The notes beneath the pieces were generated by a model. It had not been told where the DNA came from. It saw only the letters and a list, made by a program, of their open reading frames with translations, and did no database searches. The translations under genes and the position numbers were made by a program. A stretch of DNA of 34,607 nucleotides, from positions 1-34,607 of the IMG/VR virus record IMGVR_UViG_3300020417_000017. One strand, 5' to 3'. Below are positions 1-34,607 of the stretch, piece after piece. This DNA is from a virus. Numbering within the stretch: position 1 is the first letter of the stretch; every line of letters starts with the position of its first letter.

Positions 1-3000
1 CTAGTGCCTCCTGATATTACATCTACTGAGTTGGTAGTAAATGCACCAGTGTGTTTGCTTATGTGTACAATAGTTGATGTTCCATCTGTGTAAACATTTT
101 CAACTTTACCTGTTGCACCTGAATTTGCTTGACTAATTGTTTCGCCTAATTTAAATGGTGTACCTGCATTTGTAATTGTTGCATTGATTTGGAAAGTTGG
201 ATTGTTTCCTTTTAATCTGATCACTGCTCCACTACCCGGAGATGTCACACCGCTTCTGTTAATTGTAATGTCGCTTGGTTCTGCAAAAAATCCTGATCCA
301 CCTGATGTTAAGTTGATACCAGCAATACCACCCTTGTCACTAGTTGCAGTACCACCCGATGTGTAAGCTGTAAAGCCAGTTGTGTCTGTTCCTTTTAATT
401 CAAATGTGTTTGCTGTTTTGTTTGCAACTTCGTATGAATTATTATTAAGCTGAGTCATTCCTGAAACACTCGTGATAGTAACTATGTCACCGTTTTCAAA
501 TGTGTGTCCTGTTGATGTAGCTACACCTGGATTTGCTTGAGTTACGTTTGTAATTGAATGCGTGACATTATTAATTGAGGCTACTTTACCCACTCCTGAT
601 GATCCGCCTGCACCCGATACACTAACTTCATCGTCAATCATGTATCTTGTACCAGCTGTCGTAACAACAAACTCTTGTATGCTACTTGCAATATTGGCTA
701 CAATAACTTCAGCATTCGAACCACCAAAGTCTGAAAAGTTAATTGTTTTTACTATTGATTGATCTGTTAACGACAATTCAAATAATTTTGATCCGTATGT
801 TGTTGAAGTGATAGTTGAGCTACCTGAATTTTTATGATCTGGCATCACTAACTCGATAGTTGATGCGTTTGCTGTCAACAGTTTAGTTGTTTCTTTCATT
901 GAAACCGTTAGTGGAGAGTTTGATGTGATACCTTCTATACCTTGTGCAATTTGTCTAGATCTAAATACATTCCAATCATTATTAATATCATTAGCTACCC
1001 AGTACGTCTTACCAGCTGTGATATTAGTACTCGCATAATTGTTAGCATAATGATTAGATAAATCTGTATTTGAATACACTTGGTAATCAGTATCATTTAA
1101 ATGAACATAACCAGCTGTTGGCATTTCAAATTTTTCTGTACGTGTTGGCCATAAAACAGTTCGTTGTATGTCACCTGTTGGTTTCTTAACCCATCTAGTT
1201 GTATCGTCAATATCAATTGTAATGATATTATCTGTTTTAATATCTTCAGTTACTGTGTTATTAACTGTTGGTAAGAAATTAATAATTTGTGGATCGGTTT
1301 TGATCTCTTCGTTTGATAATTTAACTTCTATTGATTGGTTAATTGCTGTTCCACCAAACTCAGCTACTTTTACAGCATAGTATTCATACAAGTTAATATC
1401 TTGTCTTTCGCTGATAACATCTGTTCTTAACAATCTGTCAATTGAGTTCTTAGTACCTTTTTGTCTTACAAATCCTTGATAGAACTTAACTTGATTTTCA
1501 TCAACGATTTCTAAGTTTTCTAAATGCGATCTATTTTGGTAACCAATTGTGTGTAAACCTGCATTATTTAATTCTTCGTTACTAATTGTTTTATCAACAT
1601 CTAAATAATTTTGTATGTCTTTTGCAGATGAATCAAAGTTAGAAATTAATCCATCTGTAGTAATGATGTGACCATTTGCTTCTAACTTACCTTTCCAATC
1701 AGTACTTCTTAATACAGATTGTTTTAATCTTGCTTGTCTAATTGCCAACGTTGGATCATATAAAACATCATCAAAAGATGTTTTGTTATCAAATACTGTA
1801 ATGTGTTCTAATTCTCTTGCATATAGATTTACAAAATATATTGGCACATTGTCATCTTGTGTAATTGTAACTTGTCTATCCTGTCTTGTAACTGTGGTTG
1901 TTTTCGGATCAATTGCATTACCTGATTTGTCTAGTATAGCATACGTACTTCCCACAACATCTTCCACATTAGATACTACTCCCGACAATGGTTCAAATAC
2001 TATCTGACTTGCCGCTGGTGAAATTGCAATAATATTGTTTGTTGCCCATCCACCCAAGCTCCAGAATAAAAATTCTTTAGCACCGTATAACCAGTTGTAT
2101 GTTTCTCCTATCTGATTGTTTACTACATCAAACTTCCAACCCTGTGATTCTAAATATCTACCATAGTTAATCATGAAGTCAAAAACTTGTTGTATGTTTT
2201 CAAATTCATGTCCATATTCATAATCTCTTGTTTCATCTTTAATTACGGTTTGGTAATATGTTGCTGACGCTCCACCTATCATTGGCACCCCACCAACTGT
2301 TTGGAAATTACTTGCAACAAATGTTCCTGTAGTAACGTGTGATTTTATAACTTTATAAATTGTACCTTCATATCTGATATAGTTGCCAATGTTTAATGTT
2401 TGGTTTGGAATATAATTTCCTACATTCATATCAACTCCACCGACTTGTATTGGTACTGACACACCATTTGGATCACTTACTGTTGTTCTAAAGAATCCTT
2501 TGGCAATATCGTAACCAAATACTCTGTAACCGTTTGTTGACTTTTCAACAATTACAGCAGAATATGATGTACTTTGTGTTGCTGTACTTGAATGCAAGAA
2601 TGTATTAACATTATTATTTGGTATAAAGATACTTGTTCTAGATGACGTAGGTGAATATGATTCCGCCTGAACTTTATAGCTACCAAAGTCAATGTATGAT
2701 CCTTGTTTGTGTGCTAACTGTGGCTGTACATTTCTAATTCTACCACCATATATTTCTTTGACATTTTTATTTGTTAACAACAATCTTTCTGAAACATAGT
2801 GCTGATAACCATAACCAACGATAACATTTGATAAAGAATCGTTTTCTCTATGTACGTATACTTCATTGTTTGCTCTCTTACCAGAATTTTTACTATATCT
2901 TTGTTCTTTAGCTACTATACTATAATCAACGTTTAATGTATCAAACATCAACTCAGAGAATTGTGCCGGCTTCATAATGTATAAAGCTGAAACAAGTGCA

Positions 3001-6000
3001 AAACTGTACGAGCTGTTTATGTAGAATGATAATTCTGCTGGAGCAATATCACCTATCTTCCATGATTTTTTTGCTTCAGCTGGTAATGGATCTTGTGTGA
3101 CTAGTCCAATATCCTTAGGACTTCTTAATAATTCGTTACTATCAACAGGAACGTAATTACTGAATCCATCGTGTCTGTAAATGTTATTTTTATCTGTATA
3201 AGACTTATCGTTAAAGTTTGCTCTAGAGCCTGATCTAATAATACCTTTTTCAATATCGTTAATTAGTTTGGCTCTTTGAGCTGTATATTTCCATGAATAA
3301 GTTCCGTCCCACCATTGTGGTTTCTGTGAGAAGCCTAGCATTTCCCATGGATGAGTATGTGGTTTATGTGTACCGTAAAACTTTTTGTAAATTCCTCTCC
3401 AGTGGCCGGGTGCATCGTCACCTGAAATATCTTTCACCGAACTCCAATTCCATGTTTTCCAATCTGCGGAATTGTATGTTGTATTATCTCTCCACTCTAC
3501 CCCGTTGAATACTGCCCAACGATAAGTGTGAGATCTAATAACTTCGTTGTATTCTTGATACGCATAATCTTTCTTATTAAAGTAATTGCTTACAGTATCC
3601 ATGTATGATAATGGAGCAACATAATCAGGATCGATGAATCTATTTTCAGCATCATTGTAAATTCTTTTCTCAAGTTCTAACAATGCTCTATCTCTAGCAT
3701 CTCCATATTTTAAAACAAGTGATCCATCATGTCCTTGAATGAATGTTTTTGAACCAACTGAATATCCTGGGTCTGTTATTTCTTGTGGAATATATATTTG
3801 TGTCATACCAAGTTTTGATGGAGTAGCTGGTATCCAGCTTGGTTGTTTCTCACCAAAATAATCTATCGTAATTACATCAGCAATATCAGGTTTGGTATCA
3901 CCTATGAATACAATTCTTGTACCTGATGAATTATCAATAACATAATCTTGATTCATTAACATCAAGCTATTATTTTTATATACGTAAAGTGATTTAGTAT
4001 CTTTTTCACTAGTTGGGTTGAATGTGTCTGAAATATCTAAACCAGGCTCTCCAACTAATGTTAGTATATCTTGGTAGCTTTGAATGTAACTACTCTGCGA
4101 TGATGTTGTCCATGTCTTATTAGACTTTGTTATTGTTACGTTGCTTGTTGTTTTAGTATCACCGTATGTCATCATTAAACTGTATGCCCAGTTGTCGACT
4201 AGTCTTTTATTTCTGTTTAGTTCAACCATTACAGTATCAACTAATTTTGCATCTGTCCAAGTTGAAATATCATTATTTCTATCAATTTCTAATACCTTGG
4301 TTAAAAATTTGTTTTTAAATCTAACGTAATCATCATGTGCAAATCTAGTAGCTTTGATAATATCAACGTCATCACTGTTAATGTGTGATAACAATTTCAT
4401 CATAGGTGCGTCATGTTGTAATATCGTTTCAGCTTTTGTTAAATCTTTTTTAGTATCTCTATAAGAGTTATTTCCTAAAGCAATACCAACTAAATCTTTT
4501 TGATGTTTGATACATGAGCTACAGTGGTCAAGTAAATCACCATAATCATATGTTGCAACATCTAAGTTCAATCCATTGTTGCTTAAATTTTTTGGTGCTT
4601 CATAATATGCTCTTGTGTAGTTTTTATCAATATCATTTGAAACATATTTTACAACAATGTAATCATTGACTGCTAAATCTGAATTAAATTTAATAAACTG
4701 ACCTTGAGTTATTGTGAAATCTGTAGTTAATTTTTTCTCAACATTATTAACTGTCACGTCAACTAATGAATCTGATGCAACAATTGATTCTAAATCAAAA
4801 TTATTTTTGAATGAAGTATCTGTTACCTCAAACTCTTGCACTAGTCTTTGTGAAGATTTATCGCTAACTGGCATCCATTCATTGTAATAATTAATAGTCG
4901 TTGCTTGATCAACCGTTGCGGCGTGATGGTTTTCAATTACAACTTTACCACCCATGCCAGAATGTACATGACAATAGTAATATAATGTACCTGGTGTATT
5001 TGCATCTGGCGTAAATTCTATTTTTCTTTTAGATGCCGTATTATACTTGTTGCTTTTGAATACTGCTTCGGTAACTTCAATATCATCATGGAAGTATTTT
5101 ACATTCGTGCTGTAAGCACTACCACTAGCATGAGTACCATTTTCTGTTGTACTTAAAAGGAAAGGATGATACCCACCAGAGTATCCTGTTGTTACTAATG
5201 AACTATCGTTCAAATCAAATATGTATTTGTTTCCACGTTTTAAAATAATTGTTTGTTGTTTAGTGTTATCAATATAAAATTTATTACCACTTGATGGATT
5301 AACAGTAACATCTAATGTTATTGTTTCTTGTATGATATTTTTGTATCCATACTGTTTAAAATATTTAAAACCTGTTGGTCCTTGTGTTTCACTTTGCAAA
5401 TAGTTTTCAAAGTTGATTTCACTAACACTTGTATAATTGCTGTATGAAAGTGGAAAACCTAAATCACTATCGTTTGTTCCGCTTCCTACTTTGTAACCAA
5501 ATATTTTATTTCCTGCAAATGTTGATGATGAGTATTCAACAGTATCATCAAGTGTTTTGCCTTTTGTGTCATACAAGTTAAACAGTGGTGGACTATTAAT
5601 ACTCGACTTCTGTTGTGACTCTGCCCATTCGTAACCAGTCCAGTAAAATTCTTTACCAGCATTTACTGAACCAAGTTTGACTGTAACTTTACTTTCGTCT
5701 TTTATAGTAATACCGCTTACTTTGGTTAACTTAATTGACGTACCCACACCACTAACTTGCCATATCGAACTTGACACATCAAAATCAACCCCTGTTATGT
5801 CCCAACCAATGTCACCACCTGTTAGGCCTGATGTTGTTGTAAGATCGCCATCATCTTCAACCGGTGTTGAAGGATCATTATCACTGTCGTGATCCCATGG
5901 ATCTGCTCCGTCCCAATTGACAAAACTAGTTTGGAAATTTGGATTAACAAATAATATTCGTTGGCCATCTAATAAAGTGATACCATCTATCACGTATTGT

Positions 6001-7301
6001 GCGTTGCTTTCAACAGTATCTTTTGTATCTGTTGTAGCAAGTACATCAACAGTAGCTGAATGTTCTTTACCATATTTGTATAATTCAATATCTTTGTTAA
6101 ATTCTAAAATAGGTTTTGCACCTTTTCTATTGGTGTCTAATTCAAATGCTGACTCTTGAAATATGTTTATACTATCAAAATAGTAATCATCCCAGCCTCT
6201 GACATCATCAGTGACAGTATCAAATGGATGAAATTTTTCTACTTCTTCTGTGATAGTTCTGTAATTCGTGATAACGTCTTTGTGTACCCAACCGTTTGTT
6301 CTTGACCATGGATTCTTATCTCTACATCCTCTATGGCAAGTGATGTAGTCTGGGTTGGCAATAGACGGAACAGTATCCCATCTCTCTGCATCAAATCCAT
6401 TTACGGTACTTGTCACACCAGGTGTATCAGAACTATCCCATTCAAGGAATCTTGTATCTAAAAATATTTCTGTCTCATCACTAGTTTCAACAAACTCAAT
6501 ACCTGCTTCGGATCCTACTCCTTCAATGAAATATTTTTTATCTTTGTATGCTGATTCAGTTAAGAAACTATCTGAAAAGTTTATAAGCATACCTGAACTG
6601 AAAACTACATTGTTAGGAGATGTATATGTTTTCAGTCCAACTATGTTAGTCGGCGTAATTCTATGTGAAACTGTTACAACATCACCCGCCGCCATTGTGA
6701 TTGATCCAGAAGAAAAGTCTAACTGTAGTCCGGTTGTTGTAAAGTCTGTTGTAGGAGAACCGTTATATTGAACGACGTCTGTTGCTCCGATTGGATATGT
6801 TAGTTCAAATAAAGATTGTGCCGCTTTGGCTGTGAATGATTCCACAGTACCAGTAATGGTAATAGATGGAACACTTAAATCTAAGCTAGGATACCAATAG
6901 TAATTTTCATAGTTAATAAATTTATCGTAATCAATCGGTGCGTTAAATGTGTAATATTTTTGATCAAACAATCTATTTTGATTGTTTACTTTTCCGTTTT
7001 CAGTCTGTATAAAATTTAATGCTTCATCATAAAATGTTGCATCAACAGTTAATAAGTTGTCAGGATCTCTAATAATAGCCGCGGGCTCTAATTGATAATT
7101 TTGTCTTGCTTTTGAACTCTCAGGTTTATAATTGTCTTTGGTTGTAACATAGTTTACACCATACTTTCTACCAATCCATTCGGTAGTTTTTTCACTTTCT
7201 GGTTTAGAAAAAAGTTGTTCAACAGTACCATCAAAAAAGTTTCTCAACTTATTTGTTTGTAAAAACTCAGGTAACTTGTTTATAGTTTTATTATCAGACA
7301 T
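1..7301 (-). CDS. Giant virion structural protein, baseplate/tail associated (C-terminus beyond window)
   Basis: The minus frame is open from an ATG at 7301 to the left edge, giving 2433 visible residues (N-terminus MSDNKTINKLPEFLQTNKLR). The ATG overlaps the gp6 stop as TAATG, so translation is probably coupled. The protein is rich in Thr, Ser, Asn and Tyr with many short beta-type segments, as in large marine T4-like tail proteins. Two sub-regions stand out. Around residues 712-783 there is a cupredoxin-like pattern (H712, then C777-x2-H780-x2-M783). Near residues 2266-2319 a segment beginning HTFENGDIVTI and ending YTSGGTA resembles the short E1_FCCH-type repeat seen in phage tail proteins. 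No catalytic domain is obvious. The place after gp25-gp6 suggests a peripheral baseplate or fibre-network role. The structural assignment is fairly safe; the exact role is unknown. Confidence 0.8.
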   Translation of the reverse strand, partial: MSDNKTINKLPEFLQTNKLRNFFDGTVEQLFSKPESEKTTEWIGRKYGVNYVTTKDNYKPESSKARQNYQLEPAAIIRDPDNLLTVDATFYDEALNFIQTENGKVNNQNRLFDQKYYTFNAPIDYDKFINYENYYWYPSLDLSVPSITITGTVESFTAKAAQSLFELTYPIGATDVVQYNGSPTTDFTTTGLQLDFSSGSITMAAGDVVTVSHRITPTNIVGLKTYTSPNNVVFSSGMLINFSDSFLTESAYKDKKYFIEGVGSEAGIEFVETSDETEIFLDTRFLEWDSSDTPGVTSTVNGFDAERWDTVPSIANPDYITCHRGCRDKNPWSRTNGWVHKDVITNYRTITEEVEKFHPFDTVTDDVRGWDDYYFDSINIFQESAFELDTNRKGAKPILEFNKDIELYKYGKEHSATVDVLATTDTKDTVESNAQYVIDGITLLDGQRILFVNPNFQTSFVNWDGADPWDHDSDNDPSTPVEDDGDLTTTSGLTGGDIGWDITGVDFDVSSSIWQVSGVGTSIKLTKVSGITIKDESKVTVKLGSVNAGKEFYWTGYEWAESQQKSSINSPPLFNLYDTKGKTLDDTVEYSSSTFAGNKIFGYKVGSGTNDSDLGFPLSYSNYTSVSEINFENYLQSETQGPTGFKYFKQYGYKNIIQETITLDVTVNPSSGNKFYIDNTKQQTIILKRGNKYIFDLNDSSLVTTGYSGGYHPFLLSTTENGTHASGSAYSTNVKYFHDDIEVTEAVFKSNKYNTASKRKIEFTPDANTPGTLYYYCHVHSGMGGKVVIENHHAATVDQATTINYYNEWMPVSDKSSQRLVQEFEVTDTSFKNNFDLESIVASDSLVDVTVNNVEKKLTTDFTITQGQFIKFNSDLAVNDYIVVKYVSNDIDKNYTRAYYEAPKNLSNNGLNLDVATYDYGDLLDHCSSCIKHQKDLVGIALGNNSYRDTKKDLTKAETILQHDAPMMKLLSHINSDDVDIIKATRFAHDDYVRFKNKFLTKVLEIDRNNDISTWTDAKLVDTVMVELNRNKRLVDNWAYSLMMTYGDTKTTSNVTITKSNKTWTTSSQSSYIQSYQDILTLVGEPGLDISDTFNPTSEKDTKSLYVYKNNSLMLMNQDYVIDNSSGTRIVFIGDTKPDIADVITIDYFGEKQPSWIPATPSKLGMTQIYIPQEITDPGYSVGSKTFIQGHDGSLVLKYGDARDRALLELEKRIYNDAENRFIDPDYVAPLSYMDTVSNYFNKKDYAYQEYNEVIRSHTYRWAVFNGVEWRDNTTYNSADWKTWNWSSVKDISGDDAPGHWRGIYKKFYGTHKPHTHPWEMLGFSQKPQWWDGTYSWKYTAQRAKLINDIEKGIIRSGSRANFNDKSYTDKNNIYRHDGFSNYVPVDSNELLRSPKDIGLVTQDPLPAEAKKSWKIGDIAPAELSFYINSSYSFALVSALYIMKPAQFSELMFDTLNVDYSIVAKEQRYSKNSGKRANNEVYVHRENDSLSNVIVGYGYQHYVSERLLLTNKNVKEIYGGRIRNVQPQLAHKQGSYIDFGSYKVQAESYSPTSSRTSIFIPNNNVNTFLHSSTATQSTSYSAVIVEKSTNGYRVFGYDIAKGFFRTTVSDPNGVSVPIQVGGVDMNVGNYIPNQTLNIGNYIRYEGTIYKVIKSHVTTGTFVASNFQTVGGVPMIGGASATYYQTVIKDETRDYEYGHEFENIQQVFDFMINYGRYLESQGWKFDVVNNQIGETYNWLYGAKEFLFWSLGGWATNNIIAISPAASQIVFEPLSGVVSNVEDVVGSTYAILDKSGNAIDPKTTTVTRQDRQVTITQDDNVPIYFVNLYARELEHITVFDNKTSFDDVLYDPTLAIRQARLKQSVLRSTDWKGKLEANGHIITTDGLISNFDSSAKDIQNYLDVDKTISNEELNNAGLHTIGYQNRSHLENLEIVDENQVKFYQGFVRQKGTKNSIDRLLRTDVISERQDINLYEYYAVKVAEFGGTAINQSIEVKLSNEEIKTDPQIINFLPTVNNTVTEDIKTDNIITIDIDDTTRWVKKPTGDIQRTVLWPTRTEKFEMPTAGYVHLNDTDYQVYSNTDLSNHYANNYASTNITAGKTYWVANDINNDWNVFRSRQIAQGIEGITSNSPLTVSMKETTKLLTANASTIELVMPDHKNSGSSTITSTTYGSKLFELSLTDQSIVKTINFSDFGGSNAEVIVANIASSIQEFVVTTAGTRYMIDDEVSVSGAGGSSGVGKVASINNVTHSITNVTQANPGVATSTGHTFENGDIVTITSVSGMTQLNNNSYEVANKTANTFELKGTDTTGFTAYTSGGTATSDKGGIAGINLTSGGSGFFAEPSDITINRSGVTSPGSGAVIRLKGNNPTFQINATITNAGTPFKLGETISQANSGATGKVENVYTDGTSTIVHISKHTGAFTTNSVDVISGGT

Positions 7302-10300
7302 TAGTAGCCTCCGCCACCGCCGCCACCTGAGCCACTAGATCCACCGCTTGAAACACCTGGACCGGCTCTTAGATTCGCTCCTGTTAAACTTGTTACAATT
7401 TCAACATCGCTAACAGCGGCAGTTGAAAAGAATAGTTCGTTGCTGTCTGCTTTGATTTGGAATAAGTTACCAAAACTTGATTCTGAATCTTTTGGTACTA
7501 TTACCACAGATGAAATCTGAGATGAAAGCTGTGCATGAACGTATGCAGATAATTCTGTGAAGTAAAAAGTATCTCCAAAGTTCCAATTTGAAACATCAAA
7601 ATATTCATTGATAGCATTAATTACTTCTGTTTTAATTTGGTTATCTGTAAATGTTGCACCTGGAATTTTTACCACTCTAAAAGTTGCCTGATAGGCTGTG
7701 TTGGCAGTTGTTCCAAATAACAATTTAAATTTAGCTGGAGAATAAACAATTTGATCCCCAATAGTTTTGTATTTTTCTAATTCAGTTAAACTGTTTTTCA
7801 ATTCAGCTGATGTAGGTTGTACTGGTAAGTCAGCAACTCCTTTGCCTGAATAGAACCAGTTTAATACATTTGTATAATAAGTTGTTTGTAATATAGTTAA
7901 CTCAACAACATTTGACACACTTGGATCAACTCTTTGTGATCTAGGTGCTGTATGTTTGTATTGAAAGTAGAATGGTTCACTCGTGCTGTATGCTCTACCT
8001 CTGTATGCTTTGTATATTGCACTACCATCTACTCCATATCTTTTTGTAAATTTACTAGCAGTACCATTGTGTAGTTTTACATTGTCTTTATAAAATTGTT
8101 GATCAGTTGTTAAAAATTCTAAACCATTACCAGTCAATGCATTTCTTTGAGTTACACCTGTTGTTAGTTTGTAATATGTGTATCCGTCAGCATCTGTGTA
8201 ATTTACAAAAAATACAAAGTGACTATCACTTATGATATTTTCGTGTGCTACCGGATTGTCAGGCATACCATCGTCATCGGAATCAATATTTGTAATCTTA
8301 ACTTTTTTGGTATCTACATATCCATCTTGTTCCACGAATGCATTAGATAAACTAAATGTGATAGGATCAACAAGTTTTGTTGTACTTGACGGGTTGGATA
8401 ATATTGTGACATCTTTATTGATATCTAATATCTTGATAGTGTCTTTAATAGCTTTACCTGTTTTTGTATCAATGTTTTTATAATCATCGTAGTAGAAAAA
8501 TCTAACATCTTCGAAACTTTCAAAAACATAATCTAATCCTCTAATAGTAAATTCATATTTTGCCGTTGTTGCCGAAGAGGCTGGAGCAATATATGTTGCC
8601 TTGATTAACCAAGATGCATCTTTGCCTAATACTTTAAAACCACCATGCTGTTGGTTGTATTGTACTGAGAAGTCAGATGTTTTATCTAAATAATCTTCTG
8701 AAATAGTGTACCATGATTCTGTTTTAGTCGATGTGTCTCTGTAATGATAACCAATACCAAAATTAACTCCTGATTCCATTAACGATTGAATCGCTGATTC
8801 TTCACTTATTGTGAGTGTAGATCTCAAATTAGGAAGTACTTTTCTAACTTTCAATCCTGACGTTATTGCTGTATCCAATGTTATTGACCCTGTTGTGTCA
8901 GTTGTAATTACTGATCCATCATTTTTAATACTCATCACAGTTGCCCATTTAACAGTAGTAGGTGATGAATAATCATTAACAAATTCTAATTTTGTGCCTG
9001 GTCTAATAAAACCAAGTTTTTCATCTGAAGAATTTGGATTATTATAAACTGTAATTGCTTGTGAAGGAGCATCATTACCGCCAATATAAAAGTATCCAGT
9101 TTCACTTTCTCCTGCTGTAGGATAAGGTTTCCATAATACCCTGTTCACGGATGTTAGATCCATTTCAAATTGATCTGAATCATGATGTGTTTCAACTGAT
9201 TTTTTATAATCATCAAAATAAAAATTTTGTAATTGTATTTTTTTCAATAATGGTGCTAACTTATTTTGTATAATATAACTATAGCTAGAAGTATCAATTA
9301 CCGTACCTGTTACTTCTTCTGTAGTTAATGTGAAGTCTGGTGACTTATACACTATAGCATCTTCTCCAACTACATTTACACTCTTAACAGTACCAGTTGG
9401 ATCGTTTACATCTAAGTATCGTGAATGACCAATGTGTGTTCTGTTCATAGCTTTAATTTTTTGGATAGTTGTACTTTGTGTTAAAGGAAATATGCTGTAA
9501 TCTTCAGCATTAACCATTCTGTCTTGTGAGTAGAACGCCTGCGGTGCATTGTTTTTAATTGCTGTATTTGTTTCTGTAGCTGATGAATTATCAACGGTAT
9601 AATTTAACGTTAAAGACATTGTAGCTGTAAATGTTTGTCCAGCTGAATTTTGATAGTTAAAAGAAACTTCTTCGTTTTGTATTCTGTTTGCTTTTAGTAC
9701 TTGTCCTTTACCAGATGATTTTCTAAAGTAAATTCTAAAATTTCCTTTTGGTGCATTACCAAAATTACCATCACTAAATTGTACTGTGATATTATCGTTG
9801 TTTCTAGAATTAACTGTATAAATGTTTCTAGTTGCCAAAGCTAATGAATTGTAAATTGTATTTTGTCCGTTGAGTGCTGGAACTGACGTCCATTTTTCTA
9901 ATGGTGTACCCATTGTTCCTACTTTTTGTACCCATACGTCTGTGTCATTAATATCACTAACATCAATATCAACTTGTCTGTTTGGTAATGGATTTACAAA
10001 TTCATGATCTTGATACTGTAAAGTTCCTTCTTTAAAGTAAACAAAGAATCCTGTGTTAACAGAATTAAAACCTTGATTGTCATTTCTATAAATCAAATTA
10101 AATGCTTCAGAAGAGTCTGGCGCTCTTTCATAAAAATAATTATCTGGATGAATATCTACTTTCACAACATCAATCGATGTTGACACTCCATCTACAGAAG
10201 TTTGAAAATTTTTAACAACACTCTGGTCACTTGTTGATGACGTTGCATAAATTTCACTTGCAACAGAACCTATCGTTGCAGATTTGGTTGGATTACCAAA

Positions 10301-10807
10301 TTGGTTTGTAGTATTGAATAATGTATTACAGACAGTTAACCATTGGTCATACCAATTAGCATTGTTTGGATCATTCCATGAAATATTTGTATTAGAAAGA
10401 TCAGCACCATCTGAATCTGTAATTGGTTCTGTGGTTCTAATTTTTGTAAGTTTTAATAAACCTCTCGCTGGAGTATTTCTTCTAGTTTTGTAATTGATTA
10501 GTTTTGCTAATCTGATAATCGAATCTCTTCTTTCAGCTGTATCTAAAAAATTCTCTCTAGCATTCAAGTCTGTTCTAAATGCAAGTGACTGACCTAGGTA
10601 AGATAATAAATCTATTATTGCTATGAATTCACTTGATTGAATATAGTCATTGAAATCTTCTGGATAATTTACTTGAATGTAATTAAGCATGGCTGATCTG
10701 ATAGTATCAAAATCATATGCTGTGAAGTTTGCTTGAGAGAAACTTCTATAAATTGTTTTCCAATCTTCTGCTGAGAATAAATTGTTCTGTCTAATTATTT
10801 GACTCAT
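7301..10807 (-). CDS. gp6: Baseplate wedge protein gp6
   Basis: 1168 residues, about 1.8 times T4 gp6 (660), a size typical of marine T4-like phages. The N-terminal 120 residues carry the family signature: a start MSQIIRQNNLF, then segments like SSEFIAIIDLLSYLGQSLAF and ENFLDTAERRDSIIRLAKL. In T4, gp6 dimers form the inner wedge ring of the baseplate beside gp25, gp53 and gp7; the role here is inferred from that. The extreme C-terminus is a Ser/Gly tail (about 15 residues ending GGGGGGGY), unusual for a baseplate protein. The start overlaps the gp25 stop by one base (TAATG), and its own stop overlaps the next gene in the same way, so gp25, gp6 and the giant protein form one operon. Confidence 0.92.
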   Translation of the reverse strand: MSQIIRQNNLFSAEDWKTIYRSFSQANFTAYDFDTIRSAMLNYIQVNYPEDFNDYIQSSEFIAIIDLLSYLGQSLAFRTDLNARENFLDTAERRDSIIRLAKLINYKTRRNTPARGLLKLTKIRTTEPITDSDGADLSNTNISWNDPNNANWYDQWLTVCNTLFNTTNQFGNPTKSATIGSVASEIYATSSTSDQSVVKNFQTSVDGVSTSIDVVKVDIHPDNYFYERAPDSSEAFNLIYRNDNQGFNSVNTGFFVYFKEGTLQYQDHEFVNPLPNRQVDIDVSDINDTDVWVQKVGTMGTPLEKWTSVPALNGQNTIYNSLALATRNIYTVNSRNNDNITVQFSDGNFGNAPKGNFRIYFRKSSGKGQVLKANRIQNEEVSFNYQNSAGQTFTATMSLTLNYTVDNSSATETNTAIKNNAPQAFYSQDRMVNAEDYSIFPLTQSTTIQKIKAMNRTHIGHSRYLDVNDPTGTVKSVNVVGEDAIVYKSPDFTLTTEEVTGTVIDTSSYSYIIQNKLAPLLKKIQLQNFYFDDYKKSVETHHDSDQFEMDLTSVNRVLWKPYPTAGESETGYFYIGGNDAPSQAITVYNNPNSSDEKLGFIRPGTKLEFVNDYSSPTTVKWATVMSIKNDGSVITTDTTGSITLDTAITSGLKVRKVLPNLRSTLTISEESAIQSLMESGVNFGIGYHYRDTSTKTESWYTISEDYLDKTSDFSVQYNQQHGGFKVLGKDASWLIKATYIAPASSATTAKYEFTIRGLDYVFESFEDVRFFYYDDYKNIDTKTGKAIKDTIKILDINKDVTILSNPSSTTKLVDPITFSLSNAFVEQDGYVDTKKVKITNIDSDDDGMPDNPVAHENIISDSHFVFFVNYTDADGYTYYKLTTGVTQRNALTGNGLEFLTTDQQFYKDNVKLHNGTASKFTKRYGVDGSAIYKAYRGRAYSTSEPFYFQYKHTAPRSQRVDPSVSNVVELTILQTTYYTNVLNWFYSGKGVADLPVQPTSAELKNSLTELEKYKTIGDQIVYSPAKFKLLFGTTANTAYQATFRVVKIPGATFTDNQIKTEVINAINEYFDVSNWNFGDTFYFTELSAYVHAQLSSQISSVVIVPKDSESSFGNLFQIKADSNELFFSTAAVSDVEIVTSLTGANLRAGPGVSSGGSSGSGGGGGGGY

Positions 10808-11235
10808 TATAATGTTTCTCTTTCAAAGTTAACTTGCATTGACGCTTGTTGGTTGAAGGGTAATACATTTAGTTGTATGTCTACTCTTATACCATTTCCA
10901 ACATCGTCTAAAATTAAATCTATTAATTGTACTCTTGGATCTGATGCAATTATAGTTTTGCAATCTTCAACTAGATCTTCTTTAGTACTTTCATCAATTG
11001 GTTCATAAAGCAAGTCCCAAATTATTGAGCCAAATTCCGGATCCATCACTCTTTCACCTTTTCTGGTGTAAAAATGATTCATTAAATCTTGTTTGATCAA
11101 ATCAACATCATATAATTGATTAGATTTTACCCCTGCTACCGATGAAAATCCTCTGTAAACTCTACCAGAGACACGAGAATCTGCCACCGTAGCAGAAGTG
11201 TTATTAGCAGTTGATGTTGAATATGTTGTTGCCAT
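10807..11235 (-). CDS. gp25: Baseplate wedge subunit gp25
   Basis: 142 residues, close to T4 gp25 (132). The conserved core includes DLMNHFYTRKGERVMDPEFG followed by SIIWDLLYEP, characteristic of the gp25/lysozyme-like W baseplate family. In T4 and in type VI secretion (TssE) this protein forms the wedge core that nucleates the sheath. The ATG is preceded by AAGGAT at a normal distance, and a TATAAATA late promoter lies 16 nt upstream of the ATG, making this the first gene of the late operon gp25-gp6-giant protein. It ends in a TAATG overlap with gp6. Confidence 0.93.
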   Translation of the reverse strand: MATTYSTSTANNTSATVADSRVSGRVYRGFSSVAGVKSNQLYDVDLIKQDLMNHFYTRKGERVMDPEFGSIIWDLLYEPIDESTKEDLVEDCKTIIASDPRVQLIDLILDDVGNGIRVDIQLNVLPFNQQASMQVNFERETL

Positions 11236-11251
11236 TATGTATCCTTATTGA

Positions 11252-11259
11252 TATTTATA
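11252..11259 (-). promoter_or_regulatory. T4-type late promoter for gp25 operon
   Basis: Perfect TATAAATA on the minus strand, followed by a short leader with an AAGGAT ribosome site and the gp25 ATG. It diverges from a second perfect octamer 62 bp away on the plus strand. Confidence 0.85.
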
Positions 11260-11321
11260 GACATTATTATATACTACTTTAATTATCCTAATATTAGGCC
11301 AAATTAGCCTGACTAAATTAT

Positions 11322-11329
11322 TATAAATA
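11322..11329 (+). promoter_or_regulatory. T4-type late promoter for ClpP-like gene
   Basis: Perfect TATAAATA in the 126-bp intergenic gap, 32 nt before the protease ATG. The gap 11236-11361 holds only this octamer, the divergent one and a four-codon minicistron. Confidence 0.8.
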
Positions 11330-11347
11330 TATTTAATACAATCAATA

Positions 11348-11362
11348 ATGGGCAACAATTAA
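11348..11362 (+). other. Four-codon minicistron (MGNN) overlapping the ClpP-like start
   Basis: ATG GGC AAC AAT TAA, whose stop overlaps the protease ATG as TAATG, the same junction used between the baseplate genes. No clear Shine-Dalgarno site lies just before the protease ATG, so reinitiation after this minicistron is plausible. Whether it is translated is not known. Confidence 0.35.
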
Positions 11363-11922
11363 TGAAAAAATTTGAAAATTTTAGTGCTGATGATAAAATC
11401 GAGTCGTTGCTACTTGATAACGATATTCATTATCTATCAGGCGAAATTACAGATGAAAATATAGCTCGTGCTATCAAATGGATAGTGACTGCTAACTTGA
11501 ACAAAAAACCAAAACGTACTTTAAAGTTGTATATCAATTCAACTGGTGGTGATTTATACGAGTCGTTTGCATTGATTGATGTTATGAAAAATAGTTACCA
11601 CAATATTAGTACTATCGGAGTTGGTGCTATAATGAGTGCCGCTTTTTTAATATTTGCCTGTGGTAAACATGGTGAAAGATATATTGGACAAAACACAGGT
11701 ATCATGAATCATCAACATTCAGATACAATGGAATCCAAAATGCATGATATGAAATCACAGATGCAGGAAAATCAATACTGTGAAGAAAGATGTTTTAGAA
11801 TACTGAAAGAAGCAACTGGAAAAACAATGGCTTCGGTTAAGAAAAAATTAGATTCTCCTAGTGATCAATACTTTACGGCAAAACAATTGATTGACCTTGG
11901 CATAGCTGATCATATATTATAA
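11362..11922 (+). CDS. ClpP-like serine protease
   Basis: 186 residues, the size of mature bacterial ClpP. Family motifs are clear: LYINSTGG (oxyanion/handle region), VGAIMSAAFLI with the probable nucleophile Ser92, GIMNHQHS with His117, and SDQYFTAKQLIDLGIADHIL with Asp168. The Ser-to-His spacing of 25 equals that of E. coli ClpP (97/122), so the catalytic triad looks complete. No ATPase partner is encoded nearby, so it may act alone, use a host unfoldase, or process phage structural proteins. It sits between two baseplate operons under its own late promoter, which favours a morphogenesis role; this is inference. ClpP-like genes are known in marine T4-like phages. Confidence 0.88.
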   Translation: MKKFENFSADDKIESLLLDNDIHYLSGEITDENIARAIKWIVTANLNKKPKRTLKLYINSTGGDLYESFALIDVMKNSYHNISTIGVGAIMSAAFLIFACGKHGERYIGQNTGIMNHQHSDTMESKMHDMKSQMQENQYCEERCFRILKEATGKTMASVKKKLDSPSDQYFTAKQLIDLGIADHIL

Positions 11923-11926
11923 TAAC

Positions 11927-12226
11927 ATGACTAATGAATTAAAGAACTTTGCTTCTGGCAAAGACTGGTGGTATATGAATCGTGAAAAGGGAGTGCATCT
12001 TATTGAGGTAATCAGTGAATTATATCATTCCAGATTGAGAAGTATTGGTGTTGAACTAAATGACGATAGTGCCGAAGTGGTATATGATGAAATTGAAAGT
12101 GCATTGGACAACCTAACTTACGAATTACAGAGCAATCCAGAAATTCTTTACGAAAAAGTTGGAATAAAATTGGATAAAGCCAACCATGTTACCCAATATG
12201 ATCCTGAAGATCCTGAGACTTATTAA
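11927..12226 (+). CDS. Small acidic protein of unknown function
   Basis: 99 residues, starting 4 nt after the ClpP-like stop, so probably co-transcribed with it. The product is acidic with predicted helices and a Trp-Trp pair near the N-terminus (GKDWWYMNREKG); the C-terminus is DPEDPETY. I recognise no family. Its position suggests a partner or regulator of the protease, without direct evidence. Confidence 0.6.
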   Translation: MTNELKNFASGKDWWYMNREKGVHLIEVISELYHSRLRSIGVELNDDSAEVVYDEIESALDNLTYELQSNPEILYEKVGIKLDKANHVTQYDPEDPETY

Positions 12227-12255
12227 GATAATTTTCCAAAATCCAAAAAAAATGC

Positions 12256-12284
12256 TTGACATAGTTGTATTCTAGTGCTATAGT
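12256..12284 (+). promoter_or_regulatory. Strong sigma70-type early promoter
   Basis: TTGACA, a 17-bp spacer and TATAGT: a perfect -35 and a -10 with one mismatch. It lies 55 nt upstream of the start chosen for the next gene. Confidence 0.85.
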
Positions 12285-12338
12285 GTATTTGTTATGTTTA
12301 ATTTAATCTTAAAAAACCTGTTAGGAGGGAAAACAAAG

Positions 12339-12653
12339 ATGGCTAGAACTAAACAATACGTTGTATATACAAGAGAGTTTGTAAAAGGCAACGTTAAAAA
12401 CAAAGTTGGCGTATTCGTAGAAGAAGCCAAAAACGCAATTGATAACAACGGCGAAGTAAACGGTGGTGTTATTAAGTACAAAAACCTTAACATGAAAAGA
12501 GCAACACCAACGTCTGCTCTAGTTTCAAAAGGTTATGATTTCAACGTTAGAGTAATCTCTACAGGATCATTGCAATCAGCAATGGCAACGAAATCAGCTT
12601 TAATCAACTTACTATCAGCAAGTGGTAAGACGTTGATTAACAAAGCGGCGTAA
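12339..12653 (+). CDS. Small basic protein from a strong monocistronic cassette, unknown function
   Basis: 104 residues (MARTKQYVVYTREFVKGNVK...). The ATG at 12339 is chosen because a consensus AGGAGG lies 10 nt upstream at 12323-12328; an in-frame ATG at 12294 lies almost at the predicted transcription start and has no ribosome site. The product is basic (many Lys and Arg) with no Cys or Trp; the C-terminal half is Ala/Ser-rich (SLQSAMATKSALINLLSASG). I do not recognise the family. A near-consensus promoter, the best Shine-Dalgarno site noted in the window and a dedicated terminator point to very high expression. A nucleic-acid-binding or abundant early protein is possible but unproven. Confidence 0.8.
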   Translation: MARTKQYVVYTREFVKGNVKNKVGVFVEEAKNAIDNNGEVNGGVIKYKNLNMKRATPTSALVSKGYDFNVRVISTGSLQSAMATKSALINLLSASGKTLINKAA

Positions 12654-12658
12654 TTACT

Positions 12659-12678
12659 AATTAATTTTAAAATTAATT
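12659..12678. repeat. 20-bp perfect AT palindrome
   Basis: AATTAATTTTAAAATTAATT is its own reverse complement and sits between the stop of the small basic gene and the terminator hairpin. It may form a second hairpin or bind a dimeric protein. Confidence 0.5.
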
Positions 12679-12687
12679 GCAATGATT

Positions 12688-12716
12688 GGGCGGTAGGAAA
12701 CTATCGCCCTTTTTTT
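12688..12716 (+). terminator. Rho-independent terminator
   Basis: A 9-bp stem (GGGCGGTAG / CTATCGCCC, one G-U pair) closes a GAAA tetraloop and is followed by seven T. On the minus strand no T run follows, so it stops plus-strand transcription before the convergent gp5 gene. Confidence 0.92.
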
Positions 12717-12724
12717 GTGACTTT

Positions 12725-14146
12725 TTATGATTGATTTTCTAAATTAGATTGTTCGTGATCTGGATAAGGTTCTCTAGTTGTAAATCTAGTTAATATCGAC
12801 CCACGTTTAGATTCTGTGACTTTTGGACTATTCAATGAAGAACTAGTTCTTTCTGATAGTATGTTTGTGTAAAGTAAATTACCATCTGCATCTGCTTGAA
12901 AAGATATGCCAGGAACTTTTGTGGCCTTCAATGCTATTGGTCCGTTCATGTGTATCTTAGGAGCAGTTTCATGATGGAAATCTCCTGCGTTAATATGAGA
13001 TTCACCGTCTGTTGTAAATTTTTGTGCTAAAGTAGAAAATGAATTAAATGTTGTTGTGCTTAAATCAATACCACTACCTCCAGTTACTTTAAAGTTACCA
13101 GCACTATGTATATGTACATTACCTTTAATATCTCCTAAGTTTCTTGTTGAGATTGGTTGTGTAAACTCATCATCTTTTTTATCCAATGTGTTGTTGGCTT
13201 TGATATTTGTATGTCTACCAGATTCAATATTAATATCTCTGTCAGCTCTTATGTTGATGTCTTTTTCTGATCTCATTGATATTGAGTCTGCACCAAACAC
13301 TTCTATTTTTCCTGATTCAGTAATTTCCACCCAACCTGTACCTTTGCTGTTAATGACATAAACCACACTATGTGAATCATCTAACAATAATTGAGCACCA
13401 CCAATTGTTCTAAGTCTAATATATTTTTGACTCACATCATCCATTACAAATTGATGACCACCAGGTGTTAAAAATCCAAATACTTTTGATGGAGATTCTC
13501 TTCTAGCTGATGAATCTGTTAATCCTCTAATGTTATCATTTTCTAAACCTTGTGTGGTTAAAGAATTATACATTGGAGTATGTGTTGCTCTTTTTACTTT
13601 ATCTTTTGGACCTGTTGTAGAATCATCAAACACATCTAAATTTTGAGCTTCAACAGATCTTCTGTTAACTTCTGAAACTGGCACTATTGGTGCATCGTTA
13701 TTGTCACTGAACGTTGTACCTTTTGCAATACCAGGAATCATATGATTGATACCAGGTTGATACAAACAACCTAGACATAAGCCCATGGCATCTTGTCCGT
13801 TGACAAAAGCAACTGCAACAATATTACCAACGTCAGGTGGAATCATCCACATTCCGTAAGCATCTTGTGTTCCTTGGTATGTGTTTTCTGCATCTCCACC
13901 TGCCAACAATACGTTTGGGTTACTAGCACCTGCAAATGGTGATACCCATTGTACTGTTTTCCAAGTGTTTTTATCAGTTGATGGAGTTTGTGAACCTAAC
14001 AAGTGTACACGTAACCTTCCCATTTTAGCACCATCAACATTTTCCATTACTTCCGCTAATTGAATAGTGTTGTATTGTGTGCTTTTAGAGTTTCCGGTTT
14101 GTCTTTTTAAAAAACTTTTTGCAAACGAATCCGATTTACTTGCCAT
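12725..14146 (-). CDS. gp5: Baseplate hub/spike protein gp5, without lysozyme domain
   Basis: 473 residues. An N-terminal OB-fold like that of T4 gp5 and phage spike proteins covers about residues 25-140 (LAEVMENVDGAKMGRLRVHL, MWMIPPDVGNIVAVAFVNGQ). The C-terminal half has the short alternating repeats of a triple-stranded beta-helix (ISMRSEKDINIRADRDINIE...). The lysozyme domain found between these parts in T4 gp5 is absent, so this version should puncture but not digest the wall. The ATG overlaps the upstream stop as TAATG. It is the last gene of the late operon starting at gp48, and its stop lies just past the convergent terminator. Confidence 0.9.
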   Translation of the reverse strand: MASKSDSFAKSFLKRQTGNSKSTQYNTIQLAEVMENVDGAKMGRLRVHLLGSQTPSTDKNTWKTVQWVSPFAGASNPNVLLAGGDAENTYQGTQDAYGMWMIPPDVGNIVAVAFVNGQDAMGLCLGCLYQPGINHMIPGIAKGTTFSDNNDAPIVPVSEVNRRSVEAQNLDVFDDSTTGPKDKVKRATHTPMYNSLTTQGLENDNIRGLTDSSARRESPSKVFGFLTPGGHQFVMDDVSQKYIRLRTIGGAQLLLDDSHSVVYVINSKGTGWVEITESGKIEVFGADSISMRSEKDINIRADRDINIESGRHTNIKANNTLDKKDDEFTQPISTRNLGDIKGNVHIHSAGNFKVTGGSGIDLSTTTFNSFSTLAQKFTTDGESHINAGDFHHETAPKIHMNGPIALKATKVPGISFQADADGNLLYTNILSERTSSSLNSPKVTESKRGSILTRFTTREPYPDHEQSNLENQS

Positions 14147-17043
14147 TATTTGGTCCTCGCATTTTCTCTAACTTCTGCATAGTCATTTTCTGATCTTATT
14201 TTTAAGTCTTCGATGTTTGTTAGTGGGTCTCTAATCATTTGTAGTCTTTGTGTAAACTGTCCATTATTAAATGTACTTTCAACTTCATATGGAACATATA
14301 TTCCTTGTATAAATTCATCTGCTCTTTCCGAACCTGCTTTTAAAAATCCTGTTTCTGAATCTGGTTCAGCAGGAGCAAGACTTGTAAATAATACAGCAGT
14401 TTCTTTAGAATAGTCAACCATTGTATCGTCAACAGATCCTTTTTTATCAGCTTGTCCAAATGCATCTTCTAACCAATAAGGATCGCCTATGATTTCCATA
14501 CTGATATTCATCATTTCAACAGGACCAGCTTTTGAATTTTCTAACAAAGCCATATACTCACCACCTGGTTCAGACCCAACGTCAATACCATCTGATATGA
14601 TTTTTCTGTCATAAAATTGAATGTTAAATGCTTTAGCTCTGTCGCCTTGATATTTGTTTGCATACTTGTTCCATTCTTCGTCACTAATTTTTTCTGCAAG
14701 AGCATGATTTCCACCTGCTTCTAATTGTAATCTACCCGAACTGCCATTTTCTGTACCAATTTTTGAAGATTTTATACTAGACTCAAAACCAGAAACATCA
14801 AGAGTTTTTAATGCAACCATTCTTGCGGCTGGCGGAATATCGGGGTTACCATAATTCCATTTTTCGTTTGCTTTTGCAATATCATTATTATATTGATCTG
14901 CTAACTTTTGAAATGCTTCTGCTGTATTTGAATCAGGTTCAACTTCTCCTGCTGTTACTTTTGCAAAATAATTTTCCAAAAATAGTCTTCTAGATACTAA
15001 TAAATCATATTCTTCGTCACGATCTATTTTTCCATCTTTGGTAGCGGCATTCCATTTAGTAGCTGAGTTGTCCATTGTTTCTTTTAGTTTGTTTCTTTCG
15101 GCTATGAAATTTCTATCTTCTTTAGTCAATCTAAAATGACTTGGGTACTTGTTATATAATCCTTGTAAAGAATCATATGGATAAACATATTGAAAATTAT
15201 ATTGAATATCAAAATTTAATACGTCTAGGTTTTCGCCAGTAAAAAAATATTTGTAATGTTTGGTTAATATTTTTCTATCTTCCATTGTTTTTAATCTTTT
15301 TTGATTGTATTCTTTTGGAGCCAACAGCTCTTCTTTGATAGCTAATTTTGTCATTACATTTTTGATTCTAATGACATACTTTAATTTTCTAGCATAATCT
15401 TGTCTTAACGGATCCCATTGAAATGGTACAGCGTATGGTTTGACAATAATAAGTTTCTTTGTCATCTCTATATCGTCCCATTTTTTCTTAGTCTCTTCTC
15501 CGGCTGTTGCTTCAATTACTTTTTCTTTAAAACCTTTTAATTTCTTTTGAAAAAATTCTGTCCTTGACACGTGTTTAGTAATAATTTCTTTAATACTAGC
15601 ATCGTAGTTACTGACTGAACGAAGTTTTTGATCTTTCAAGTCAATGTTACTAATCATTTCTAGATCTGAAATAATTGGAGATGATTTTATATCTTTTGTT
15701 TCACTAGGATTTTCACATTCAACTTCAACTTCATATTGATCTAAAACATATTTGGTAACTCCTAGATGATGCATCTCTTGTTTGTTTAATGCAACTTCAA
15801 ATCCTTTACGGAAATCTTCAAATGTCACAATATCACTGATTTCAATATCTTGTACCAATTGATGATCATCAGCTAAACCCAAATCTCCGGCACGTACACC
15901 TTGTACAGAATATACTGATCCTCCATTGTTAACACTATAAGTTATGTTGTTAATCATTATAGCATATACACGTCTTGTGCCTGGAATCTCTACTTCGTCA
16001 CCAATACTGCCATCTTGTTTTCTACCTTTTAGATATACTTGTATAAAAAAAGGGTGTACTTTATATTCTTCAATGCCTAGTATCTTTGAAGCTTTGTATA
16101 AATCTTTAACAAAACTGGCACCTAATGGCTGAGTGATTTCAAAATTAAAATTGGTAGTGTTTCCCATTCCTGTTTCTTGGGTAGGACCAACAATAGTTTT
16201 CATACTAAGATTGGTGACCTGTGTATTTGTTTGTGCAGATTTGGCAAGTACTATAAATTTAGTTTGTTCATCGTCGCCATAATTGAACCAAGAACTATTA
16301 AAGCTGTTTGGATCTGTGCTAAAAATTTTGTCCATGCTCGTATCAGGCTCTTTGGTTTTCAAACTGCCTGCTTTAGTCATTGCTTCCGCATCTAACCATG
16401 CTTTGGTAAGTTGTAGATCAGCTATACCTAGTGTGATGTCATATGAGTAATGTTCGTATTCATGCACAGGGTTTGGCACTACATTTTTAAATTTGTAATC
16501 AACACCAGTACTTTCATAGAGTCTTTGATTCATTTCAGCTTCTGATTCTTCATCGTGTGTGGTTTTTTCTTGATCATTGACAAAGCCATCATCAGCTGTA
16601 ACACTTTGATCTGTTGCAACAGCATCTCCTGGCTTTACTAAATTAGCAGGAAGATGTCCATCATCTGCTGTCACACTTTTAACATCATCAAATCCTTTGA
16701 CAGCCAGGTCCGCTTTATTATTATAATTTTCAAAAGTTTGTGCCATGTCTTTCTGAAAGGCTTCTGTGCCATCATTTAATACTGGAATTATATCTTGTTC
16801 TAGATGCGTTTTGAGAGCATTACCTTTTTTTCCGCTGAATCTAGTTTTGAATTCGCTAGGATTGGATTTAAGAGCTGAAGTGATTTCGTTTTTCATTAAT
16901 GCTTCAGTCTTGTCTAGTGGTAAAGAACTTAAGGCATCGCTCTTAACAAAATTTTTTGTATTGGTCAAAGAAATAGAATCGTTAAGTTTCTTTACGTTTA
17001 AGATTTTGTCTTTAAGCGGATTGAATCCAATTCCTTTACCCAT
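14146..17043 (-). CDS. Large baseplate structural protein next to gp5 (hub/gp27 position)
   Basis: 965 residues. A ribosome site (AAAGGA) precedes the ATG. Roughly the first 180 residues are charged, low-complexity and helix-rich and contain a short duplication, SVTADDG at about residues 122-128 and again 25 residues later. The remainder has mixed beta segments typical of virion proteins, with motifs such as YKVHPFFIQVYLKG and RRVYAIMINNITY, and a long charged helical section around 470-720. Between gp53 and gp5 in a baseplate operon, it is probably the hub component that holds the gp5 spike, replacing T4 gp27 (391 residues). I cannot show homology to gp27 by eye, so the structural role is well supported and the precise name is not. 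Confidence 0.7.
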   Translation of the reverse strand: MGKGIGFNPLKDKILNVKKLNDSISLTNTKNFVKSDALSSLPLDKTEALMKNEITSALKSNPSEFKTRFSGKKGNALKTHLEQDIIPVLNDGTEAFQKDMAQTFENYNNKADLAVKGFDDVKSVTADDGHLPANLVKPGDAVATDQSVTADDGFVNDQEKTTHDEESEAEMNQRLYESTGVDYKFKNVVPNPVHEYEHYSYDITLGIADLQLTKAWLDAEAMTKAGSLKTKEPDTSMDKIFSTDPNSFNSSWFNYGDDEQTKFIVLAKSAQTNTQVTNLSMKTIVGPTQETGMGNTTNFNFEITQPLGASFVKDLYKASKILGIEEYKVHPFFIQVYLKGRKQDGSIGDEVEIPGTRRVYAIMINNITYSVNNGGSVYSVQGVRAGDLGLADDHQLVQDIEISDIVTFEDFRKGFEVALNKQEMHHLGVTKYVLDQYEVEVECENPSETKDIKSSPIISDLEMISNIDLKDQKLRSVSNYDASIKEIITKHVSRTEFFQKKLKGFKEKVIEATAGEETKKKWDDIEMTKKLIIVKPYAVPFQWDPLRQDYARKLKYVIRIKNVMTKLAIKEELLAPKEYNQKRLKTMEDRKILTKHYKYFFTGENLDVLNFDIQYNFQYVYPYDSLQGLYNKYPSHFRLTKEDRNFIAERNKLKETMDNSATKWNAATKDGKIDRDEEYDLLVSRRLFLENYFAKVTAGEVEPDSNTAEAFQKLADQYNNDIAKANEKWNYGNPDIPPAARMVALKTLDVSGFESSIKSSKIGTENGSSGRLQLEAGGNHALAEKISDEEWNKYANKYQGDRAKAFNIQFYDRKIISDGIDVGSEPGGEYMALLENSKAGPVEMMNISMEIIGDPYWLEDAFGQADKKGSVDDTMVDYSKETAVLFTSLAPAEPDSETGFLKAGSERADEFIQGIYVPYEVESTFNNGQFTQRLQMIRDPLTNIEDLKIRSENDYAEVRENARTK

Positions 17044-17054
17044 TTTTGTTTCCT

Positions 17055-17351
17055 TTAATTAGCGAACTGAGAAACTGAAGATCTGCTTGGTAATCTAATA
17101 ACCAAACCTGCTTTAAAGTCTGCAATAGGATCTTCCATCACGTCCATGTTTCTTTTTATAAACACCCACCACAATCTAGTGTCACCATAAAGTGAATAAG
17201 CTAATAGGTCTGGACGTTTTTCATATTTTGTTTCAATCGTGTAATACTCGTCAGCATCTGAATAAGCAAGATTAGGTACTGACATTATGTCTAGATAATC
17301 GTTTACTAATCTTGTAGTGCCATATGGAGAATTTTTTTTATACTGTGACAT
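17055..17351 (-). CDS. gp53: Baseplate wedge protein gp53
   Basis: 98 residues, shorter than T4 gp53 (196). The signature RPDLLAYSLYGDTRLWWVFI, then DPIADFKAGLVIRLP, is typical of gp53 and related LysM-like baseplate proteins. In T4 it bolts neighbouring wedges together around gp6 and gp25. The ATG overlaps the gp48-like stop (TAATG), with AGAGG upstream inside the previous gene as the ribosome site. Confidence 0.88.
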   Translation of the reverse strand: MSQYKKNSPYGTTRLVNDYLDIMSVPNLAYSDADEYYTIETKYEKRPDLLAYSLYGDTRLWWVFIKRNMDVMEDPIADFKAGLVIRLPSRSSVSQFAN

Positions 17352-18112
17352 TAGATAAAGCCTCTATTACCATTTTTGTTACCTTTAAGTAAATGTGTTC
17401 CTTTTCTAAAAGAATCTAAATCAAATTGATCTCTTTGTACACTCGGTACTGGAGCATATACTATATCCATGAAGATATTAGCAACTGTTGGCACATAACT
17501 CTGCTGAATGGCTTGATTGATGCTACCAAAATTGTCTGCTGTTGCTTTTCTTTCATTGGCCATTGTTTGCATGGCAGGGTGTCCTGGACTTCTGTCGCTT
17601 TCAGCCACTTGGTAATCAGCCGGCATACCAGCTGGTACGTAATCTACGTCTTGTTCTAAACCAAAGGATACGTTCTGTATCAATACAGGTACCTTGTCAA
17701 ACATATATGGACCATAAGCTGAAAATAATAAAATTGGTGGTGGTACACCTCTTCTTTTGTCATTCTGTATTCCATAATATGACATTGTGACAGTTCTTAA
17801 AAAATGTATAACTGCCAACATATATCTTGCTTCGTAAACATTGTTAGCTGTATATGGCATTGTAACAGATAGTCTCGGAGAGGCCCTTCTAGCATAGGCC
17901 ATATAATCAAAGTTTGTTTGCGGTATATTGTATTGTGTGTATTCTACAGAGGCGTGTTGCACTTGTATTGCTGGAGTATATGGCATTATCATACCATTTG
18001 TTTCAGCTATCGGCGCCAATAAATTACTGCTGGCATCTTTACTACCATATATTTCTTCTTTGGCTCCGGGCTTGGCTTGTAGCTTACCTCTAAAATCATT
18101 ATTAATACTCAT
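17351..18112 (-). CDS. gp48: Baseplate tail-tube cap, gp48-like
   Basis: 253 residues from the ATG at 18112 (MSINNDFRGKLQ...). A longer open frame extends to 18220 but would run back through the late promoter, so the internal ATG is chosen. The core RRASPRLSVTMPYTANNVYE followed by an aromatic stretch, and the later FDKVPVLIQNVSFGLEQDVD and IFMDIVYAPVPS, match the layout of T4 gp48 (LTPRS region, then the IQSIRFD-like region). In T4, gp48 caps the hub and starts tube polymerisation. The ATG lies exactly 5 nt after TATAAATA, which predicts a leaderless mRNA. It is the first gene of the operon gp48-gp53-965 aa-gp5. Confidence 0.75.
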   Translation of the reverse strand: MSINNDFRGKLQAKPGAKEEIYGSKDASSNLLAPIAETNGMIMPYTPAIQVQHASVEYTQYNIPQTNFDYMAYARRASPRLSVTMPYTANNVYEARYMLAVIHFLRTVTMSYYGIQNDKRRGVPPPILLFSAYGPYMFDKVPVLIQNVSFGLEQDVDYVPAGMPADYQVAESDRSPGHPAMQTMANERKATADNFGSINQAIQQSYVPTVANIFMDIVYAPVPSVQRDQFDLDSFRKGTHLLKGNKNGNRGFI

Positions 18113-18117
18113 ACTGA

Positions 18118-18125
18118 TATTTATA
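18118..18125 (-). promoter_or_regulatory. T4-type late promoter for gp48 operon
   Basis: Perfect TATAAATA on the minus strand, then TCAGT and the ATG of gp48. With T4-like initiation the first transcribed base would be the A of the start codon. Confidence 0.85.
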
Positions 18126-18172
18126 GCTTTCTTTAAAGCTGTATTTAATTTAAAAAAAATGTGCAAAAAAGG

Positions 18173-18201
18173 TTGACCAATTTGGTAAAAAGCCATATAT
18201 T
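18173..18201 (+). promoter_or_regulatory. Sigma70-type early promoter for gp55
   Basis: TTGACC, 17-bp spacer, TATATT. The gp55 ATG at 18208 begins 6 nt after the -10 box, at the expected transcription start. Confidence 0.8.
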
Positions 18202-18207
18202 GTGAAT

Positions 18208-19071
18208 ATGGCAAGAACAAATTACCTAAATAACAAGGACATACTTAAAGAAATACATAAATCTAAGTCTAGTTATTGCTTCTTTACGAAGCCTGAATAC
18301 AATGCTTATGATATGATTATCCATGATAGCATTAAAAAAATGAATAAAACAAAGCTCATGGAGGCTAGACGTCTACGGGCTACCAGACTTACCAAACTAA
18401 AAGTCGATGAATTAGGTTTAAAAAAGAGTGAAGTAAAAGAACACGAAATTAAAACCAAAGACGTCAAAGAAACAGATGTCATAATCAGAGTTGTCACGTG
18501 GGATCATATTCCAGATGACCTTGAAAGAAAAACAAATCCAAAAACAGTTGCAGATACTAAAGTCAAATTAAATTTTATTCCTTTCAAACATTATAAGTTA
18601 AATGACAAAGGTGCATGGGAAGAAGTTGGCAAGAGCCATTATAGATCTCATAATGAGTTTAGTTTGGATCACGGCAAGATGACAAACAAATTGGCAATGA
18701 TGTTTATGAAACTTTGTGAACGTTATGGATCCAGAGGTAACTGGAGAGGATACACTTACAATGACGAAATGAGATCCCAAGCACTTTTACAATTATCACA
18801 GATAGGATTACAGTTTGATGAATTCAAAAGTGAGAATCCTTTTGCATATTATACTGCGGCCATTACCAATTCGTTCACTAGGATCTTGAATGTGGAAAAG
18901 AAACATCAAAGTTTACGAGATGACCTATTACAGGAGGCAGGACAAAATCCATCGTTTACCAGACAAATGGAACACGAGTCCCAATCTAGAATTGCGGCCG
19001 GTGAAATTCCAAGTTATTCCCAACCAAAACCAGCCAAGAAAAGAATGTTTGGTAAACCGACAAAAAAATAA
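18208..19071 (+). CDS. gp55: Late-transcription sigma factor gp55
   Basis: 287 residues from the ATG at 18208 (MARTNYLNNKDILKEIHKSK). A GTG six bases upstream is in frame but lies at the edge of the -10 box. The N-terminus and the segment NPFAYYTAAITNSFTRILNV near residues 210-230 are characteristic of gp55 of marine T4-like phages; the latter matches sigma region 2-like sequence that reads the TATAAATA box. A charged Lys-rich insert covers about residues 50-110, so the protein is longer than T4 gp55 (185). The role, replacing host sigma to start late transcription, is family knowledge and agrees with the TATAAATA boxes in this window. No ribosome site is possible if transcription starts at the ATG. 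Confidence 0.88.
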   Translation: MARTNYLNNKDILKEIHKSKSSYCFFTKPEYNAYDMIIHDSIKKMNKTKLMEARRLRATRLTKLKVDELGLKKSEVKEHEIKTKDVKETDVIIRVVTWDHIPDDLERKTNPKTVADTKVKLNFIPFKHYKLNDKGAWEEVGKSHYRSHNEFSLDHGKMTNKLAMMFMKLCERYGSRGNWRGYTYNDEMRSQALLQLSQIGLQFDEFKSENPFAYYTAAITNSFTRILNVEKKHQSLRDDLLQEAGQNPSFTRQMEHESQSRIAAGEIPSYSQPKPAKKRMFGKPTKK

Positions 19072-19081
19072 ACATTTGCAC

Positions 19082-19110
19082 TTGACTATAAGTTGTATTT
19101 CAACTATAAT
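19082..19110 (+). promoter_or_regulatory. Sigma70-type early promoter for gp47-gp46
   Basis: TTGACT, 17-bp spacer, perfect TATAAT, 26 nt before the gp47 ATG. Confidence 0.88.
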
Positions 19111-19136
19111 GTTAATAAAGTTGAGATTGCAAAATT

Positions 19137-20141
19137 ATGTTTAAAAAAGCGGCCTGTTTTACAGATATTCACTTTGGTTTGAAAAACAACTCACGACAGC
19201 ATAACAATGATTGCGAAAACTTCGTGAAGTGGTTTATAAAAGAAGCCAAAGAGTTTGGTGCAGAAACCTGCATCTTCCTCGGCGACTGGCATCATCATAG
19301 ATCGTCAATTAACATTAGTACACTCAACTATTCAATCAGCAATCTCAAACGATTGAGTGACGCATTCGAACAAACGTATTTCATTGTTGGAAATCATGAC
19401 TTGTTTTATAGAGATAAACGTGAAATCTCTAGTGTTGTCTTTGCCGAGGAAATTCCAAAAATAAAAGTAGTCAACGAGATCATGGTAAAAGATGATGTTG
19501 CATTGATTCCGTGGTTGATAGGTGACGAATGGAAAGGCATTAAAAAAATCAAAGCAAAGTATATGTTTGGTCATTTTGAATTACCAAACTTCAAAATGAA
19601 TGCCATGGTTGAAATGCCAGATATTGGAGAACTAAATCAATCACACTTCGCAAACGTAGGGCAAGTGTTTACAGGACATTTTCACAAAAGACAGACCAAA
19701 GGCAACGTGTCTTACATAGGTAATCCTTTTGCACACAATTACGCAGATGCTTGGGATAACAATCGTGGTTGTATGTTCTTGGAAATGGACAAAGAACCAC
19801 AATACAAAATATGGGCGGCAGGTCCAAAATATAGAACATTGAATTTGAGCGACCTATTAAAGAATCCAGATGAGTATTTGGAACCGGAATGTCATGTAAG
19901 GGTCAAAATTGACATAGACGTCAGCTATGAAGAAGCCAACTTCATCAAAGAGAATTTTCAACAGACTTATTCATTGAGAGAAATAAGTTTACTGCCACAC
20001 AAGGAAGCTGAAGATGAGCTTGACTTCAAAGGTGAGATCAAGTTCCAGTCAGTTGATGAGATTGTGTTGGATCAATTGAAACACATTGACTCAGAAACAT
20101 TTGACAACAACGTGCTAGTAGAGATTTATAACCGACTATGA
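19137..20141 (+). CDS. gp47: Recombination endonuclease subunit gp47 (Mre11/SbcD-like)
   Basis: 334 residues, near T4 gp47 (339). The metallophosphoesterase motifs appear in order: DIHFG (residues 10-14), GDWHHHR, GNHDLF, FGHFE and GHFHKRQ, supplying the Asp, His and Asn ligands of the two-metal site. With gp46 it forms the nuclease that resects DNA ends for recombination-dependent replication and degrades host DNA. The stop overlaps the gp46 start (ATGA), so the two subunits are translationally coupled. The upstream region has only a weak GAG Shine-Dalgarno candidate. Confidence 0.95.
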   Translation: MFKKAACFTDIHFGLKNNSRQHNNDCENFVKWFIKEAKEFGAETCIFLGDWHHHRSSINISTLNYSISNLKRLSDAFEQTYFIVGNHDLFYRDKREISSVVFAEEIPKIKVVNEIMVKDDVALIPWLIGDEWKGIKKIKAKYMFGHFELPNFKMNAMVEMPDIGELNQSHFANVGQVFTGHFHKRQTKGNVSYIGNPFAHNYADAWDNNRGCMFLEMDKEPQYKIWAAGPKYRTLNLSDLLKNPDEYLEPECHVRVKIDIDVSYEEANFIKENFQQTYSLREISLLPHKEAEDELDFKGEIKFQSVDEIVLDQLKHIDSETFDNNVLVEIYNRL

Positions 20142-21925
20142 TAGTTTTAAAAACACTGACCATGAAAAACTTCATGAGTGTGGGCAACGCCACACAGGCA
20201 GTAAGACTGGATCAACCAGGACTTACCCTAGTGTTGGGTAACAACCTGGACCTAGGAGGTGAAGGCTCACGTAATGGTACAGGTAAGACCACAATACTTA
20301 ATGCATTGAGCTTCTGTTTGTTTGGTGACGCCATCACACAGATCAAACGTGACAACCTGATCAACAAGACCAATCAAAAAAACATGAGTGTGAGCTGTAC
20401 ATTTGAAGTGGATGGCAAGAAGTACAAAGTGGAACGTGGCAGAAAACCAGCATACTTTAGATTCATATGTGATGATGAAGTGGTGAACGAAAAGGACACC
20501 GACGAAGCACAGGGTGAAAATAGACTGACACAGGACGAAGTCAACAGGATACTGGGCATGAGCCAACCGTTGTTCAAGCAGATTGTGGCTTTGAACACTT
20601 ACAATATGCCTTTCTTGGCAATGAAGGCTACAGAGCAACGTGCAGTGATCGAAGAGCTTTTGGGTATCACAAGGCTATCTGACAAAGCAGACCGTCTTAA
20701 AGAGCAAGTACGGCTTACTAAAGAGGATATTAAAGGCGAAGAACTAAGGATACAAGCTGTCAAGGCCAGCAATGAACGTATCGAAGAAACTATTAGAAAG
20801 TTTAAAATTAAGAGTACAGCATGGAATGAACAACACACGAGCAACATAGCTAGATTAAACAAGGCTATCAGTGAGCTTGATTCAATTGATATGAACAAAG
20901 AGATTGAGAACCATAATGCACTGGCTACATGGAAAGAACAGGAACAAGAACGTACCACATTAAACAAGCAACTGGACTATGATGTACGTGAAGCACAGGG
21001 CATACAGGATAGCATAGACACGTTAACTGAGGAAATGACCCAGCTGGGCGGGGAGACTTGCCCTTTATGTAAACAAGGATTGCAGGAAGTGGACGGCCAA
21101 GAGATCGAAAAAATCGTCGCACATAAAAAAAGTAGCATACAACAGCACACCGAAAAACACATACACATACAACAAAATATAACACATACAAAAAATCGCA
21201 TACAACAGTTAGGCGATCTTGGACCTGCTCCTAGTACATCTTATAACAATATCAACGATGCGTATGAACATAAGCAAAATTTAGAGAACTTACAAAGAGA
21301 TTTAGAAATTGAAAACAACGCCGAAAATCCTCATATTGAACAAATTGAAACATTAAAAGAAAAAAATATTGAAGATATTGATTATTCTTATATGAATAGT
21401 TTAACGAAACTCAAAGAACATCAAGAGTTTTTATATAGGTTATTAACAAGTAAAGATTCGTTTATTAGAAAGAAAATTATTGATCAAAATTTAATGTATT
21501 TGAATCAACGATTAAATCATTATTTAGAGTTGCTTTCACTACCGCACGAAGTTATATTCCAATCTGATTTGTCAGTTAATATTACAGAACTAGGTAGAGA
21601 GTTAGATTTTGATAACTTATCTAGAGGTGAACGTAACAGATTGATACTAGGATTAAGTTGGGCATTTAGAGATATATTTGAATCAACAAATACTCCTATT
21701 AATTTACTATTCATTGACGAGCTAATTGACTCAGGTATGGACACACAAGGTGTTGAATCATCGATGAGTATTTTGAAAAAAATGACTAGAGAAAGACACA
21801 AAAACATATTCTTAATTTCGCATAAAGACGAGTTAACTGGGAGAGTTAATTCAATATTATCCGTGACAAAAGAAAACGGATTTACTTCGTTGTCAGAGGA
21901 CGTTGAGGTAGTTTCCATACATTAA
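20138..21925 (+). CDS. gp46: Recombination endonuclease subunit gp46 (Rad50/SbcC-like ATPase)
   Basis: 595 residues, near T4 gp46 (560). Walker A is GSRNGTGKTT (about residues 42-51). Two coiled-coil arms flank a zinc hook, CPLCKQG, near residue 310. The ABC signature LSRGERNRLILG, Walker B LLFIDE with D-loop DSGMD, and the ISHKDE switch region follow in order. It works with gp47 as the ATP-driven clamp of the end-processing nuclease. Base composition changes inside the gene: up to about 21130 it is clearly less AT-rich, and after that it returns to the AT-rich codon use of most of the window. Confidence 0.95.
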   Translation: MIVLKTLTMKNFMSVGNATQAVRLDQPGLTLVLGNNLDLGGEGSRNGTGKTTILNALSFCLFGDAITQIKRDNLINKTNQKNMSVSCTFEVDGKKYKVERGRKPAYFRFICDDEVVNEKDTDEAQGENRLTQDEVNRILGMSQPLFKQIVALNTYNMPFLAMKATEQRAVIEELLGITRLSDKADRLKEQVRLTKEDIKGEELRIQAVKASNERIEETIRKFKIKSTAWNEQHTSNIARLNKAISELDSIDMNKEIENHNALATWKEQEQERTTLNKQLDYDVREAQGIQDSIDTLTEEMTQLGGETCPLCKQGLQEVDGQEIEKIVAHKKSSIQQHTEKHIHIQQNITHTKNRIQQLGDLGPAPSTSYNNINDAYEHKQNLENLQRDLEIENNAENPHIEQIETLKEKNIEDIDYSYMNSLTKLKEHQEFLYRLLTSKDSFIRKKIIDQNLMYLNQRLNHYLELLSLPHEVIFQSDLSVNITELGRELDFDNLSRGERNRLILGLSWAFRDIFESTNTPINLLFIDELIDSGMDTQGVESSMSILKKMTRERHKNIFLISHKDELTGRVNSILSVTKENGFTSLSEDVEVVSIH

Positions 21926-21934
21926 ACATCATTT

Positions 21935-21942
21935 TATAAATA
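21935..21942 (+). promoter_or_regulatory. T4-type late promoter for lipoprotein gene
   Basis: Perfect TATAAATA, then CACGC and the ATG: the same 5-nt spacing as at gp48 and gp20. Confidence 0.85.
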
Positions 21943-21947
21943 CACGC

Positions 21948-22241
21948 ATGACTAGTAAAAAATTTTTTAAATTAAGTATCTTATCGGCTTTTTTATTCGT
22001 GGCTTCATGCAGTTCTATTCCAAGCAAAAAAGCTGAACAAGATACATATGACCGAGGAACTTTACTAGATACTATTAGCAAGATGGATGCCATTGCAAAC
22101 GTACTAGGTTGTGCATTAGCACCTGCAAGTGAAGACTGTAAAAAATTTAAAAAAGAAGAAACAGAAGAAACCCCACACCAGACTCAAAAAGAATACAATG
22201 AACAAAGTAGTAAGGAATGGGAAGAATTCGATAAAGAATAA
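21948..22241 (+). CDS. Small predicted lipoprotein
   Basis: 97 residues. A Lys-rich N-terminus, a hydrophobic segment (LSILSAFLFVAS) and the lipobox VASC with Cys21 form a signal peptidase II signal. The mature part is hydrophilic and rich in Glu and Lys, with two more Cys near residues 64 and 73. It should be exported and anchored in the inner or outer membrane; the +2 residue is Ser, which in Gram-negatives usually means outer membrane. Candidate roles are an outer-membrane spanin in lysis or a superinfection-exclusion lipoprotein. No inner-membrane spanin is visible next to it. Late, probably leaderless expression is predicted from the promoter spacing. Confidence 0.8.
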   Translation: MTSKKFFKLSILSAFLFVASCSSIPSKKAEQDTYDRGTLLDTISKMDAIANVLGCALAPASEDCKKFKKEETEETPHQTQKEYNEQSSKEWEEFDKE

Positions 22242-22270
22242 AACGTCAGTTAATGTTTGAATGTTGAAAT

Positions 22271-22278
22271 TATAAATA
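22271..22278 (+). promoter_or_regulatory. T4-type late promoter with long downstream leader
   Basis: Perfect TATAAATA 115 nt before the next plausible start codon, unlike the 5-nt spacing seen at three other genes. Confidence 0.8.
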
Positions 22279-22392
22279 CCTGCGGTAACGGATATTCCCG
22301 CTACTTTATATCAAACATGGAGCAACTGAGAAACAAGGTGTAGCCTTACACAGATTCATTCTGAAGGGCTCGTAAGCAAAGAAAGAGTAATA
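22279..22392 (+). ncRNA. Structured leader or small RNA of unknown function
   Basis: About 110 nt without a sizeable reading frame between a late promoter and a small gene. Possible elements are GCGG/CCGC (22282-22285 / 22298-22301), a perfect GTGTA-GCCT-TACAC hairpin (22338-22351), a TTCA-TTC-TGAA hairpin just after it, and GAGC/GCTC (22320-22323 / 22368-22371) enclosing both. No known riboswitch class was recognised. It may be a leader controlling the two small genes or an independent RNA. Confidence 0.45.
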
Positions 22393-22566
22393 ATGTTAAG
22401 AGTAATAAAACAGTTCTGCCATGCAATTTGGGTGACAAATGAAAAAGATTACCGGCATGATCCAATGTGGATATATGCATCAACAGAATGGTCTAAAAAA
22501 GATCGTCTGTATGCATACCAACAATTAAAAATTAAACAAAAGGAACAAAATGGAAAACATATTTAG
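22393..22566 (+). CDS. Small protein of unknown function
   Basis: 57 residues (MLRVIKQFCHAIWVTNEKDY...). It follows the structured leader and overlaps the next gene by 17 nt, suggesting co-translation. The segment WIYASTEWSKKDRLYAYQQL is probably helical; the end is Lys/Gln-rich. The ribosome site is weak (AAAGAG). No family recognised. Confidence 0.55.
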   Translation: MLRVIKQFCHAIWVTNEKDYRHDPMWIYASTEWSKKDRLYAYQQLKIKQKEQNGKHI

Positions 22567-22801
22567 ATCTATGGGTAATGGATTATTACTTGCTACACAC
22601 GTTCTCGCTAACAACAAGAACAGAGAGATAGAATCCATGCCTAAATATAAAAAAATATCAAGAAAGACTACAAAGACTATGCTAAACTACGTGTTGGCAT
22701 TATATAATAGTGATCCTGCCGCAAGACATGACGAAGAAAAACTAAATGAAGAATTGTCATCGATAAATTTTAAACAATCACACAATCGCTTTTATATCTA
22801 A
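22550..22801 (+). CDS. Small basic protein of unknown function
   Basis: 83 residues with a good ribosome site (AAGGAA, 5 nt before the ATG). The first 25 residues are moderately hydrophobic (IFRSMGNGLLLATHVLA) and the middle is basic (KYKKISRKTTKT). No family recognised. It is the second gene after the late promoter at 22271 and lies just upstream of the hairpin at 22813. Confidence 0.6.
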   Translation: MENIFRSMGNGLLLATHVLANNKNREIESMPKYKKISRKTTKTMLNYVLALYNSDPAARHDEEKLNEELSSINFKQSHNRFYI

Positions 22802-22812
22802 AACTAACTTAA

Positions 22813-22849
22813 TGGGTTCATGCACTGAGTAAATATGTGTATGAACCCA
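22813..22849 (+). promoter_or_regulatory. 13-bp hairpin over the oxygenase start codon
   Basis: TGGGTTCATGCAC pairs with GTGTATGAACCCA (one G-U) around an 11-nt loop. The annotated ATG at 22835 straddles loop and stem, and the alternative ATG at 22841 lies fully in the 3' arm. No T run follows, so it is not a standard terminator. It may hide the start region or bind a protein. Confidence 0.7.
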
Positions 22850-23494
22850 AACACAGAAAAAGATATTTGGGAATGGTTAGATCAAGACAATACTATTCCG
22901 TACTTACAACTAGATATTAATGATATTCCTTATAAAGAAATTTATAAAGAAGCATTAGCAGTTAAAGATCAAGCTATTCCACATAGAGATTATGGCCAAG
23001 GAGGTGGATGGTCTAGTCTTTGTTTACATGGTATTAGTTCTACTAAAACCAATGCTTGGGAACAGTACGAAGAAAACAAAGGTTTAACAGAAGATCAAAT
23101 TGATTATAAATGGACAGATATTGCTGATCAATGTCCTATTACTACTGAATATTTTAAAAATAAATTTCCATATAGACAATATAAAAGACTAAGATTTATG
23201 TGGCTCGAGCCAGGAGGAAAAATTAGTTTACATAGAGATAGTGAACAACGAACATTCTCACCGGTTAATATAGCAATTAATAATCCAATTGGTTGTGATT
23301 TTAATTTTAAAAACAAAGGCACGGTACCATTCAAACCAGGAGTGGCATTTTTAATCGACGTTGGACAATATCATGAAGTTGTTAATAACTCCGATGAAGT
23401 CAGATTACATATTATTGCACATGGTAAAAGACATTATAAAAAATGGATTGAAATATTAGAAAGAAGTTGGGAGAAATTTGGTTATGAAGATTAA
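22835..23494 (+). CDS. Aspartyl/asparaginyl beta-hydroxylase-like 2OG-Fe(II) oxygenase
   Basis: 219 residues. The double-stranded beta-helix core shows H133-x-D135 (SLHRDSEQ), H180 (GQYHEVVNN) and R190 (EVRLHIIAHG), the expected Fe ligands and 2-oxoglutarate anchor. The surrounding LRFMWLEPGGKISLHRD and VPFKPGVAFLI pattern is that of the Asp/Asn hydroxylase group. The substrate is unknown; a protein side chain or a small peptide is the family precedent. The next gene is a paralogue with an extra N-terminal domain. Translation may be limited by the hairpin over its start; ATG 22841 is a possible alternative start. Confidence 0.78.
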   Translation: MCMNPNTEKDIWEWLDQDNTIPYLQLDINDIPYKEIYKEALAVKDQAIPHRDYGQGGGWSSLCLHGISSTKTNAWEQYEENKGLTEDQIDYKWTDIADQCPITTEYFKNKFPYRQYKRLRFMWLEPGGKISLHRDSEQRTFSPVNIAINNPIGCDFNFKNKGTVPFKPGVAFLIDVGQYHEVVNNSDEVRLHIIAHGKRHYKKWIEILERSWEKFGYED

Positions 23495-24557
23495 TGTTGG
23501 AATAGTAGGTCACATTGAAGGCCCAAGATTAAGTCAGGCCATAGCAAATTTATTAAAAGACGAAAAAGGATTTCAGTTTGACTTTCTAGAAATGCCTTAT
23601 AACAAAAATTCTGTAGCAAAATTTGTTGAGGGGAAGGACTTGGTGTTTATTTGTAACCCAGGAGAATCTGCTATCAACAAATATGTAAGGTCTTATTGTC
23701 AAAAACAACAAATTGATTTCTTTATTCCTAACGAAATAGACAATAGAAGAATGCCTACATTAGAAGCAAAGTATGGTTTGAGTCCTGTGTTTCAATTAAT
23801 TTTAGGATATAACAATTCGGATTATATCAATAGTAAATTAGTAGAAGACTTGACTGCAGAAAAAATGTTAAAATTATGGAAAGACGCTTATATCGAGAGG
23901 CCATACAATTTTCCAAAAAAAGATAAAGATTTGTGGAATTGGTTTGAAAGTAATGACTGCCCATATCCGTGGCTACAGTTAGATTTAAAAGTTCCGCATG
24001 AGAAAATGTACATGGAAGCTATCAATGTAAAAAACAAATCAATCATGCACAGGTCAGATGAAGCAGGTGGTACTTGGAATGCAACAACATTATTTGGTTT
24101 GGCTTCTGATATCACATCTGGTTATGACTATGTTGGCGTTGACAAAACAAAGTATCCAACTAAACCAAAACCGGCATGGACCGAACTAGCAGACGAATGT
24201 CCGATAACGAAAAGATTTTTCATGGAAGAATTTCCTTTAAAAAATTATTCTAGAATTAGATTTTCATGGATTGAGCCAGGTGGGTATATTTTACCTCATC
24301 AAGATGCTGAAAATAGATGTATGGGTTTTAATCTAGCTATCAATAATCCAAAAGGTGCTGGCGTCTATGTTAAAGATTGGGGTATGATTCCTTATGAACC
24401 TGGTACAGCTTTTATATGGAATGTGGGTACAATACATTGGGTACACAATGATTCAAACAAAGCAAGATTACATATGATCATACATGGTGATCCGGATAAA
24501 GAAAAATTAGAATTATTAATGAAAAAAAGCTGGAACAAATACGGCTGGAATAAATAG
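23484..24557 (+). CDS. Second hydroxylase-like oxygenase with an extra N-terminal domain
   Basis: 357 residues from the ATG at 23484; a TTG at 23478 is also in frame. The start overlaps the previous stop by 11 nt, so the pair is coupled. The C-terminal 220 residues are paralogous to the upstream protein, sharing WIEPGGYILPHQDAE, LAINNPKG and the tail KKSWNKYGW versus LERSWEKFGY. Predicted Fe/2OG residues are H272, D274, H318 and R328. The N-terminal 135 residues begin with a Rossmann-like strand-loop (INVGIVGHIEGPRLSQAIAN) and are not in the first protein; their role is unknown. A division into substrate-recognition domain plus catalytic domain is inference. Confidence 0.75.
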   Translation: MKINVGIVGHIEGPRLSQAIANLLKDEKGFQFDFLEMPYNKNSVAKFVEGKDLVFICNPGESAINKYVRSYCQKQQIDFFIPNEIDNRRMPTLEAKYGLSPVFQLILGYNNSDYINSKLVEDLTAEKMLKLWKDAYIERPYNFPKKDKDLWNWFESNDCPYPWLQLDLKVPHEKMYMEAINVKNKSIMHRSDEAGGTWNATTLFGLASDITSGYDYVGVDKTKYPTKPKPAWTELADECPITKRFFMEEFPLKNYSRIRFSWIEPGGYILPHQDAENRCMGFNLAINNPKGAGVYVKDWGMIPYEPGTAFIWNVGTIHWVHNDSNKARLHMIIHGDPDKEKLELLMKKSWNKYGWNK

Positions 24558-24589
24558 TAAACAATACACTTAATACACAGGAGCAATTT

Positions 24590-24964
24590 ATGAACTTTAA
24601 TCAAATAGTACGATACTCTCTGGAATATCTAAATCAAAGTAGATATTACCATTGGCAAACTGAAAGTTATGCACACCATGAAGCATTGGGTGAGTTTTAT
24701 AATTCTTTTAGTGAATCTGTTGATAAAATGGTTGAAGCCATGGCAGGTAGAACTGGTGTAAAAATTAGCATAGACCAAGGTAAGGTTGAGTTAGTTGATT
24801 ATAATGGTGCACCGGAAGTTATTGAGTCGTTAGAAGCCTTAAGAACAAGGTACGAAGAATTCAAAGAATCAATAACTGATTTAGGTTACATTGATATAGA
24901 AGATATCATTGATGATATTGTACATAGCATTAATGAACTATTATTTCATATGAGATTAAAATAA
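24590..24964 (+). CDS. Ferritin/Dps-like small helical protein (DUF5856-like)
   Basis: 124 residues with AGGAG 9 nt before the ATG. The segment RYYHWQTESYAHHEALGEFY followed by a second helix with D45 and E49 resembles the Dps/ferritin helix pair (HW...H.E...D...E). Spacing between the two His is shorter than in Dps (9 against 12), so metal binding is plausible but not certain. Similar proteins of unknown function are frequent in marine T4-like phages. It could bind iron or protect DNA, which would suit iron enzymes just upstream; this is inference. Confidence 0.6.
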   Translation: MNFNQIVRYSLEYLNQSRYYHWQTESYAHHEALGEFYNSFSESVDKMVEAMAGRTGVKISIDQGKVELVDYNGAPEVIESLEALRTRYEEFKESITDLGYIDIEDIIDDIVHSINELLFHMRLK

Positions 24965-24967
24965 TCT

Positions 24968-26186
24968 CTAACGTATAGTTTCAATATCAATATCTTTAAT
25001 TTTACATTGTTGAGAAATTTTACTTTCGTAATAGTCTAATTCAGATTTTCTAATTAGACTATGCGAGTAATGAAAACTATTCGATAGATAAATGGCCGTT
25101 GGCTTATCTAAATTTTCAATAATTGACGTCCTCGTTATGTCTCCTATGTGATAATTCACTTTCACATTATTCCTTATATGTCTTATAATTGGAATATATT
25201 CTGACATATCTATATCACCAAGTAAGTCATGATATGTCTTGTCGTGTATCGGTAATGTTGTAAATTTTTCTCCATTGTATTTTGTATCAAATTCTTTTAC
25301 AAACTCGATGTAATCATCAAAGTGATAATGTTCAAGCAATAGTTCTGTAAAGATTAATGCCGGCATTGATATATCATAAAATGAAATTTCTTTTATGGAT
25401 TCATAGCAGTTAGAAATTGTTTGTAAACTTTGCAAACCGTTAGCAACTGATATGAAGTGTTCTGGATTCCTTTTAAACTTCTTGTGCTTTTTTGATGTTG
25501 CTCTGGGATAATAGTATGAATCATCATTTACATAACTGCTGGTTAATAAATGACTTACTTGTTCTTCTTTAAAATAATATACGAAAGTTTTTAATATTCT
25601 TTCATATTGATTAAATGGTCTTACTTTAAATTTTTCTTTTAACAATGCTCCAATTACTTTGGCTCCGGTTTTACATTTTTCATAATCATCCATTCCGCTA
25701 CCAGCTTCAATCCAATGTGGAGTATAATCATCGTGGAAGTTTGATTCTGATCTTTTAACATCAATGAAAGTTTGATGTTTACTAGAATTAAAATCAGGTG
25801 ACCCGACAGTATTCCAGTGATCTAGATTGATAATAAAACATTGTTTGTGGAGTTGATAATAACGCTCTTTGCGATCTAGTATATGTCCTATTAATGAATA
25901 CTTGTCCAAGTCTCCACTTTTGATAAGTGGTGCAATAAAATTATTATGTAAATGCTCATAAAAGAAAGTTCCTTCTTGTATAACCATTGCAATATTTGAA
26001 TCTAGCTGTTTCAGAACTGTGTGTAAATCTTCTTCGTGTTCACAATATACAGGACCATCAACACTCCAACCTTGATCAAAATCCTGATCAGGCTCAAAAT
26101 AAAGTCTTTGATAAAAGTAATCTCTAATGCTTGATAAAAGAGTTTTGTTTTTAACTAGGACTACTGTTAGTTTCTTCTGTGACATT
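24968..26186 (-). CDS. Two-part protein of unknown function
   Basis: About 405 residues from the ATG at 26186 (MSQKKLTVVLVKN); the frame remains open farther upstream, but the longer version would overlap the nuclease gene by nearly 100 nt. The N-terminal half has the segment DKYSLIGHILDRKERYYQLH followed by KQCFIINLDHWNTVGSPDF, reminiscent of uncharacterised glycosyltransferase-like proteins of marine phages. The C-terminal half (IKEISFYDISMPALIFTELL ... KVNYHIGDITRTSIIEN) has alternating strands and helices and might be a methyltransferase-like fold. Both ideas are weak. It overlaps the end of the nuclease gene by 36 nt and is probably co-transcribed with it. It converges with the Dps-like gene with 3 nt between. 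Confidence 0.6.
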
Positions 26187-26684
26187 TTGTTTTTTACTTT
26201 GTTCTTTGATTTTATCGCTGTTAGCTTTCCAAAACTTACTTGTTTCAATATAACAATATTTGCCGTAAGTTAAATCATAATCTAAGTTGGTAAAACGTGT
26301 TGGATCCCATAACACAAATTCGCCTTGTCTTGTGATCTTTACACACAACAACCATTTGTCTTTGTCTTCGCAACTGTCTTCTGCTTGGCCAATCCATTCA
26401 TCTAGTTGTTTGACTTGTTGTCCTAGGGCTAGTTGATTCCAACGAAACTCTCCGTAGTTTTTTGCTTCAATCACTAATAGTGGAAAAGAGTCAGGCGGAA
26501 TAATATCGCCTTTGAAACCTCTTGTTTGATTTTCTGATAAATTTTGTATTCTAGAAAAATTCTGTCCACCGATAAAAGCACCTGAATGTGGTACTCTAGT
26601 AAATGACTCATTGTACAAGTCACTTAAAAAATTGGCAATTTCTCTTTCGTAAATTTTACCTTTGGTTTTTGATTTACTACCCAT
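26151..26684 (-). CDS. PD-(D/E)XK nuclease, Holliday-junction-resolvase-like
   Basis: 177 residues. Active-site motifs: an N-terminal KGKIYEREIANFL with E13/E15, RVPHSGAF, GFKGDI with D60, and VIEAKNY with E73 and K75. This order (E - RxPxSGA - GD - ExK) matches archaeal Hjc-like resolvases and phage PD-(D/E)XK nucleases. A role in resolving recombination intermediates made with gp46/gp47 is likely; a role in host DNA breakdown is possible. The ATG follows AGGGG by about 5 nt and a promoter at 26720-26748. The C-terminus is Lys/Glu/Ser-rich and overlaps the next gene. Confidence 0.75.
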   Translation of the reverse strand: MGSKSKTKGKIYEREIANFLSDLYNESFTRVPHSGAFIGGQNFSRIQNLSENQTRGFKGDIIPPDSFPLLVIEAKNYGEFRWNQLALGQQVKQLDEWIGQAEDSCEDKDKWLLCVKITRQGEFVLWDPTRFTNLDYDLTYGKYCYIETSKFWKANSDKIKEQSKKQNVTEETNSSPS

Positions 26685-26719
26685 GGGTACCCCTAAAAAA
26701 AATCTTCGTCATTATGTTT

Positions 26720-26748
26720 ACTATACAATACTTAATTAAAATTTGCAA
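26720..26748 (-). promoter_or_regulatory. Sigma70-type promoter for the nuclease gene
   Basis: On the minus strand: TTGCAA, 17-bp spacer, TATAGT, about 30 nt before the nuclease start codon. Confidence 0.75.
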
Positions 26749-26760
26749 GCCTTCTTTGCG

Positions 26761-27238
26761 GACCCGTATCACCTCTTCGGCGGAATGCCCTATTCTCTTA
26801 GGAGAATGTTATCATATTGGATAGTGTACTTTGTATTAGCTTTTTTGTTTTCTATTTGATTACTTAGATATTTGTTGTATCACTTATTACCAAGATTTGG
26901 CCATACTTCACCCTGTTACGGGCGAAGTACTTTTCTTTGTTAATATTAAATTGCTTTATATATTACCAGAGATCAGTCATCCAGCTCACGGATCCTAAAG
27001 AGGCGGTTGGCCTGTACCCCTATCAATCCTACTTCATCCAACGGGACCTATACATATCCAGAGCTGACCGTCTATGTATAAGATAATGGTTGCATTTCTT
27101 TCTCTAGCAGAGCCATTGTCATTCGTGCCTAAGTTAACACTCGTCTTGCATCGTGCGATTCGCCTGTGTTGTTACACCGTAATTCGCTTTTTGTGGAGAT
27201 GCTATATTGCCTATGTTTGCCTATAATGTGCCTAATAA
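26761..27238 (-). ncRNA. Candidate large structured non-coding RNA, class unknown
   Basis: This gap has no convincing gene, is less AT-rich than its neighbours and starts right after a minus-strand promoter. Hairpins readable by eye (plus coordinates): 26904-26913 with 26920-26929 (10 bp, one G-U on the minus strand); 26890-26900 (CCAA-ATC-TTGG); 27049-27055 with 27074-27080 (TATACAT/ATGTATA); 27082-27089 with 27113-27120, enclosing CTCT-GCT-AGAG; 27166-27177 (GTGT-AACA-ACAC); 26792-26807 (6 bp, 4-nt loop). Four TAGGCA copies occur, three near the 5' end at 10-11-nt spacing. No match to tmRNA, RNase P, 6S or tRNA was seen. The 3' end is undefined; read-through into the nuclease gene is possible. 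Confidence 0.6.
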
Positions 27239-27242
27239 TGTT

Positions 27243-27272
27243 ATATTAAGACAAAATAAGAAATATAGTCAA
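27243..27272 (-). promoter_or_regulatory. Sigma70-type promoter for the candidate ncRNA
   Basis: On the minus strand TTGACT, 18-bp spacer, TAATAT. It begins 9 nt after the stop of the upstream gene and would start transcription close to the first TAGGCA repeat, where no protein gene follows for over 500 nt. Confidence 0.7.
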
Positions 27273-27281
27273 CCTCTTTTT

Positions 27282-27959
27282 TTAAGATGTTTGATTTAGG
27301 GCTTTTTCCCACGTATTACAATGTGCAACGTGGTATACTATTTGCTTGTTATTGTATGGAAGTTCTAGTTCTTTTACACGTGATTCGTGATATTCGTCTG
27401 TATCTAAATTGCTTTCTGATATAGATAATAAGGTTTTTACTTGTTCTTCTTTAAGACCAAAGTAACCTATGTTTCTAGATAACATATTCATTGGAGTATA
27501 TTGATCTATGATGTAAAAGTGTCTTAAAAATACTTGTGGGTGTCCCCAATGTGTATAAATCAATGGAATATTCTTGTAATCTTGTATATGTACTTGCAGT
27601 TTAGAAGTGTGATTATCCCAAATTAAATCCCAGCTCTCATTTTTTAACTTGTCATAGTCAATAGGTTCATTTATGTAAGTGTATGATCCTTTGTAATCAA
27701 AATAATTTTTTAAAAAATCTATTTTGCCAGCAATTGGCTCTGTGGTGCTATCATAATTAACAACTTCTGTAGCATGATCACAACCTTGTACAGCATAAAA
27801 GAAATCGCAATTACTAAAACCACCAGCTATTAGAATTTTTTTTGGTTGGGTTATCTTAAAATAGTGTAAAAGAAAATCATAATCTGAATTAAATCTGCTA
27901 TCAAAAAATATTTTATTCTTTTTTAGTTCTTCGTTTATTGTTTTAAATGGGGCCTTCAT
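27282..27959 (-). CDS. Possible SAM-dependent methyltransferase, partner of the radical SAM protein
   Basis: 225 residues from the ATG at 27959 (MKAPFKTINEELKKNK), 4 nt after the radical SAM stop; the open frame extends upstream inside that gene but the coupled ATG is more credible. The segment KKILIAGGFSNCDFFYAV with VVNYD about 15 residues later resembles methyltransferase motifs I and II, and WDLIWDNHTSKL could be motif IV. The match is by pattern only, so another Rossmann-type function is possible. The C-terminus (VYHVAHCNTWEKAL) is unlike standard families. Tight spacing implies joint action with the radical SAM enzyme. Confidence 0.55.
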   Translation of the reverse strand: MKAPFKTINEELKKNKIFFDSRFNSDYDFLLHYFKITQPKKILIAGGFSNCDFFYAVQGCDHATEVVNYDSTTEPIAGKIDFLKNYFDYKGSYTYINEPIDYDKLKNESWDLIWDNHTSKLQVHIQDYKNIPLIYTHWGHPQVFLRHFYIIDQYTPMNMLSRNIGYFGLKEEQVKTLLSISESNLDTDEYHESRVKELELPYNNKQIVYHVAHCNTWEKALNQTS

Positions 27960-27963
27960 AGCT

Positions 27964-29421
27964 TTATTTATTGCTTGGAAAAAATTTAAAATTAGGATCC
28001 TTTTCTTTGTTTTCTTTCCATGATTTATAAGATCCTGGAAATTTATATTTGTTTTTCGTGAACACAGTTTCTTCGTCGAGCATATCAAACATTTCTAAAA
28101 AACGTGGATCTAGTTTTGTGATGTCACAATTTTTAAAGTTGTTTTGGGCTACTGCCATTACTGCCCATGCATAGTGGGCCTCCTCATCATACTTGTGATC
28201 TTGAAATACCTTTATTAGTTTATCAATACTGTATTCTGGTGACCCTGGGTAGTTCCAATCTTCTGCTTTCAAACCGGCTTTAGTCATTTCATCTACAAAC
28301 TTTTTGTTTCTTCTATTAAGTGTTTTCTTTAATGTTTCTAATTCATACAAAATATCATCTATGAACTTACTGGGTATTGCATTAATAGTTGAGTGAAGCT
28401 CTATTACAGGTATTATCATAATATCTCCCCACAGGTTATCTTTACCTTTCTCTCCAACAAGACGAACTCTTTCACGAAACCAAATATCTAACAATTCAGA
28501 CAACCAATCTGTCAATGTGAAAGCCATGTGAGTCATTATACAAGTGTTTATGGAAAGTGAATATCCTGGTTTGGTCAGATACTTCTTCATAAAAGTTAAT
28601 AAATTTTTTTTAACGACCTTCCATTTAGCCGGGTGTCTGACATATTCATATGTTTTTCCTGCACCATCAATACTAGCAGTTATACTGACTTCTTTGAAAT
28701 GAGAAAACATTTCATAAGTTTTGTTAAGATTGGTGAAATTTGTTGTGACTTTTAGTCTAATATCTTTAGCATAATCGTTATCAATCAAATGTTTCAAAGT
28801 TCTTTGCACACCAGCATTGATAGTAGGTTCGCCGCCAAGTAATTTTATTTGTAACAATCCTTGATGTAAAAGATGTTCATTCACAAAATGTTCTATTTCA
28901 TGATATCTATCTTTATTTTTTTTAATATATTTTAAAGATCCTGCCCATGTGTCTTTACCTATACCCCATGTTTCATTGTCTCCAAAGTCTTCGATTAATG
29001 TGCTGTTACCAGGACTACATTGTATACATGACAAGTTACATAAATTGTCTGGTCTGTAATCTAAATACACTGGTTTTTTATGTGTGGTATTTCCATGTAC
29101 AACATCAAAGTCTTTTACATCCACTGGTATTGTTCTAAACATATCTATATCTGATTGTAGTCCACGGTCTTCGTGCCACTTGCAACCAGAACATCCTTTG
29201 GGCCATTCACCATCAAGCATTTGTTGTCTGATATCTTGGGCGTATTTGCTAGTCCAAAAATCTTCCGGAGCTCCGTCTTTGTGTACTTTGTAATATGGTT
29301 GGTCGTCATCCTCCCACGCACAACAAAAACCCAAATTGCCTCTCAGCCCAAAGTAATAAGCTGATGTGAATGGTGCGTTGCAGATAGGTTTATCTATGTT
29401 TTTGTTTAATTTCTTAGTCAT
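27964..29421 (-). CDS. Radical SAM enzyme with N-terminal auxiliary-cluster-like cysteines
   Basis: 485 residues. The radical SAM motif is C128-x3-C132-x2-C135 (NLCNLSCIQCSP), with GGEPT as the SAM-binding motif and a barrel continuing with RLKVTTNFTNLN and ITASIDG. Before the core lie C14, C33, C34 and a CSGC pair (C77, C80), arranged like a SPASM/twitch auxiliary iron-sulphur domain but at the N-terminus. Marine T4-like phages are known to carry such twitch-type radical SAM proteins; their substrates are unknown. It is followed directly by a possible methyltransferase, so modification of a peptide, nucleotide or glycan is likely. Only a degenerate late-like box (AATAAATA) is seen upstream, 6 nt before the ATG. 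Confidence 0.88.
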   Translation of the reverse strand: MTKKLNKNIDKPICNAPFTSAYYFGLRGNLGFCCAWEDDDQPYYKVHKDGAPEDFWTSKYAQDIRQQMLDGEWPKGCSGCKWHEDRGLQSDIDMFRTIPVDVKDFDVVHGNTTHKKPVYLDYRPDNLCNLSCIQCSPGNSTLIEDFGDNETWGIGKDTWAGSLKYIKKNKDRYHEIEHFVNEHLLHQGLLQIKLLGGEPTINAGVQRTLKHLIDNDYAKDIRLKVTTNFTNLNKTYEMFSHFKEVSITASIDGAGKTYEYVRHPAKWKVVKKNLLTFMKKYLTKPGYSLSINTCIMTHMAFTLTDWLSELLDIWFRERVRLVGEKGKDNLWGDIMIIPVIELHSTINAIPSKFIDDILYELETLKKTLNRRNKKFVDEMTKAGLKAEDWNYPGSPEYSIDKLIKVFQDHKYDEEAHYAWAVMAVAQNNFKNCDITKLDPRFLEMFDMLDEETVFTKNKYKFPGSYKSWKENKEKDPNFKFFPSNK

Positions 29422-29438
29422 TTACTCTATTTATTTTG

Positions 29439-29467
29439 TTGACTTTATTGAAATAAACAAGTATATT
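29439..29467 (+). promoter_or_regulatory. Sigma70-type early promoter for three small genes
   Basis: TTGACT, 17-bp spacer, TATATT; then 7 nt to an ATG, so the transcript should have no leader or a 1-nt leader. It diverges from the radical SAM gene start at 29421. Confidence 0.82.
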
Positions 29468-29474
29468 GTAGTGT

Positions 29475-29624
29475 ATGAAGAAGAAAAAAACAGTAAACAA
29501 AAAAAGTAAACCTACTAAAATTTCAAAAAAAGAAACTAGTCACAAAGACTGGTTAACTGGTTATTGGAAGTGGAAAGAAACACAAGAAGATGACAATACC
29601 AAGAATAGCAGATCCACTAGATAA
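29475..29624 (+). CDS. Small Lys-rich protein, probably translated from a leaderless mRNA
   Basis: 49 residues (MKKKKTVNKKSKPTKISKKE...), with a basic N-terminal half and an aromatic stretch DWLTGYWKWKETQ. It overlaps the next gene by 35 nt in another frame. No family recognised; nucleic acid or host-factor binding is possible. Support comes from the perfectly placed promoter and the compact operon. Confidence 0.55.
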   Translation: MKKKKTVNKKSKPTKISKKETSHKDWLTGYWKWKETQEDDNTKNSRSTR

Positions 29625-29913
29625 CGAGTGGGATTACAGAGATTGCCGTTTAGAGAACAACGGCCTTATTCCTAAAACTTGCGGTTACCTAAAAGAGTTC
29701 AAGTACAAGGTACGATTACCTGCACACGGAGTAAATGGGGAATATATCGATTGGTGTAGTGATCATTGCAAAGGAAAGTTTGGCTGGCATTTTGAAGACA
29801 CAGATAACAGATATGAAGACTACGAAGATGGAACACATTGGAACGATCAGCAGGCAGTAATAAGTTTTTCAAATAGAAAAGACGCCTTTCTGTTTAGTTT
29901 GTATATAAAGTAA
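29590..29913 (+). CDS. Small protein of unknown function with Cys/His-rich centre
   Basis: 107 residues. The centre contains IDWCSDHCKGKFGWHFED, a C-x3-C pair with nearby His that could bind metal, plus two earlier Cys near residues 19 and 31. The product is acidic and Asp/Tyr-rich. It starts inside the preceding small gene and ends 1 nt before the next, so the three genes form an early operon. No family recognised. Confidence 0.65.
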   Translation: MTIPRIADPLDNEWDYRDCRLENNGLIPKTCGYLKEFKYKVRLPAHGVNGEYIDWCSDHCKGKFGWHFEDTDNRYEDYEDGTHWNDQQAVISFSNRKDAFLFSLYIK

Positions 29914-29914
29914 A

Positions 29915-30172
29915 ATGTCAAACAACAATAAAACACTTAAAAATGAAATCCTTGCTTTGAAAAAAGAAGTCAAAAATCAAGCAATCATAACCAGAAGAAC
30001 AATAGTAAAAACTTCTCACAAAAACGAAGAATACAGTTTAAGAAAAAAATTAAATAGATTTGAAACAAAACTAAAAGAAGAAAAACAGTTGCGTAAAAAA
30101 TATCCAGCAGTCAATCAAGCATACAAAGATTATCAGTTGACTATGAAATTGGTATCTTCTAAAACAAATTAA
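29915..30172 (+). CDS. Small Lys-rich coiled-coil protein of unknown function
   Basis: 85 residues, almost entirely helix-forming and basic, with heptad-like Leu/Ile spacing (LKNEILALKKEVKNQAI; LRKKLNRFETKLKEEKQLRK). Last gene of the early operon starting at 29475. Its TAA stop overlaps the stop of the opposing gp26 frameshift extension within TTAA. No family recognised. Confidence 0.6.
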   Translation: MSNNNKTLKNEILALKKEVKNQAIITRRTIVKTSHKNEEYSLRKKLNRFETKLKEEKQLRKKYPAVNQAYKDYQLTMKLVSSKTN

Positions 30173-30399
30173 ACAATTGGTGACATGGCACCTTTAAATC
30201 TTTCTTGATTTTCTTTTAAGAATTCTTGTATTTGTTTTTTATCTTCAAACGTAAGTCCCCATGCTTCATTCATTGATATTGATCCACGCATATACCACAT
30301 CACTTCCCAGACACTTTGTCTGATCTGTCGTTGATCGTTTTGCAATTCTTCAAAGTACTTCGCGATCTCAGAAGGCGAGTGTGTTATTAAGAAGCTACG
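30169..30399 (-). CDS. Probable -1 frameshift extension of gp26 (chaperone long-form tail)
   Basis: In the -1 frame relative to gp26 an open stretch of 76 codons follows the slippery site and ends at TAA 30171-30169. It reads RSFLITHSPSEIAKYFEELQ and later EVMWYMRGSISMNEAWGLTF, protein-like sequence resembling small hub-assembly proteins of marine T4-like phages. The first ATG in frame is 33 codons in, so the N-terminal part has no normal start. Fusion to gp26 through -1 slippage would give about 357 residues. An alternative is independent translation from the ATG at the MWYMRG position (a GGGAAG-like site lies just before) or from an upstream TTG. Confidence 0.65.
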   Translation of the reverse strand, partial: RSFLITHSPSEIAKYFEELQNDQRQIRQSVWEVMWYMRGSISMNEAWGLTFEDKKQIQEFLKENQERFKGAMSPIV

Positions 30400-31241
30400 A
30401 AAAAATCCGCAGGGTCGAGCCTCACTTCCGATTCAAATTCTTCGTTGGTCTCTTTACAAACAAATTTTTGTTTCACGGTGCTTGAGGACTGGTTGAGTTC
30501 AATTATTTTGTTATCAATTTTTTTCATGCTGACAGCATCTAAATTTAATAGGAATTCTTTGATCTGTGCTTTATCAAGAACAGTCTCACCATTAGGTGTG
30601 GTAATTTTGACAACAGATTCAACCATAGAGTCTGTGTTCTGATCAGCCAATTTCACAAACATATTTTTAAATTGCGATAGTTCAGGATTAGCTCCTTCAC
30701 CACCAGCCGCTTCAATGTTACGAATTGCTTTGGCTTGGTCATAAGCCAATAGATTTAATTTTGTCTGAGTATTGTACGTGAAAGGACGAACATAACAAAC
30801 AACACCGCTGTCTAAAACAACATTTGGATCAGGCAATATTGGTCTTACATTTTCAAGTATGACGTTCAAGTTCACACTATATTCATCTTCTCTTTTAGCA
30901 CCATGTGGAGATCTAATTTTTGTTTCCATGATCTCTCCATAGGTTGCCATACGTATTGCAATTAACAATATGTCAACATCGCATACTGGCAATGATCTCA
31001 CGTTAACAATGTCTGGTACACAACTTTTAATAAGTTGTATAACAGCTTCGCCATTTAACAATGCATCTGGATTTCTCAAAGTCAATTCATCTTTAGAAGT
31101 CATGGCATACACAGCCACTTCACCTGAACCTGACTTTTCTTCTATGTCATTATACTGACCCGCTGATGGCAAACTAGTATAAAGTTTAGGTGCTCTATAA
31201 TATTGCTTTAGTGGGTTACTTGGTTTTTCGTTTGTTGTCAT
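30387..31241 (-). CDS. gp26: Baseplate hub assembly protein gp26-like
   Basis: 284 residues, T4 baseplate protein family. Typical segments are YRAPKLYTSLPSAGQY, VYAMTSKDELTLRNPDALLN, VIQLIKSCVPDI and VDILLIAIRMATYGE. In T4, gp26 is needed for hub assembly and the family corresponds in position to tail-assembly chaperones of other phages. The ATG is preceded by AGGA; farther upstream a TTTAAATA box (31268-31275, minus) is one base from the late consensus. The gene ends DPADFFVAS; the FF codons form a slippery heptamer that could shift ribosomes into the -1 frame. The tape measure gene diverges from it. Confidence 0.85.
   Translation of the reverse strand: MTTNEKPSNPLKQYYRAPKLYTSLPSAGQYNDIEEKSGSGEVAVYAMTSKDELTLRNPDALLNGEAVIQLIKSCVPDIVNVRSLPVCDVDILLIAIRMATYGEIMETKIRSPHGAKREDEYSVNLNVILENVRPILPDPNVVLDSGVVCYVRPFTYNTQTKLNLLAYDQAKAIRNIEAAGGEGANPELSQFKNMFVKLADQNTDSMVESVVKITTPNGETVLDKAQIKEFLLNLDAVSMKKIDNKIIELNQSSSTVKQKFVCKETNEEFESEVRLDPADFFVAS
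30399..30405 (-). promoter_or_regulatory. -1 ribosomal frameshift slippery heptamer T TTT TTC
   Basis: In the gp26 frame the codons are GAT TTT TTC, giving the X XXY YYZ pattern T TTT TTC three codons before the stop. A possible downstream stem pairs ACTCGC with GCGAAGT (one bulge) about 20 nt later. Confidence 0.65.
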
Positions 31242-31281
31242 TTTTTTTCCTAGTATATAAAGTACGTATTTAAAGGTCTAT

Positions 31282-31289
31282 ATAAATAT
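31282..31289 (+). promoter_or_regulatory. T4-type late promoter for the tape measure gene
   Basis: Perfect TATAAATA 54 nt before the ATG. The 102-bp divergent gap also holds the minus-strand TTTAAATA box and an inverted repeat AAGTACG (31261-31267) / CGTACTT (31323-31329). Confidence 0.75.
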
Positions 31290-31343
31290 CTTTATAATGA
31301 TACTTATAAGGATTATTAAGTGCGTACTTAATTATTTATCACG

Positions 31344-33539
31344 ATGAAATACATTGATATAGAATTAGATGGAAAACAGGTAAGAATACCAGAATTTGCC
31401 TATGAAGAAAGCATACAGCAAATTGCAAAGATTCTTAAAGATCAGCTTAAGGTAGCCGCCGGCGATACTAAACTTATTTCTAAAATACTTAAAGAAGGAA
31501 ATAAAGCCCAACAGGAAGCTACAAAAAAAGCACATCAGCAACAAGCAAAAGAAGACGCACGACAAAAAAATGCAGATAAAGAAGAACTCAAAACTCAAAA
31601 GAAAATACTCCAAGAACAGTCAAAAGGCAATTCCAAACTAGTATCAGCAGTAGAAAAAATGGCTTCGCCTAGCGGAACGGTTGGAAATGCTTTCAGTAAT
31701 GTGTTTGGTAGTCTTGGTAAGTTCACAAGATTTTTAAATGTTGGTGTCGCGGCACTAGTTGGACTTGTACATGGGGTCACAACAGCATTCAAGTTCTTAA
31801 TGAAGCTGGGAAGATTAGAAGCACAATTATTTAGAGGAGGTTTCTTTGATTTTGAAGCCACAGAAGGTGTAGCAAACGGAATAGCATCACTGGGTGTGTC
31901 GGCCGCAAAAGCAGGTATGACAATAGATGAAGCGGCAGAATACGTGACACAATACAGCAAAGCAATAGATGTGTTTGGCACAACATTATTTGATGCCTCT
32001 AACGCGGTTCAAAGAACATTAGACTCACAAGGATTATTAGGTTTATCTGTAGCAGAGTTAAATGAACAAGTTGGTGAACAAGCAGAACTATTCAGAAGAA
32101 TGGGTATTGCTGTTCAAGCCGATGGACAAAATCTTGCAGATCATACAGTAGAAGTTTTAAGAGTAACTCAGCAGTTCTCTTCACTTACTAAAGTGTCAGC
32201 AGATGTGATTAGATCTATGGTAGCCCAAGCATCAGTAATGGCATCGTTCACAAACAGAATGAGAATGCTACCAGAATTCATGAGACAGAATTCTTTGAAA
32301 TCAGCACAGGTTGGTTTTGCAGGACTGGCCGCATTTGGTCCTGAGATAGGTGGACAACTGTCTAGTATGTTGTCACAGGGTATTGGTAGAGGTACATTAG
32401 CATTTGATGAGTCAGCAAGACAATTACTGACTGTATCACCGAGACTTTATAATTCATTGGAAAATCTAAACAAAATTATTTCCGGTGGAGGAGGAACAGA
32501 TGATGTTGCGGCAGGACTAGATGCATTTAGAGAAAACGTAATTAGAGTTGGAAAAATCGATAGAAGAAGATTACAAGCATTAGAGATAGCTGGTGTGCCA
32601 ATGGCAGATGCAATCATTAAACTTTCTAATTTGTCTGAAAACATTGATGTTGTTACTAATGACTTCAAAGAAATGGCCAGAGCACAGGCCGAATTAAAAC
32701 CTGGTGAGTTAGCACAGGTACAATCAAGATTATCTAGAACAATGACAATATTAAGAGTTGCATTTAACAAATTGGCATTAGCATTTTTAACAGATGGTGT
32801 GATTAAAGCAATTGAAAATTTTGGAAACTATCTTGCAGACCTAGGAAATAAATTAGCAGACTTTATTGGAGGCCAGGATGGATTTTTTGGTTTAATAAAT
32901 CGTGTGATGAATAATATAACTAACTTCTTTGAAAAAATGTTATCTAGCGCCTCTAGTGGAATTCGAGTAGCTATTGCTAGAGCTATAAAAAATATTGATC
33001 CTTTTTCAAATACCGAAAACTTAGATTCCTCAGCTACAGCATTTAGACAGGCGTATTCTGTTCCAGGAGGTATAGGACCAAAGCCTAGTTTAGATACAAA
33101 ATCTGGACCAACCTATGATGCTATTAGACAGCTAGTTGATGATCTAGGATACTTCAAATGGGATCCTACGATGACCACGAGAGATATGATAGAACGTATG
33201 CAGGCTGATGGTATGTTGAAAAAATATGGAATCAATTTAGGATCAGAATTTGGTGGAACAGATAAAAGCAATAGAAACTTTGTTAGTGATATTGGCGGCG
33301 CAAATATTGGTACACAAAACAGCGATGGTGTAGGCTCTTCTACACAATCCAGAAGCAAAATTAGAATAATGCCAATGTTTGGTGATGCACAAAGTTACAT
33401 TAATCAAGAGAAAAAACCAGAGGATTACCTAAAAGAGATAGCGGCAAACGGGGTTATTACCCAAGAACAGATGACAACATTGATCGAACTATTGAAAAAA
33501 TCCAATACCAACATACAAACTGTGTTGCACAGATCATAA
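31344..33539 (+). CDS. Putative tail tape measure protein (gp29-like role)
   Basis: 731 residues. The first 110 residues are Lys/Gln/Glu-rich coiled coil (QQEATKKAHQQQAKEDARQK). A hydrophobic segment follows (RFLNVGVAALVGLVHGVTTA, about residues 129-148), then a long Ala/Leu helical domain (EGVANGIASLGVSAAKAGMT; QASVMASFTNRMRM) and a second hydrophobic helical segment near 480-510. This helix-coil-membrane layout is that of tape measure proteins, which set tail length and enter the envelope at ejection. T4 gp29 has 590 residues. Placement beside gp26 and before the portal fits a tail role. No enzymatic domain is visible. No clear ribosome site lies close to the ATG; AAGGA is about 30 nt away. 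Confidence 0.72.
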   Translation: MKYIDIELDGKQVRIPEFAYEESIQQIAKILKDQLKVAAGDTKLISKILKEGNKAQQEATKKAHQQQAKEDARQKNADKEELKTQKKILQEQSKGNSKLVSAVEKMASPSGTVGNAFSNVFGSLGKFTRFLNVGVAALVGLVHGVTTAFKFLMKLGRLEAQLFRGGFFDFEATEGVANGIASLGVSAAKAGMTIDEAAEYVTQYSKAIDVFGTTLFDASNAVQRTLDSQGLLGLSVAELNEQVGEQAELFRRMGIAVQADGQNLADHTVEVLRVTQQFSSLTKVSADVIRSMVAQASVMASFTNRMRMLPEFMRQNSLKSAQVGFAGLAAFGPEIGGQLSSMLSQGIGRGTLAFDESARQLLTVSPRLYNSLENLNKIISGGGGTDDVAAGLDAFRENVIRVGKIDRRRLQALEIAGVPMADAIIKLSNLSENIDVVTNDFKEMARAQAELKPGELAQVQSRLSRTMTILRVAFNKLALAFLTDGVIKAIENFGNYLADLGNKLADFIGGQDGFFGLINRVMNNITNFFEKMLSSASSGIRVAIARAIKNIDPFSNTENLDSSATAFRQAYSVPGGIGPKPSLDTKSGPTYDAIRQLVDDLGYFKWDPTMTTRDMIERMQADGMLKKYGINLGSEFGGTDKSNRNFVSDIGGANIGTQNSDGVGSSTQSRSKIRIMPMFGDAQSYINQEKKPEDYLKEIAANGVITQEQMTTLIELLKKSNTNIQTVLHRS

Positions 33540-33545
33540 AATCAC

Positions 33546-33574
33546 TTGACATATATTGGTAATTCAGCTACACT
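33546..33574 (+). promoter_or_regulatory. Possible sigma70-type promoter upstream of gp20
   Basis: Perfect TTGACA, 17-bp spacer, weak TACACT. It lies just before the late promoter, so gp20 could be read both early and late. Confidence 0.45.
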
Positions 33575-33600
33575 ACAAGAGTCAAACAATTAAAAGGTAT

Positions 33601-33608
33601 TATAAATA
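33601..33608 (+). promoter_or_regulatory. T4-type late promoter for gp20
   Basis: Perfect TATAAATA, then GTAGC and the ATG of the portal gene, again with 5-nt spacing. Confidence 0.88.
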
Positions 33609-33613
33609 GTAGC

Positions 33614-34607
33614 ATGAGTTGGAGAAAATACTTTAAACCCTACGATACAGCAACTGGTTCGCGTTCAGCGATGGGCAGTATCACACCTACGGTTAACCCA
33701 AATACAGCATCAAATTCCAAATACAATTCATGGTTACCAGAAGTATATGCTGGGCAACCGAACAGGGTTGAACGTTATTATCAATATGACATGATGGACT
33801 TAGATACTGAAATCAATTCAGCACTAGATACTATCGCAGAATTCTGTACACAGATTGACGAGAAAAACAAATCACCTTTTAATGTACACTATAAAGATGA
33901 CCCAACAGACACTGAAGTATCGTTGTTAAGTGACGCACTAAATCAGTGGAACAAAATTAACCAATGGAACAAACGTTGTTTCAAAATGGTTCGTAACACT
34001 TTAAAGTATGGAGATCAAATCTTTGTAAGAGACCCACAAACATACAAATGGTATTGGGTTGATCAGAGTTTTGTAGACAAGATTGTTGTCAATGAAGGTA
34101 AAGGTAAAAAACCTGAAGCTTACTTTATTAGAAACTTAGATCTTAATGTTAAAAATCTTAACTTAACATCAGACTCATATTCAAAATTTAATACACCAAT
34201 GGGATATGCAACTACATCACCAATGCCAATTGGTGGCTTTGGTTCAACTCAAGCAAGAGGTGGATCATTTGCTGGTGGACCACAAACATCAGGACAAGGT
34301 GGTACTTACGGTTCGAGATTTCAAAAAGATGCCACGGTACATCCAATTGATGCATCACACGTCATACATTTAAGTATGACAGAAGGCATGGATAGATTTT
34401 GGCCTTTTGGTATATCAATACTTGAACCAATCTTTAAAACTTTTAAACAAAAAGAATTATTAGAAGATGCTATTATCATTTACAGAGTACAAAGAGCACC
34501 TGAAAGAAGAGTGTTCTATATTGATGTAGGTAATATGCCAACAACTAAAGCAATGGGCTTTATTGAAAGAGTTAAAAACGAAATACACCAAAGAAGAATT
34601 CCAAACC
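33614..34607 (+). CDS. gp20: Portal vertex protein gp20 (C-terminus beyond window)
   Basis: 331 visible residues of about 550 expected. The start MSWRKYFKPY and the segment RYYQYDMMDLDTEINSALDT followed by IAEFCTQID are diagnostic of gp20, as are NTLKYGDQIFVRDP, GMDRFWPFGISILEPIFKTF and IYRVQRAPERRVFYIDVGNM. It forms the dodecameric DNA entry ring of the head, docks terminase and joins the neck. A Gly/Ser/Thr-rich insert near residues 195-236 (GGFGSTQARGGSFAGG...) interrupts the conserved sequence. The start codon is 5 nt after the late promoter, so no Shine-Dalgarno site can be present in the late transcript. Confidence 0.95.
   Translation, partial: MSWRKYFKPYDTATGSRSAMGSITPTVNPNTASNSKYNSWLPEVYAGQPNRVERYYQYDMMDLDTEINSALDTIAEFCTQIDEKNKSPFNVHYKDDPTDTEVSLLSDALNQWNKINQWNKRCFKMVRNTLKYGDQIFVRDPQTYKWYWVDQSFVDKIVVNEGKGKKPEAYFIRNLDLNVKNLNLTSDSYSKFNTPMGYATTSPMPIGGFGSTQARGGSFAGGPQTSGQGGTYGSRFQKDATVHPIDASHVIHLSMTEGMDRFWPFGISILEPIFKTFKQKELLEDAIIIYRVQRAPERRVFYIDVGNMPTTKAMGFIERVKNEIHQRRIPN

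Follow-up and report, generated by a model that had tools for sequence, protein, structure and literature searches.

A predicted cupredoxin-fold insert with a type 1 copper-like ligand set in tail proteins of marine phages

Introduction

The Ig-like domains of phage virions are beta-sandwich modules that many tail proteins carry as appendages or insertions, and they have no metal site. Metal is found in phage tails as iron: HxH sites have been described in tail fibres (T4 gp37, R22Y), marine phages included, and are the nearest published precedent for metal in tails (PMC11705849). A search of the open-licence literature returned no report of a virion or tail cupredoxin. Cupredoxins differ in the spacing of the loop that carries the Cys, His and Met ligands, which reads C-x4-H-x4-M in rusticyanin, C-x2-H-x4-M in plastocyanin (1m9w) and C-x2-H-x2-M in amicyanin (1aac; CTPHPFM).

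Here we analyse a 34.6-kb IMG/VR virus record (IMGVR_UViG_3300020417_000017), which we refer to at its full length of 34,607 nucleotides as the window. We consider it fairly probable that residues 659-790 of a giant protein encoded in the window are a cupredoxin with an amicyanin-type copper site, which would make the domain a copper-capturing baseplate insert with a structural or host-contact role.

Results

The giant protein (3..7301, minus strand) is a virion (baseplate) protein of 2433 residues, encoded by an open ORF that runs past the edge of the window; its match in PHROG is family 10938 (virion structural protein; E 4.5e-286). Upstream of it lie a gp6-like baseplate wedge protein (7301..10807, minus strand; PHROG 10646 and 219, baseplate wedge subunit) and a gp25-like baseplate wedge protein (10807..11235, minus strand; PHROG 43, baseplate wedge subunit). 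The gene order gp25-gp6-giant is the same in the window and in the jumbo phages PA5oct, Atu_ph07, PBECO4 and Phosso. A 937-residue query covering the giant protein after the domain aligned to the PA5oct protein with 31% identity at 98% coverage, and PA5oct gp355, the homologue of the core of the giant protein, is annotated as detected by MS. From the matches to PHROG 10938 and PA5oct gp355, the ORF can be assigned as a gp6-adjacent baseplate protein of the jumbo-phage kind; the position of its gene corresponds to that of T4 gp7. No solved structure was matched by sequence for the scaffold of the giant protein.

Several other features were observed in the window. Residues 2262-2323 of the giant protein (333-518, minus strand) match the E1_FCCH domain (PF16190, E 3.7e-14) as well as PHROG 584, major tail protein, so that a fold with a eukaryotic name is found in a phage tail protein. 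Residues 321-329 (6315-6341, minus strand) read TCHRGCRDK, which includes C322 and C326, and residues 927-930 form another C-x2-C. A ClpP-like protease gene (11362-11922, plus strand; PF00574, E 5.3e-32) is located inside the baseplate gene region. Two adjoining Asp/Asn beta-hydroxylase-like genes (PF05118) occupy 22835-24557 (plus strand), with a called overlap of 17 bases, and a radical SAM-like protein is encoded at 27964-29421 (minus strand; PHROG 14086, E 2.1e-14; PF04055 under cut-off).

The domain at residues 659-790 (4932..5327, minus strand) was characterized by AlphaFold2 modelling followed by fold comparison with Foldseek and VIA. The model of residues 659-809, built from a 40-sequence alignment, has a pLDDT of 89.5 and a pTM of 0.82. 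Rusticyanin is the top Foldseek match in the PDB (E 9.7e-5), followed by AcoP, two-domain laccases, plastocyanin and amicyanin. VIA gives rusticyanin a Z-score of 9.7 (2.5 Å over 104 residues) and domains of copper nitrite reductase (CuNIR) and laccase Z-scores of ~9, and nearly all of the listed structural neighbours of the model are cupredoxin domains. The best PDB sequence matches of the domain are plastocyanins (E 0.008). We therefore place residues 659-790, as modelled, in the cupredoxin fold superfamily, with a predicted Greek-key beta-sandwich. In BFVD, the model also matches proteins named 'Beta-sandwich' (A0A481YVH3, A0A481Z6J5 and A0A481Z7Q7, Marseillevirus and Pithovirus-like records; E ~1e-6).

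The motif lies at 4953-5168 on the minus strand, which reads HPFLLSTTENGT...YYYCHVHSGM and corresponds to residues 712-783 of the giant ORF. The predicted ligands are H712 (5166..5168), just N-terminal to strand 714-717; C777 (4971..4973), which terminates strand 772-777; H780 (4962..4964); and the axial M783 (4953..4955), all on the minus strand. Counted from the start of the model (residue = 658 + n), the first His, H54, comes just before strand 56-59, the Cys, C119, is the last residue of strand 114-119, and the loop ahead of strand 127-132 holds H122 and M125; this is the cupredoxin arrangement. At the end of the alignment, model residue 132 pairs with rusticyanin residue 155, so M125 (M783) would fall on rusticyanin Met148 if the last strand is ungapped; residue 148 is named in the rusticyanin structure titles Met148Gln and Met148Leu. 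By topology and by this end-anchored numbering, we infer that the four residues occupy the places of the type 1 copper ligands in the model. The initial annotation had called for a structure prediction and comparison with plastocyanin; cupredoxins proved to be the nearest folds, and, judged from topology and end-anchored numbering, a fold in which the ligands do not converge was not seen. Another conserved His, H724 (5130..5132, minus strand), in a DGTHxGG loop, is conserved in the subtype of the window domain, being invariant in A2, and is replaced by Leu or a gap in several site-bearing wedge, connector and fibre copies.

The giant protein contains a single C-x2-H-x2-M, a pattern found in 0.16% of 5000 shuffled versions. 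Chance origin of the motif is ruled out by these shuffles, by its conservation and by searches blind to it. The Cys residues of the protein are at positions 322, 326, 777, 927 and 930, and since C777 is the only one in the domain, an intradomain disulfide role for it is excluded as well. The initial annotation had recognized the type 1 copper ligand set His...C-x2-H-x2-M, and this reading held, as all four residues are present, in order, and conserved and lost together. It had placed the site at 4953-5168; the residues map there as given, but the functional unit is larger, spanning approximately residues 659-790 (4932-5327). Its likeness to plastocyanin extends to the cupredoxin ligand set and not to the loop spacing, C-x2-H-x2-M being that of amicyanin, whereas plastocyanin has C-x2-H-x4-M.

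Scores against curated models of known families are low. PF00127 (Copper-bind) reached 13.4-14.0 bits against a curated cut-off of 21.2, amicyanin TIGR02657 15.8 bits against 110.2, and plastocyanin TIGR02656 17.2 bits against 87.85. Assignment to plastocyanin was ruled out by the C-x2-H-x2-M spacing and by these scores. Profile-profile alignment to an amicyanin sequence and to bacterial PF00127 proteins aligned only the C-terminal Cys-His-Met half. The domain is thus outside PF00127, TIGR02656 and TIGR02657 by score, and type 1 copper-like by its predicted fold and ligands.

In the giant protein, the domain is an insert (4881..5342, minus strand, between KYFKQYGY and NEWMPVSDKSSQ), because the proteins of PA5oct, Atu_ph07, PBECO4 and Phosso are without it. 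Alignment blocks (blastp) against PA5oct stop at residue 653 and resume at residue 805, with eight residues between them in PA5oct, and the flanks KYFKQYGY and NEWMPVSDKSSQRLVQEF are near each other in all four jumbo-phage proteins, which have neither CxxHxxM nor a profile match to the domain. The giant protein of the saltern Salicola phage SCTP-2 (L176) has a stretch, IYINDEKLPNLILKENIQYKFDFSD..., aligned at the same insertion point. This stretch was not recovered by the domain profile search; from the alignment, it is possibly a site-less version or remnant of the domain that has lost all four ligands. A 242-kb IMG/VR contig has the domain within a 4061-residue open frame of the same giant-protein family.

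The domain is widespread among marine phages. By tblastn, the phage records with a match number 245 for the domain and 44 for a short-type relative. The named matches are cyanophages, phages of Prochlorococcus, Synechococcus, Pelagibacter (SAR11) and Methylophilales (OM43), and marine single-cell viruses; the named hosts are all marine. YCxxHxGMGG segments, which the initial annotation had noted as occurring in marine phage structural proteins, were recovered in these sequence searches. The copies are located in baseplate wedge proteins, gp9 connectors, myo- and podophage tail fibres and other structural proteins, and one phage may have several of them: S-SSM5 has at least four, including one site-bearing and one site-less wedge copy. 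A plasmid search with the domain gave no match. A scan of genome contigs with one narrow pattern found a single relative, and because the MAG contig carrying it encodes the same phage giant protein, that scan identified no cellular family.

None of the four ligands varies among 40 sequences that are 39-86% identical to the window domain. Because the CxxHxxM segment had been part of the first searches, it was left out of two additional scans. With the N-terminal part as query, CxxHxxM was found in 76 of 80 loci and HP in all 80. A scan with only the residues preceding the first His (80 loci) found the His together with CxxHxxM in 77; the other three are one CxxHxxxM, one replacement of His by Asp with Met by Leu, and one partial copy at a contig end. 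Complete relatives chosen on the pre-His sequence keep the site in 78 cases out of 79. A dN/dS of ~0.19 between the window domain and one relative (L014) indicates purifying selection.

From all loci, a non-redundant set of 82 copies less than 75% identical to each other was compiled. Each ligand is retained in 88-94% of these copies (H712 in 94%). Four ligands are present in 71 copies, three in two copies (Met to Gln), two in none, and none or one in nine, whereas independent loss would give about 24 copies with three ligands and 0.3 with none or one; the permutation p of 5e-5 overstates independence because the site-less copies are related. The site has been lost in about four lineages, namely second copies in cyanophage baseplate wedge proteins, L172/L174, PSS2 and SCTP-2, the last outside the 82. 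A metal site predicts an all-or-none ligand pattern of this kind, which recurs in about four lineages. Met to Gln (in L209, P-RSM6, and in L133) is the sole replacement seen with the other three ligands in place, and it is a known type 1 copper variation, stellacyanin likewise having an axial Gln.

Four cyanophage baseplate wedge proteins (L013, L210, L211 and L216) have two domain copies each, one with the full site and one without, which looks like duplication followed by loss. A site-less copy was modelled by the same method and is also a predicted beta-sandwich (pLDDT 86.4), with a best cupredoxin Z-score of 6.2, compared with 9.7 for the window domain, and a Foldseek list of mostly Ig domains.

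The site-less copies bear on the alternative that the domain is a purely structural beta-sandwich of cupredoxin descent, in which the motif is kept only for packing, by His-Cys hydrogen bonding within the loop, and the virion has no metal. Because some lineages keep the domain and lose the site, the scaffold alone can serve: such copies are still recognisable as the same domain in about four lineages, the modelled one has a confidence similar to that of the window domain, and SCTP-2 is apparently site-less at the same place in the same protein. We nevertheless regard a metal-free role as unlikely, since the ligands vanish as a set and are otherwise strongly retained in divergent copies, since the single swap that is tolerated is one known from type 1 copper sites, and since the site-less model is far less cupredoxin-like than that of the window domain.

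Discussion

The type 1 copper-like ligand set is present, ordered and co-conserved (with Met or Gln as axial residue) in the sequences and in the predicted fold, and the view that fold and site form a functional unit is well supported. We infer metal binding, the identity of the metal as copper, exposure on the virion and a mechanical or contact role. Copper is the probable metal because the Met is conserved, with Gln as its only alternative; a conserved thioether ligand is typical of copper sites and atypical of zinc. Cupredoxin sites accept Zn and other ions in vitro, and Zn, Ag, Hg or Ni could thus be taken up in place of copper, but given this axial position we consider it very unlikely that one of them is the natural metal.

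Our best guess is a copper-stapled, outward-facing tail module. In this model, the domain would capture a copper ion, presumably once the virion meets copper, and the bound metal would hold together the loop with the first His and the loop with Cys, His and Met. The stapled loops would give a rigid, resistant beta-sandwich, which may face outward from the baseplate and may work in stability and structure or in host contact, as the Ig-like domains of other phages do.

The site might instead be redox-active in infection, exchanging electrons or docking on a copper-handling or electron-transfer protein of the host. The ligand set is the full set of the electron-transfer type, and picocyanobacteria, which use plastocyanin, are among the hosts of the phages found. 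We nonetheless hold this to be quite improbable, because no partner, conserved redox neighbour or enzymatic domain was identified and because the domain is also found in baseplate proteins and is not confined to fibre tips. A precedent for metal in tails does exist in the T4 tail-fibre iron and the associated Trojan Horse idea (PMC11705849). We speculate on a copper counterpart of that idea, in which the tails of many ocean phages, those of SAR11, OM43 and picocyanobacteria, carry blue-copper centres that are used in entry, through copper-dependent binding to a surface protein of the host or a redox-triggered change of the tail; this reading is doubtful.

Because the domain recurs in many marine phage tail proteins, their particles are predicted to carry copper. 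Copper binding by the domain would make copper-carrying particles of abundant marine phages, which would bear on phage-host encounter and entry and on the trace-metal chemistry of seawater. It would also provide a handle, testable at the bench by spectroscopy, ICP-MS and Cys-to-Ser mutants, on a widespread tail module that has so far been annotated as 'virion structural protein', 'baseplate wedge subunit' or 'hypothetical'.

The nearest solved fold to the domain is that of rusticyanin (2cal, 1rcy), with His, Cys, His and Met ligands in both; rusticyanin is a free periplasmic protein and is 19-20% identical to the domain over the aligned part. Amicyanin is closest in the ligand loop, having the same spacing and GKVV after the motif (CTPHPFMRGKVVV vs CHVHSGMGGKVVI), and like the domain it has a single Cys and an upstream His in a post-strand loop. 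However, the stretch from His to Cys is 38-39 residues long in amicyanin and 65 in the domain, and amicyanin is a free periplasmic electron carrier, whereas the domain is located within a baseplate protein. The Pfam family with matches in the largest number of members of the set (10 of 40, best E 0.00078) is the plant At5g54830-like domain (PF25489), with matches that cover the CxxHxxM end of the domain and are below the cut-off of that family. The phage Ig-like domains resemble the insert as beta-sandwich modules of tail proteins, but the fold matches of the window domain are cupredoxins and not Ig domains. Finally, the HxH sites of phage tails bind iron through paired His residues in trimeric fibres, whereas the domain has a predicted mononuclear Cys/His2/Met site within one beta-sandwich; copper bound there would be a second metal in phage tails besides the iron already known.
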